64,000 bases of DNA. It comes from Acarospora socialis (Eukaryota > Ascomycota > Lecanoromycetes > Acarosporales > Acarosporaceae). The notes beneath the pieces are model-generated. The model was not told the origin of the DNA and made no database searches. It saw only the letters and a list, made by a program, of their open reading frames with translations. Shown in pieces: positions 1 to 64,000 of the stretch. The translations under genes and the position numbers were made by a program. The stretch covers positions 1,178,001 to 1,242,000 of the forward strand of contig JAMYGW020000001.1 of assembly GCA_025617375.2 (NCBI GenBank), given 5' to 3'. The stretch's first letter is position 1. Every line of letters begins with the position of its first letter.

Positions 1-3000
1 TATCTGGTGTATGAGCCGAAATAATCTCCCTTTTGATCTCCACAGGGTGAGTCAAACGCCCATGCCGGAATGATGAGGGGCCAGAGGTCTCAATCTCATG
101 GTAGGAACGAGGTAAGTATCTCTCTTCGGAGCCTAGATACCTGACTAATATAGGGCGTGAGATTCGCGAGTCGTCGTCCTGTTGCGAACGTCTGCCATCA
201 TCCCGGTATCGTAGTGCTTCTAAAGGTTGGCGGTATCGGTCGTGATCCTCTTTCGCCAGTACTTGCACAGCCTCCTTGCGCCGAGGCTGAGGCCTCGCAT
301 TATGCTCAGGAATATGTTCAAGATAAGCCGGTCGATGTGGATCATACTCGTCTTCCTCTGGTGGCTCCGACACTTTGGGATTTCTGGATGCCGGTCGATC
401 GATGGAGCTCGGATAGGGCGCCTTGGATTGCGCTCGTACAGGATTTGCGACGCCACCAGAAGGCTGCTGTAGTGAGCTAGTGACTCTGCTCAACGGTCTA
501 TACGGCGAGTCGCCGTTCGACTTCAAGAGCGGATTTCGAATAAAACTATTAGCCTCTTCCACGGCATTAGACTCTTCCTTGATCTTAGGTGTTGGCCCCG
601 TGTTACCACCCGGCCCAAGCTCTGGTAAGGGCGGAGGAAACATTTGGGGAAACGCTGAGGCAATGAGATGTAGCTTGGTATCGTCCATGCCGGGTGCATG
701 GACTAAACCAGCAATCAACGATCGCCCAGGGAGTTCCACCATGTCAACTTTCCAATCCAGCCTTGGAGCCACGTTGCCAGTGTTTAGATCCAAAGTGGAC
801 TTGGCTCGCTCAACGTGCACAGACTTGAAATGACTGAGTAGAGACGGCAGAGCATACAACTTCCTATCTCCCACTGGAGGATGAGAATGAGAGTGGAAAG
901 CTGCACCCGGGCCATTGCCGCTGGTAACACAGGTCTTGCATGCCAGGCCGTTCAGGTTCCTAATGGGCTTCATCAATCCGCTTTTGGCAAGTCCATCTCC
1001 AAACATGGCTAAGCTCGGTTCGTTAGTAAACTTGGCTTGGAACCTCAGCACAACATGGAAAACGATCACGTATACCCGCACACTGCTTGGCAAGTCCTTA
1101 ATACTGGAGGTACCGTTCCAGATCTCGCGCGCAATCCTTGCCATTTCATTCATCTGGACCTGATATAAATCGGTTGGCTGGCCTGCGGGTGTATTATGCG
1201 AGGCCTCGGATGGCCAGGCATTTATCGCCTGTTGCTGATTGTGATGAGCGGGATACGCCGAAGCAGATGGTACAGGTGGCCCATATGGAGCCTGGGTCGG
1301 TCCATAACCCTGAGACACCATAGAATCCGCTACCTGATTCATAGGTAGATAGGCTGGGCCAGGAAACGGTGAGTTGTATATTTGTGGCATCTGCCCTTGA
1401 TACTGTCCGGAGTACCCATCATACCCGTTATTAGGACCGGAGTAACCAATCCGTACATCAGGAAAGCCGGCCCGGTTTGGAAGTCCCGGCTGGAAATTCG
1501 GAGATGTTGGTTGGAAGCCCGGTCCATAACCTTGAGGTCCCTGAGGCGGCGGCGGGGCAAAGGGGCCAATCCTATTTGATGGAAATTGTCCCGGGTACGT
1601 TGTATGAGCAAACGGCCCCGGACTGAACTGTGGATAAGCGTGAGGTTGCTGCGTAATTTGTGGCCCATGCTCTATATGCTGGCCATATCCACCATATCCA
1701 TTCGGTGGCTGAAGAGCTGGTGGGGGAACTGAACCGTGCCCTTGAACCAATCCCGGAGCAGGTGTGGGCACCGCATAAAATGCTGTCTTGGCAGCACTGG
1801 GGTTGGGATGAAACGGAGGATGTTCAGGCCACTCTGCGCGCCAGTGGACCACGACGCTGCCCATACTCAAGGTGCTCGTATGCTTTGCAGCATAATGTTG
1901 GATGACGCCCTCAAAACCATAGAATTTGAAATTACTGTCACAACCATTACATAGGAAGAGTTCTTTCTGGAAATGTTCCGTGAGTGGCTTGATCTTGGTG
2001 TCGAAGACCCATTTCATATTCTCGAGGATAAGTTTCCGAGTAGGTGGTTTATCCGGCTGATCGTATGGCACCGGGTGGCCAGCGGAGCGAGCAGTGGCGT
2101 TTTCTTGAGCTATATCAGCATAGAACCTCTCTCGAACATACAGCAAAACGTCGGCCGCAAATCGCGGACTAGCATCCTTAGAGACGGCTCGACCTTCTGA
2201 CCATTTTTCGCGGATGATCTCATCTGCGTATAGGGCAAGGCGGTCACGGATGGGGGCCTGGATATCATCCCATTCTCGCTCTAGTGCTTCCTTAGTCTCT
2301 TTCGAATGGACATCATGCTGTCGGCGCTCCTCGGACTTTAACAGGAGATCTTGGTTTCGCATAATTCGGTCGTGCTCCCGACGTTCCGCAATAATCCTCT
2401 GCGCCAGCAAACGGGGTTTAAGGACCCCCCAAGCACTATCCGTCAGCGGTGTCGAAATTTGAATAGCAGCTTGAAAGGATTCCATATGGTTCAGCACATT
2501 CGGTAGTAAGGGTGGATCGAATTCCATACACCGACGCTCAATCTCGGCGCGTCGGTTGGCCTTGGCTTCATTTACATCTTGAATGTTCCTTTTTACCTGA
2601 GGCTGCTGAAGAATGCTCTGTTGATGGTATCCGAAGCCATTGTGTAAAGGAGAAACGGAGAACCTCGGAGGCGGCGCGACAGCTACAGGGGCATATTAGT
2701 GAGCTAAGAAAAGAATATCTGCGAGCAGAGTAGGGCCTCTCATCACTTACAATAGCCACGATTTGGCATGGGAGTGACTGTTGTGTAAACTGTGGGCGCC
2801 GGACTGAAAGTATTGCCTGGCCCCTCTGTGTTGTTGTTGGCACAACCCGGAGTAGAGCGTTCCGAGCCAACGTCGTTCTCCACAGCGTTTGCGACTGGAG
2901 GAGATATCGATGTGGTACTAGTGGAATGTAGGGCTTGAGAGGCGGACCCCTTCGTAGCAGGCCTAAAATTGACTTTCCGCAACCCACCCTTGGACTCCCA

Positions 3001-4369
3001 CTGTTCCCAGCGTGCGGTGTCACTCATCCTGTCCTTCCCTTCTTGCTCCAACCCTTTAACCCATTCTTCTGCTGTGGCAGGTCCCATGGTTTTTACTTTT
3101 TCAAATCGTTGCTTCAGTAGCTCAATCTGCGACTTGAAGTAGTGCTTCTTCATTTCCACACCAGAAGCGACCGACGAATTCCGTAAGGCAATGGACGACA
3201 CAACATGAAGCGATGGTGTTAAGAATATGAATGATAAAGCGGGAAGAAGGAATGAAGGAATCGTAGAGGAAAACAGTAGGTCCATTTCCTGCAGCTGATG
3301 TTAGCTCGACTGCAGGTCAACCTCTGTGTCGGTCCTGAACAAGGCCAACCTTCTCCGATTTGTCTTGCAAGCAAGTCCCGCAACATCTCACACCGAAAGC
3401 CCAAATAACCCGTACACCATCTTTCCCCGGCCCAGCTTCCCACGGATCGGTCGGATCCAGACGGGCTTTAGTATTGTCCAATTTGCCACAGAACTGGCAA
3501 TCTCGACCACGGATGAGTCGCCACATATCTAGTTCCTTGAGGTCGCGGGAAGGCCTTGGTAACCCGGGACAAAATAGCTTGCGCGACGCCGACCAAATGT
3601 TATCAGCGTCTGCAAGCTGGACAACGCCCTGGCACAGGGATTTCGTGGCCAAATGTGCCTTTGAACTCTCCGTGAGGCATGCATTGAAGGAACGATTGAC
3701 GCGGAGAAGGCGTCCAAGTGACACGGGGGGAACGAAAGTGAAAACATGCTGCCAAATCTCAACAGGAAATTGAGACTTTTGAGACGATGGTATTGTGCCG
3801 AGTTCCAGCATAGGAACTGACGATCCTTCTTCAACTGTGGTATCCTGTTGCGGGCTCACCTTTGCTCTTTTGCGGTCAGATCCGCCAGCCAAAGACGAAT
3901 CTGCTTCAGAGTGCCGGGAATTTGTGCTACCTGGTCGCCCCTGAATTGAATCGTCCGCGCGGCCATAGTACTGCTCAGTTGCAAATGCTCCGACCTGTGC
4001 ATGATTAGGACCTGCTCCTGTATCAAATCCCCGTTTGCGCTTCCTCTCAGGCTCTCCAGAGGACGCCTCATTCATTTCGTTATCTGCGAAGGGACGATGT
4101 CCGGACCAAGATACCGAACCAACCCCACGCAGACTGGATGGGGTGACCGACCCAGGAGGCTCAGCAGTTAGTCCATTGCTGGAAGCGAGGTCCATAGCTC
4201 CACTTGGGATATCCTCGTCATCCTCGGTCGGCATCTCCAGCTCTTCCACACTATCCGTGTCACTCTCTCGTGAAATAGCGATGCGCGTGTCTCCGTCTTT
4301 CTCTGAGCTGGAATAGAAGTTAGAGGAGGCAGTATCACTGACGGAAGAGCTGTCTCTGTCTGCGGGCAT
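1..4369 (-). CDS. F-box protein with zinc-finger-like motifs (3' end beyond window)
   Basis: Exons 4369..3350, 3288..2751 and 2682..<1; the frame stays open to the left edge, so the C-terminus is missing (more than 1,410 residues here). A Ser/Asp-rich N-terminus is followed by an F-box-like segment at about residues 200-245 (FPVEIWQHVFTFVPPVSLGR) and a Cys-pair motif (CQFCGK...CCGTC, about 295-335). Exon 2 carries KGLEQEGKDRM and ARWEQWES. Exon 3 has a C2H2-like finger near residue 765 (CNGCDSNF...HYAAKH), a long Pro/Gly/Tyr-rich stretch and a second Cys/His cluster near residue 1095 (CKTC...HSHSH). Both introns have good signals (GCTAAC branch in the first, GTAAGT donor in the second). F-box proteins usually recruit substrates to SCF ubiquitin ligases, and that is inferred here. 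I recognise it as a conserved, unnamed Pezizomycotina family; the fingers could mean nucleic-acid binding instead. Confidence 0.85.
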
Positions 4370-5131
4370 CTCTGCGCAGTGGTGACATTAATCACAGAGC
4401 GAAGAGGCACGAGACACAAGACAAAAGAGAGGACTGTGCTCCACAAGTACAATGGATGGAGAACGGCTAAAGACCTGGCAGAAGACAGAGACTGGGCCTC
4501 AGAAACTACTACACAGAATGTTTTAGAAACTGATAGCCGGAGACTCGGAGGTCGTTATGCGAAACAACTCCAAACAGGATCACGAACGCGGCCTTAGATA
4601 CTAGATTAAATTTGCTCATCTAGATTCCCGCGATGAAGGAATGCTGGTAGATGCAAGATCTGAATCCAATAACAGGAAGATAGGAAGCCAAATGGTAAAG
4701 TAAGGTGTAGTATTGTGTCGAAGCTGGCTGCGGAAGAGGTGTTCCTACATACTTGTATGATCGCGCAGAGACGAAGAAAATACGAGGCGGACTTGCGCTA
4801 GTCAATTGAACCAATCACGAGCCTCTGATACAAGCGAGCCATCTGAGCTTGTGATTGGCGGATCCATCTAAACGGCTTGACCTTGTACGAGTAGCAGTTG
4901 TAGTAAGCATTACCTTATTGAGCGACCAAACACCACGACCATTGCAAACGTCTTTCTCAATTATTGGTGGTCTGGGACAGACCATCGACACCCATACTAA
5001 GTCTTCACCCAGCAAAGTTACTCACAATCCAGGCAGTCTTGGGCTTTCGCCATTGTGGTGTAAGGTTACCCTGGGGCCGTACGCGTGGACCCACCTCCCC
5101 CGTTTGTATATAGCTCCTGGAAGACGATATC
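4370..5131. other. intergenic, divergent promoter region
   Basis: Separates the F-box gene from ABP1, which point away from each other. It must hold both promoters. I see no ORF with coding character and no repeat. Confidence 0.6.
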
Positions 5132-7808
5132 ATGGCTACTTTGAACCTCTCGACGAACGGGCCGTCCATATCGAAAAGTTATCAGTCCATTGTCAGCTCG
5201 CCAACACCATCCGGAGCAGCTGCAAACTCGCCAACCTACGGCCAGTGGGCGGTGTTCTCGGTATCGACACCGCTGGTGAACGCATTTCAGCAAGATGCGG
5301 GAGGGAAGGAAAGTGTGCTGAAAGTGCAGAGTACGGGAGGTAAAGGATCTATCAACTAGGACTCTCTATAGCAAGCTCGGGCTGACACCTGTTTGGCTAG
5401 AGGGCGAGTTGGTCGATTTGATCGACGAATTCTCAGATGGCAGAGTGCAGTTCGCCTTTGCCAAAGTCAAGGACCCAAATACCGGTTTACAGAAATACGT
5501 CCTGATTGGGTGGTGTGGAGAAGGCGTACCGGAGCGGACCAAAGGGTACTTCACAAGTCATCTAGCAGCGGTGTCGAAGGTTCTTCAGGTTGGTATCAAC
5601 CTCGGGCTCGCATAATCCATTGCTCACGAGTACTGCAGGGATATCATGTTCAGATCACAGCCCGATCAGATCGGGATCTCACTCCGGACGGCATCGTGCA
5701 AAAGGTATCGGACGCGTCTGGTTCTCGGTATGCAGGTGGCCCAACAGCGTCGTCCGGTCCACCACCACCTGCGTCGTCTAAACCGGCCTTCACGCCAACA
5801 CGCAGTAGCGGAGGGGGTGGCGGATACAATCCATTGGGAGCATCAAGACAAAGAGCAGGGCAATCGAGAGACGACAATGTCGATAAGGATGGCTGGGGCC
5901 AGGACGCGCCGCCAGTCACACGGACGCAGCTCGAAAAAGTGCCATCATCGTATCAACCAACCAAAGTCAATTTCAAAGAGTTGACTTCGCAGAAACCTGA
6001 ACCGTCACAGTTCAACGGAACCCGGGAAAGTGACCGAAACGAACAGAGCGACGTTGTTAAAGGGGGTTATCAACCGGTTGGCAAGGTGGACATTGCGGCC
6101 CTTCGACGGCAAGCGCAAGAATCAGGCTCAAAATCAGCGGATCGACCGGAAATTGTGAAAGGGTCTTACGAACCGGTTGGCAAGGTCGATATCGCTGCTA
6201 TTCGCGCTAGAGCACAGCGCCCATCGGAAGGGGCGCCGCCTTCCACAACCCCAATGTCAGCTACGGTAAGCAATGATCGTGACGGCGAACCAAAGTCCTT
6301 GAGCGACCGTTCTGCCGCCTTCAGTACATCTGAACGTATGACATCCCTTCCCAAACCCAAGGTAGCAAATCGGTTTGGCTCTAGCACGGCCACGTTCACC
6401 GGCACGAAAGCTCCCACACCTGGAGGGTTTGGAAGTGACTCTAAGCCCGCTCCAGCACCTGTCGGTACAGCAAGCCGAACTTTTGCCGACCAAGGTGGGA
6501 AAACGCCAGCTCAGCAGTGGGCCGAGAAGAAAGCACGGGAGCGAGGCCTTAGCGGCGCAGGGGACAAACCATCCCCTACAGGCTTTGGTGGCCCGACCTC
6601 GCCAATAGCAAGCCAAACCAGTGGCGGAGGCGAGTGGAAGAGTGGCTACACTGGCAAGTCATGGGCACCTGTGGCCACAACTCACACCGGCAGATCAGCG
6701 AGCAGCAGCATCGGCCAACAGCGCACTGGACATGATGAAGAACCGCAACAGCAGGAAGCTCCAACATCGCCCGCTGCAGGTATCAGCGCCATCCGCGACC
6801 GCTTCAAAGATGCTCCGCCCATGGGCGCCTCTGCCACACAAGCAAGCCGATCCGCGCCAAGCCCCCCGCCACTTGACACCTCCAACAAGCCTAATTCAGG
6901 TCGCGGCATCCCTATTCCCGGCCTCCCTACCCGTGCGGCACAACCAACACACGACGAAGACGAGGAGGAAGAGCACGAAGCCACACGACTACCAACCCCA
7001 CCACCGCAGCCTCCACGCAGCCCTACACCACCCATCCCACCAGCCATGCGCTCCAGCTCGCCCATCCGCGTCGCCATGCCCGTCAGCCGCAACCCCGTCC
7101 CCGAAGTCGAATCGGCGCGCGAAGAGCAATTCTCACCGCCACCACCAATGCCCATGAAATCGCTCGCCGACGCCGTCCCACACGAAGACGAGCTGACGGA
7201 CGAGCCGCAAGGGGGCCACGACCCGGCGCGCGCCGCAGCCGAAGCCACCGCCGCGGCCTCCTTCGGCCAACATGCCGCTGAGACGGCGAATCCCGGCGCG
7301 AGCGTGAGCGGGAAACGCGCGCTGGTCCAGTACGACTACGAGAAGGCGGAGGATAACGAGATTGAGTTGCGGGAGGGCGAGTACGTGACGAACATCGAGA
7401 TGGTGGATGAGGATTGGTGGGCCGGGCAGAATGCGCAGGGCGAGATGGGTCTGTTTCCGAGTAATTATGTGGAGCTGGTTGAGGAGGGTGAACATCAACA
7501 TCAGCAGCGAGGGCACGAACATGCCGCGCCAGCTGCAGCGGCGGGACCCACGCATGAAGAGGCTGGCGGGAGTCATGGGCCGACGGCGACGGCGCTCTAT
7601 GATTACGAGGCTGCGGAGGACAATGAGCTTAGCTTCCCGGAAGGAGCGAAGATTACAGGCGTTGTGAGTGGCTCCCTCTTCTCATGTTCGTTAGAGGCCA
7701 GTGCTAATATGTGTCGTGCAGAGCTTCCCTGACGAGGACTGGTGGATGGGAGAATATGAGGGCAATTCCGGCTTGTTTCCGGCGAATTACGTACAGTTAG
7801 ACGAGTAA
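5132..7808 (+). CDS. ABP1: Actin-binding protein Abp1 (ADF-H domain, two SH3 domains)
   Basis: Exons 5132..5339, 5401..5588, 5639..7663 and 7722..7808 give 835 residues. The N-terminal ADF-homology domain (about 1-140) includes LIDEFSDGRVQFAF and VLIGWCGEGVPER. Next come three short repeats (YQPTKVNFKEL, YQPVGKVDIAALRRQAQ, YEPVGKVDIAAIRARAQ), a Pro-rich acidic region, and two C-terminal SH3 domains near residues 692 and 783 (ALVQYDYEKAEDNE, ALYDYEAAEDNE), each ending in the usual FPxNYV. Abp1 binds F-actin at endocytic patches, and its SH3 domains recruit endocytic partners and kinases. Two SH3 domains rather than yeast's single one is, from memory, normal for filamentous ascomycetes. The last intron splits SH3-2, as expected for a phase-0 GTGAGT intron. 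Confidence 0.95.
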
Positions 7809-8195
7809 AGGGCGATGGGAGCATTCGATGACATCTTCGCTGCTCATTGATATTGCGAATCGTTGAGTGCTAGTGGCAATGATTTCTAGAGAATGATGGC
7901 GGAGCTTCTAGGTAGCTATCTAAGAAAAGCAAAATCTAAGCTAATTGTGCAACTCTTTCAGCTCTTTGACCACGCACTAGCCCCTCAAATGTCTAGGTTC
8001 AGAACCAGCGTCGATCATGACATGCACAAAATATAGAAACTGTAACTCGATGTAAAGTAAGATGAGCTCTAACAGGTCTATAAGCATGCAGCAACTGCAA
8101 GACCTTGCAAAGCACAGAAGCAACCCAGCTAAGAATGGCGTAGCTAGCCGCTGGGGGAGACGGATTTGCTTGACCGTAGAAAGAAACGTTGCCCA
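7809..8195. other. intergenic between convergent genes
   Basis: Presumed 3' flanks of ABP1 and the secreted-protein gene. No gene, RNA or repeat is visible. Confidence 0.5.
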
Positions 8196-9141
8196 TCAAG
8201 AGCTCGGGTAGTTAAGTTTTCCCCAGTAGTACGACTGGATGCCAGTGGTGCTGTTGCCCGCAGTGGCCGAAACCGACGTGACAGGCGTGTCGCACGGAGA
8301 CAGACAAGGGGAGCAAGAGTGGAAGGGAACGTCGTCGGAAAACTCGGCACACTGGAAGTGCGGAGTCTCGGGGCCGAATGACTTGGCGAAGCACAGTAAA
8401 GGGCATTGGGCAACCTCTTCCTTTGTCTGGGGACAGCTGTCTCGTACGATTATGCCTGAGCTACCTGAGGTGACTGGGTTACCGTTGCCGTCGACGGTCT
8501 TTGCCGGTGATGAGGAGATGGGGCCAGTTGGAGTGTAGCAGGTTAAGGTCGGTAGGGTTATTGGGGTGGATGAGGTGGGCGTGATGAAGTCGTTTGCTGT
8601 AGGGTTGTTGGTCGACGGGATGGGTAAGGTTATCGGAGAAAGTGAGCTTATTGTAGTGAAGTTGTTTGCGGTAGGGTTGGCAGCGGTCGGTACAGCCTAT
8701 GTAATGATCATTGGCGATTTCCGCACCCAACCATGAAGGGACCAAGTATTCCTACCGATCCAGTATACTCAGCCTCGCATACATAGCTCAACACAGTGCT
8801 AGCCGAGGAGGTGATAACGACATCAAAGATTTGGCATTCAGCCTATTCAAAGTCAACCAGTGGCCTTCTCCGATAAATCAATGAATGGGTATCGTATAAC
8901 GGGCTCATTGACAACGGGTGCTGTTGTCAAAGCACAGCCTAAGCACTTGACCGAAGCTTTTAAGGGTGACGATGGACTCATACACGGTAGCAGTTGGGGG
9001 TGTCTGCGTGGCTGGAATGGAAACGATCGTGGTGGTGCAGGTTGGCCGTAGGAGATATGAGTGCTCGATGGGCTTGGCGTGACCCAAGTTGATAAGAACG
9101 CCTTCGAGGCAAAGCAAGTAGTAAAGTGACAATTTTGCCAT
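8196..9141 (-). CDS. Small secreted Thr/Pro-rich, Cys-rich protein (hypothetical)
   Basis: The last exon, 8696..8196, is the firm part: 166 residues open to a stop. It begins with two related segments of about 25 residues (NPTANNF...SPITLPIPST, NPTANDF...TPITLPTLTC) and ends in a Cys-rich domain (DSCPQTKEEVAQCPLLCF, SCSPCLSPCD). A 59-bp GTAGGA...ATAG intron joins it to an exon ending at 8756 that carries ECQIFDVV and LSYVCEAEYTG. The proposed first exon starts at 9141 with MAKLSLYYLLCLEGVLINLG, a weak signal peptide. The junction between the first and second exons (about 8900-8850) is unsure. The product looks like a secreted effector-like or wall protein; no family is recognised. Confidence 0.5.
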
Positions 9142-10196
9142 GCCGTATCTTGGGGGGAATGGACGCAGAGACCTAGTAGAGAGATGAAAAAAACTCGAGA
9201 GCACTCAAGTAAAGTTGCAAAAGCGAATTAATTCTGTAATGACAGTTTCTGACGAACGGGAGCTGGACTACGTATGAAAAAAGAAGAGAAAGAATGGAAA
9301 ATAGAAGCCTATTCAAGTAATGGCAGCCTTCAAGGAAGGAGGTGGTCTGCGTAGCCCTAACAGCCGGCACTTTCCTTTGCCAAATCTGTATCACGTTGCA
9401 CAGAGTGCTGAATACGAAGTCAGTCTAACAGGCTTGTACCTACCTAGTCAATTCTTGGGCTCAAATGTCATACACAGCAGGAGCAGGCTTGACAATGAAT
9501 TCAGAGATCTTTCCTGCATGATGAAAACAGAAACGTTCGTGGGTAAATCAGAGTCTTGGCATTACGGTCTTGCCGAAGTCTGATATGCACTCATTTCGGA
9601 ACTCTTCAACGGGGAAAAAGAGAAGAAGACGCCTTGTTCGCAGCCTCGAGTCTACATCACGCGAGTTTTCAAGAGCTGTGTGAAAAAGACTGCTGTAGCT
9701 GCTTGAGATCAGATATATAAGATTCCTACCCAACAGGGGATCAGCCTTGATTCCTTAGGTCGGAGAGCACATATGGCTATCAAGCATATATATACGAGGT
9801 GCGTAGACATATGAAGCCGCAATAGGGAGGCGTGCCTGGGGGTGGACGAAGTCGAGGTATGGACCCTGCCGGAGGTATCGAATTACGTAAGCGACTTTAC
9901 TTCGTCAAGGGATAACCTCTCTAGGGTAGAGTACAGGGCAGGCCAGAGAAAGAAACTTGAACTGTTTCAGTGAAGGAAGGAAAGGCGACCCAGATGGGAC
10001 TGTGAGACAGCGCTGGAAGTATGATGGACCTACATTGATATATAGAAGTCAATACCGAAGGAGCCTTTAGGGAAAGCTTTTCAATTCTGTCCCGACAACC
10101 AGACCATCAACCTTTGCAACATTTCAAGCTTGCCTGAATCTTGTTACTCTTATAGGGCCAAAGCAAGCTGACTGTATAATATAGGGTACCTTAACC
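9142..10196. other. intergenic
   Basis: Upstream of both the secreted-protein gene and the transporter gene. It has AT-rich patches and TATATA runs near 9710 and 9785. No coding pattern, tRNA or repeat is seen. Confidence 0.5.
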
Positions 10197-11688
10197 ATGG
10201 ACGCTCGACAAGAGAGACATATTCAGCGCCGCAATGTCCCCCCGAGTAACTCATCTTCACCCTCCGCTAATGGGTCGACACGGATGGCCAAGGAGGTTGA
10301 CTCAGCTTCTTCACTTCCGTCGAGAGCACATGCTTCAAATTATTACTCTCCGCAGTTGGTCGTGTCGAAGGCAACCGGCGCTGCACGCACAATGCTGCAC
10401 ACGACTCCGGCATGGCTCGATTTTGGCATTATGGTTGGCTTAATATTTGGTGGATGCTGTTCAAATGTGAGGAAGACACGGAGAGGGGAAGATAAACTTC
10501 AAAAGTGTTTTACACTCCTGACATGGGTGTTTGACAGGTCTTTGCACTCGAAGCTATCGTGAAGTGAGTCCTTGAAGCACCGCGCTGCTTCACACTTCAG
10601 CTGATAGCTGCATCTTAGGCAGGAACCAGATAGTGGTAGGATGCTTCATGCTTGTAACCACTACAGATTATGCTGACCCCAACATAGGCCTGCTTATCAC
10701 CTTCACGCAATTTCTACTTACTTTAATATTTGCGTGGCCCCACCAGTTTTCCCGCCAAAACCCTCCTTTTTTCCTCAAACGAAATGCGATTCCGATTCGG
10801 CGCTGGCTACTGAACATTGTCCTCTTCTTCAGCATCAACATTCTCAACAACCTAGCGTTCGGCTATAAAATATCAGTCCCCGTACATATAATATTACGAA
10901 GCGGCGGCAGCGTAACCACAATCCTAGTAGGCTGGCTATGGGGCAAACGCTTCACACGACTGCAAATTGTTTCCGTCGCGTTCCTCACCATTGGCGTCGT
11001 TATAGCCGCAATGGCTGACGCGCAAGCCCAAGTAAGCTTACTAGACCAGATCCAGCCCGTTCCCTTTCTCCCCACTCACACTCTAATGTCCAAATCCAAT
11101 CAGGGCAAAACTTCGACCACCCCGTCCACAGACACAAGCAGCTTCATAACCGGGCTTTTCATCCTACTCTTCGCCCAGACTCTCTCCGCTATAATGGGCC
11201 TCTACGTTCAGTCGACTTATGCGACCTATGGCTCTCACTGGCAAGAAAACCTTTTCTACTCACACTTCCTTTCCATGCCTCTATTCATCCCTTTCTTCCC
11301 ATCCATGCGAAACCAGTTTGCCAGGCTCGCCGCCTCTCCGGCGCAAAGTGTGCTCCCTCAGATCGTTCAGAAACAGCTTTCATTACCCAGTCAGGTCCCG
11401 CGTCAGGTCTTGATGCTGGCCCTTAACTCGCTAACGCAACTGGCCTGCATTCGCGGCGTCAACTTGCTGGCAGCGAGGTCCTCGGCTCTGACGGTGACGA
11501 TTGTGCTGAACATTAGGAAACTGGTCAGTTTATTCTTGAGCATCTGGTTGTTCGGAAACAAGTTGGCGCCTGGCGTGCTGGTAGGAGCGGCAGTCGTGTT
11601 TGGAAGTGGGTTGTTGTATGCTTATGAGGGACAAACGAGGGGAAAGGAGGCGGAGGCGAGAGGGGGGGAGAAGGAGAAAGCAGGATAG
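10197..11688 (+). CDS. YEA4: Nucleotide-sugar transporter, YEA4 / SLC35B4 type
   Basis: Exons 10197..10466, 10538..10563 (a 26-nt microexon) and 10623..11688 give 453 residues. After a hydrophilic N-terminus the protein is a chain of hydrophobic helices of the UAA/drug-metabolite transporter fold. Family marks are GGCCSNVFALEAIVK across the microexon, GLLITFTQFLLT, INILNNLAFGYKISVPVHII, and RSGGSVTTILVGWLWGKRFT. Yeast Yea4 carries UDP-GlcNAc into the ER for chitin synthesis, and the same substrate is inferred here. The short segment just after the second intron (NQIVVGCFMLVTTTD) is unusual for the family, so that acceptor is the least certain junction. Confidence 0.85.
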
Positions 11689-12557
11689 TTTGCAGGAGGT
11701 TGGGATCTGGTAGATGGACGCATTGGGTAGAAGGGCGTTATAGAGTGCACAAACACAAGCATCTCTCAAGGACTGTTGTTATATAAGACTACATAAGCCA
11801 GTACACCTACAGGCAGCCGGGCTTCATAGCGAGCTACCCGGTCTTCGGAGGTGTCCTTGTACTCAGATTCGTGATTAGCCAAAGAAAAAGATATTTGTCT
11901 GTCCCAGATTTTCATAATTCATTCTGCCACTATTACTCAGATATTCAAAGCTGCTACTCGTAGCCAGTTGAATGACTTAGACTCACTTCACCAAAGCTAA
12001 TGCTTACATGTAAGCTTCCGAAGAATTATGTTAACATTGATATACAGCTGTAACACGGCATGTTGATGAATGATTGCCACGCTGGTGCGGCTCTAGTTAG
12101 CGAAGCTGGTTAAGTTCAGGCACTGACGCACTCTGTCCGAGACAAGACGGAATAAGCTACCTCTATCTTACCACATCCTAGCTCAGGCCCACAACCTCGC
12201 CAGAACCCCACCAAAACACCCATTGCTGGCATCGCGACTATCCGAGCCGTACAACGAGCCTTGTCTACGTCATTCTTTCCTTCAAGAAGGCTAACTCAAG
12301 CTCAAGGACCGAATTCGCTCACGCAAGGCGAAGTAGGAGGCTGGCCACGAACACCGACGCGATTCCAAGACCGAATACTTGAACCAATACAGGAGCCGTC
12401 ACTCGCGGTGCTCTCAGTCACTCTACGTCCCGCCGTCGATACGTACGGTTGCTAGTTATACATACACAGAGCAAACAAATCGCCGCGAAGGAGTCTGTCA
12501 AGCGCGTGGCTGGACCGATTGAAAGTCGCCTTCGCCCCTCGTGAGGGGTCAGGAAAG
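11689..12557. other. intergenic
   Basis: 3' flank of the transporter and promoter/leader of the B55 gene. No gene or repeat is recognised. Confidence 0.5.
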
Positions 12558-14477
12558 ATGGTGGACGGAGACACGAGTTCCCCAACATGGAAGTTCACTC
12601 AGTGAGTTATTCCCTGATTATTGGAACCAGAGAAGATGTGTTGGATCAGTTACACACCGCTGCCTTGGAGCTCAGCACCTGTTTCAGATGTCAACGCATC
12701 TTTCAAACTTTTATGGCAATTGATTGTAAAGGCAATGGGCTCGGAAGCTGATGATATTTGGTTAGGTGTTTTGGCGATAAGGGAGACGTGGAAGATATCA
12801 CAGAAGGTATGTTCCCACCGCCTCAGCGTCTGGCTTACTTGCCACTTATTACAACAGCGTCATTACACATTGCTTGGTTGCTCACAAATCTCTCTACGCA
12901 TAACGATGAGCTAATGTAGATTGACAAATGTAGCGGACATCATCTCAACCGTCGAATTCGATCACACCGGCAACTATCTAGCAACGGGTGACAAAGGCGG
13001 GAGAGTCGTACTTTTTGAGAGGAACGAGACTGTACTTAAGCCATCTTTCCACTACGATAGGTCAAGACCAGAGTTGACTGTTTGCAGAAAAAAACATGCG
13101 AGTACAAATTCCATACCGAGTTTCAGTCACATGAACCAGAGTTCGACTATCTCAAATCGCTGGAGATTGAAGAGAAAATCAACAAGATCAAGTGGTGCCG
13201 GCGACAGAACGCCTCCCACTATCTACTTTCCACGAATGATAAGACGATAAAGCTATGGAAAGTCTTTGAGAAATCGCTCAAAGTGGTGGCGGAGAACAAC
13301 CTATCACATGATCTAACACCCGGAGGACCTGTAGGCGGTGGCGGGGCAGGTGTCTCTCGGCCTAATATCAACACCTCATTTCGTGATGCATCTTCCCTGA
13401 AACTGCCACGTCTCACACACCATGACACGGTGGTTGCTGCGGTACCTCGACGAACCTACGCCAACGCTCACGCATATCATATCAATAGTATATCGGTCAA
13501 CAGTGATGGCGAGACATTCATCAGCAGTGACGATCTTCGAATTAATCTGTGGAATCTCAACATACAAGATCAAAGCTTCAACATCGTTGATATCAAACCT
13601 GCGAATATGGAGGAGCTCACCGAAGTTATAACGGCGGCAGAGTTCCACCCTCAGAGCTGCAATTGGTTCATGTATGCAAGCTCGAAAGGGACTATAAAGC
13701 TGGCAGACATGCGAGAGAGTGCACTCTGTGACCAGCATGCCAAACGTAGGTCAACCTGAAAGCGCATTTCAGTATTCGGGACTTCTCTTAACAGCATACT
13801 ACAGAGTTTGAACAAGAAGAGGACCCATCCTCCCGATCGTTCTTTTCCGAGATCATATCCTCTATATCCGATGTCAGATTCTCACATGACGGACGCTACA
13901 TCCTTTCCCGCGATTACCTTACGGTCAAGATCTGGGATGTTAACATGGAACGACAACCGGTGAAGACCATCCCTATCCACGAGCACCTCAGACCTCGGCT
14001 CTGTGACACATATGAGAACGACAGCATCTTCGACAAGTTCGAAGTCGTCTTCTCCGGCGATGCCAAGAATGTAATGACTGGGAGTTACAACAACAACTTC
14101 ATGATCTACCCATCAGATCCTGATAAGGAGATGGAGGTTGTGCTACAAGCAGATAAATCGGCCTTCAAGCAAAAGAAAGTTGGGGTACCAACGCCTATAA
14201 ACTCCGCAACGAGTCCGACGAATGCGACGAACAGCAAGAAGGGCAGTTCAAGGGCAGGTAGCCCGGCTGCAGGCGCAGGGGGACAAGGTGGGCGCATGCG
14301 AAAGGAAACAGATGCCGATCAGATCGACTTCAACAAGAAAATACTGCACATGAGCTGGCATCCATTCGAAGACAGTATAGCCATTGCGGCTACAAACAAT
14401 GTGAGCCAAATTCTAACCTACTCGAGACGAGACCTGCTAACCTTTAAATCTAGCTATTCGTGTTTTCGGCATTGTAA
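12558..14477 (+). CDS. CDC55: PP2A regulatory subunit B55 (Cdc55/PabA)
   Basis: Exons 12558..12601, 12766..12806, 12934..13031, 13088..13745, 13805..14400 and 14454..14477 give 486 residues. The first small exons spell [15 protein letters not shown] and [13 protein letters not shown], the invariant N-terminus of fungal B55. The seven-bladed WD40 propeller follows ([53 protein letters not shown]). The last exon of 24 nt ends LFVFSAL. The Ser/Thr/Ala-rich insertion before the final blade ([14 protein letters not shown]) is the variable loop of the fungal proteins. B55 directs the PP2A core to substrates in mitosis and growth control. Five introns crowd the 5' part, which is typical. Confidence 0.95.
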
Positions 14478-15034
14478 GCAGCTGTTTTTATCACTCCGGG
14501 GTGGGCGTTATACGCATTCACTAGGGGTCTTGCACGTTTCCATGTTCATTTTCGTCAAAGCTGGCTCCATACACTAGTGAAATTCGCTGAGTTGCGGAAA
14601 CATAGGCATGAGCAGTCTCCGGACTGATGATCAAAACAAAGAGAGCGACGGGGCCTCTACGAAACCCTATCCGTGTGGCTCTGGGCATCTAAAGCCTGCA
14701 GTGGCTCTTAGGGAATGGACCCAGCAAATCCCCTTTTTGCGATCCCCCGACTGGCAGGGAGATTGTAGTGGGTCTCAAGCGTGCATACAGCGTGGTTCTG
14801 GCGGTGTGGGCGTATCTAGAGTCTCAAGAATGCAAGATATGAATTTAGACAGAATATCATCCATAAGCAGGTGTAGATTGTTTGTATTGACATGCCTCGG
14901 ACCTGGGGGAGAGGTCGCCCAGTATAGTACACCTATCTAACAAAGGTCTGCTGGACCCACGCGAGCTATCCTAATGTCTTGACGAGTAACATGCCTGCAG
15001 CCTATCCTTGATATTTGCGCCAACGTATGGCCCA
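14478..15034. other. intergenic between convergent genes
   Basis: 3' flanks of the B55 and PEBP genes. Short ORFs here have no coding character. Confidence 0.5.
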
Positions 15035-15889
15035 TCACTGTTGTTTATTCTGAGCATAGAAGAAATTCGCGCCTGAATTTCCTCATTAGCTCACACTGAC
15101 TACCACTTAGGTGGAGAGACCGCAACTCACCAAGAATAACCAAGTCGTTTTCCGCCGCCCAGTCCCTCACCCCATGCCTCACCTTTCCATACCCCCAATG
15201 CGGCCTCTCCGCCGGCTTCGTCAGATTCGTGCCCTTTCCAGCCAAGAGTACGAACACGTAGCGGTGCTTGCCGGTCTTGGGCGGCGGCGCCGGGGGCGCG
15301 TACTTGATCAGTTCGTCGGCTTTCGATGGTACGCTTAAGTCGGTGGCGTTGGTGGCGATCCAGTGCAGATACTCGGAGGATTTAGGGTCGGCGCGAGATG
15401 TCGCGTCGGGGTCCGTGAGAATTAGACTATATACGGTGTCCTTCGACGATGGGAAGCCGGCGGAGTCGGAGGTGGGGTGCACTTCGAGGTCGGGTGAGGA
15501 TTGCACGTCGTCGACGGAGAGGGTGTTGCCTAGGTTGACGATTTGGTGGCTGCGTGGGTAGGTTATGGAGAGGGCGAAGGCGGGGTGGAAGTCGTCGAGA
15601 ACTGGAGATGATAGCTTAGTTGAAGAAGTGGTGAGGGAGATTAGGGTTGGGAGCACGAGCTTACCATCTGGGATGATCTCGCTTTCCTTCAGGCTATGAA
15701 GGGCAATTAGGTTGTGAGGCACAAATCAATGCTCTGAATTGGGAGTACATACGCTTTGCGTATGCTGCTTGATGAAAGAGTTTCAAGGGCGAAAACCTCC
15801 TGGGGTATCCCACACTGTGAAGCTGGAGCTGCGGTACAGATTTGGAGTAACAGAGGCAGCAATATCAACAAGAGCTTTGCGAGAGCCAT
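15035..15889 (-). CDS. Secreted PEBP-like protein (phosphatidylethanolamine-binding / carboxypeptidase Y inhibitor family)
   Basis: Exons 15889..15753, 15693..15665 (29 nt), 15601..15131 and 15072..15035 give 224 residues. It starts with a clear signal peptide (MALAKLLLILLPLLLQICTA), then LKESEIIPDVLDDFHPAFAL. The PEBP core has the anion-site signatures YSLILTDPDATSRADPKSSE and LHWIATN, followed by GKHRYVFVLLAG, and ends NDLVILGANFFYAQNKQQ. The family binds phospholipid head groups; yeast Tfs1 inhibits carboxypeptidase Y and Ras-GAP. The signal peptide points to a vacuolar or secreted form. Retaining any of the three introns would break the conserved core or the C-terminus. Confidence 0.9.
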
Positions 15890-16387
15890 GCTTTGAGTGC
15901 GGCTTAGAGCTGCGGCGGAAATTTAGAGATAATTGCTTCTGTAATTGGCCAGGAGATGACAGGTGCAGAGGAAGACGATCAAGTAACCCTCTGCTCCTCT
16001 CCTAGCCCGAGTCTTCAACTCGTTTCTAAGGCCCCGCATCATGTCCGTCCCATCAGGTCGCGACGTCATGGTTCCGTTACTTTAGAGCGGCAACGGAGCG
16101 CAGATCTTGGGGAGACTAACCTGAAATAGTTCTTAGCCGAGACAAGGCATAAACAGGGCCAAACAGCCAGGAACCGTCGCAAATACTAACACGAAATATC
16201 TTCCGCAAAGCTCTGAACTCGACTACGACACACTTCTCATCTTCTCAAATCTGAAACGTGCTTTCCAGCGGAACCTGGTAGTCGCCTGCCCAGGTGATCA
16301 AGAACCGTTGTCACGCGAACCTCTTCTCCCCGACGAGGGACCTCAACATCCGAGGGAAAAGTTCAAGGCCATCCATCAACTCTCGCA
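15890..16387. other. intergenic, divergent promoter region
   Basis: Shared upstream region of the PEBP gene and DNM1. The DNM1-proximal half is CT-rich, as in a fungal 5' leader. No other feature is seen. Confidence 0.5.
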
Positions 16388-18990
16388 ATGGCTTCGCTTG
16401 GGGAGGATCTGCTTGGAATAGTCAACAAGCTCCAAGACTTGGTCTTCAATACTATCGGGAATGATTCGCTGGATCTACCTCAAATCGTATGCCCCGCTAT
16501 ACCCCTCTAGCTCTACCATTCTACCAGCTGTCGCGGAGAGCCGAACACTGACATTCTGTAGGTCGTTGTAGGCTCGCAATCGTCAGGGAAGTCGTCAGTG
16601 CTTGAGAACATAGTTGGCAGGGACTTCCTCCCCCGAGGTAGTGGCATCGTCACACGCCGACCGCTCATACTACAACTCATCAATATACCTAGCGAGCGAG
16701 ACGACAAGCCAGAAAATGACGAAGTACACGTACCACACACGGCCGCAAGCGTGGCAGGTCAAGGAGAGTGGGCAGAGTTCCATCACATTCCGGGCCAGAA
16801 GTTCCATGACTTTGCGGAGGTGAAGAGGGAGATAGAGAACGAGACAGCACGAATCGCAGGAAACAACAAAGGCATCAACCGGCAACCGATCAACCTGAAG
16901 ATATACTCGCCGCATGTCTTGAGTTTGACGTTGGTGGATCTGCCTGGGTTGACAAAGGTGCCAATCGGAGATCAACCGTCGGATATTGAAAAGCAGACTC
17001 GAAATCTCATCTCCGAATATATTGCGAAGCCAAACAGCATCATCTTAGCCGTCTCCCCGGCCAACGTGGATATTGTCAACTCGGAAGCTCTGAAGCTGGC
17101 ACGTCATGTGGATCCGATGGGCCGACGAACTATCGGGGTACTTACGAAGCTGGACCTGATGGATCATGGCACGAACGCGCTGGACATATTATCCGGGCGC
17201 GTGTATCCTCTCAAACTTGGCTTTATCGGTGTGGTCAACCGATCACAGCAGGACATTCAAGGCAATAAATCGCTTGCAGAGGCATTGAAGTCGGAGGCGG
17301 ACTTCTTCAGACACCACCCGGCGTATCGAAATATGGCAAACAGATGTGGAACGCAGTTTCTTGCGAAGAGTCTCAACATTACACTCATGTCACACATCCG
17401 AGATCGGTTACCGGATATCAAGGCCAGACTCAACACATTGATGGGTCAGACCCAGCAGGAACTAGCAAGCTACGGCAACAAGCAATTCAGCGGTAAAGAG
17501 CACCGTGGCTCGCTGATCTTGCAGCTCATGACTCGTTTCGCCTCTTCGTTCATTTCCTCTATCGATGGTACATCTTCCGAAATATCCACTAAAGAGCTGT
17601 GTGGTGGTGCAAGGATCTATTATATCTTCAACTCGGTGTTCGGTAACTCTCTCGAAACCATTGACCCAACGATGAATCTCTCCGTCCTTGATATCAGAAC
17701 CGCGATTCGCAATTCCACCGGACCTCGGCCTAGTCTGTTCGTTCCCGAGCTCGCCTTCGATCTTCTGGTGAAACCGCAGATAAAAATGCTGGAAGTTCCC
17801 AGTCAACGTTGTGTGGAGCTAGTCTATGAAGAGCTCATCAAGATCTGTCACACTTGCGGATCTACCGAACTCTCCCGATTTCCGCGTCTACAGGCGAAGT
17901 TGATCGAGGTTGTATCAGACTTGCTTCGGGAGCGCCTTGGTCCTGCATCCAATTATGTCGAATCTCTCATTTCTATTCAACGGGCATATATAAATACCAA
18001 CCACCCTAACTTCCTCGGTGCGGCCGCTGCAATGTCATCAGTTATCCAAAACAAACAAGAGAAGGAGAAGAAGGCTGCCCTCGCCGAAGCGCGTCGCAAA
18101 CGGGATCGACGGCAGATCAAAGGCCTAGGCGGCGTCAACGGAGTCGAAACACCCGAGGATGACGAGATACAAGACGAGAGGGAGAGCCAAGGTCTTCCAG
18201 TCAGGGGACCCGCTACGAAGGTAGGTAGGAGTAGGTCACCTGCCGTCGGTAGACCTATGGAAAATGCAAACGGCCATGTCACTGGAATGGTGCACGGGGG
18301 ACGCTCAACTTCACCGCCGCGCTATGGCGGACAGGCAGCGGGCAACACACGAGACTCTTTCCTAAACTACTTCTTCGGTAAGGAGGGTGGCCTGCCCGCA
18401 TCCGCCGGATCGGTTGCACTTGGCGGCACTGCGGCAGCCGCGGGCATGGGCAACAGCAATAGACATGTCAGCCATAGTGTCGAACCCAGCTTCAGTCAGA
18501 GCATCCGCCGGGGCGAGAACAGGATGCTGGAGCGCTCCCCACAACAACCGCATTTCCCACAAGACGATTACGATCTTCCCCCTGTAAGTCGAGACTACGA
18601 CTACAGCTCCCCCTTCGTAAGTTCTTCTATCCACTCACTTGATACTTCTTGTCAAGCGCTAACAAAACCTTCCAGGCCAACGGCGCCGACGAACCGGCCC
18701 TAACCGAACGCGAAGCCCTCGAAACCGAACTCATCCGCCGCCTAATCTCCTCATACTTCAACATCGTACGCGAGACGATCGCTGACCAAGTTCCCAAAGC
18801 CGTCATGCACCTGCTCGTCAATCACTCCAAGGACGCCGTGCAGAACCGCCTCGTCAGCGAGCTCTACAAGGAAGAACTTTTCGGCGACCTGCTGTACGAG
18901 GACGATGGCATCAAGGCCGAGCGCGAGAAGTGCGAGAAACTCCTGGCAACGTATCGCGAGGCGGCGAAGATTGTGGGAGAGGTGTTGTAG
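16388..18990 (+). CDS. DNM1: Dynamin-related GTPase Dnm1 (mitochondrial and peroxisomal fission)
   Basis: Exons 16388..16486, 16562..18616 and 18676..18990 give 822 residues. The N-terminus MASLGEDLLGIVNKLQDLVF is that of Dnm1 rather than Vps1. GTPase motifs are G1 GSQSSGKSS near residue 38, the switch region PRGSGIVTRRP, G3 DLPGLTKVP and G4 TKLDLMD. Middle and stalk regions follow, then a low-complexity B-insert (Ser/Gly/Ala-rich, after KKAALAEARRKRDRRQ), and the C-terminal GTPase effector domain in exon 3 (IVRETIADQVPKAVMHLLVN). Dnm1 assembles on the outer membrane through Fis1 and adaptors to sever mitochondria and peroxisomes. The second intron falls exactly between the insert and the effector domain. 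Confidence 0.95.
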
Positions 18991-19793
18991 GGGCCATGAC
19001 GACAGAGGAAGGAGAGGGGAGCGGGTGCGTGCAACTTGTTAGCTTTAGATTGCGAGATCCCCACTGTATGTTCTGTAACGTAGCCTTGAGACACTGCTAT
19101 TGTGGTTTGGGTGGACCGTACTCCGCTTTTCCATTGTCTTTACCAAGCGCTGAAACCTGGGCTTACTCCATGGCTCCGCTCTGTGGAGTCTTTTGTACAG
19201 TTTGTTCTTATTCATATCGTGCGCGAGGGAATGGAACTGTACTGTTAGCAGAACACCTCGCCTTCGCAGTGTTGGCTAGCAACATGCTGTACTGACCTTA
19301 GGCAGTGAATGAGGGCTTGGAGCAAAATACATATAGTTTTCTATATCACTATTATTTACAGTCCCCCAATGCCCTGCCGACGGAATGCATCTTTGTCGTT
19401 CGACTCTTGTGCTGGCGGACTGAATGACACTGAACCTCACAGTCGGACACGGAAAGGCTTATGACAAGTTCTCGAGCTTGTTCATGCTTTGAGGGTTGTT
19501 GATCCCTGAACGAAACTTGCTGAAAGGTCGAGTCCAGTTCGGACCGCCCAGCTTGCTCCAGGTTGATTGGTGAAAACGCACAGGAGGAAGGATTCAAGAA
19601 TAGACCTCCGCTCTGTACTACCTCACACATCTTCAACATTGATGCCAAATATGCTTCAATGCTGCTGAAGCCACGTCGTGTGTTTCATAGTGTAAGGCTG
19701 CCATTGTAGATGCCAAACTGATAAAACTGCAGCCACGTTCAAGCTGTCTCCATAAAAATTTTCCGCGTGTTGCTGCTGTTGCATGCCAGATTC
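18991..19793. other. intergenic
   Basis: 3' flank of DNM1 and leader of the next gene. Open frames here are short and lack coding character. Confidence 0.5.
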
Positions 19794-21060
19794 ATGTCGT
19801 TGATCAGGGAGAATACTGCAGATGCCCTTCACGGGGACGCTAACAACAACAACAATTTGTCTGCAACCCAAGTAAGCGAGATAGGCACCAAACCACTGCC
19901 ACCGACCCCCACATCCAACTCCAAGCAAGGGAACCACAACGAGAAAGCGAATGATGCTACAACCGGAGCAGCAGCAATACGGTCGGCCAAAGCCACGTCG
20001 AAGAACAACAATGTCGTCTCCTTCACCCTTAAATGGATCTGTATGGTCCTCACAGTGGCGGCAGCCATTGTGTTCGGCATCTGGGCGCCTCTGTCCTACC
20101 GCGCGACAGCTGATGGCAACCGGGACAACAATGAGGTTCAGAACTCCATGATGCACCAAGTCATGACGGCGAACGGCATCGCATCTAGTGCTCTGCTCGC
20201 CGCCAGCGCTCAATGCACTGCGCTAGAAAGCATGCAGGACCGCCTTAACGCCATGGGGCAATTGGCTATGGTGGACTTTTGTGTGACCCAAAATGTATGT
20301 CGCTCCCCTCTGTACATGTCAAATACGTTAAGTGACGACATTTTGATGGTGCTCATACTGACGGGATCAGGCTGTAGCGTGCTCATACTTCGTCGTCAAA
20401 GTCCCCTTGACAAGTGTCCTAAGCTATCTGGCATCAGCTACGCCTCCATCATCTGGAACTTCGACGAGCATATCGCTTTCATCCCCATCTACATCAACTT
20501 CTCATGAAACTGCTCCGATGAGTTCACCGACTCTATCCTCGACACAAAGTGAAGCCGCGACCCCCTACTCTAAATCAAAAAACACGATTGGCTTACCAAG
20601 TCCACCCTCGACCCAGAATAGAACCACGACTGCTAGCGATAAAAGTAAAGATGCTACCACAAGTAAAGATGACTCGGGGGATGATGGTGACTCTATAGTT
20701 TTACCCTCTTTACCCTTTACTTTACTCTCTTTATCCTTTACTTTACCCTCTTTACCCTTTACTTTACTCTCTTTATCCTTTACTTTACCCTCTTTACCCT
20801 TTACTGTGAGTGCCGCCACGACCGCTGGCCCTTCAGCGGCCGCAAATGTGTCACATTCTTCGATTAATTCGCCAACTCCATCCTCAAGTGTGAGCACCCC
20901 CCAAATCACCAATTTTTCGACGGCCGCAAACACGTCGCATTTACCAGTTGAAGCAGTTCTGGGGATTGTGTTCGGGTTACTCGCTTTTCTGGGTTTAGGG
21001 GCGGGCTTCTTTGTCTGGGGGCTCCAGAAACGCAGAGTGGCAATGGTTGTTATGGACTGA
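19794..21060 (+). CDS. Predicted membrane protein with two hydrophobic segments and Ser/Thr-rich repeat stalk (hypothetical)
   Basis: Exons 19794..20294 and 20371..21060 (intron GTATGT...ATCAG) give 396 residues. The first ATG in frame is at 19794. A polar N-terminus with an Asn run leads into a hydrophobic segment (WICMVLTVAAAIVFGIWAPL) near residue 88. A Ser/Thr/Pro-rich linker includes a tandem repeat of LPSLPFT and LLSLSFT units. A second hydrophobic segment near the end (AVLGIVFGLLAFLGLGAGFF) is followed by a short basic tail (GLQKRR). The plan suits a plasma-membrane or wall-stress-sensor-like protein, but the N-terminal segment is an anchor rather than a signal peptide. No family is recognised. 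Confidence 0.6.
20701..20805 (+). repeat. Coding minisatellite, five 21-bp half-units (2.5 x 42 bp)
   Basis: The two alternating half-units begin TTACCCTCTTTACCC and TTACTCTCTTTATCC, and each is 21 bp. They encode LPSLPFT and LLSLSFT. Copies of each type are identical, so the array probably arose by recent duplication in register with the frame. Confidence 0.9.
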
Positions 21061-21434
21061 TGAGGGTGGTATATTTACGTTCTGGAAGTCTTACTTCAAA
21101 GAGTGTCAGGTGTCTTGTAGCCTTCATTTTCTGGGCTGAACTACCGTTTAACAATCACATGAATGTGGTAGTCCGCTCATATCATACTCAGTGCAAAGCA
21201 TCTCTAGGACTGAACTAAGGTGTACATGGCGGTTATTAAACAATTGCTACCCTACCCTGTAACTGTCAGCCTTCAGCCATAGAGTACTGCAACTTTTCTG
21301 GATACATTAAGGGACTTCTCATCCCTCAATCTAGCCACCAAATTGCTCTGAACAGTCCTCTCCTGCTGGTTCCTCAGCTCGAGGTATTGGATTTCATCTA
21401 ATCATGGATCAATACAACGATTGTCGAGAAAACG
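21061..21434. other. intergenic between convergent genes
   Basis: 3' flanks only; nothing else is visible. Confidence 0.5.
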
Positions 21435-22655
21435 CTAGTACTCAATATCTGGTGGATCGAGAAGTTCCACATCTTCATCGTTTTCCAAGCCAACGCCATA
21501 GTCAAATATTCCCCACGAGCTTGGATCCCGAAACAGCGCAAGATTAACCTCTCGCCTGACCTTGTCTTTGACTGGCGACGTTGTGGGTGAAGAAGCGATG
21601 GCAGCACGAATTATGTATCTGATAAATGAGGTGATCTGACGCTCTTGTCGTAGGTCCCACTCATAGATGTGACTTTTCGTGACCTAACAAAGTCAGATAC
21701 CAACCACATCAGCCTTCACCAGGACATTCACCCACCTCACTTTTATTGTCAACTCGCCAGAATCGAAACTGATTGCCGTCCGTAGTTATCCCATACACAA
21801 CAGCGTTACGCTTTCCTTCGGCAAGTCTAGTGCTATGAACGACTCCTGTAGGCTCTTAATATCTATGATTAGGGGTGGCATAATGGAGTGTACTTACCCA
21901 TATAAGCAATTACCTGGCCGTCAACCAATCCAGTACATCCACGACGCTTTGCCTCTACCACCACCAGGTTCGTTCCCATTGAGTCATTGCTATCGTACCA
22001 CAATGTATAGTCCGCAATACCGTTGAGCATCCTTTGCTCTTTCTTGAATTTGACAGGGTAATGAAGCTCAGTTTCGAAACGAAGAATAAGCTGTGCAGGC
22101 TCGGGTGTTGTAGGTCGCGCTGTCGATGAGGAATTTCTCGGCGTTGCAATTGCCAGTCGCTTTTCTTCGGCTACACAGCAAACAAGTACGCAGTTGAGGA
22201 GGCATCGCGCGTACGCTTCATTTTCCGGTGACCCTGCCGTTACAAAATCGATTTCTTTTCGGATCGTGGCTAAGAAAACACTTAGACTAAGCTTCAGGAA
22301 TTAGCTGGGGCGAGTTGGAAATGGCTCACCTAGGAGAACTGGAGGTAGATAGACGTCGTGGTCTTCTAGCGACCATGGACTATGGGGACCGCCTTGGGTG
22401 AGAGAAAACATTGCCAGAGCATCCTCTACGTCGACCGAGCTAGCTGCAAGCTAATACTTGGTTAAAACCGCATAGTTTTAGAAGCCGGGTTGAGCGATGA
22501 AAACTTACTGTGGAAATGGATTGCTCGACTCCGGTGAGGTAGGCTTTCACGCTCTGGAGGGGCCTGTAGCGTGATACTGTGGCGTCATCCAACCGGTCGA
22601 ACAAATTCCGCTGTAGCCACGCAACTGGCACGGACTTCACCTTGTTAGTAGGCAT
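21435..22655 (-). CDS. PD-(D/E)XK nuclease-like protein
   Basis: Exons 22655..22509, 22450..22330, 22269..21898, 21845..21736 and 21683..21435 give 332 residues with all four introns in frame. The N-terminal half is helical (VAWLQRNLFDRLDD). A restriction-endonuclease-like core follows: ETELHYPVKF, then GIADYTLWYD with an Asp near residue 174, strand NLVVVEAKRRG with the E-x-K pair near 192, and DGQVIAYMG. After that come YGITTDGNQFRFWRV and a helical tail. This D...ExK...Q pattern is that of the PD-(D/E)XK superfamily, found in many poorly characterised fungal proteins. Whether it cuts nucleic acid is unknown. It lies beside an NLR gene in an accessory stretch, so a role in defence or self-recognition is possible but only inferred. 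Confidence 0.8.
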
Positions 22656-22824
22656 GACTTGGTCGTGAGTGTGAAGAGTTGGAGTACTCTGTAGGATTGT
22701 GGAGGAAGAGTTCGTTTGTGAAGGGGAGAGGTTTAACCTCCTAGGAAATTACTTGTACAGCTGCATTTCGAAGCAGTCTGAGTTTTCTTATATCCCCTAA
22801 ATAGCTTATGCTCTTTACAGAGCC

Positions 22825-23116
22825 TCAACATTTCAGCTCTTGCTTGAAATTTTTCTGCCATTCGGTTTCATAGAGGTCGACGGTTTCACTGAATTGGTTT
22901 GATATAGCCTGATTAAAGTAAGCTCGTGTTGTTGCTTTAAGAACGTTGCACTTAACTCACCAGGAACTCTTTCCGCTGATCTGTGTCTCCTCGACTCTCT
23001 GTCAACCGTAATAACGCCTGCACTGTAGCCTTTGAGGCGCCAATACCTATGCTATTGGTAGTCATGTTGCGACTGTCGGGATTGGATCTACGATCCTGGA
23101 ATTGAGAAATCGTCAT
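22825..23116 (-). CDS. Small two-exon protein (hypothetical, 79 residues)
   Basis: Exons 23116..22961 and 22908..22825 are joined by a 52-bp intron with a perfect GTGAGT donor and ATCAG acceptor, in phase 0. An in-frame stop lies upstream of the start. The product has a helical middle (SKATVQALLRLTES) and a C-terminus rich in aromatic and charged residues (VDLYETEWQKNFKQ). No family is recognised. It sits between the nuclease-like gene and the NLR gene and is divergent from the latter. It could instead be the 3' part of a longer gene whose 5' exons I missed. Confidence 0.45.
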
Positions 23117-23603
23117 CTCAATGGCGGTGCTGCGATCCAATCATGGCGTTGCCGAGAATCACACGATGTCTTTGGAGGTTGCATAGTACACGGAAGCTAT
23201 ATGGAATATATAATTGATACCACTGGAGGCGCAATGATCGCTTGGACGATCAAGTCCAATCGAACATTTTCATCAGACTTCTCTTATGCAACGAGACTAC
23301 AGATCCTGAGCCGGGAAGGGTTGCGAAAGTCATTAAGAATAACATCAAACTACTACCCAGGAGGGAGCCACAAGTCAATTTATGACAAAAGCAATGAAAA
23401 ACTACACGCTCCCGCAAAGGCGTGATTGGATGGCGTTGCCACCACCGGTGTGATTTCGCCCCCAACCGTGGGGTACCGTAACCGGTTCTGAAATCCCTGC
23501 TACTCAAGGCCCTCGACTCAGCCTCGACCTCCTGTATGGTCTGCGATGTTGGGGACCTGAGACCATAACTGTCATACTACATAGTCCTCTTCCGAACGAT
23601 ATC
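23117..23603. other. intergenic, divergent promoter region
   Basis: Between the small ORF and the NLR gene. No coding pattern is convincing on either strand. Confidence 0.5.
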
Positions 23604-26600
23604 ATGGAGATGGAGCCATACAATCAAGAAACGCAGCGCCCTCTGTGCTTGCTTTCTCTGGGTTTGTCTTCCGTGAAGACGCTTGAAGCCTTGACTAACA
23701 TGCTTGATAGATGGCGGTGGCACAAGAGGTATCTCGATGCTGATTATACTAGACGAGATAATGTATCGTGTGAAACGGGCGCAAAACCTTACTCACACCC
23801 CTCGGCCAGCCGATTACTTTAACATCATCGGTGGCACAAGTACCGGAGGGTGAACAGCTATTTGCTATCATGGCTCTCGGTGCCAAAATGTGCTGACATT
23901 AAAACAGAATCATCGGTATTATGCTGGGACGCCTCAGATTGTCGGTACCTGAAGCTATAGACAAGTATCGACTTCTCGCAAAAGAAGTGTTTTCAGGAAG
24001 AAAATCAATAGGATCAGATGGAAAATTTAAGGCGTCGAACTTGGAGAAGGTCTTGAAAGATGTTATAGAAGCAGCACTGGGTTACGGTCACACGGAGGAA
24101 AAGATGTTTGTGTCTGAAGGGAGCAACCAAGCCTGCAAAACGTGAGTATCGCTATTGTTCGCTTGTACACATCAAATAATGAATTTGTGATAGTTTCGTG
24201 TGTGCTGCTGCAGCGCAACATCTCAATCGCCAACCGACATTGTTCCGGACGTGGCCAGCAGACAGAAACCCAGGCTATAACTGTGCCATCTGGGAAGCTG
24301 CCCGTGCTACGTCGGCTGCTCCAAGAATTTTCGAACGTATACTGATTGGAGAGCCTGGGTTACAAGAGGAATTCATCGATGCCGCGCTGGGTTTTAACAA
24401 CCCAGTGAAGCAATTGATCCAGGAAGCTGTACGTGAATATGCAGCGGAGAGACGTGTTGGTTGTATCCTCAGTCTTGGTACGGGCATGCCAGATGTCACC
24501 AGACTCAAGAAGCCAGGGGTCGTTCAAAGCATTTTACCGACTGACCTTATCAATGTCTTGAAGGACATCGCCACTGATTCAGAAGCAGTGGCGAGGGAGC
24601 TGAACGAGAGATATAGGAACTGCCCTGGAGTATATCATCGACTGAACGTGGATCGAGGCCTTGAGGATGTCGCTCTCGACGACTGGGAAAGGCTTGGCGA
24701 GATTAAGACGCATACCAGGATTTATCTGGAGTCTGATGGTGTCAGCCGAGAATTAGATGAGATAGCAGCCGCACTAGTCGGGCGATCTGATTGCGCGTTT
24801 ACTCTTGGTCAAATAGGTACCTGAGATGGTCACTTATATATACGACATAATATACTGATATTAGAAGATGGATCTGTATTCGCCTCTAGCCCCTCCGTGA
24901 CTTTCTATCAATATCCAAACTACAAGGTCAACCATTTCGTTGCCCGAGAAAATCCTCTCAATGAAATAGAGCAAAATCACCAGAGCCATGACGGGGCTGT
25001 GACTGCCAAGGTGGTCGTTCTGCAGGGAATGGGCGGATGTGGAAAATCGCAACTTGCTCTTGAATATTGTGAGCGAGCTCAACGTGATAAACGATTCAGT
25101 GTCATCTTCTGGATCGATGCGACCTCCCCAACCACGGTAGCACAGAGCTACATGGCCTTCCCTGAGAGAATCTTGAAGGGCAAGACAGACGCTGCTAACG
25201 AAGAAGCAAACGCCCGAGTCGTTCTAGATACCATAAGTACGTGGACGATGCCGTGGTTGCTTGTCTTCGACAATTTCGATGAACCAAAAGCTTTCGACAA
25301 GCAGCCCATAAAGGACTTCTTCCCTCGCGGCGGAACAGGATCTATTCTCATTACCAGCAGACATGCCGCATCGAAATCCTTGGGGCACGCCATTATAGTC
25401 ACCAACATGCTAGAGAAGGAGGCGTTGGAGCTGCTTTTCCGTAGGTCTGGGTATGAACGAAAGAATGATGGGAATGTTGTTGAAGGAATGAGGATTGTCA
25501 AGAGACTGGGTTTTCTTGCACTTGCCATTGATCAAGCTGGGGCATATATCTCAGCTCGAAGTATTGGATTCCATTTATACATGGATCACTACAACAATCG
25601 TCGAGACAAGGTCTTGAGGGAGATCCCAGACCTATGGGACTATCGAAGAAAGAGGAGTGAGACAGAAGCCGAGCAATTCTTGAGCGTCTCAACGACGTGG
25701 GAGTTATCATATGAGCAAATTCGAGGAGATACCAATACACGCGAACGTAAACAGCGTATCCTCGACCTTGCTGCATTCTTCGATAATAAGAGCATATCGG
25801 AAGAGCTCTTTGAAACTGATTGTGGGATAGAGGCCGAAGAAACGATGCGTTCAGTAGGCTTCATACCTGTCTGGGATAAGTATGAGTTCCTGGACATGAT
25901 AGCAGAGCTACACAATCTGTCCTTGATCCAGAGCCTTGAACATGACGCAGCAGTCATATCCTTTTCAGTGCGTAGGTTTATCGTTTTCTAACATGTGTTT
26001 CATTCAGTTGATCATGCATTTCATAGAGGGCTTTTACTCTTAGGTGCAGGTGCGGTAACTCAAGCTGTGGCTGATAACCAAGGTTTTAGATCCACTCATC
26101 CAGGATTGGATCAAGCTGAAGCTTGACGCTAATACTTGTCATGGCATCACCGTTCTTGCAACCGTGATTCTTTCCGAGCACATATCCCAGCACCTAGGAG
26201 CCAAGGCTGCGGGAAATTGGACATTCCTGGAGAAGCAAACAGTTCTTTCTCATCTGACCGCTGCTCTCGATAACAATCGGAATTATCTGACGCAAGGGCC
26301 TTCATTAGGAGAAGGTCCCCTCACGATCCCTGCACTTCGTTTCACGTTGTTCTTCCTCAATCAAGGAAGGAAAGAGGGCTTTGCACTGTGGAAAAAGCTG
26401 TTCACAGTGCTTGACATTGAGCCGCGCTTTGGATTTGAAGGCATGCTACTAATGACTCATGGCCAGGCACTTGTTTATAAGGATCAAGGAGAGTACTCTA
26501 AGGCAGAGTCATTGTACAATCAAGCACTTATGGCAGGGAAGGAGAAGCTGGGCACTAATCACCCAAGCACACTGCTGATAGCTCGGGGACTTGCAGAGCT

Positions 26601-27348
26601 TTATGGAAAGTTAGAACGATATAGTGAGGCGGAGACGCTGTTGAAGGAAGCTCTAATGGGCTTCAAGAAACAGCCGGGTGCTGATGATAAGAGCACACTG
26701 TGGACAGCTCAAAGTCTTGCGTCGGTCTATGTATATCAGAAAAAGTACAGTGAGGCAGAGATGCTGTACAAGGACATATTAACGCACATGGAGAAGCAAC
26801 CGGGGTCTGGTCACCAAGCCGTGCTGGTATTACTGTCAATCTCGAGCCTTGCGTTGTTTTATATGGAACAGGGACGACATAATGAGGCAGAACCCATACT
26901 GACGGAGGCCTTAAAAGATTATGAGACGCAGCTGGGTCCTGAGCATCCTTGCTTACTGGAAGCAGCTCAGAACCTTGGGTTTGTCTATCGACATCAGAAT
27001 CGATTTGATGAGGCAGAGAAGTTATATAGACGAGCACTAAAGGGTTTGGAGAAGTCGCTAGGCGTTGAGCATGCCGAAACTCAGCTCATTGTTTTGGACC
27101 TTGAGGATTTGCAGTACGATCGCAAACTTCACAAACCTCTTCAAGTGGAAAGCGGCCTTAAGGCGGAGAGCGAATCTCTTCAATTGCAAAGAGACCTTCT
27201 TCCAGCGAAAAGCGAACTTCAAGAGGAAAGCATGCTTCTTCAAGAGGAAAACAATCTTCTTCAAGAGGAATACAACCTTCTTCGGGGCAAACGCGACCTT
27301 CTTCAGGCCGAGAAAGATGACCTAATGACTGAGCTCTCCAAGTTCTGA
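23604..27348 (+). CDS. NOD-like receptor: patatin-like phospholipase, NB-ARC, TPR
   Basis: Exons 23604..23661, 23711..23849, 23908..24141, 24194..24816, 24865..25971 and 26090..27348 give 1,139 residues. The patatin domain (about 14-330) has the oxyanion motif DGGGTRG at 20, nucleophile motif GTSTG near 62 and catalytic Asp in DAALGF near 206, so it looks active. The NTPase has P-loop [14 protein letters not shown] near 405, Walker [33 protein letters not shown] and a winged-helix-like [11 protein letters not shown]. From about 840 to 1050 come about five 42-residue TPRs ([36 protein letters not shown]). The tail is a Leu/Gln/Glu heptad coiled coil. In filamentous fungi this architecture belongs to NLRs, some of which trigger heterokaryon incompatibility. 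The trigger ligand is unknown. Confidence 0.92.
27139..27327 (+). repeat. Nine 21-bp degenerate units encoding a heptad coiled coil
   Basis: Nine in-frame heptads from LQVESGL through [14 protein letters not shown] and GKRDLLQ to AEKDDLM. The central copies share CTTCTTCAAGAGGAA. It forms the C-terminal tail of the NLR after the TPRs. Confidence 0.85.
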
Positions 27349-27888
27349 ACATAAATGGGGCTCTTGTCTATTCATCTTCTGCAGTAACTTCTAATCATTC
27401 AGTTAATTATGCACGGAAAATGAATCTTGAATATGTTGACTACAATAATAAAGGTGATGCAGTTATCTTCCTGTGCTGCCGTTAGACCACTGAAGCCTTG
27501 GGTGTTAAGTTATGCCTGCACTTATGCCCTGGTGACCTGAGTAAAGTCCAAGCCCGAGACACTCATACCCTTTACACTCTTGTCTACGTAAGATATCTGT
27601 GGACCTATGCTTGTTGCGGTAAATATGGTACGAATAGATAAGAGTATGAAAATACGGTCACTAAAGAGTTATGCACGACTTCAGGCATAAGGTTGGGCAT
27701 GGCAGGGGGTTTTAGTGGGCAATAGGCTCTTCCGAGATAGCCAAGAGATAGGGCGCCAATTTGCCGAGGTTTTACCCATAGGGAATGATTATATTCGTTC
27801 TCACATCACATAATTTCTGTCGCCCACTCACTCACAAAAGAGTAGCAGCTTATTTAAGTAAAACTGACATTGTAAGATACATCTTTCG
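27349..27888. other. intergenic
   Basis: 3' flank of the NLR gene and leader of the next gene. AT-rich; no other feature is seen. Confidence 0.5.
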
Positions 27889-29154
27889 ATGTCTTCGAGC
27901 TCCGCCGGGTCTTCGGGCAATCCTAGCAAGGAACCACTGAAATCACCTCTGGGAAGGCGGGACAACAAATCGAGAATTAAAACGAAAGAGAAGCATCTTC
28001 CTCCTGGATCTGGTAGCAACGATACTCAAGCACAACGCCACACCACTGCGTTCGACTACTCTGATGGCGCAGAAGTCACAACGAAGCCTTCCATGGCGAC
28101 CCGTCTGGGTGCTTCAGCATCCGGCTTGATGAGTGATGTTTTGAGTAGTTCAAGCGCCAATGGCTCTCTACTCGGATCTGCGGCGGGTACAACTGACGGG
28201 AGCAAGATTCAATCATCTTCCAGCACCTCTGGTCCTTCCGAATCGTCCACTGCTGTACAGAACTTTAAAAACCGACCCGATGCTGGAATTGCGAGCAGTC
28301 AAGCTCCGATACTGCGCGAGTCTTTCCGCTCAAACCCTACTGTTACGCGGCGGACGGAGAAGGGAGCTCAGTACGAGTTTGATGAGTTTTTGTTCAATGG
28401 AGATGGGCCGTTGATGGCAGAACATGGCAGAGAGGAGATCTATAACGGCCAATTGAGTTCCTATACTGAGCATGACCGAACGCCTGGGCCTGCTTCAAAT
28501 ACCCTGACCAGAGACGATCAAATACCGACTATAGAAACTCAGTCGGCAACATCTCCTTACAAAGGAGACGGAGCCGCAGTGGTCGCTCTCCTTTCTGATC
28601 CCGAGTTCTCCATCGATGACCCATTAGCTTATCATGACATGTACGATCATGAGGTGGCAGCAACGGATCCCTTAATCTCACGCCTTACCGCTCAACAGCT
28701 GGATATCTTAACGAAAATTAAAGCTCAACTTCCTCAACCATCAACACACCGTGCCCCTGCACCTACCAATCCGCTGAACTTGCTACCCAATTTTGGGCAG
28801 TTCTTTAATGATAAAAATGGTCGATCCGGGAGTAACGCCACTACTATACTATATGCCGAGGAAAGTTATACGTACCTTACCTCGGATACAACTAATACTT
28901 GGTCACACGAGGAAGCTTCTAATGGACAGTCGCCGAACGGCGCCGAAGCGCACCTATTGCAGTGGCTCGACGTTCTCACCCGGTATCAGGACGAAGTGTG
29001 GGGAGATATACTACCGCTTGTGCAAGATGCCAGACAAGAGATAGAACAAGCGAAGAACAGAAATGCCAACGATGTGCACGAAGGCCCTGCCGTCAGACGG
29101 CTAGCCATGGTCTTCGCTCATCTCCAGGCGAGCCCAGCCTCTATCAAAACTTGA
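27889..29154 (+). CDS. Ser-rich hypothetical protein, single exon
   Basis: One uninterrupted frame of 421 residues from an ATG. The N-terminal half is Ser/Thr/Gly-rich and disordered. Ordered-looking blocks are ATRLGASASGLMSDVLSSSS, then AQYEFDEFLFNG, then AVVALLSDPEFSI. The C-terminal third is helical (LLQWLDVLTRYQDEVWGDIL, VRRLAMVFAHLQ). I think it is a conserved filamentous-ascomycete protein of unknown role. The short FDEFL motif in a disordered context recalls adaptor-type docking motifs, but that is speculation. Lack of introns is unusual among the longer genes of this window. Confidence 0.75.
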   Translation: MSSSSAGSSGNPSKEPLKSPLGRRDNKSRIKTKEKHLPPGSGSNDTQAQRHTTAFDYSDGAEVTTKPSMATRLGASASGLMSDVLSSSSANGSLLGSAAGTTDGSKIQSSSSTSGPSESSTAVQNFKNRPDAGIASSQAPILRESFRSNPTVTRRTEKGAQYEFDEFLFNGDGPLMAEHGREEIYNGQLSSYTEHDRTPGPASNTLTRDDQIPTIETQSATSPYKGDGAAVVALLSDPEFSIDDPLAYHDMYDHEVAATDPLISRLTAQQLDILTKIKAQLPQPSTHRAPAPTNPLNLLPNFGQFFNDKNGRSGSNATTILYAEESYTYLTSDTTNTWSHEEASNGQSPNGAEAHLLQWLDVLTRYQDEVWGDILPLVQDARQEIEQAKNRNANDVHEGPAVRRLAMVFAHLQASPASIKT

Positions 29155-30357
29155 CCACTGCCGTGACCATGAATGGGCAGTCTAAAGTCGCATTGGTCAC
29201 GGTCTCGGCCCCGCTAAAAGCTACCCTGATAACCCAGAGCGGAGGATGAAACGGGTTATTAGTCAAGACGTCACACCTGGACGAGGGTTGTCACTCTACC
29301 TCATTCTCGGTTCGGCCTTGCCACTGTGCTGCTGTGTTCGAGCAATGGTTCATGGGCAGAGGCCGGGTAATAAAGGGTATCCAGCAATGCGGACACGCAT
29401 CTGACGTTGGGAACTCCAGGGAAATAGAACGAATTACTGCGAGCACTCTGTGATTTGGGGCAGCAGTCGAGTATGTCGACCGACAGCAACCTGCAGAATC
29501 ATCATGTTATAAGAGCTGACGAGGTCAACAGTCAGCGGGGGCGATCATCGATCGGCAAGGAGAATATCTGCGCCAAACTTACAATGGCAAAAGCGTGCCA
29601 ACAAGTATGTCAACAAGAAGAAACTTGTTGCGTTCAGCATTTGGAAACTTCGTGTCCTGCTCGTAAGCCAGCATCCACGGGAGCGACCGGCGCTCAGTAC
29701 ACCTCTATGTGAGGGCTCGGGTCGAACGAGAAGGCGAGACATGTCTCTGTAGTAGAGCTTGGGTTGCATCAACTGGTCATATCTTATTTGCATGTAGTAG
29801 CAAATTCTAAGGCACCTGTGAACACAGGTCGTCTAGTAAAGACAATATCCGTGCTTGAACGATGTCAATAACAGACTACAAAAAATCAAACCTGCATGTG
29901 ATATTTTATATAGAGTACCCATAGTTAGTGGGTTTCTTCTCGTATGAGTGCCCACGCATCCTTACTGAGGATATCGTCATGATAGACTGTCGTTCGGCTT
30001 GTAAGGGATTCACTTAGTATCAGAACTGGTGATGATTAGATAAGATAGCCACTGATGGCTCTTCTGATACCGTAAGACGCCATCACGTCACTAGCCTCAA
30101 TTGCTCCTCCGGCTTCATAAAAAGGAAAATTACAGTACACCTCCCATCATTTCTGCTTTGATTTAATCCTTGACAGCATATTGGACTCATTTGACCGCTC
30201 ACACAGACATAACTGATGTACACACTAGAATACTACTAGACCCTCAAGCAGTTTAACCAGCTACCCTCAGACTTTTAACCCCTCCAAACCCCGCCACCGG
30301 CGGTACAAACCTCAGTTTAGCTACCTATCGGTCTCCACATCACAGCTCCTTTCCACC
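29155..30357. other. intergenic (1.2 kb)
   Basis: Holds a hairpin just after the upstream stop codon (listed separately) and presumably the promoter of the glutaredoxin gene. A small ORF with ATG near 29473 is Cys/Gln-rich (CQQVCQQEETCCVQ) but has no supporting signal. Confidence 0.5.
29161..29202. repeat. 9-bp inverted repeat, possible 3'-UTR hairpin
   Basis: CCGTGACCA at 29161-29169 and its exact complement TGGTCACGG at 29194-29202, 24 bases apart, starting six bases after the stop codon at 29154. It could be an RNA hairpin or a palindromic protein site. Confidence 0.5.
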
Positions 30358-31305
30358 ATGTCGACAGTCACGGAGATCACCGCAGAGGCCGACTTCCATC
30401 AGCACACTTCCCAGTTCCCCTCCACCGCCCTCCTCGTCCTCTACTTCCACACTCCATGGGCAGCCCCATGCGCGCAAATGTCCACCGTCCTCTCTGCTCT
30501 CGCCTCCTCCTATCCCGTCCAGTCCCCACCAACGATATCCTTCCTCTCTATTAACGCCGAAGAGCTCCCCGACATCTCCGAATCCTACGACGTCACCGCC
30601 GTGCCCTACCTCGTCCTCGTTCGAGACGGCAAGACGCTCGAAACCGTGTCGGGAAGCGACGCCAGTAAAGCCCGCGATGCCGTCGAGCGACATGCCGGCA
30701 AGTCGGGAAATACAGGGAAAGCGGGCTTACCGCCTGCGCTCGAAGCGACGCCGCGGAAAGAGGAGCAGAGTAACGGCACAAGTGGTGGAGCGACGAAAGA
30801 CCTTTCCGGCTACGCACCGAAACCGTCGGATCCTGCGACGGCGCCAGAGATGTCGGGTGGAGCGCCGGCGAAGGAGGAGTTACACGAGAGATTGTCCCAG
30901 CTCGTGAAGGCTGCGCCGGTGATGCTGTTTATGAAGGGAACGCCGTCCGGACCGCAATGTGGGTTTAGTAGGCAGCTGGTCAGTTTACTGAGGCAGAAAG
31001 AAGTCAAGTACGGATTCTTCAATATCTTGGCAGATGACGAGGTCAGGCAGGGGTTGAAGGAGTTTGCGGATTGGCCGACATTTCCGCAGTTGTGGGTTGG
31101 CGGCGAACTGGTCGGTGGGTTGGATATCGTAAGTCCTACAATCGAAGCTTGAGAGAGGGGTGCCAGGTGCTGATTGTGTACTCTTCAGGTCAAGGAAGAA
31201 TTAGACAACGACCCAGACTTCTTCCACGACTATACGGCCTCTAAAGGGAAAGGGGGACCAGCCGCTCCTGAGGCGCAGACTCAGCCTGCCACTGCCTCTG
31301 CTTAG
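30358..31305 (+). CDS. GRX4: Monothiol CGFS glutaredoxin with thioredoxin domain (Grx3/4 type)
   Basis: Exons 30358..31128 and 31189..31305 give 295 residues from a CACCATG start. The thioredoxin-like domain (about 1-110) has WAAPCAQM in place of the active CGPC, then DVTAVPYLVLVRDGK. A Gly/Ser/Pro linker is followed by the glutaredoxin domain (about 180-290) with MLFMKGTP, CGFS near residue 200, WPTFPQLWVGGELVGGLDIV and VKEELD. These proteins bind a [2Fe-2S] cluster with glutathione and signal iron status to fungal iron regulators such as HapX and SreA, and deliver Fe-S clusters in the cytosol. One intron near the 3' end is well supported by the conserved sequence that resumes after it. Confidence 0.95.
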
Positions 31306-31889
31306 GTCTTGAAGTGCCTGCTGTTGTTCAAAAACATTGGATTGATTCATTTTCTGGTGGTCAACATGCACATCAATCACTGGAACTGTTACTAGATTTT
31401 AAGGGCGTTCATATGGAGACTTCGGCTTATGGAGCGAGTTCAAATAGACGTTGTCAGAGTGGCCTACTCCGTGCGAGAAGTATGTTTCGAGCATACGCTT
31501 TCTGACCAATAAAGCCGGCACAGGTGCCCTATGATCCGACTTTCAACTCCAATTATTCTAACGGACGCTGTCAACATGTGACATCAGGATGGCCCAACCT
31601 GAATATATCTTAGATCGAAAGACAGCAGGCTCTATTCCATACCTGTTAGAAAGAAAAGGTTCTTTTGATTGACTGCTTGCCACCGTTACCCGTGTAGTGT
31701 CTCAGTGATACTCTCACATTTCCGGCCTACTGAAGGCGACGGAAGGCGAAAAGCACATACGTGATCATGCCCTGAGTTTGCCATTCGCGGAATCAGTCTT
31801 CTGCGACTGAAGGATTATGTTCATTTTTGCCCCAACGTCCGAAGGACGACTACTGCAGTTGAAGACCGACGAAAAGATATAGTACACAA
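31306..31889. other. intergenic between convergent genes
   Basis: 3' flanks of the glutaredoxin and TPC1 genes; no other feature is seen. Confidence 0.5.
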
Positions 31890-33024
31890 TCACGCCCACA
31901 TCGCCCTACCATCCTCCATCTCCTTCAAGACCCTCAACGCCCTCTCATAAGTCCACATCGTCACCGCACTCGCCGGCGCCGCCTTCACCAAACTGACCGT
32001 CAAACCCCTATACAAGCCCCTCCACCCCTCCCTCCTTACAATTCCCCTAATCGTCCTCCCCACCCCCTTCGAAACGGGAATATTCCCCCTCCCATACCTC
32101 TCCCTCGTCGGCCCCTGCACCTGCAACCTCTTCCTGACCAGATCGAGCGGAAACACGCCCGTCTTTGCCGCCACGCTCGCCAACACCCCCGCCGACGCGT
32201 CGCCCGACCCGAACGGCAACTCTAGCCCCGCCAGCGCCGGCCGGAGCGCTTCGTACGCCGCGAAGAATAAGCCCATGTACGGCACCACCTGGCCGACGCC
32301 CGCGCTGAGACCTTGGAAGAACCCTCGTGGCCCTTCTGTCCGCGCGATGTCCCGGATGCTGTGCAGGAGGGAGGCGTAGACTCTGTCGGGGCCTTGCGCG
32401 GCGAAGCGCGTGCGGAGGAGGTCGAGCGGGTAGGTGGCTGTTGTGGCGACGGCGCCGGCAACGGCGCCGGAGATGAAGGATTCGAGGGCTGAGGGAAGGG
32501 GTTGGTGGTTGGGGGTTGGGAGAGTGTGGAGGAGGGCGGTGGTTTGGCGGTAGGTGGAGAATTGGATGCCGCCATAGAGGATGTAGAGGGCTTCGGCGGG
32601 GATGTTGCCTTTCCAGAGGCCCTGGTGTTGGTGGTTAGTTTTGTCTTGGTATGTGGATGGAGGGGAGGCGGACTGTGATGCCTTCCTGCCGGAGGATTGT
32701 CTTGAATGTTGATAAGGCGCCTGGGTATGTTGCTCGAGTGGTGGTGGTGCCGTGCGTGGCTAGTGGGTCGGTGATGGAGCTGACTTGGAGCTGGAGCCGG
32801 ATTTTGATGACGTCTAAGGGAGCTATGCAGAATCTAGAAGTGACAATCTTAGAAACAGATGTGGGGATAGGTGCATTGGGTATACCGTGATACGAGTCCT
32901 GCAATAGCTCCCGCGATCACGACTTGCTGTTTCGAGCCCTGCGTGTAGTTGTTAGCATTGGATAAGCCCATTGATGGCCCAGTGAACGTGCCTCATCTTT
33001 CAGGTGCGCTCCGCCCCCAGACAT
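31890..33024 (-). CDS. TPC1: Mitochondrial thiamine pyrophosphate carrier Tpc1
   Basis: Exons 33024..32992 (33 nt), 32938..32886, 32833..32674 and 32621..31890 give 325 residues. It is a mitochondrial carrier with three repeated modules bearing the PxDxxK/R signature: [28 protein letters not shown] and [14 protein letters not shown]. Other marks are [20 protein letters not shown] and [20 protein letters not shown], typical of fungal Tpc1, which brings ThPP into the matrix for pyruvate and oxoglutarate dehydrogenases. The first intron appears to be of the rare GC-AG class: splicing GAG|GCACGT to GCAG|GGC gives the conserved LKDEGSKQQVV, while the nearby GT does not keep frame. Confidence 0.93.
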
Positions 33025-33193
33025 ACATCTGCCCGTCCCTAAAGGTCCTCAATGGGAGGTCAGACGCGATGCTCACTTCTCCAAACGCGCTTTCGGGGAG
33101 CTCGGTCGGATGGAGAATGTGTTGAGTTTCCGGTAGAGAGTGGAGCTGTCTTGAGTTCCGAGCAAGCACGGACCAGGGTTCTCGACAACAACA

Positions 33194-34717
33194 ATGTCAA
33201 CATTTATTTCAAAGACCGCACGGTCACTCTGGGTAAGGCAGTTAGGGCGGCGGACAGGAGGTCGATATCTCAGCAGTGAGGGTACAAGCCTACAGGCATC
33301 ACAATGGGGACAATTGAGACGTTTGGGAACAGCAGCCGGCGTCGCCCCGGCAGACGAGGGTTCCCTACGGGATGAGCCTCACCATCCAGCTCAACCTCGA
33401 CAGGTCGAGAAAGAGGTAGCCGAGCCAACATCTTTCTCATATCAAGTGAATCGAAATGGTCAATTCGTGGTAGTCAAGCTCCACAAAGGCAAAGAGTGGA
33501 GTCCCCACAAGTTCCACGTCTACTACCTGCGAGATGCCTGTTCCTGCTCGAAATGCGTCGACCCTTCAACGAAACAGAAGAACTTTCAAACCTCAGACAT
33601 ACCGGAGAACATCGCCATCAAGCAGCTGACGAGGCAGGAGAACGGGGACGTGCAGCTGCAATGGCAGGACGATATCCTGGGCTTCGGCCCCGATCACATC
33701 ACAACCTTCCCGCCCTCGTTCTTCCAGCAAAACTTGGTCCGACTAAACCGGGTCCTGGCTCGCTACGATGACAGTCAAACAATTGCATGGGACAAGCAAG
33801 AGATGGACAAAGCCGTGGGCTGGTTCCCCTACGACTCGTACATGAGCTCCGACGCGACCCTCAAGGAAGCCCTGACGCATCTGGCCCGCTACGGCCTCAT
33901 CTTCCTCTCCGACGTGCCCTCCACCGAAGAGTCCGTCGTCAACATCGGCACGCGCATCGGGCCCCTGCGCGACTCGTTCTACGGCCGCACCTGGAACGTG
34001 CGGTCGGTGCCGGACGCCAAGAACGTCGCCTACACGCACCAGCACCTGGGCCTGCACATGGACCTGCTGTACATGCAGAACCCGCCGGGGCTGCAGCTCC
34101 TGCACTGCCTGCGCGCCACCTGCAAAGGCGGCAACTCGCTCTTCTCCGACAGCTACCGCGCCGCGCTGCGCATGCAGACCGATCACCCGGCCGAGTTCCG
34201 ATCCCTGCAGTCCTTCCCCGTCACCTACCACTACCGCAATGCCGGCCAGCACTACCATTGCACGCGCACGACCGTCGAGATGGAACGCCACAGGCTCGCG
34301 CGCGGGGTTCGCCGTCTCGAGGCCGTCAATTGGTCTCCGCCCTTCCAGGCCCCCTTCGAGGTCGACATCGGCAGCTACTCGGACGGCGGGACGTTGCGCG
34401 CCTATCTGATGGCGGCCAAACGGTTCGCAGGTATGGTCGAGGGCGAGGACGCGTTGTTCGAGTTGAAGCTCGAGGAAGGCCAGTGCGTCGTTTTCAACAA
34501 CCGGCGAGTGCTGCATGCGCGAAGGGCGTTTGATGTCGGGGAGGGCGAAAGGTGGCTGAAGGGCGCGTATGTGGATGGCGACGTCTTTAAGTCGAAGTTG
34601 AGAGTCTTGAGAGAGGCGTCTGGGGAGCTGCCATCATCGCTTGAGGTGATGCAGAACCATTTATTTTCTAGGATGACGGCCAAAGAGGGAGGGGGTGAGG
34701 AGGAGTCAAGCTCGTAG
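33194..34717 (+). CDS. Gamma-butyrobetaine dioxygenase (carnitine biosynthesis)
   Basis: A single exon of 507 residues. The N-terminus is basic and rich in Ser/Arg (ISKTARSLWVRQLGRRTGG), a mitochondrial presequence. The small zinc-binding domain has YYLRDACSCSKCVD near residue 115. The Fe(II)/2-oxoglutarate core has the metal motif HMD near 287 with YMQNPPGLQLLHC, and the distal His in FNNRRVLHARRAF near 439, followed by the Arg pair expected to hold 2-oxoglutarate. The family contains gamma-butyrobetaine and trimethyllysine dioxygenases; the Cys domain and overall pattern favour the former. It converts gamma-butyrobetaine to L-carnitine. It is divergent from TPC1 with only 169 bp between start codons, so the two mitochondrial genes may share a promoter. 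Confidence 0.88.
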   Translation: MSTFISKTARSLWVRQLGRRTGGRYLSSEGTSLQASQWGQLRRLGTAAGVAPADEGSLRDEPHHPAQPRQVEKEVAEPTSFSYQVNRNGQFVVVKLHKGKEWSPHKFHVYYLRDACSCSKCVDPSTKQKNFQTSDIPENIAIKQLTRQENGDVQLQWQDDILGFGPDHITTFPPSFFQQNLVRLNRVLARYDDSQTIAWDKQEMDKAVGWFPYDSYMSSDATLKEALTHLARYGLIFLSDVPSTEESVVNIGTRIGPLRDSFYGRTWNVRSVPDAKNVAYTHQHLGLHMDLLYMQNPPGLQLLHCLRATCKGGNSLFSDSYRAALRMQTDHPAEFRSLQSFPVTYHYRNAGQHYHCTRTTVEMERHRLARGVRRLEAVNWSPPFQAPFEVDIGSYSDGGTLRAYLMAAKRFAGMVEGEDALFELKLEEGQCVVFNNRRVLHARRAFDVGEGERWLKGAYVDGDVFKSKLRVLREASGELPSSLEVMQNHLFSRMTAKEGGGEEESSS

Positions 34718-35395
34718 AAGCCATTGCGGTTCTCCACCTTTGTTGAATTCGTGTAACTCGAATGATCTACAGTTTTATCGCTGAACGGTAGAACACCACT
34801 GCGCGTGAGGAACAGACTAGTTCATCACTACTTGCTCAGGATAGACATCGTTAAGAGGAGGAATGATTGCGGAGAAATTATACCCTCCATAACCATTGTC
34901 TCGACTTCGCGCCACTATTACCAGAACCTGCTATGTGGCTGTACGAGTAGGTCACGACTCCCGAAAGCCAGGTGCTGCACTACTGCCCTACCCTCTCTCC
35001 AATATCATCGTCCGTGTTCCTCACGTGGCGTAGGACAGACAAGCAACCCCCCAAATCTGACCCGCTCACCATGGCATCGAACAGGCAGCATACCCATGGA
35101 CTCATGGAGTACTTCGTTATCCACGCGAGGTCATTTCTATTCAGTAGTCAGCCGCTGTGTACACGGTCCTGTTGCTCAAAGCTGTTTCGGAGAGTGACTT
35201 GTTAAGCGTGATTATGGGTGAGAGTCTACAAGCTTGGTGAGTAGTTATGCGCATGAGTTGACGATCACACCTCTATCCACATGTAAGAGCCCAATAACAA
35301 AGCCTTGTCTTCGACGCCCCTAGCTTCGAACACAAAGCATGCCATCTCCACCATACACCAACTCCTACCCCTCGCACACTGCTTCTACACTCCTC
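34718..35395. other. intergenic between convergent genes
   Basis: 3' flanks of the dioxygenase and MMS19 genes. Short ORFs here look non-coding. Confidence 0.5.
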
Positions 35396-38300
35396 TTAGT
35401 CCTCGTCATCCGGCTCGTCCAACCCTAACCACTTAGACCGACAATCGACAGCCTCCTTCCTCACAGCCCTCTTCGGATCGTCCAGGACGGTCATCAGACC
35501 CCTTATCACCGCTTTCCTGTACGGCAGCAGCGCGCTATCCTTGACTTTGCCAGGAAAGGTACGTAGACAGCGCAGTGATGCAGTTCGAACTTTCTGTGAT
35601 GGGAAACAACATCAGTATCAAGACATATTGCGAAGAAGGGAAGGGGAGGTGTTTCGCTAGGTTTCGGCTATTGGCCACTTACGGGTATATTCCCTTGCGG
35701 TTCGGTGGCGGCCTTCAAGAGACGGTCAATGAGACTGGAGATATGCCCCTCCACAGCCTTTGGATTCTCATGCGCGATGACGGTGAGGGTTTCGACAGTC
35801 GCGAGCTTGACTTCGGCGTCTTCGAGGTCGAGGCTCTGCAGTAACAATGGTAGAAGTGTCTCGATTTCAGACATGAGAACATCACTGGGAACATAGCGCA
35901 GCAATCCGGACAAGGCGATGAGGTAGTGGGGTTTCGCTGTCGTATCGGCGCTTCGGAAGCGTGGTGGGATGCTGGCGGCGCAGATGTTGAAGACTTTCTG
36001 CTTGGCGAGCAGACGGATGGTGGCGCCGTTCTCTTTCGTTAGCACCTCATCTGGCGCGAGTAGAAGGCCGAATCCTCGTGCAGAGACGGAGCCGTATGAT
36101 GAATGGTTGAGAAGCTGTAGAAGTTGTTCGAGAATTCTGTCAGTGGCGACGAGCCGGAGAATGAGTGCTCTTGCTATCCAGAAGATGACGCGAATTGAAG
36201 ATTCTGAGAGGTTGTCTATATGAAGGAGCCCTGTCTCCGGCCGCCAAAGAACGTTAGATGCAAGATGAGTGTCACGGGAGGGTAGGAATTTGTTAGTAAT
36301 AAGAGCAATTTGTCGTAAGATTGTTAATCTTGTAGATGAGACATCGTCTGACAGGGATAATCGGATTAGCTCTTCTAGTAACGCGTGTGTCTCTGGAGTA
36401 TTAGACTCTCCGTATGGTAGAGGTGCCTGACAGGTGATCAGTCCGGCAACGGTAAGATCAGCCTTGTACACTTACATGATGGTGAACGCCCGCCATTAGG
36501 TAAGTAGATAAGATCATTGTCCGCCTTTGATCCGCTGTTGCATCCTTCCTAAACGGCACCGGTGTGAACTCATGTTGGTCAGCAAATAGTGTGTATATCT
36601 GCTCCGCCACCAGACTTCGCCTATCTTCATCGAGAGCGCGAATCAGTAGATTTGCAAGACGGCCGAGAACCTCCAGTACGGATTCATCGTTCAGCACCGT
36701 GGGCGGGCACTTTCCAGTTGTAGCCAAAACCGTCCTTCTGATGAGACCAACCACTATCTTGTCATAATAACTTTGCAAGTTCGGGTCGCCGCCGAGCTTA
36801 CGTCGGCTAAACACATACAGTAGTGCTGACAATATTGCACGTGGATATGCTGGCGAAGTATTGCTTGATAAAACCACATCCAGCTTGTTCAACAATCGTC
36901 TTATCAGAGTATCGAAAATAGCTTTCTCTACACTCAGCCTTGCTAAGCCTTCAAGAGTGACAATGTAGTGTTTTGGTCCACCCTCGTCAGTGTCCGGCAA
37001 TTTCGACATGAATGCGGGGAAAGTAATATCCATAATCAGCTTAGGCTTAGATATCGAGATTTCCACCAGAGCTTGAATGGCTTCGTTCTTGAGGTCGTCT
37101 CGTCCCGTCCGGTCTTCTGTCAACACTATTTCGTTGTAGTATTGCACCACCATGCCTATCTCACTTTCTTCAAGGTAGTTCCGTAACTTAGCGAGCCGAA
37201 GAAGTCCTCTCGATGCTACCACTCGAAAAGAGATCTCTTCCTTCGCTGTGCTCATGAGAGCTTGGCTGAAGAGTTCAAAAAGTCGGTCTTTGAATGGATT
37301 TAATGGGTTCTCGATAGAAGGATAGGCTTGGATTGCTGTCCAACCTCCGAAGACTTCTATAGCAGATTCGAATAGTTGGACCAAGATCTCTAGCAAAGCC
37401 CGCTGTGTCGCTGTGCCTTCTGCATCTTGATATAATGTAAGTAGCGGTGCGACAACAGCTTTGACGACAAGCGTAAAGGTAACTGCAGAGGCAGCTGCCA
37501 GACAGCTAAGGATCCTCCCCGCAGGTTTTGCTTGCTTGTGCTGTGGTTCGTGCAGTTGCTCATTACACTCTTTCGTGATCGGTCTCATGTACTGAGCTAT
37601 GGGAGTCTGTGCGCTTGCGCTGGTCAAGTTGGTGGACAATCGCACCCCGATGGCTCGAAGTGCGGCAAGAGCTTCTTCCGCCAGATCCTCCTCTTGCATG
37701 GTCAAGATCTCATACTTCAGAGAGTCCCACAGAGTTGTGGAGTATCGGGCAATGGTCGTAGCGTCGTACGAGGACGCACAGGCAGTAATGGTCTGTAGTA
37801 CGTCTTTCTACTATGGGTAAGTATATCTCAGGACCTTATGCTATGGGTTACATACCTTTACATTAGGTGAAGTAGAATCAAGTTTATCTAGAAGTTGCGG
37901 AAAAGCATAGGGGGCGAAGAGTTTGGTCGATGCAATACAGTCCCGAAGGCGAACCTTCAGGTCCTGCGCAGTGATGCCGTACGGATCATTAGGTGGCGGC
38001 CGGAAGGTGATAGGGAAATAGCAAAAAACAGAGTCGAAGAGCATCTGTCCCAACGGTAAGTCACAGATTTCAGTACAGAGAAGAGTGTAAGCTTATAGAC
38101 CTCGACGTGATCCTCGATCTTCCATTCGACCATGACAGCCTTCAGGATGGAAAAGATGATCATCAGATTCCGGGGATCTTTCTCACCGCTGACGAGGTCG
38201 GTGATACCAATTAACGAGTCGTCGCCAAGGTTCCTTAGAGCTTGCCGGTGGCCGGTCATTAGTCCATTCAGGAGCTCTAATACTAGGAACCTCTGTAATT

Positions 38301-38850
38301 GCGGTTTCAGCTGCAGGTCCTGAAAGTGCTCAATCAAGCTATAGTGTTGTCCGGTCAGTCTAGCCTCTACAGTACGACTTTGGATACTGCGCGATAAATG
38401 GAAGTGGGGGTCAGGACGTCGGAGGTACGCACTCACGCTCGGAACGTTGCCACAGTCATGTCCGCGTCAAATCTGCCCAACTCCTGCAATTTTGTGAGAG
38501 CTTCCACCGCTCCTCCATCCTCAACACGATCACAATAGAATTGGCATAACACTGAGAGTTGCTGCCTGGAAAGGAATTTGTCCGGAAGAGCCGCGAGAAC
38601 CGCAGAGAGATAGGCAATGGCCTTGGCGCGTATGGATGCATCTTCGTCGTTGATGTACTCGCCAAGCGACTGGACGACCTCGATCAGAGTCAATTGCTTG
38701 GTCTCGAGCTCTGCGCATTGGGTCAGTACCGAGCACTCAGCACTTGTAGACACGGACCCACGACGTACTCTTCGCAGTCGACTGAGCAATGTGCTTAGCT
38801 TCCTGCTTGTCTTTCTCGACAGTAAGCAGGTAATCCCGTACAGCAGACAT
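35396..38850 (-). CDS. MMS19: MMS19 / Met18, cytosolic Fe-S targeting HEAT protein
   Basis: Exons 38850..38769, 38710..38437, 38338..38101, 38044..37856, 37807..36476, 36426..35683 and 35593..35396 give 1,018 residues, all in frame. The N-terminal HEAT block has TLIEVVQSLGEYINDEDASI, RAKAIAYLSAVL, CDRVEDGGAVEALTKL and MLFDSVFCYFPITFRPPPND. The C-terminal HEAT block has ILRQIALITNKFL, GFGLLLAPDEVL, YLIALSGLLRYVP, LLPLLLQSLDLEDAEVKLAT and DDPKRAVRKEAVDCRSKW. MMS19 works in the CIA targeting complex that loads Fe-S clusters onto DNA polymerases, helicases and XPD, and it affects methionine metabolism and transcription through TFIIH. Confidence 0.95.
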
Positions 38851-38930
38851 AGCGAGACTGCTCGAACGCTGCACTTTCGTTATCTTTGTTCACATAAGGT
38901 AGGCATCTACCTGCACTCAAATTAACCGAT

Positions 38931-38938
38931 TGACGTCA
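38931..38938. promoter_or_regulatory. CRE palindrome TGACGTCA in the MMS19-MTD1 divergent promoter
   Basis: A perfect 8-bp ATF/CREB site in the 197-bp gap between the two start codons, 81 bp upstream of the MMS19 ATG and 110 bp upstream of the MTD1 ATG. Fungal CRE-binding bZIP proteins act in stress and amino-acid control. Position and palindromy are seen; function is inferred. Confidence 0.6.
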
Positions 38939-39047
38939 AAATCTAGGTTTCGCTTCCTAGCGTTCGTTATCTTATCACTCAGCCCTATCGCTTCACTTTC
39001 CCCCAAAGCAGCCCCACTACGCAACCCTAATCGCAATCTTCCCCAGC

Positions 39048-40231
39048 ATGGCGACGCAGACAGACGCTCCAGCGTCATGCAAGGTTGTGCTTGCCGGCAC
39101 AGTCGCAAAAAGCCTGCTTGCAGAAATAGCTGAAGGGCTCCGACAGCTCGACAAACCTCCCCTCCTCGTCGGTTTCCTGGCCAATACAGATCCGGCGGCG
39201 CGCATGTACGCCGATTGGACGGCACGCACGTGTAAAGAAAAGTGAGCATGTTCGTACCAACATCTATTACCTTCATTTCTCCCTGGCGCAGAGCAAACGT
39301 GATCTGACATTCCGCAGCGGATTCGAATTCCGACTCCGTGAAGTGGACCGGGAAGATCTCGAACAGCATATCCTGGCTGCCAATCGCGACGACACCGTCG
39401 ATGGAATCATAGTCTACTACCCCATCTTCAACAATCGCCAAGACCAGTATCTGCAGCAGATCACGGACGTCAGCAAGGATGTCGAGGGGCTGAGTCACCG
39501 GTACATCTTCAACATGTACCAGAACATCCGCTTTCTGGACGAGGCAAGGTTGCAGAAGAGTATACTTCCTTGCACACCGTTGGCGATTGTCAAGATTTTG
39601 GAGTATCTGAGGGTTTACAACACTATCTTGCCGTACGGGAACAGACTGTTCGGTCACTCAATCACCGTGGTGAACCGGTCGGAGGTGGTGGGGAGGCCAT
39701 TGGCGGCCTTGCTGGCAAATGATGGTGCCTGCGTGTACTCCGTCGACGTCACAGGCGTGCAACAGTTTACAAGAGGGGAGGGGATCAAAAACAGGAGGCA
39801 CGAGGTCATTGAGAAGGAAGGGTGGGGTTTGGAGGATTGCGTGCCCTTGAGCGATGTGGTGATCAGTGGGGTACCAGGAGAAAGGTTCCAATTCCCGACC
39901 CACTTGCTTAGGGACGGGGCCGTGTGTATCAACTTCTCGAGCGAAAAGGTACGTAGTTGCGATCCCGATGGAAGAGGGCGTACGATTGACTAGTTTCTAG
40001 AACTTCGATCCGGATGTGAAGCAGAAGGCTTCGATATACGTCCCAGCCATTGGCAAAGTGACGATTGTCGTGTTGCTGAGAAATCTGTTGGTATGTCTGC
40101 AGCAATGCCTCGAAATCATCACCGTAATTGACATCCAGTAGCGCATTGTCCAGAATCGCAAGGAGCTGCCAGCGAAGCCTGCAGCTGCTGTGGAAGCGCT
40201 GGGCAGGTCGGAGAATGCAAAAACAACGTGA
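39048..40231 (+). CDS. MTD1: NAD-dependent methylenetetrahydrofolate dehydrogenase Mtd1
   Basis: Exons 39048..39241, 39318..39948, 40001..40090 and 40142..40231 give 334 residues. The N-terminal folate domain has LLVGFLANTDPAARMYADW with the Tyr of the family, and DGIIVYYPIFNNRQDQYLQQ. The NAD domain has FGHSITVVNRSEVVGRPLAA, DVVISGVPG and YVPAIGKVTIVVLLRNLL. Yeast Mtd1 is a cytosolic, monofunctional NAD enzyme that oxidises methylene-THF to methenyl-THF for purine synthesis. Length and motifs fit that form rather than the trifunctional C1-THF synthase. Its divergent neighbour is MMS19. Confidence 0.95.
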
Positions 40232-40380
40232 TTCCGAGAGGTTTGATCATTCTGGCGTTCAAAAGGGCTGGGAGCATCAGAATAGACACAGCTTGATACC
40301 AGTATATACTACTTACCCGTTCCTAACTCCATACACCTAGCCATATGCAAGCAACACCGTAGCGTAGACCCTAGCTCACA

Positions 40381-41500
40381 CTATCTTTTCCGTGCCTTTT
40401 TGGATTGACCTTCGTCACCGCTCCCATCCACCATGGTCAACTCATCCCCATCATCACCAACAATTTCTGCGTCCACATCCCTACCTCTTTTCAAGCCCTT
40501 CATCTTCCTTGTTTGCAGATTTTTCAGATCTTGGCGACCAAGATGTATCCTCCCCACCTTATCGCCCACGATATCTGTCTCAACATTCTTCTTCTGCTTC
40601 GGCTGCACGTCGCAAGATCAGTTCTCTCCACAACCCCCCAATCGAGCTTCTGAAGCCATACCTCAAGCCCCTTCGCCTTCCTCAACGCCTCCTTCATCAC
40701 CCCCTCCTCCGCCTCCCTCATCCTGCCCACCCTAAAATCCATCCTCGGCCCCATCTCCTCCACCTCGACCCTCGGCAGCTTCTGCCCACTCTTCCTCGTC
40801 CGAATCAAATACACCCGCACCTGGATCAACGGCCCCGCCTCCCTCCCCTCCACCTCCTCCCCGGCGCACACACTGATCAAATACTGCAGCCCCTCCACAT
40901 CCACGCTCCCAACCTCCTGCCCCCTAAACAGATCCAACAGCAACGACCTCGCAAGCGTATACGCCGTCGGAGTCGGCGACTCGAACGGCGTACCCGAGAA
41001 CAAGATCAACGGCTTCAACCCGACCGCGCACTTCTGGTTCTTGAACTGCGCCAACGTCCGAAAACTCTCCGGCTGCAAGTACAGCTCGAGCATGTCGAGG
41101 ACGCGGCCGTCGAAGCAGCGCACCAGCGTCAGGCAGTGCGGCCGCTTCTTGCTGTGGCTGCCGAACACGAGGAGCGCGGCGTCGTTTTTCTGGCTGAAGA
41201 ATTCGAGCGACGAGGCGTCTTCGAAGGGGTGGATGGCGTTCTTTTTGCTGAATTTGAGGGCGAGAGGGCGTTTGAGCGAGTGCAGGTCGGTGAGGGCTAG
41301 CTGGATGATCTCGGAGCAGGTGCTGCCGCGGAGGAAGAGGGTCGTTTTGGGGTTTTCGTGGATTTGGGGCGCCTTTTTCTCGAGGGCGCGCTTGGAGCGG
41401 GCGTTGCGCGGTTTGCTGGCAGGAATTGGTTAGCAAGCCGTAGCGATGGGAATAGATGCTCTGTAGTTATCGAATGGTCAACTTACATTTGACGTAACAT
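40381..41500 (-). CDS. RPF2: Ribosome biogenesis protein Rpf2 (Brix domain)
   Basis: Exons 41500..41487 (14 nt), 41415..40662 and 40602..40381 give 329 residues. The tiny first exon plus exon 2 begins MLRQIKPRNARSKRALEKK. The Brix domain has LFLRGSTCSEIIQLALTDLH, KKNAIHPFEDASSLEFFSQK, FGSHSKKRPHCLTLVRCFDG, VGLKPLILFSGTPFE and PRVEVEEMGPRMDF. Exon 3 supplies the basic tail VGDKVGRIHLGRQDLKNLQ and ends in KKARKR. Rpf2 with Rrs1 brings 5S RNP into the pre-60S particle in the nucleolus. The penultimate intron (GTATGG...TGCAG) is translatable in frame for a while, so it is easy to miss; the conserved EPKQKKNVETDIVG junction supports it. Confidence 0.95.
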
Positions 41501-41815
41501 TGTTGCCGCAGCTGCTTCAGGATTTGTAGCTTGCGCTTCAACTTCGAAAAAAGTTCACGATTACATGCAGGTGCTTGTCGATAAGTACGGTAGCCCTTGA
41601 GCTCATCTAGTGCAGAATGCCGGGTCCACTCTTACGGTAGGGCTACATATATGCCTTTTCAAAAACCATGTACTGAATATATATATCGGCTCAGTGCCAA
41701 CGTAAGGACAGTCGCTGTTAATGACGTTTATACTTCATAGAGAATATGGCAGTGCCTGATCTAGGTTTTTGACGTCCAAAAAGGAGTGCTGGGTATGTGC
41801 GGACCAGAGCAGGTA
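41501..41815. other. intergenic
   Basis: Promoter side of RPF2 up to the MITE. No other feature is recognised. Confidence 0.5.
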
Positions 41816-41877
41816 CTAGTAGTGGTCAAAAGTCCCGGTGATTTTGTGGTTTCCCACCAAAACACATAGATTTCACA
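41816..41877 (+). repeat. Left terminal inverted repeat of the MITE
   Basis: 62 bp; pairs with the right copy at 43139-43200 with about five mismatches. Confidence 0.88.
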
Positions 41878-41998
41878 AGTCTACCATTCAACCACAATAT
41901 ATCTGATAAATATATGACTCACACTGCTGATAGTGATTAATAAAAGATTATGAACTGTCTACTTCAAAATGTATAAAAGATGTGCTGTAATCAGATAT

Positions 41999-42098
41999 TG
42001 TTGAAAATTGAGTCTAGCCGCTCACTTAGTTAGTCTTATTACATAGAAAACGCACACAGCGTTTAGTTTTAATAACAACAACATCAACCATTTCAACA
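41999..42098 (+). repeat. 5' LTR (100 bp)
   Basis: Starts TG and ends CA with 8-bp inverted tips. Nearly identical to the 3' copy. Confidence 0.9.
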
Positions 42099-42593
42099 GG
42101 TTATGAGCCCGGATTCCGTGTAATCCACACCCAAATCAGCTTGTTTGTTGTTCCATTAGTAGACTATGATAAGTCCTATCATTCAAGACTACAAGATGCC
42201 CTAGCTACCGTCCTACCTACCTTGCTGTCGCTGTCCTGGATGCAAAGACACAACAGCCTCACAGTCAGGCACGGAAGCCCCTACATAGTAGGGCCACAAA
42301 GTCAAGGCCTATTCAGGCACATATCTTGTCGACGTCCTCCTCTCTACGGAAGTCCACATAAGCCCCACTGAGGCTGTGGCACATACCTTTGATGTCCTTT
42401 CACCTTGCTGCCTTACTGCCCTTGACACACCTACGGTTACAAAATGGAACAAACCTCGTTGCCCTTGACTCAATTACAGTTACAAAACAGAACAAACCTT
42501 GTTGCCCTTGACTCAACAGGGTGTTACAAAACGGAATAAGGACAGCAAGAAGAAGGAGGGAAGGGACCCTACAATCCTAAGTTTCTAGGGCAT

Positions 42594-42768
42594 GTTGGTG
42601 ACACACTGACAACCATTATGCCGGTGACACACCGACAACTACTACACTGGTGACACATCAGTGACGAAGGTTGGTGACACACCACCTGGATTATGCTGGT
42701 GACACACCGGCGGCCATTACACCGGTGTCACACCGGTGACGAATGCTGGTGTCACACTGGCAAGGATG
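42594..42768 (+). repeat. Degenerate tandem array inside the LTR element
   Basis: About six imperfect units of roughly 25-35 bp, each built on TGGTGACACACCG or TGGTGTCACACCGG. The core GTGACAC/GTGTCAC is itself palindromic, so the array could form small hairpins. Confidence 0.75.
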
Positions 42769-42828
42769 TTTTTTACCTTTCTTACCACTTTTGGTGACGA
42801 CGGCGACGACGTCTAGACTCAGGGGGTG

Positions 42829-42925
42829 TGTTGAAAATTGAGTCTAGCCGCTCGCTTAGTTAGTCTTATTACATAGAAAACGCACACAGCGTTTAGTTTT
42901 AATAACAACATCAACCATTTCAACA
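42829..42925 (+). repeat. 3' LTR (97 bp)
   Basis: Direct copy of 41999-42098, followed at once by the GATAT duplication. Confidence 0.9.
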
Positions 42926-43138
42926 GATATTAATTGACAAAGTGCAACAACACAAGAAAATGGTGGATTCTCATACAAATTTAAGCAATTTTTTGGTTTT
43001 TTGACTTCAATAGCGAATTCTGATGAAATGATAAGTTTACTGAGTAAATTTTGTATGAGAAAGTTGTTTCTTTACTGATTATCTAACATCTATGTGATTT
43101 CTAGAATTTTCAGGCTTGATTGTGTGTCTTGATATATA

Positions 43139-43200
43139 TGTGAAAACTGTGTGTTTTGGTGGGAAACCATGAAATCACCGGGACTTTTGACCACTACGAG
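43139..43200 (-). repeat. Right terminal inverted repeat of the MITE
   Basis: Inverse of 41816-41877, ending CCACTACGAG next to the TA duplication. Confidence 0.88.
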
Positions 43201-43342
43201 TACAATTTATCGTGATATGACAATTCGGAGGAATATGTGCGATGGGACGCCGGACATGACACGCCACCTAGAGAAACCATGAAGGCACCCAAGAATATAA
43301 CCACCCCAAGCGGCAAATGCGACAGAGCCGTAGACTAAGTGA

Positions 43343-45149
43343 CTAGTACTCGCCGTCACCGCCAGCGTCAGGGTCAACGCTGTCACTGGCGACTTCCTCA
43401 TAGTCTTTCTCCAGTGCGGCCAAGTCCTCCCTTGCCTCGCTAAACTCGCCTTCCTCCATCCCTTCTCCAACATACCAATGCACGAATGCACGCTTGGCGT
43501 ACATCAGATCAAACTTATGATCCAAACGGCTCCATGCCTCGGCAATGGCGGTGGTGTTGGACAGCATGCTGACGGAACGATCGACAGGAGCGAGCTCGCC
43601 GCCTGGAACGCGGACTGGCTTTTGGTAATTTATGCCAAGCTTAAAGCCGGTAGGGCACCATTCCACGAGGTTAAACGAATTTTTGGCTTTGAGTGAGGCG
43701 ACAGCGGCAGTGCATTCTTGTGGGACTACATCACCACGGTAGAGCAGCGCTACCGCCATGTACTTACCATCTGAATAGATCCAGTTAATACGGTTTCAGA
43801 ATGAAGATGAGACGAAAGACTTACTGCGAGGATCACAAACGACCATCTGATTGTTGGGTTCAAAGCCTAAGAGCATTAGCGTTCAATATGGCGAATGAAA
43901 GAATGAAGTTACATTGAAAGGTCAGCTCAGCGACTCTGAAGCTCTCGTGTGAACTCTTGTTGCTCGATACGACCGGAGCGTAGCTGATCAAAGGATAGTG
44001 GATACGGGGGTAGGGAACCAGATTCGTCTGGAATTCGTTCAAATCCACGTTCAAGGCACCATCGAACCTAAGACTTGAAGTGATAGAGCTCACAACCTGA
44101 GCTATGAGGCGATTGAGATGCTCGTAGCTTGGGCGAGGAATATCCAGATTGCGGCGGCAGATGTCATAGACAGCCTCATTGTCGACCAGAAAAGTGCAGT
44201 CCGAGTTCTCGATAGTGCTATGGGTTGACAACACCGCGTTGTATGGCTCTACGACCGCGGTAGCGACGCGAGGAGCCGGGTAGACAGCGAATTCGAGCTT
44301 GGACTTCTTTCCATACTCGGTGGACAGACGTTCCAAGAGCAGGGCACCGAAGCCAGAGCCGGTGCCGCCGCCGAAGGAGTGGAAGATTAAGAATCCTTGA
44401 AGGGACGAGCAATTGTCTGCCGCGGCGTGAGTAGGGCAGCTGACTTATGACAGATTGAAACCCTACCAGCAACGCGACGAACGCGGTCGATGACGTTGTC
44501 CACCAATTCTTTTCCAATTGTGTAGTGGCCACGAGCGTCTAATACGCGCCGTCAGTATTGCCAGCCGGGCTATGTTATACGAGTAACACACAGTTGTTGG
44601 CAGCATCTTCTTTCCCGCTAATCAACAGCTCTGGGTGATATAGCTGCCGATACGTGCCAGTGCGGATTTCGTCGATTGGCTGTGATGTTTTTCAGCATCG
44701 CCCAGTGGACATCTCCTTAGTGACGGTACCGATGGGTCTAAATCGACGAAAATCGATCGAGGCACGTACTTTCCTCTTCCCGTCTCGGTGAAGAAGGTCT
44801 CGAATGAACCAGCCTCGCCGATGTCCTTGGCTTCGGGATCAGGATGACCATCGGCCTTCAAGCCATGCTCGAGAAGGTAGCTGTCCTCAGCGGTCAGGTT
44901 CGTAGTGTGGTTCTCTTGTTGGCCGAGGCGGTGAAGGTGGAATGCTTACAGTTCCCAAGCACTGTTACCCAGTTGCGTGCCGGCCTGACCAATGTGAAGA
45001 TGACAGACCTATGACTGAAGGTCAGTATGAGGTAGGTATTAGTCTACTATTGTAACTCATGTGAATTCAATGTCCGGGTTGTGGACGCGTCGAGCTGTCC
45101 ATGGTAAACACTGAAACACTGAAACGTAACCACGTACCTCGCCCCTCAT
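43343..45149 (-). CDS. tubA: Alpha-tubulin
   Basis: Exons 45149..45138 (12 nt, MRGE), 45008..44950, 44880..44730, 44679..44592, 44538..44467, 44416..43913, 43866..43825 and 43770..43343 give 451 residues, the exact family length. Marks are [26 protein letters not shown]-type GTP loop as [50 protein letters not shown] and the C-terminal tail GGDGEY, ending in the Tyr that is subject to detyrosination. Seven introns, several near the 5' end, are common in fungal tubulin genes. [10 protein letters not shown] at the start resembles the second (B-type) alpha-tubulin of filamentous fungi more than VISINIGQAG, so a paralogue may exist elsewhere. Confidence 0.97.
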
Positions 45150-46355
45150 TGTTGGGTTTATGGACAAGAAATGAAGCAATCAACTGAGAAAAGCAATTGG
45201 CAGAGATGTAGGTGCGAAGGGTAAGCTGCTGGTAGAATGGAATTTCCCAACAGACACTGGCGTGAGTATCTTCAAAGTATTGATCTCAGGGAGGTAAGGT
45301 AGGTAGTGGGGTTAAAGTTCTGGCGGTGTGATAGTGATAGCAACAAGCGAGCAACTCCTAAACGACAGGGGAGCACAACAATTCCTAGCACAAATATCTG
45401 TCACAGGCTTCACGTCAAGATGGACTATGTTGTCTTAGCACTCTGCAATGATTGCCGTCAGTTCACCACACATGCTACACACACAGCTTCCCTGGCGAGT
45501 CAATGGGCATTACAATAGATTCTGCATAAGACGTGTTTTATCACATGGAAAATCGCGACAAAAGGTCAAGCCTGGTACCACGGGACGGGAAAGGCGGCCT
45601 TCCCCTGCGTCAAAATCTTAGCCGAGTCCCAACGTCCGGATCGTCTGCTGCTGACTAACATCAGAGTCGAATCTTGGTATGAAGCACCTTACTTGCTTCA
45701 AATAAAATCCCTTTGGTAGGACCATTGTTACAGAGAGGGCAAAAACTAAACGCTCTACTCTTCTGCGAGGATACTTTCAAGCTATACGTTGCATATCGGG
45801 TTTGGGTCTATTGTTGGATATGCACGATTGGAAGCTACACCATCTGCAAAGCAATGACGTTGGGGCGGGGAGCATTTGCCGAGACTGCATTCTTCTCAAT
45901 GATTATCGATAAGTCAAGTTTAAAAAATCTGAACATGCGATGGGAATTCTGGAAAGCCACGTACTTAATGATGATTTCTTAACAGTTGTAAATATTGGAT
46001 GGTTCAAGTACACTGAGACGACTTTCTTATCCTTTGTCTTTCTTAATCCTTGACTGCCCGCTTTACCTGATCCGTCTGCACTGATCAATTTGAACAAAGC
46101 ATACAGTGCGAGCACCAAATCTGGACTTCAAGAAGCTTGCAATTGAGCATTGGTGGAATGCTCCATAGCACCACCTAAGCAACTCGTTCCCATTCACCGT
46201 TGCTACTGAAATTTAATTGAAACCAATCCCATACACACAGACTAGCATCGAGCACAGTCTGAAGAATCTGAGCACACTCAAGGATCGACACGGTCATTCT
46301 ATCAAGACAACACTCCAAGCCCACTTATTCTGTACCATCCGTCAAGTCAGGGCAT
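45150..46355. other. intergenic (1.2 kb), divergent promoter region
   Basis: Upstream of both alpha-tubulin and the MscS channel gene. An open frame at about 45713-45982 has odd composition and no homology that I recognise. No RNA gene or repeat is seen. Confidence 0.5.
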
Positions 46356-49332
46356 ATGTCGACCCCTGTTCACGAACTCCCTCAGCCCATCTTCAATCCG
46401 CTCAATGCGGCGTCATCGTCGTCCGAGGACAATGGCACTTACGTGGGTGAGGGCTCGGGCTCATTCGAGAACGACCGGAACCACTTGAATCTCCAGACTC
46501 ATCAGGCAGCAGGTGACTATTATCTGTCGCCACTATCACCTTCTCGGACCCGCGAGCAAGAACACCGTTTGGACGACGATTTGGCCGTGGCCCAAGCCGA
46601 GCAGGTAGCTTCCAATGTGCAACCCTCGGAAGGCAGAAGCCATGTATTGAGTCCCATGTTGATCCATCGATCACGCTCCCGCCGGACCGACCCGGTGGAC
46701 GACTTTGACGTTGCTACCAATCCTATACACGAGAAAACCTCGGGTTATAAACCCCCGGACCATCCGTCCACGAACTTCGCCAAATTTTTCAAGAGAATCC
46801 ATAACTCGAGCGTCTTGGTCAGATACTTCACGTACATAGTGCCGGTGGTGACGCTGCTACTTATTCCGTTGCTTTTGGGTGCTCTGGTGTTCAAGGATGC
46901 TAGTATCGGCGGGGTGACATTGACTTGGTTCGCCGTCTGGCTTGAGATAGACTTCCTGACCCTGTTCGCTGGGAGAGTAAGTACGCTGTGATTAGTTTGG
47001 TGGATGGATTCGTACTGATCAATCACAGATTGTTGCCAAATGCATCCCCTGGCCTATGGGCCTAGTTTCAAGCCTTTTCACAAATAACAGTAAGAAGTGG
47101 AGAGACATGGGCAAGCAGCTTGAGATCCCGGCGACGATCTTCTTCTGGTGGCTCGGAATCGAAATCTCCTTCCTTCCAACAATGACCAACCATCATACGA
47201 ACGGAAACAATGGCATCAAACCCTGGGAGGCGACAATGAACAAGATCATCGTCTCCATATTCGTGGGCGCAACTCTCAATTTCTTCGAGAAAGTCATCAT
47301 TCAACTCATCGCGATCAGCTTCCACTTGCGGACATATTCCGATCGGATAGAGATCAACAAGTTCCAAATTGGGAGTCTGACCAAACTTTATCAATATTCC
47401 AAACAAAAGATTGCCATGGACGACTCCGAGTTTGAGGAAGATGGACCTTCAAAACCAGCCTCTGGGGCAAGAACTCCAGCTCAATACTTGGACAAAGCAC
47501 AGAGAAACGCCCGGGAAGCCCTCAACGCGGTGACAGATGTGGCGGGCAAGGTGGCCATGGACTTCACCGGAAAAAGCGTGCTGAAGAGTACACATCCACA
47601 ACAGGTCATATTGACTCTCCTCAACACCACGAAGGGCAGTCAGGTCCTCGCTCGTCGCTTGTATAGGACATTCGTACGGGAGGGGGAGGAGACTGTTTCA
47701 TCAGACGATCTGAAGAACGCCTTTGACAACAACGAGGAGGCCGACGCTGCTTTCACCATGTTCGACAAGGATATGAACGGCGATATATCTATGGAAGAGC
47801 TCGAGGCTGTATGCGTGGAGATCGGCCGGGAGCGAAAGTCCATCACTGCTTCATTGAAGGACCTCGACTCAGTCGTTTCCAAACTAAACAGCGTTCTTTT
47901 TTTCATTGTTGTGATCATTGCTATCCTAGTTCTCATTTCGCTAGTGTCCACCTCCGCCGCCGGTGTCCTCACGTCTCTCGGGTCAACGGTACTTGGTCTC
48001 GCATGGCTCTTCTCGGCAACTGCTCAGGAGTTCCTCCAGTCGGTTGTCTTCGTTTTCGTGAAGCACCCGTTCGATGTCGGCGACAGAGTTACGGTTTATG
48101 GCAATACCGGTGTCTTAGGGAAAGGAGACGACTACTTTGTGAAGGAAATCGCTCTTCTCTACACGGAGTTCAAGAAGTTGGAAGGGCATGTCGTTCAAGC
48201 ACCAAACAGCTATCTCAATACACTTTTTATCCTGAATATGCGTCGTTCAGGTGGTCTCGCGGAAGCAATTCCCATGGTCTTCAAATTCGGCACGACCCTT
48301 GACCAGATTGATCAGCTGCGACAGCGTCTTCTCGAATTCGTAAAGAACGAGAAACGAGAATATCAGAACAATATACTGACGGAGATCCGAGCGATTGAAG
48401 AAGCACATTCAATGACTGTCAACGTTGTCTTTTTTTACAAGTCAAATTGGCAGAACGAGCTTCTGCGTCTCCAGCGCCGCAACAAGTTCATATGTGCGTT
48501 GATGGTCTCGATGCAGGAGCTTGGCATTGAAGGCCCACGCATGCGTCTTCCAGGTCAAAAACAAGAGTCTCCATACTACCTTCAGCATGTCACGCCGGAA
48601 GCTCCTCCCAGTGCCATTGGTTTCGAAGGCGGTCCGGGACCACGATCTGGCTCACTTTCAGGGGAGGCTCCGTTCGTCCCGAATGCCGCTGATGAGCCGG
48701 CGGTTGGACGTAATCCATCCATTCTTCGCCACGCACCCAGCACGTCCCGTGCCACACGTGCTCGTGGAGAGTCATTATCTGCTATGTCTAGGCGCGTCGA
48801 CTTCTCTCTGGGAATGAGAGATGTTTCTTCATCGGACATACTTTCGGATGTTTACGACGATAGGTCGAAATCTCGCGTGCCAGATTTCAACAGACCAACT
48901 GTCAGCACCCGGGATCGCAACAAAAGCGTTACCTCAGACCCAGATAGTATTGCACGGACTACCTCTCAAGACGTGGACGCCGCTTCACGATACAGCACCG
49001 ACTCCCAGAATCGGCCACGAGCGAGTCACTCCGCCATCCACCGCAACCGCTTCTTCGGTCGAAAGCGAGGATTCAGCAAGACGGGCACAGATCAGGAACT
49101 GATGGAGCAAGGAATGGCTGATATCCCCGAAGCTGCGGAGGGTTCCAGACATATGGATCCGAGGACTGGAGCAGTCAGTGCGACAGCCATAAGGTCAAAT
49201 ACCAACACTTCCACCTCTGACGAACCCAGCGCCCGTAATAGCTCCAAAGGAATTGGGGGCTTTCTCCGGAGGAGCCGGACAGATGACTTTGAGATGAGGG
49301 GTATGCGAAGTAAAGTTCGTGATATTGTGTAA
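46356..49332 (+). CDS. EF-hand MscS-family mechanosensitive channel (Msy1/Msy2 type)
   Basis: Exons 46356..46976 and 47029..49332 give 974 residues. After a disordered N-terminus come several membrane segments ([54 protein letters not shown]). An EF-hand loop [13 protein letters not shown] near residue 452 keeps the calcium ligands. The pore-lining region and MscS beta domain follow: [57 protein letters not shown]. The long C-terminal tail is Ser/Arg-rich. Fission-yeast Msy1 and Msy2 of this design sit in the ER and control calcium during hypo-osmotic shock. Location here is inferred from them. Confidence 0.93.
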
Positions 49333-50055
49333 CTTTCTTGCGATTCCAGCGGCATCAACGCGCAGACAGCTTGAGAGACTTTAGGAATGAGGAAATGGCA
49401 ATTCTTTGCTGTAGCAAGTTGAGACCTATGGCCGCAGAATCCCGCCGTGATGGTAGTGATTTGAGTCTGCACAGACATGTCTCACAGCCATGCAGGCCAG
49501 ATCAAACTCATATGAAAGGCGGCGGTGCTCATATCCACCTGAGATACCTAAAACCCTAGAGAAAGCGCGCAGTGTCAGACAGAAGCCTGGCTGTTGCTAT
49601 GCAGCATAGGCGATTCTTGACTTGATAACTTTCACAGGGAATCAGTAAAGAATTAATTCACCCATGAACGTAGTACAGCTCCACTGTGGAGAGCGGTCGT
49701 TCGAAACTCCTCTGAGCCGTAGATTTCTAGGTGATCGCATTCGAAGACCCGACTGAAGTCACGATCTACCCTACTCCGTATCTAGCCTAGCTCGATCTAG
49801 CGGCGCGTCATTGAGCAGATCCCGAGGCTGTGGGGTACTTGTGCCTGCGCTCCGGGTATCTGTCCGTCTTCATGTGCAAATCAGCAACTAATCCATACCA
49901 TTCTTCAGACACGACTTTCTATTCTCGATGAACGTTTACAGTTTTAAAGTACATCCACATCACCTGTCCGCACTCAGATCCTAACAACGCAACCAACCTT
50001 CCCATCCCACGCTTCGGGCCCGCCGCCCTGCCGAGGTCTAGCTTCGACAACCGCA
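49333..50055. other. intergenic
   Basis: 3' flank of the channel gene and promoter of PXMP4. Nothing further is recognised. Confidence 0.5.
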
Positions 50056-51210
50056 ATGGACGCTCTCAAGGTAAAGTCACACTTCATGATCGCACCGGTA
50101 GGCCTACGACTAACAGAGCGGAAATATCAGGAATCAGTGAACGGCATCATATTAAATCCCCAATACGCCGAATACCTCGCCCTCGTCAAAGCGGCCCGCA
50201 ATGGTGCCGTCTACGGAGCCAAAGTCCGCTTTCCACATGCGCTGGTGTACGCGATCTACTCCGGTTCTTGCGCGATCGAACATAGCGTTATACGGAAAAC
50301 ACCCCAGCTAACACAGACGTGGATACAATAGCATGGTCTTCCTATTCCGCTCCGGAACGTACGTCCACCCCTCCCCACACGCCCCCATCCTCTCCCTCCC
50401 GCCCCTCCTCCCAGCGTCTTACCGGGCTAACTCCTCCACTCCCCCCCCCACAGTCTCCGCGAAAAGCTCCGCCTTATCATAAAAGCCACGCGCCAACACG
50501 CTCGCAACCTCGCGACGTTCGCGGTCCTCTACAAAAGCACGCTGCTGGCCCTCCGACACCTGCCCACCTTCTCCCTCCCGTCTTCGTCATCATCCCAACC
50601 TTCGTCCTCGTCCTCGTCCTCGTCCTTCGGCCTCGGCCCCGCCCGCAAAGAAGGCCGCTACGACACCTTCATCGCGGGTCTGGTGGGCGGGTACGCCGTC
50701 TTCGGCCGCGGCCGGGGCGCCCAGAGCTCCGTCAACCAGCAGATTGTCATCTACGTGTTCGCGCGGGTCGTGTTGGCGTTGGCGAAGTTGGGCGTGCAGC
50801 CGGGGGGTTTGTTTAGGGGGGTGGTGGAGGTGGTGGACGGAGGGGTTGCTGGAAGTGGGGGTGGGAAGGAAAGTGCCGGAGGGGGAAGAGGAGGAGGTGG
50901 TGGGATGGTGGGGAGGAACGCATGGCCGGTGTTTGCGAGTCTGAGTTGGGCGTTCGTCATGTGGCTTTTTAGGTGGTATCCGGAGACGCTGCAGGCGAGT
51001 TTGAGGAGCAGTATGAAGTATATGTATGTTGTCCCCTCATTTCAATTTTCGTTCTGGTTGGGTAACCGGGGCGGTGGGTGCTGGTTGGTCGTTCGTGGAA
51101 AGTAAGGGAGAGGGAACGGGGTGGAAAGAAGGCTAATGCTTGGGACAAATAGATACGTCAACGCCGATCACTGGGACGGATTCCGGAATTTTCTGTGGCA
51201 TAATCGATAG
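50056..51210 (+). CDS. PXMP4: Peroxisomal membrane protein PXMP4 / PMP24
   Basis: Exons 50056..50070 (15 nt), 50131..50246, 50332..50358 (27 nt), 50454..51023 and 51153..51210 give 261 residues. The Tim17/22/23-related family pattern is clear: SVNGIILNPQYAEYLALVKA, ARNGAVYGAKVRFPHALV, MVFLFRSGTLREKLRLIIKA, then FIAGLVGGYAVFGRGRGAQS, SVNQQIVIYVFARVVLALAK, WPVFASLSWAFVMWLFRWYP, and the end WDGFRNFLWHNR. Two low-complexity insertions, a Ser run near residue 100 and a Gly-rich loop (GGGKESAGGGRGGGGG), lengthen loops between membrane segments. The mammalian protein is an integral peroxisomal membrane protein of unclear function. Introns fall in all three phases and two exons are very small. Confidence 0.9.
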
Positions 51211-51936
51211 GTGTTTGGGTTGCATACAGAAGATTAGCATCGCAATCATGGTGTGCATATATATATCATTGGGAGCATAGCGAATTAATCCTAGGTTTCT
51301 TGGACGACGTATTTCCTGGATGCGCGTATCGTTTACGAGTCGGTGCCGTACTGTCAAGGCAATGTTGTGGTCGTGTGGTTTTGCCCGATCAGGAGTTCTC
51401 TACGGTCTGCACCCCAGGATCTCCGTTCGTTGGGAGACATGTACATACTAATATGCACGGCGAGAAGAGATATACTAGCTTCTTCCTATTTAGAGGATCG
51501 CGCATTCTCTTTAGCAAATATGCCTTGGCTTTCTATCTTTCATCTCTAAGCAGCTACTCCTTGAGCGCCGTTTGGGAGAATCTGAGAATATCACCCAGCT
51601 GGGTCAGAGGAACCCGTGGACACAAGAGATCGTACATCAACCGCTCTTTTAGCCCAATGCCGGTGAAGAGTACAGACCTAACACCGAGGAATAGCACGCA
51701 AACGCCGGCTGGAAGGTGGGGGTTGACGGACCCCGGAGAATGCGAGAGGAGCTCAAGGCATAGCGTAGATAGCCGATGTACGCTGGGGAGCAGGTGGCGA
51801 TAACGACATGGCTAGAAAATGCGGCTGAGAAGGCGGAATGAGAAGGATTTTGATAAATCGTAACGAGCATGGCAATGGGCCGTCGTCAGTCAAAAGTGGA
51901 CCTCCAAGACGTCAGTTCGCTTCCCAATACAGCCGA
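51211..51936. other. intergenic between convergent genes
   Basis: 3' flanks of PXMP4 and SPC2. ORFs at 51300-51803 lack coding character. Confidence 0.5.
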
Positions 51937-52762
51937 TCACGACCCCGACCTTTTACTCTTCCTCGTCCTCGTCGCCGTCGCCGGCGACCCAGTCTCCCTC
52001 ACGCTCGACCCCGTCTTCAACCCATCCAGAACACCCTTCATATCCTCCGCCCCGACCGTCTTGACTTCCCCTCTGCCCTGAACGACGTTTCCCGGATCCG
52101 CTGCACCGACTATCGGGATCTCCGAAGCCAGCCATTGCTGGAAGGGCTTCGCGACGAAATACCCGTCCGCCGAGAACCATTTTGTGAAAGGCGCGGAGAG
52201 CTCGATTGTGTGCCAAGTCGCGCTGTTCGTGTCGCTGCTTCGAGCGGACGGAGCGAGGTAGCGGACGGTGAGGTTGTAGATCGGTTTGTGTTTCGTGACG
52301 GAGGAAGAGAGGCTCAGCTGCTCGCGTGGGATATCAGCAAGGTATAGGAGTGGGGCTTCGCGCGAGACTCCTTGGGCCTGTTCCCTTACTTGCGCGCCGT
52401 CTTTCTCGCCCACAAAGACCTTCCCCTTCTCCATGCCCCAGATCCAGAAGGTCAATGCCGAGTTGAGAATGAAGTAGACGACCACAGCCCATAGCGTCCA
52501 GCCCTTCGTCTTGTCCCAGCCTAATCTGTAGTCGAAGTAGAATGTCACGGCGGCGATCACTACTGCGGTATAGCCGAGTGCTAATCGAACGTCGGTGAGG
52601 GTGTGTGATTGGCGGAATTTGAGGGAGTTGAGGTAGTTGGGGAGAGCATCGTCGGTGGTATTCTTGAGGTCTGAGATGCACGAAGGTTAGCTTTGGTTCG
52701 TTATGGCGCGCGTGTTGAGGCGTACCGGGAAGTGAGTACACTGAAATCTTGGGTGCTGTCAT
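51937..52762 (-). CDS. SPC2: Signal peptidase complex subunit 2 (Spc2/SPC25)
   Basis: Exons 52762..52726 and 52670..51937 give 256 residues. It starts MTAPKISVYSLPDLKNTTDD, followed by LPNYLNSLKF and two membrane helices (LALGYTAVVIAAVTFYFDY and WTLWAVVVYFILNSALTFWI) joined by RLGWDKTKGW, the usual hairpin. The cytosolic part carries YNLTVRYLAP and ELSAPFTKWFSADGYFVAKP, found in all Spc2 proteins, then a basic tail (RTRKSKRSGS). Spc2 supports signal peptidase and contacts Sec61. It is divergent from EMC3 with 282 bp between starts. Confidence 0.93.
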
Positions 52763-53044
52763 AATTGAATTGAATTTCGAAATTGACACCTGGTTATCAT
52801 ATAGAAGTTCCCTCACGTTACGGAAATCAGATGGCGTGATAATAGCAAGGATTCAATATCCTGAGATCTGTCCTCCACCACGGAGCGCCGGGGTTTGGCG
52901 ACGATGTCGCGAGCCGTGAAGCTTTGACCAGGTCTGTCCGGCAGTTGCCGTATGATTGCTATTCTCCCAACTCACGGTGCACATTCATCTTTCTGAACAT
53001 CATAATTTCTAGTTTGCGACGTGGTTCAAAATTGAATTGTAACC

Positions 53045-54043
53045 ATGGCTCAAGCTATGGCGCAGACCATCCATAGGGATCCTCAGCTGTTGTATGTCGA
53101 TCCGACCGTTGCTGATGAACCTATAAGCTGATATTTCGCGCAAGCTACTGGATCCTCTTCCCTATCACCGTGGTCATGGTACGCGCACAAGATCTTACCT
53201 CCCGAATGATAGTACTCACACAATTTAGATACTCACCGGCATCCTTCGCCACTACGCTACCGTCCTCATGGCGACAACACCGAAGAAGCAAGATGCCCGC
53301 ACTCTGCGCGAACAACGCTCTTTGATGCGTGGCATGACTCTCCGACAAAATGCCTCCGTCCTCTCCCCATCCTCCTTTCAAGCGCGCAAGAATTACCTTG
53401 TCTCTGCTTTTCAGAGCGGAGCTTTCCTGAAAGATCCAGAGAGCAAGGGACAGCCGCCCGCGAACCCTATGACGGATCCGGCGGGTATGGAGGCCATGAT
53501 GGGCATGATGAAGGGAAACATGGCGATGATGATCCCGCAGACGCTTATCATGTCGTGGATCAATGCTTTCTTTGCGGGCTTTGTCATACGTATGTTTACT
53601 TGTTCCTTGGAAACGAAGTAAAAGGGGCTGAATGAGTTATACGTCACAGTGAAGCTACCGTTCCCGCTTACGATTCGCTTCAAGTCAATGCTACAGTCGG
53701 GAGTCGCTACGAGAGACCTTGATGTTCGATGGGTCTCGAGTTTGTCGTGGTACTTTCTGAATCTGTTCGGATTGCAATCCGTCTTCATCTTTCTGCTTGG
53801 AGATGAGAATGGTTGGAGCTCTTCTCTGTTCTCGGAACTGTGCCATCTGCTAACGGTGTTGCAGCTGCAAGTCAACTGGCTCAACAGATGGGTCAGATGA
53901 ACCCAGCTGCTGGGGCCAACATGTTCGGCCCAGGGCAAGACCCGGACAAGATGTTTCAGGCCGAGGCGGAGAACCTTGAGGTTACGGAGCATTTCTATAT
54001 CCTTGATGGGGTGGAAGATCGATTACTAGCAAAGTTCGCATAG
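53045..54043 (+). CDS. EMC3: ER membrane complex subunit 3 (Emc3)
   Basis: Exons 53045..53091, 53145..53178 (34 nt), 53229..53589, 53650..53811 and 53865..54043 give 260 residues. Marks are RDPQLFYWILFPITVVMILT, LRHYATVLM, AFLKDPESKGQPPANPMTDP, MMGMMKGNMAMMIPQTLIMS, INAFFAGFVILKLPFPLTIR, FKSMLQSGVATRDLDVRWVS and SSLSWYFLNLFGLQSVFIFL. The C-terminus has Met/Gln-rich AQQMGQMNPAAGANMFGPGQ. Emc3 belongs to the YidC/Oxa1/Get1 insertase superfamily and forms the core of the EMC, which inserts tail-anchored and multipass proteins. Its divergent neighbour SPC2 also acts in ER protein biogenesis. Confidence 0.95.
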
Positions 54044-54483
54044 ATCAATTCCAGATTTTCTGAGCTTTTATTAGCTTTGACCTCCCACTACCATCGATCC
54101 ACAGAACAGCAGCTGAAGTGTCAGACCCTTCTTAACATGGGAAGCGCCCAGGTCAGCTACTGATGTCGCAGGCAAGACGTGGGAGGCAGATTGCCAATGC
54201 GCAACATTGAGATTCAATTTAGTCTCGATTCTTTGCACGGCGTACGAGCCAAATACTTCATCCAGCAAGTTCGACTTTAGCCCAACTCAACACATGGCTC
54301 CTTACAGATAGCCGACCGACTTCATCCCGCAAATTCCATCAAAGTTCGATTGAGAACATTCACACGAAAGAATCCCACATCACACCAGCTATAATCAGAT
54401 CCTCTCAGCCACCTGTTCCGTTGAATTCCTGGTTTTCATCCTGTCTCACCTCTCGCTAAGCATCCCAGCTTCCATCGGCTCCT
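54044..54483. other. intergenic
   Basis: 3' flank of EMC3. No further feature is seen. Confidence 0.5.
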
Positions 54484-54687
54484 TCACTTCCCTCCTTCCT
54501 TCTCGTTCTTCACAGATGACGACGACGGAGGATAATCGCTATACGGTTCGTACTGCGGCGGCGCTGGTTCTTCCTTCGAAGAGCGCGGGGAGTCTTGATA
54601 TCTTGGCGGTGGCGGTTCCTGAGCCTGAGCCTGGGTCTGGTATTGAGCTTTTACCGATTTCGAAACGAGGAAGACGGTGCTGTCCAT
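54484..54687 (-). CDS. Small Pro/Gln/Ser-rich ORF (hypothetical, doubtful)
   Basis: 67 residues from an ATG, with Pro-rich and Tyr motifs (PPPPRYQ, PPQYEPYSDYPP) and a basic end. The frame is open upstream for a further 50 or so codons, also Pro-rich (PSKPPPYPHN), so this may be the last exon of a longer protein with a cytosolic PPxY-like tail. No splice acceptor stood out. An overlapping 100-codon frame on the other strand (54516-54818) is equally unsupported. Confidence 0.3.
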   Translation of the reverse strand: MDSTVFLVSKSVKAQYQTQAQAQEPPPPRYQDSPRSSKEEPAPPQYEPYSDYPPSSSSVKNEKEGGK

Positions 54688-55641
54688 TGCGGGCGACTGG
54701 GATCGTGGCGGAAGTTGGGGAAGCCGAGAGGCATTGCTGGTGGGGGCTTGAGGTGTGGGTTCCTGACTTGTCTCGACGATATTGTGTGGGTAGGGGGGAG
54801 GTTTGGATGGTTGTGTAAGGAGTGAGAGTTTGGAAAGTGAATGATAATTGCGGCGCTTTCAGTATTGGTAACTGCCACTGATGCTCTGGCGTAAAGATAT
54901 GGAGAGCTCCAGGCTCTCCATTGACTCATTTTATATGACTCAGTCTCTAATAAGGACCGAGAAAGGTAAAGTAGGGAAACGTAAGCAAGGCACGCAGGCA
55001 GAGACAGGGCTAAGGTAGGGTAAGCAGCATATTACTCATCGAAAAACCCCCGTTCAAAGCTGTCAGTACTTGCATGTTACATGTCTGCTGCACGCTCTAC
55101 CCTATCATACTAGGTAGACCCTCCTTACCCTCCCTACCCTCCCTACCTCAGTCGCCTTCGAGATTACTGGTGGGGAAGAGGTAAGTAGGTATGCTTCACT
55201 CTCTGGCCTTGAGAACCCAATGAAGGTTTGATTGAAGGGATGGTAGGTGGACGGTCTTTACATTTGCCAATAGCGTTTGTAATTCTGTGTTATCATTGCG
55301 CGCCTACGTACCTTATGCGGAAGAGAAAACAAGTTGATGGGATCTTAATCATCATCATTCGACGCAACAGATTGGTGACTCATCGACACAGGGTACAGGG
55401 CCCACAAATAAGTGCCTAGCATCGGATATCCAAATTGAGTACTCTCAGGGTTACGGAGTCAACCAAGTGAGTCATCTCGAGCTCGACTCTTACCTCCATC
55501 ATATTATCTATCTAAATATTCTATGCTATCACGAATAAATCCACTTAGTTAGGTATAAAAGTCTTTTACCCACTCAAAAAGAGCACAATCCAAAAGCCAC
55601 TTGGGATACATGAGGTAGAGCAAAACAAGAAGGGGAACCAG
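54688..55641. other. intergenic
   Basis: Contains a polypyrimidine-rich stretch at about 55110-55150 made of CCCTCCCTAC-like units. No gene is recognised. Confidence 0.5.
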
Positions 55642-55646
55642 AAAAA
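55642..55646 (-). terminator. RNA polymerase III terminator (T5)
   Basis: Five T residues on the minus strand, four bases after the tRNA discriminator base. Confidence 0.75.
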
Positions 55647-55649
55647 TAT

Positions 55650-55772
55650 TGAGCCCGGTCAGATTTGAACTGGCAACCTTTCGATCTGGAGTCGCTATGA
55701 AATGATCAGATGATATCCCGAGTGTGAAGTGCTGAAATTACCTACAACGCGCTACCGTTGCGCCACAGGCCC
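55650..55772 (-). tRNA. tRNA-Trp (CCA) with a 51-nt insertion in the anticodon stem
   Basis: Exon 1 is 55772..55746 and exon 2 is 55694..55650. The acceptor stem GGGCCTG pairs with CGGGCTC (two wobble pairs), with discriminator A. The D arm is GCGC AACGGTA GCGC. The anticodon loop CTCCAGA reads CCA, flanked by TCGAA on the 3' side. The T arm GCCAG TTCAAAT CTGAC has one mismatch. The only way to a paired five-base anticodon stem is to join exon 1 (ending TT) directly to CGA, removing 55745..55695. That insert starts GTAGGT, has CTGAT 12 bases from its end, and ends CATAG, like a spliceosomal intron. It is not at the usual tRNA intron site, one base 3' of the anticodon. A disrupted pseudogene is the main alternative. 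Confidence 0.82.
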
Positions 55773-56543
55773 TAAGATGAAGTCGACTGTTCATATCAAA
55801 ATATCTAATACTGTAGACCTCCAGTGACGGAGCAGTCACAATTACTACAATAGATTCTACAGAAAGGGTGCAATGCAGAGGAGAGATGACATATAGACAC
55901 ATCCAGAGATCAAAAATTCGAACAACATAACTATTTGGTAGCTAGCCCTTGACACCGATTAGCAACTTCCCTCAACGAAGTCAATCCTCCACGTAGGATG
56001 AGCACTCTACTTCCGACGCAGAAAGAAAAGCTAAGTCACAAATCCTCTGGATTTACGATATAAGTGTAGGTGGACAGCAGCAGATGCATGTTCATCTATC
56101 TAATTCAGTGTGCAAGGTGATTCTCGATTGCAGGATTCAGCTCATAGTAAGATTGTGATTCACCGTTGTTGTTGGCGTATAAGGCATACTGCATGTTTCC
56201 GTTACCGTTAGTTCTCAAGTATGAGCTTTCTATAGTACTCGTCAGTGTGGGCCGAACGGGTCATCTACGTTCTCGATATGTTTCTGCGACGAGCGAAAGG
56301 CTTGTCTAACCGAGTAGTCAAGGCCCCTGGGTTTTGGGGTATGAGCGTCTAAGGGTCAAGGTCTAATTTACATGGCGCGTTCATGCTATGATTCTATTGA
56401 TCGACCCTCCTTACTGTCAAGTTGCTTAATGAAAACATCCTTGGTCAACTGCCCCACAAGCAAGCCCCAGAGCGCTGTTTCTGCGCCGAAGGGCAGACAA
56501 CGTTCGAAAGCAAGCCGTGTGCCACACCCAGTTCCGTGATAGA
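55773..56543. other. intergenic
   Basis: 5' flank of the tRNA gene and 3' flank of the large gene to the right. Nothing else is recognised. Confidence 0.5.
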
Positions 56544-59500
56544 TCACCAAAACCCCGGCGCCTCCTCCGCGTTCGTCGTGCTCGGAGTCGTCATTGCTCC
56601 GTCGCTCGGCCCACCCCTCGGTCCCTTGTTCCAGTGACCTACGTTGTCGATCCGCGTCACCACGTCTCTCGCGACAACACTGAGGTTCTCGAAGACGCCA
56701 GCTTCAACCATCTCTTGAGGCGTCCAGCTGGCGACATCACCGAGCTCCAAGTCGACGTTTTCTTTGAACTTTTCTTCTGCTACCGATGATGAGAGGGAAA
56801 TCTCGTACCAAAGTCGATTGTCGTGTACCATTTGCCCCGGAGGCTTGGCGCGCGCGCGGATGAGATCCGTCAAGTCGGCAGCGCGCTGGATGTAGAGATC
56901 TTGAACTTCGGTGATGCAGAGTGAAATGGAAGGGTGTGCTACAGATCCGTAGCGGTTTTGGCGGCGGAGCGTGACTGCCTGAATGCGGAGGTCTTTGGGA
57001 ACAGTCTTGGTGACTAGATCGAGCAGGGAACTTCCGTCACTAAGGAATTGGTCAACAACGGATCATGCAAAGCAAGAGTTGCGGTTTGGGCATACGGTAT
57101 GTGCAGATTATCGATCAGAGCCTTCACCGCTTGCTCACAAGTATCGGCAGCGTGTACGACACCCGTTAGCAAGGCCTTTGCGTCCCACGTTCTAGTCATT
57201 GTTAGCCCGAACCAGCACTAACGGTTATTGCTACAGACCTCTTGGGATAGTACCAGTTGATCGAGCCTAAGGGTATAGCAGGCATCTCGGTCTTCCCATC
57301 ATTAGTATCAGGTTCACGTCTGCGGAGCGATGGGTGCTCACATGGTACTTCGCGTTTTCATCAACCACAACGTTGCTATATCCTCGGTCAACCACCGGGC
57401 CCAGCACAGCGAGTTTCTCACCTAGGAGTAGACGCGCTTACATCTCGTCAATCTCTTTTGTCATACAATTGAATTCGTACGTGACTATACAGTCAGACGG
57501 CTGTGAACCAAACATCCGTTCTCCTCCTGGTGCGTTTAGGTCTCGGATGAAGATGACATCTAACATCGCGGTAGTTAACCTAAAGCCAGAGTTCAGTGTC
57601 TGTATACAGTGTTGCACTTAGAAAACATACATATTGGTAAGAACGGTATTAGGTATGTCTGAAGCGTCTCGTCCCGCAAAGATTGCAGGCCATTCATTAA
57701 CGGGGAATTGTATCTTTTTGAACTGGTTGGGCACGTTCTCCACCATAATTCTCCCAATCTGAACTTCCAGCTTGACCTGGCCACGAAAGTACATTGCCCT
57801 CTCCATTAGGTCCTCTGCAGCGCCGTTGAGCTTTCTGAAGTTATTCTTGGGAGGCTTCGATGCGCGAAGCTCTTTCCCGCTAACGGTCTTTTCCTTCTTG
57901 GGCACAGGCTTCTGTTGACCCATTGTACGTCTGAACTTCCTCGTCTCCACCTCGTTCGACGTCTGCAGACTCTCCGAGGGAGCTTTATCGGTCTTTGCCT
58001 TTGACGTGGCAGATTCTCCGAAGGAGTTTGCGGCTGGCACTGGCTTTTCCGGGTTTACTATACGTAGCTGCAGGATCGATTTTAATGGCGCTGTTGGACG
58101 CTTCGCCAGTGGCGTGGTAGTAGCCCCTAGCGGATTCAGGGGCGTACTAAGTTTTGGATATTCCTCTTCTGTGGCATCAAGCAAGCTTATGAGCTCGTGA
58201 CTTGGGACAGAACGGCGCTCCGTAATGGCAGTATCAATCGCTGACTCATATCCGTGAGCGTCTGTTACGTCTCTTGGAGTATAGGACAGAGGAGGAACAT
58301 CCACAAGACGACCAACCCCAGTTGCATGAGCGTGGCACTTCTCCCATTCTGGAGCCTGAGCCGGTGATTGATCTTGCACGATATCCTCCGTTACGGGCTC
58401 CACATATGGAGGCAAGATCTCTGGGGCCACAATACCCGTTTGTGAAAGCTGAGGTTCCATGTTCGGCTCTTCCGTACTGGGCGACTCAGTCACAATGGCC
58501 GGTGATCCGAAGTTGCTATTGCCGGAGATCGTGTTGCGCACAAGCGCATTGTTCGGTCGTATGTCCTCTGTAACCACCTTGGCTTGATCCGTGAGATTGA
58601 GGTCCGCTTTCTTTTCAAGCTGCGTGCCTCTGCTGTCAACTGGATCCACGGCAGGTCCACCTTTTGGTTTCCGCACCTTCCCGAATCGCTTACGAGGTGA
58701 TGGTGGCTTCGGAAGCTGTTCCATGTTGGCGGTTGACGCTGCCGCAGAACTTGACATGTTCGCAGCCTTTGTTTGGGTAGCTGATCCGCCAGCCTTGCCA
58801 GTGGATGAAATCATGCCATTCAAGTGGCCTTGGACAGGCAGGAAGGGATTGAGGACCTCTGAGCTCCCTTCTTGTACCCATTGATTCACCATCTCCGCTT
58901 TTCTTATTGATGCTCCTGCAGCACCACCGATAATCTCATCGTCAGGTATTGAAATTGACTCCGGTTCCTTGCTCAATGTTATGGGATTGTAACGCTCGGT
59001 CCCTATGCGTTTGAACTTGAACTCGTCCCAGAGGCCCGGTAATGCTGAGGCTTCGGATGTCAGAACCACAGGCTGTACTTTGGTGTTTGGAGCCAGGTAC
59101 TGCTGTGATTTGGCGTCGAGCTTCAGTAGACGAACGACGAAGAATTTGTGAAGAGTTGCCGTGTGCTGGAAGTCATGAGTAACAAGGGTGTTTCGAAGCG
59201 TCTTTGCCAACTGTCGAAGCGGGATGAACCGTAAGACGAAGTCTATCTCTTTCTCGGTTTCAATGAGGTGAACAATCTTTGGCCCCAGCGCGTGATGTTG
59301 CTTAACGGGTCAGACTCTACTACAGAAAATGGTACTTTTATGCTTACCAGTTGACGCTCAAGGTTTTCCAGCTTCCTCTCCGCAAGTTCGAGTGCCTCTT
59401 TCGTAGAGCCGGTCACCTTAATCTCGCCTTTGTCCTGGTCGATATAGAAAACGCAATCCGTCAATCTACTGAGAACTCCAACAAGATCGGGTGCAAATCT

Positions 59501-60154
59501 GCTGGTTAGGTTGTTTGTAGATAGCTTGGGCCGCCATGTGGTACTATAGGCGTTTCCATACGCATTATCCTGAACACCTTCGTCATCGGAGTCGTCGATC
59601 TCGTCTTCCAGGGCAATAAGGCCGCGCGGGTCTACCCACTCGATAGGTTTCTCTGACGCGGCATCTAGCCGTTCGACCTTGGGGTTCTGGCATTACGAAA
59701 TTGTCAGCTTATGACCACTATTATGAAGAAAAGACCAGTGTTCTTCACCTCGAAGACAACTTCGTGCACCACTTCCTCCTTGACGTACTTCTCCAAAAGA
59801 TTGTGAAAGGCTCGAAATGTCTGTTCGCCGCGGATGCGATCGCAGTCGAAGCAGAAGGTCTGTAATCCACGACTGAGCGATTCTCCCCAACATCCCAGTT
59901 ATAGCACATACCTCCATCTCATGATCGTAAGCACATATGGCATTGGCACCCTCGGGTGTAGACCTTAGACATTATCAGTTATGGCCGTCAACGTAGGACG
60001 AGGTGAACCAACTCAAAGCGTTTGATGACCTCCGCTGCCTGTAACACGTCGTCAGTAGAGTATGATTCAGTCAAGCGCATTAGATGCGGCTCACTCCTTC
60101 AGCGCTGAAGCTATAGACCGAGGAGAAAATGTATGTAGTCATCTCGCTCGCCAT
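56544..60154 (-). CDS. Large conserved fung_al protein with KH-like segment (function unknown)
   Basis: Eleven exons: 60154..60095, 60038..60013, 59963..59912, 59859..59749, 59686..59348, 59276..57631, 57579..57442, 57375..57342, 57291..57239, 57191..57096 and 57039..56544. All join in frame to 1,016 residues. The N-terminal part (MASEMTTYIFSSVYSFSAEG, FCFDCDRIRGEQTFRAFHNL) leads to a KH-like alpha/beta segment (VFYIDQDKGEIKVTGSTKEA followed by a charged helix). A long disordered middle is rich in Pro/Ser. The C-terminal region is ordered (AMYFRGQVKLEVQIGRIMVE, DVIFIRDLNAPGGERMFGSQ, LGSINWYYPKRTWDAKALLT). I take it for a conserved Pezizomycotina protein without a name. RNA binding is a guess from the KH-like segment only. 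Confidence 0.82.
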
Positions 60155-60881
60155 GGTCGAGATCCGAAGTGTTGAACGCGAACCTAAGGACTGATGGACG
60201 TAACACGATGAGAGATGTAAGGCTACTAAGGTGCATTATGACAATCTCGGAAAGTGAATGTGGAAGAAATCCGTAGGTTAATAGAATTCCAACAAAGCCC
60301 CAAGCTGACTGACAGAAGCATGAACGCCTACTGCAGTAAGCTGTGCTGGATTCTAGGGCAAACACGGAAGGCCCCGGAATTGTACCCCTCCTTATTCGAA
60401 GGTCAATCTTCGACAAGGACAACTTCTCGCACAGCACAAACAGATTGATTCTCCGGTTGTCTATATGTGATGTGAAAAAAGGTACCATTCAAATGCTATG
60501 GTACATTTGGAGCAGAGTGTAAGTCGGTTACTTGCAGCAACTACGACAGCGCGTTCCCCAATCCGTCACCACAAGCGCCCAGTCACTCGATAGGTTCATG
60601 TAGGGTCTGCTAATCTGGTTAGTGACAGACATGGAGGTCTTACAAGCTATGGAATCACTTGCTTTACGGCGAAAAATCGTTCTAGATCTGGATCGAAAGA
60701 AGCTTCTTTGCAAAAGGCAGTCGCTGTGCTCGTGAAGGATCTTATCCACCCGGCTGAAGCACGTTTGCGATGTCCCTCCTTGACCCTCCAACTCCCTGCC
60801 AATGCCCTCACCAAACGCCAGTGCTATGCTTACATGGATTTCGTAAGGCAGGCCCTAGAAGCTCGATTGTTCCGCAGTCGA
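60155..60881. other. intergenic
   Basis: Upstream of the large gene and downstream of the coiled-coil gene. No supported feature. Confidence 0.5.
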
Positions 60882-62027
60882 TCATTCCGCCTCTTTCAGA
60901 TCCCTCTTGAGGTTGATGACATACCTCATCTCCCGAACCACCTTGTCCACCTCCTCAAGCGCACCATGGCTGGCTTCCTCGTTGCGTGCAGCTTGTTCTC
61001 GGATGTCCTTAATGCCCTCTTCTGTCTCTGCCTTGTAGTCCTCAAATATCTTCGACACCGCCTGCTTCGCTTTACCCATCTTCTCGCTCTCCCGCCGTGT
61101 CTGCTCCATTACGACCTCCAACCTCTCCAGCTTTGTCCGGTCCTCGACTCTCCTCTGAGTTAACAGTTTAATATCCGCCTTAAGCTTATCCAGCTGACGA
61201 CGATACCCGTCAGAGAGGGTTGTCCACGAGCTCGAAAGGACCTGGTACTGTGTTGTTGCTTTCTTCGCCGCCTCCTTTTCCTCCATGAGCTCCCTTCTAC
61301 AACGTGAGACGACTTCATCCCGTTCTTTGCTCGTCTCCTTAGCTTGTTCCTCTGCCATTTCTCTTCTATGTCTCTCCACATCCAGTTCGGTTTTCAACTC
61401 CTCAATCTTCCTATCTCGCCTCGCGAGCGCAGCCTTATTCACTTCATGGCTTGCAACTAGATTATCATTTGTGGCTTGGAGACTCTCGAGTTTGGACCTC
61501 GCCATCTCCGATCGCTTAGCTTCTTCCTCGTAGCGTAGATTCTTAAGCTTGACATCCCGACGAAGATGGTCGTTCTCGCCCATTAAGCGCTCGATCACAC
61601 GACCTGACTTGCCGGTTGTAGCGTGCCCAACCGCGGCGGACCATGGCAGAGGTTGGACTTCCGAAGTAGGAGTGTCTTGTTTCGGAGCGGATGGTGAGGA
61701 TAAGACAGAAATCTCCCCGTCGGAAGTCTGAGTTGAAGTGATGTGGTCATACTTGTGAGGGGGGCTCGTGATCGGGCTGTCCTGACCATTTGTAGGCCTA
61801 GACGCTTGCGGTGGGCTATCTCGATCGAGTACCGGCTCAGCGGGTGGTGTGGATGATGGAGCTTCGTCAAATTGTGTGGGTGTGGTAAGACTCTGACCAG
61901 AGCCAGTGCCGTTCGAAGTCATATCGAACGAGAGCTCTTCGAGCATTGGCGGATCTGGGGAGATATGAGTACTTTGTGTATCTTCTTTGCCGAAAAGAAA
62001 GCCTCGAAGACGATGGCGCAGAGGCAT
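60882..62027 (-). CDS. Coiled-coil protein, She3-like family of filamentous fungi
   Basis: A single exon of 381 residues. The N-terminal third is disordered and Pro/Ser/Thr-rich. PLPWSAAVGHATTGKSGRVI and ERLMGENDHLRRDVKLKNLR open a long coiled coil from about residue 135 to 375 (SKLESLQATNDNLVASHEVN, KAALARRDRKIEELKTELDV). It ends near MRYVINLKR. This pattern is annotated in related genomes as SWI5-dependent HO expression protein 3. Yeast She3 links mRNA-binding She2 to myosin Myo4, but filamentous fungi lack She2, so that function should not be assumed. A 3' intron just after YVINLKR cannot be ruled out. Confidence 0.8.
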   Translation of the reverse strand: MPLRHRLRGFLFGKEDTQSTHISPDPPMLEELSFDMTSNGTGSGQSLTTPTQFDEAPSSTPPAEPVLDRDSPPQASRPTNGQDSPITSPPHKYDHITSTQTSDGEISVLSSPSAPKQDTPTSEVQPLPWSAAVGHATTGKSGRVIERLMGENDHLRRDVKLKNLRYEEEAKRSEMARSKLESLQATNDNLVASHEVNKAALARRDRKIEELKTELDVERHRREMAEEQAKETSKERDEVVSRCRRELMEEKEAAKKATTQYQVLSSSWTTLSDGYRRQLDKLKADIKLLTQRRVEDRTKLERLEVVMEQTRRESEKMGKAKQAVSKIFEDYKAETEEGIKDIREQAARNEEASHGALEEVDKVVREMRYVINLKRDLKEAE

Positions 62028-62635
62028 GATGACAAGGGCTGCAGGAGACTGATAAACACGTACCCGCAGCAGTGTCCAGTCTAAAAGTTCTCATGCGTAT
62101 GAATTCAGGAACCGGGCTGACTTGACGTGGTTTCATGGTCGCTAGCTTGGTGCTCGGCGACCGCTATTGGACGCTTCAATTTAGACCGTTTCGCAATTCG
62201 CTCGTTTCTTCACATTCGGCCCCAATCCTATCATCTTTATATACGTGTGTGGCTCGAGAAGGGTTTAATGAACGCGTTGAGATCAGACCTGCGTCTTGCA
62301 TGATGTGACATTGGCAGGACAACAAACACATTTCGGAAGTCACAGTCAGCGTTGCATACGGTAGCGCGCGGGAGCTAGTATAGCGCTTGAGCTTAAAACC
62401 GTCGGGTATACATATTGCCGATTGCCGAGTCTTGTCGGCTGCGGTGAATCTTTTCAACTTACAGTCCTTGAACATGACACTGAAGTGAGGTTACACCCAA
62501 CTTCTCGTACAACATTAAACTTATGAACCTCAAACCCATTTTTGCCAAGCTGTACTAGAAGCGTTAAGAGTAACGTTCATTGTTTTAGTGCAAAAGAGTT
62601 ATGTATTCCCATATATGACGCACAGAAACTAGCGC
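62028..62635. other. intergenic
   Basis: Promoter of the coiled-coil gene and 3' flank of NOP12. No supported feature. Confidence 0.5.
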
Positions 62636-64000
62636 TCAAGCAGCCGCTTTCTTGCGGCCAGAGGCTTTGAACGCTGCTCCTCGTCTACTGCTTCGCGTCT
62701 TAGGTTTCCCTTGCTTCTTGCCCAAGCCTTTTATGCCTCCTTGTCCTCCGCCGCGTTTGCTGCTTGCGCGATAGCCTTCGAATACAAACGATTCTGGACT
62801 GTTTTGCAAGCTCTGAATATTCTTGGTGCCCCGCCACTTCTTCGAGTCCTCCGATGTAAGTTTTGCAGCCCCAGCATGACCCAAAAGCTTCCCAGCGCGG
62901 CCTTGTAACGTCTTGGCTTCTGATGTGGATCCGGGGTCATATCCAGAACCTTGCCCTATTTTCTTTGAGGGTTTGAAGGACGGTTTCCCGCTTGGAGTAT
63001 ATGAAGATGTCTTTTTGATGTTCTTGGCGCGCGTAACACGCAGTGTCCGTGGAAGCAGCGGGGGAAATTCCTTGTCGTTGAAGAGCAGGGCCGCTTCCAC
63101 AGCGTTCGGGTCCTTTTGAAGGGTTAATGATCAAAACAACAGAGTAATTCGCTGAGACTGTACCAGAAACTGCACATAAGCAATGCCTTTCCCAACCCTG
63201 GTAGATTTGTCTCGAATCACTCTAACGCTCTCAATCGTCCCTGCTTTACTAAATTGTCTCCAAAGACCTTCTTCTACATCAGCGGCCTGTTTTGTCTTCC
63301 TCGGCTTTCTCTCATTCATTTCGTCTTCTGCAGCACGCAGTGAACTCTCGTCGTCCACAAATCCGAGATTTCCCACGAACACGCATCTTCGATTATCTGT
63401 TCTGGCGGGATGTGCCACGCCGTCAACACGCAGGTGTCGGTCCAAGACTATCGTGCCATTCAGCCTTTTTGGTGCTTCCCGCGCTGCCAGAGTTGTTGAA
63501 TAAACTGCATAAGCGTTTGTACTCTTCGTAGTGGCGTCCATCAGTTCCTTTTTCGCGAATGCAGCCTTTCTAGGGATAGATGTGCTCGAGAAGGCAGTAG
63601 AGCGGAAACGGATTGATTCCACCTTGTGCTGTACATCTCCCGCTGGTAGAGCTGGTAGAAAGGAGGCAAGGTGATCCAAGAGCTCTTTCTTGGACGTCCT
63701 CGATTTTATTGCCGAAGTCGATACGTTTGAAAGGAAAACCGTACGGGCAGACTTCTCAAGCTCTAACGCTTCCGCAGATGGTGTCAAAGTTTCATGTTGC
63801 GGAAGATCATCCGCCTCAACTTCAGGTCGTTCGGCGAAGTCTTTTCCGGGGTGAGTAGAGTCGCGGTCCGAGGATGACGAATTGGCTTCAGATGTAACAA
63901 CATCAACAGCTAGTTTCTGCCGCTTATGGCTGTTTGCGGCCTGCCGAGACTGCTCTTCTCGAGCTTCATCCCTGGCCAACCGGCGCATATAGGTACTCTC
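62636..64000 (-). CDS. NOP12: Nucleolar protein 12 (Nop12), two RRMs; 5' end beyond window
   Basis: Exons >64000..63164 and 63112..62636. The frame is open to the right edge ([13 protein letters not shown]), so the true start lies outside; 438 residues are present. RRM1 begins [14 protein letters not shown] and RRM2 begins [18 protein letters not shown], followed by [20 protein letters not shown] and [10 protein letters not shown]. The intron then splits RNP1 from [20 protein letters not shown] and [14 protein letters not shown]. The tail is Lys/Gly-rich ([20 protein letters not shown]). Nop12 acts in pre-25S rRNA processing and 5.8S folding in the nucleolus. Confidence 0.93.

Follow-up and report, generated by a model that had tools for sequence, protein, structure and literature searches.

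Spliceosomal introns are already known from rRNA and U6 genes, which are the nearest precedents, and tRNA genes would be a new host for them. In lichen fungi, Cladonia grayi included, spliceosomal introns occur in nuclear rDNA. The rDNA introns of C. grayi are described as being removed from the rRNA, and a spliceosomal one of 57 bp is also spliced out by yeast when transcribed by Pol I (PMC8527467). The U6 RNA of S. pombe, a Pol III transcript, is described as having an mRNA-type intron near its catalytic core, with reverse splicing as its presumed origin (PMC10484740). For tRNA genes themselves, eukaryotic introns outside position 37/38 are described as rare. They are recorded from nucleomorphs and from a red alga, their removal is attributed to the tRNA endonuclease, and odd insertions have been read as pseudogenes (PMC4090602).

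A search of the open literature by title and start of abstract (bioRxiv and most subscription papers lie outside its scope) found no natural tRNA gene with a spliceosomal intron, and the exact phrase 'spliceosomal introns in tRNA' has no match in the same search. To our knowledge, the spliceosome is not thought to act on tRNAs. An artificial yeast tRNA precursor carrying a pre-mRNA intron was reportedly spliced by the mRNA route in the work of Koehrer, Vogel and Domdey in 1990. Here, we analyze a tRNA-Trp(CCA) gene within a 64-kb stretch of DNA (the window), which sits on contig C1 of the 31.1-Mb, 38-contig assembly that served as the genome searched. Judging from the gene sequences, it is very probable that the tRNA-Trp(CCA) gene is functional and that its 51-nt insert is an ectopic spliceosomal intron, one of at least 12 in ten nuclear tRNA genes of this fungus.

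The tRNA-Trp gene of the window

Direct reading bears out the original prediction that 51 nt split the anticodon stem of the tRNA-Trp gene after its second pair and that their removal gives back five pairs. The spliced stem is TTCGA/TCGAA, presumably identical to that of yeast tRNA-Trp, and the loop is CTCCAGA. The cloverleaf is built by 72 exon letters on the minus strand (Table 1), with full pairing in the acceptor (7/7), D (4/4) and anticodon (5/5) stems. The acceptor stem, D arm, anticodon loop and terminator (T5) stand as originally described, but the T stem is not flawless, as it has 4/5 pairs with one mismatch. The A-box region is one that we take to match the Pol III consensus, and a canonical 37/38 intron is absent from the gene. 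The locus is flanked by protein-like ORFs.

The full insert reads GTAGGTAATTTCAGCACTTCACACTCGGGATATCATCTGATCATTTCATAG (51 nt; GTAGGT...CTGAT...CATAG). Its boundaries are unique because a single placement yields this spliced product, and the chance of GT, AG and a suitably spaced CTNAY occurring in it is p ~0.002 when 2 nt of slip is allowed at both ends. With 51 nt, it is too short for a group I or II intron, and no Rfam match to a group I or II intron core is found in the window, permissive filters included.

The gene is readily overlooked by tRNA finders. In the 64-kb window, a default Rfam scan and ARAGORN without introns both miss it, with no match, and it is under permissive filters only that the Rfam tRNA family RF00005 spans 55772-55650 end to end (36.4 bits, gathering 29, E 5.6e-4). 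Given the unspliced gene, ARAGORN calls no tRNA when introns are disallowed and a wrong tRNA-SeC(tca) when 37/38-type introns are allowed, while the insert-free gene is called as tRNA-Trp(cca) with a score of 115.8.

As comparators, we use four mRNA introns of the window that were placed by homology, since ab initio intron candidates are too noisy for the purpose (792 in the window vs 597-892 in six shuffles, with 125 vs 52-69 coding-consistent). The four introns (46, 52, 54 and 59 nt) are similar to the tRNA insert in size and start, and they carry CTNAY at 9-10 nt in two cases and TTAAC at 13-14 nt in the other two. The start of the Trp insert, GTAGGT, is that of the PP2A-B intron, and its CTGAT is that of the channel-gene intron, in what is a small sample of four comparators. 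The best six matches of the window's channel protein are at 84-92%, and below them the named species are Pleopsidium flavum (78%) and Pycnora praestabilis (70%), which suggests that the DNA comes from a lichen-forming fungus close to Acarosporales. Elsewhere in the window, at 24183-27348 (+), we observe ORFs whose translations resemble the patatin / nucleotide-binding / tetratricopeptide proteins known from fungal NLR-like genes.

Twelve inserts in ten nuclear tRNA genes

To collect tRNA genes, T-arm patterns were listed genome-wide, and a script then sought acceptor and D arms at most ~300 nt upstream, with GT-AG not required. As the script demanded pairing in the T, acceptor and D stems, it would have missed any tRNA whose T arm or acceptor is interrupted by an intron. 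For the first pattern, 32 of the 39 T-arm matches were examined (30 loci plus L139 and L140), with six others lying on organelle-like or bacterial-looking contigs and C26:2964 left out. For the other patterns, we examined 49 among 100 matches listed of 126, 8 more, ~18 of 93, and 35 of 83. In a genome-wide Rfam scan, scores were obtained for 63 out of 1275 candidates; many of these are organellar, and a nuclear one is the Lys-CTT gene at C4:152727.

Probable mitochondrial tRNAs, which lie on C15, C16, C33 and C38 and also at one end each of C1 (start) and C8 (end), were excluded, as were the bacterial-looking ones on C35. On C15, tRNAs are repeated at a spacing of ~131 kb, as if a circular organelle genome had been assembled twice, and the tRNA scores on C38 are the same as those at the start of C1. 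A bacterial-looking tRNA-Ser with an encoded CCA is found on C35. Two kinds of repeats with tRNA-like T arms were also observed: a family with the T arm GTGGGTTCAAATCCCAC (L066, L074, L077, L078 and L139), possibly a tRNA-derived element, and an 80-nt repeat in several copies with complementary ends, e.g. GATTCAG...CTGAATC (L175, L205 and L206).

In total, we resolve 37 nuclear tRNA genes, of which 27 are without extra inserts and ten carry them. Left outside this set are L106 (large non-GT-AG insert), L079 (Leu-like, degenerate in appearance), L083, L088, L135/L149 (not resolved as tRNAs), L058 and L171. With introns allowed, ARAGORN recognizes each of the 27 genes that lack extra inserts as a tRNA, and the isotype read by hand differs from that of ARAGORN in four (L065 Lys-TTT, L061 Leu-CAA, L093 Tyr-GTA and L181 Ile-AAT). 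Among the T-arm matches examined, we did not find Asn, nuclear Asp, Cys, Phe, Thr-AGT/TGT, Ser-TGA, Leu-TAG or Pro-AGG/CGG.

The ten insert-bearing genes hold 12 inserts altogether, all of them away from position 37/38, and seven of the ten additionally have a canonical 37/38 intron. The inserts are 51, 52, 51, 51, 50, 86, 52, 53, 52, 56, 53 and 57 nt long, such that 11/12 fall within 50-57 nt. In 12/12, we observe GT...AG ends and a CTNAY whose A lies 9-14 nt from the 3' end, with the insert ends set by hand using GT-AG and the cloverleaf as guides and those in the D and variable loops not fixed by pairing. Six of the 12, including that of Trp, have one placement per product, and the rest have 2-5 equivalent placements. 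When the inserts are shuffled and 2 nt of slip is allowed, each form has p 0.0014-0.015, for a product of ~10^-27.6 over the 12 inserts, where the branch-distance window was chosen after the data were seen and the ends had been placed by hand with GT-AG in mind. The inserts are not significantly depleted in T5 runs.

Removal of all introns leads ARAGORN to the expected isotype and anticodon in 10/10 insert-bearing genes, compared with 0/10 called when the genes are left unspliced and introns are disallowed. With 37/38-type introns allowed, it reports 6/8 unspliced precursors; five of these receive a wrong isotype, and Arg-ACG is named correctly. In the Lys-CTT gene on C4, the D stem has 3/4 pairs. 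The inserts are real, lie well outside what chance would give, and belong to a pattern that recurs across the genome. The 11 further inserts of like form in nine other tRNA genes, together with the similar signals in homology-checked mRNA introns of the window, support the view raised at the outset that a spliceosomal-type intron sits in a Pol III tRNA gene.

Introns outside 37/38 that are cut by the endonuclease are known from nucleomorphs and a red alga (PMC4090602), and the inserts could in principle be introns of this Sen type, located off the canonical position like those of nucleomorphs and Cyanidioschyzon and with a coincidental GT-AG look; an endonuclease with relaxed site choice had been raised at the outset. 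We consider this very improbable, as such an origin does not predict GT-AG ends and a branch site in 12/12 inserts vs 0/26 canonical introns (19 scored with 2 nt of slip and seven with 3 nt). The insert sizes moreover match the four mRNA introns of the window, whereas lengths of 3-24 nt are given for inserts in the Guillardia nucleomorph (PMC4090602). In a search for bulge-helix-bulge folds, the inserts form no helix above shuffles, but the 19 canonical introns used as positive controls form none either, so that these folds weigh neither for nor against endonuclease cleavage.

Table 1. Features of the tRNA-Trp gene, comparator mRNA introns, and tRNA inserts and related loci. Plain ranges are positions in the window; slashes separate neighboring tRNA positions.
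Feature	Coordinates or tRNA position	Strand	Basis
tRNA-Trp(CCA) gene, whole	55650-55772	-	72 exon letters forming cloverleaf
tRNA-Trp 5' exon, positions 1-28 (acceptor 5' strand, D arm, anticodon-stem bases TT)	55746..55772	-	direct reading, Rfam match
tRNA-Trp A-box region TGGCGCAACGG, internal Pol III promoter (putative)	55755..55765	-	sequence and consensus
tRNA-Trp 51-nt insert, probable spliceosomal-type intron	55695..55745; 28/29	-	sequence, signals, ARAGORN after removal; hand-assigned position
tRNA-Trp insert, 5' splice site GTAGGT (hexamer also in PP2A-B intron, 13746)	55740..55745	-	sequence
tRNA-Trp insert, branch-site-like CTGAT (branch A at 55706, 11 nt from intron end)	55705..55709	-	sequence
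tRNA-Trp insert, 3' splice site TAG	55695..55697	-	sequence
tRNA-Trp 3' exon, positions 29-73 (discriminator A at 55650)	55650..55694	-	direct reading, Rfam match
tRNA-Trp anticodon CCA	55687..55689	-	sequence, ARAGORN
tRNA-Trp B box GTTCAAATC	55662..55670	-	pattern search
tRNA-Trp T5 terminator, Pol III type	55642..55646	-	direct reading
mRNA intron, mechanosensitive-channel gene, 52 nt, GTAAGT...CTGAT...CAG	46977..47028	+	spliced alignment to P0010
mRNA intron, PP2A-B55 gene, 59 nt, GTAGGT...TTAAC...CAG	13746..13804	+	alignment to known proteins
mRNA intron, alpha-tubulin gene, 46 nt, GTAACT...CTAAT...TAG	43867..43912	-	alignment to known proteins
Lys-CTT on C4 (C4:152727), insert GTAAGA...GCTAACCAAAGCATAAG; gene also with usual 37/38 intron	variable loop		hand-assigned
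Lys-CTT on C11, insert	30/31		hand-assigned position
Leu-AAG on C6, two inserts	D loop and 30/31		hand-assigned positions
Leu-AAG on C7, insert	D loop		hand-assigned position
Pro-TGG, insert	24/25		hand-assigned position
Arg-ACG on C2, two inserts	D loop and 32/33		hand-assigned positions
Ser-AGA, insert	24/25		hand-assigned position
Thr-CGT, insert	variable loop		hand-assigned position
Elongator Met, insert	29/30		hand-assigned position
Degenerate intron-free Arg-ACG copy L058/L167	C13:727436-727496		87%
Degenerate intron-free Arg-ACG copy L171	C2:3613792-3613860		81%
tRNA-like gene L106	C2:2068067-2068407, 162-311		Rfam, 49 bits

Copy number, function and origin of the inserts

The original prediction had proposed counting tRNA-Trp(CCA) genes, and the window gene is the sole nuclear one found in the assembly. 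When the whole gene is used as a DNA query, the genome gives one match and no further copy. A spliced multi-tRNA DNA query, which is able to detect a diverged Trp copy because it recovered other tRNAs at 78-90% identity, returns for Trp the window gene's own two exons only. A 28-letter pattern from the Trp 5' half, with at most three mismatches genome-wide, matches tRNA-Arg-TCT only, and the pattern can therefore detect a tRNA with a canonical intron. The pattern running from the anticodon to the B box matches 12 places in the genome, namely the window gene, four mitochondrial-looking places (two on C15 and one each on C16 and C38) and seven others, which we take as chance matches because a backward control gave three. 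A Trp 3'-exon pattern has 0 matches in genome_contigs and viral_contigs, neither of which is a fungal collection.

The DNA search for further copies covered Trp, Lys, Leu, Pro, Arg and Ser. For Trp, elongator Met, Ser-AGA, Pro-TGG and Thr-CGT, the only gene found is insert-bearing, and inserts are carried by both Lys-CTT genes and both Leu-AAG genes found. No alternative decoder is known for Trp codons or internal Met codons. That the tRNA-Trp gene is a pseudogene killed by the insertion had also been considered at the outset, and this, with the working gene missing from the assembly, is very unlikely. Several isotypes were not found in this assembly of uncertain completeness and the gene has its one T-stem mismatch, but it is the sole Trp gene found, its cloverleaf, anticodon, B box and terminator are intact, and like introns occur in nine other tRNA genes, including the Lys-CTT and Leu-AAG pairs and the only elongator-Met gene found.

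Two degenerate intron-free copies of Arg-ACG lend independent support to the predicted joins. In L058/L167, both predicted joins are exact, while in L171, the 32/33 join is exact and the D-loop insert is absent. L058 and L171 may be retrocopies of the spliced tRNA, or intron-free relatives, and given these copies, the insert-bearing Arg-ACG gene alone could be dispensable. As a point against the spliceosomal reading, a second kind of insert exists in the genome, as the anticodon-loop insert of the tRNA-like gene L106 is not GT-AG; it is large (~78 nt by reading), GC-rich and folded, and the simplest reading of the gene gives no T33.

Introners exist in fungi, and with eleven of the 12 introns being similar in length, recent introner-like elements, mobile or neutral, might be thought to have landed in the tRNA genes. 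Such an origin is highly improbable, however, as the inserts are mutually dissimilar (best local score among all 12 of 11 vs 13 for shuffled letters). The Trp insert, the one of the 12 that was searched (as part of its gene), has no other genome copy at BLAST sensitivity, and the introns at a shared Leu-AAG site have diverged. This site lies in the D loop of both Leu-AAG genes and holds introns of 51 and 86 nt. Because the site is shared, the lengths differ and the letters are no more alike than shuffles, the Leu-AAG D-loop intron looks old and retained, and the sequences suggest that an old intron has been kept.

Predicted processing and relation to known systems

We propose that Pol III would read the tRNA-Trp gene through its intron from the internal A and B boxes and stop at the downstream T run. 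With U1/U2-type recognition of GTAGGT and CTGAT in the pre-tRNA, the spliceosome would excise the 51 nt in lariat form and bring TT and CGA together, so that the anticodon stem could form. The usual end processing and CCA addition would then follow. Seven of these genes would additionally require the tRNA-splicing endonuclease to take out a 37/38 intron, before or after the spliceosome, and the precursor of the Leu-AAG gene on C6 has three introns (two spliceosomal in form) in ~200 nt. As D-loop introns interrupt the A box, they should weaken the Pol III promoter.

From the gene set as a whole, it is likely that spliceosomal introns have spread into a sizeable share of the nuclear tRNA genes of this lichen-type fungus (10/37 of those resolved), including the only Trp and elongator-Met genes found. 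Essential Pol III tRNAs would then obligatorily need the spliceosome, and seven of the genes would need the tRNA endonuclease as well. Slow growth has been linked in a similar proposal to the rDNA introns of lichens, and by analogy translation capacity might further be tied to spliceosome supply, an extension that we regard as rather doubtful. If the main reading is true, structured tRNA precursors made by Pol III are natural substrates of the spliceosome, which would be a third exception, after rRNA and U6, to the rule that links the spliceosome with Pol II. With two splicing machines on one short RNA, the sharing between them would become testable, as would the question of whether non-mRNA introns are tolerated by lichen fungi or put to use. 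Since tRNA finders miss or misname such genes, as ARAGORN and default Rfam missed Trp, lists of tRNA genes for fungi of this kind may then contain errors.

When compared to the canonical 37/38 introns that are handled by the Sen endonuclease and a ligase, the inserts likewise interrupt nuclear tRNA genes of the same genome, but the canonical introns lie at another position and are without GT-AG ends and a branch site. The tRNA of Koehrer and colleagues was a laboratory construct, whereas the tRNA genes described here are natural. Several introns in one tRNA gene are also described from archaea, for instance at 29/30 and 30/31 (PMC4090602). In archaea, nucleomorphs and Cyanidioschyzon, it is the tRNA endonuclease that removes such introns, and the main text of the review that describes them is without the string 'spliceosom' (PMC4090602). 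The U6 gene of S. pombe is described with a single intron (PMC10484740), unlike the 12 at scattered tRNA positions here, in a genome whose own U6 gene (one above the cut-off) is intron-free. The lichen rDNA introns are likewise short spliceosomal introns in a non-mRNA gene with a transcript that is not made by Pol II (PMC8527467). Their host is rRNA, transcribed by Pol I, and the main text of that paper is without 'tRNA' or 'Pol III' (PMC8527467), whereas the host here would be tRNA.
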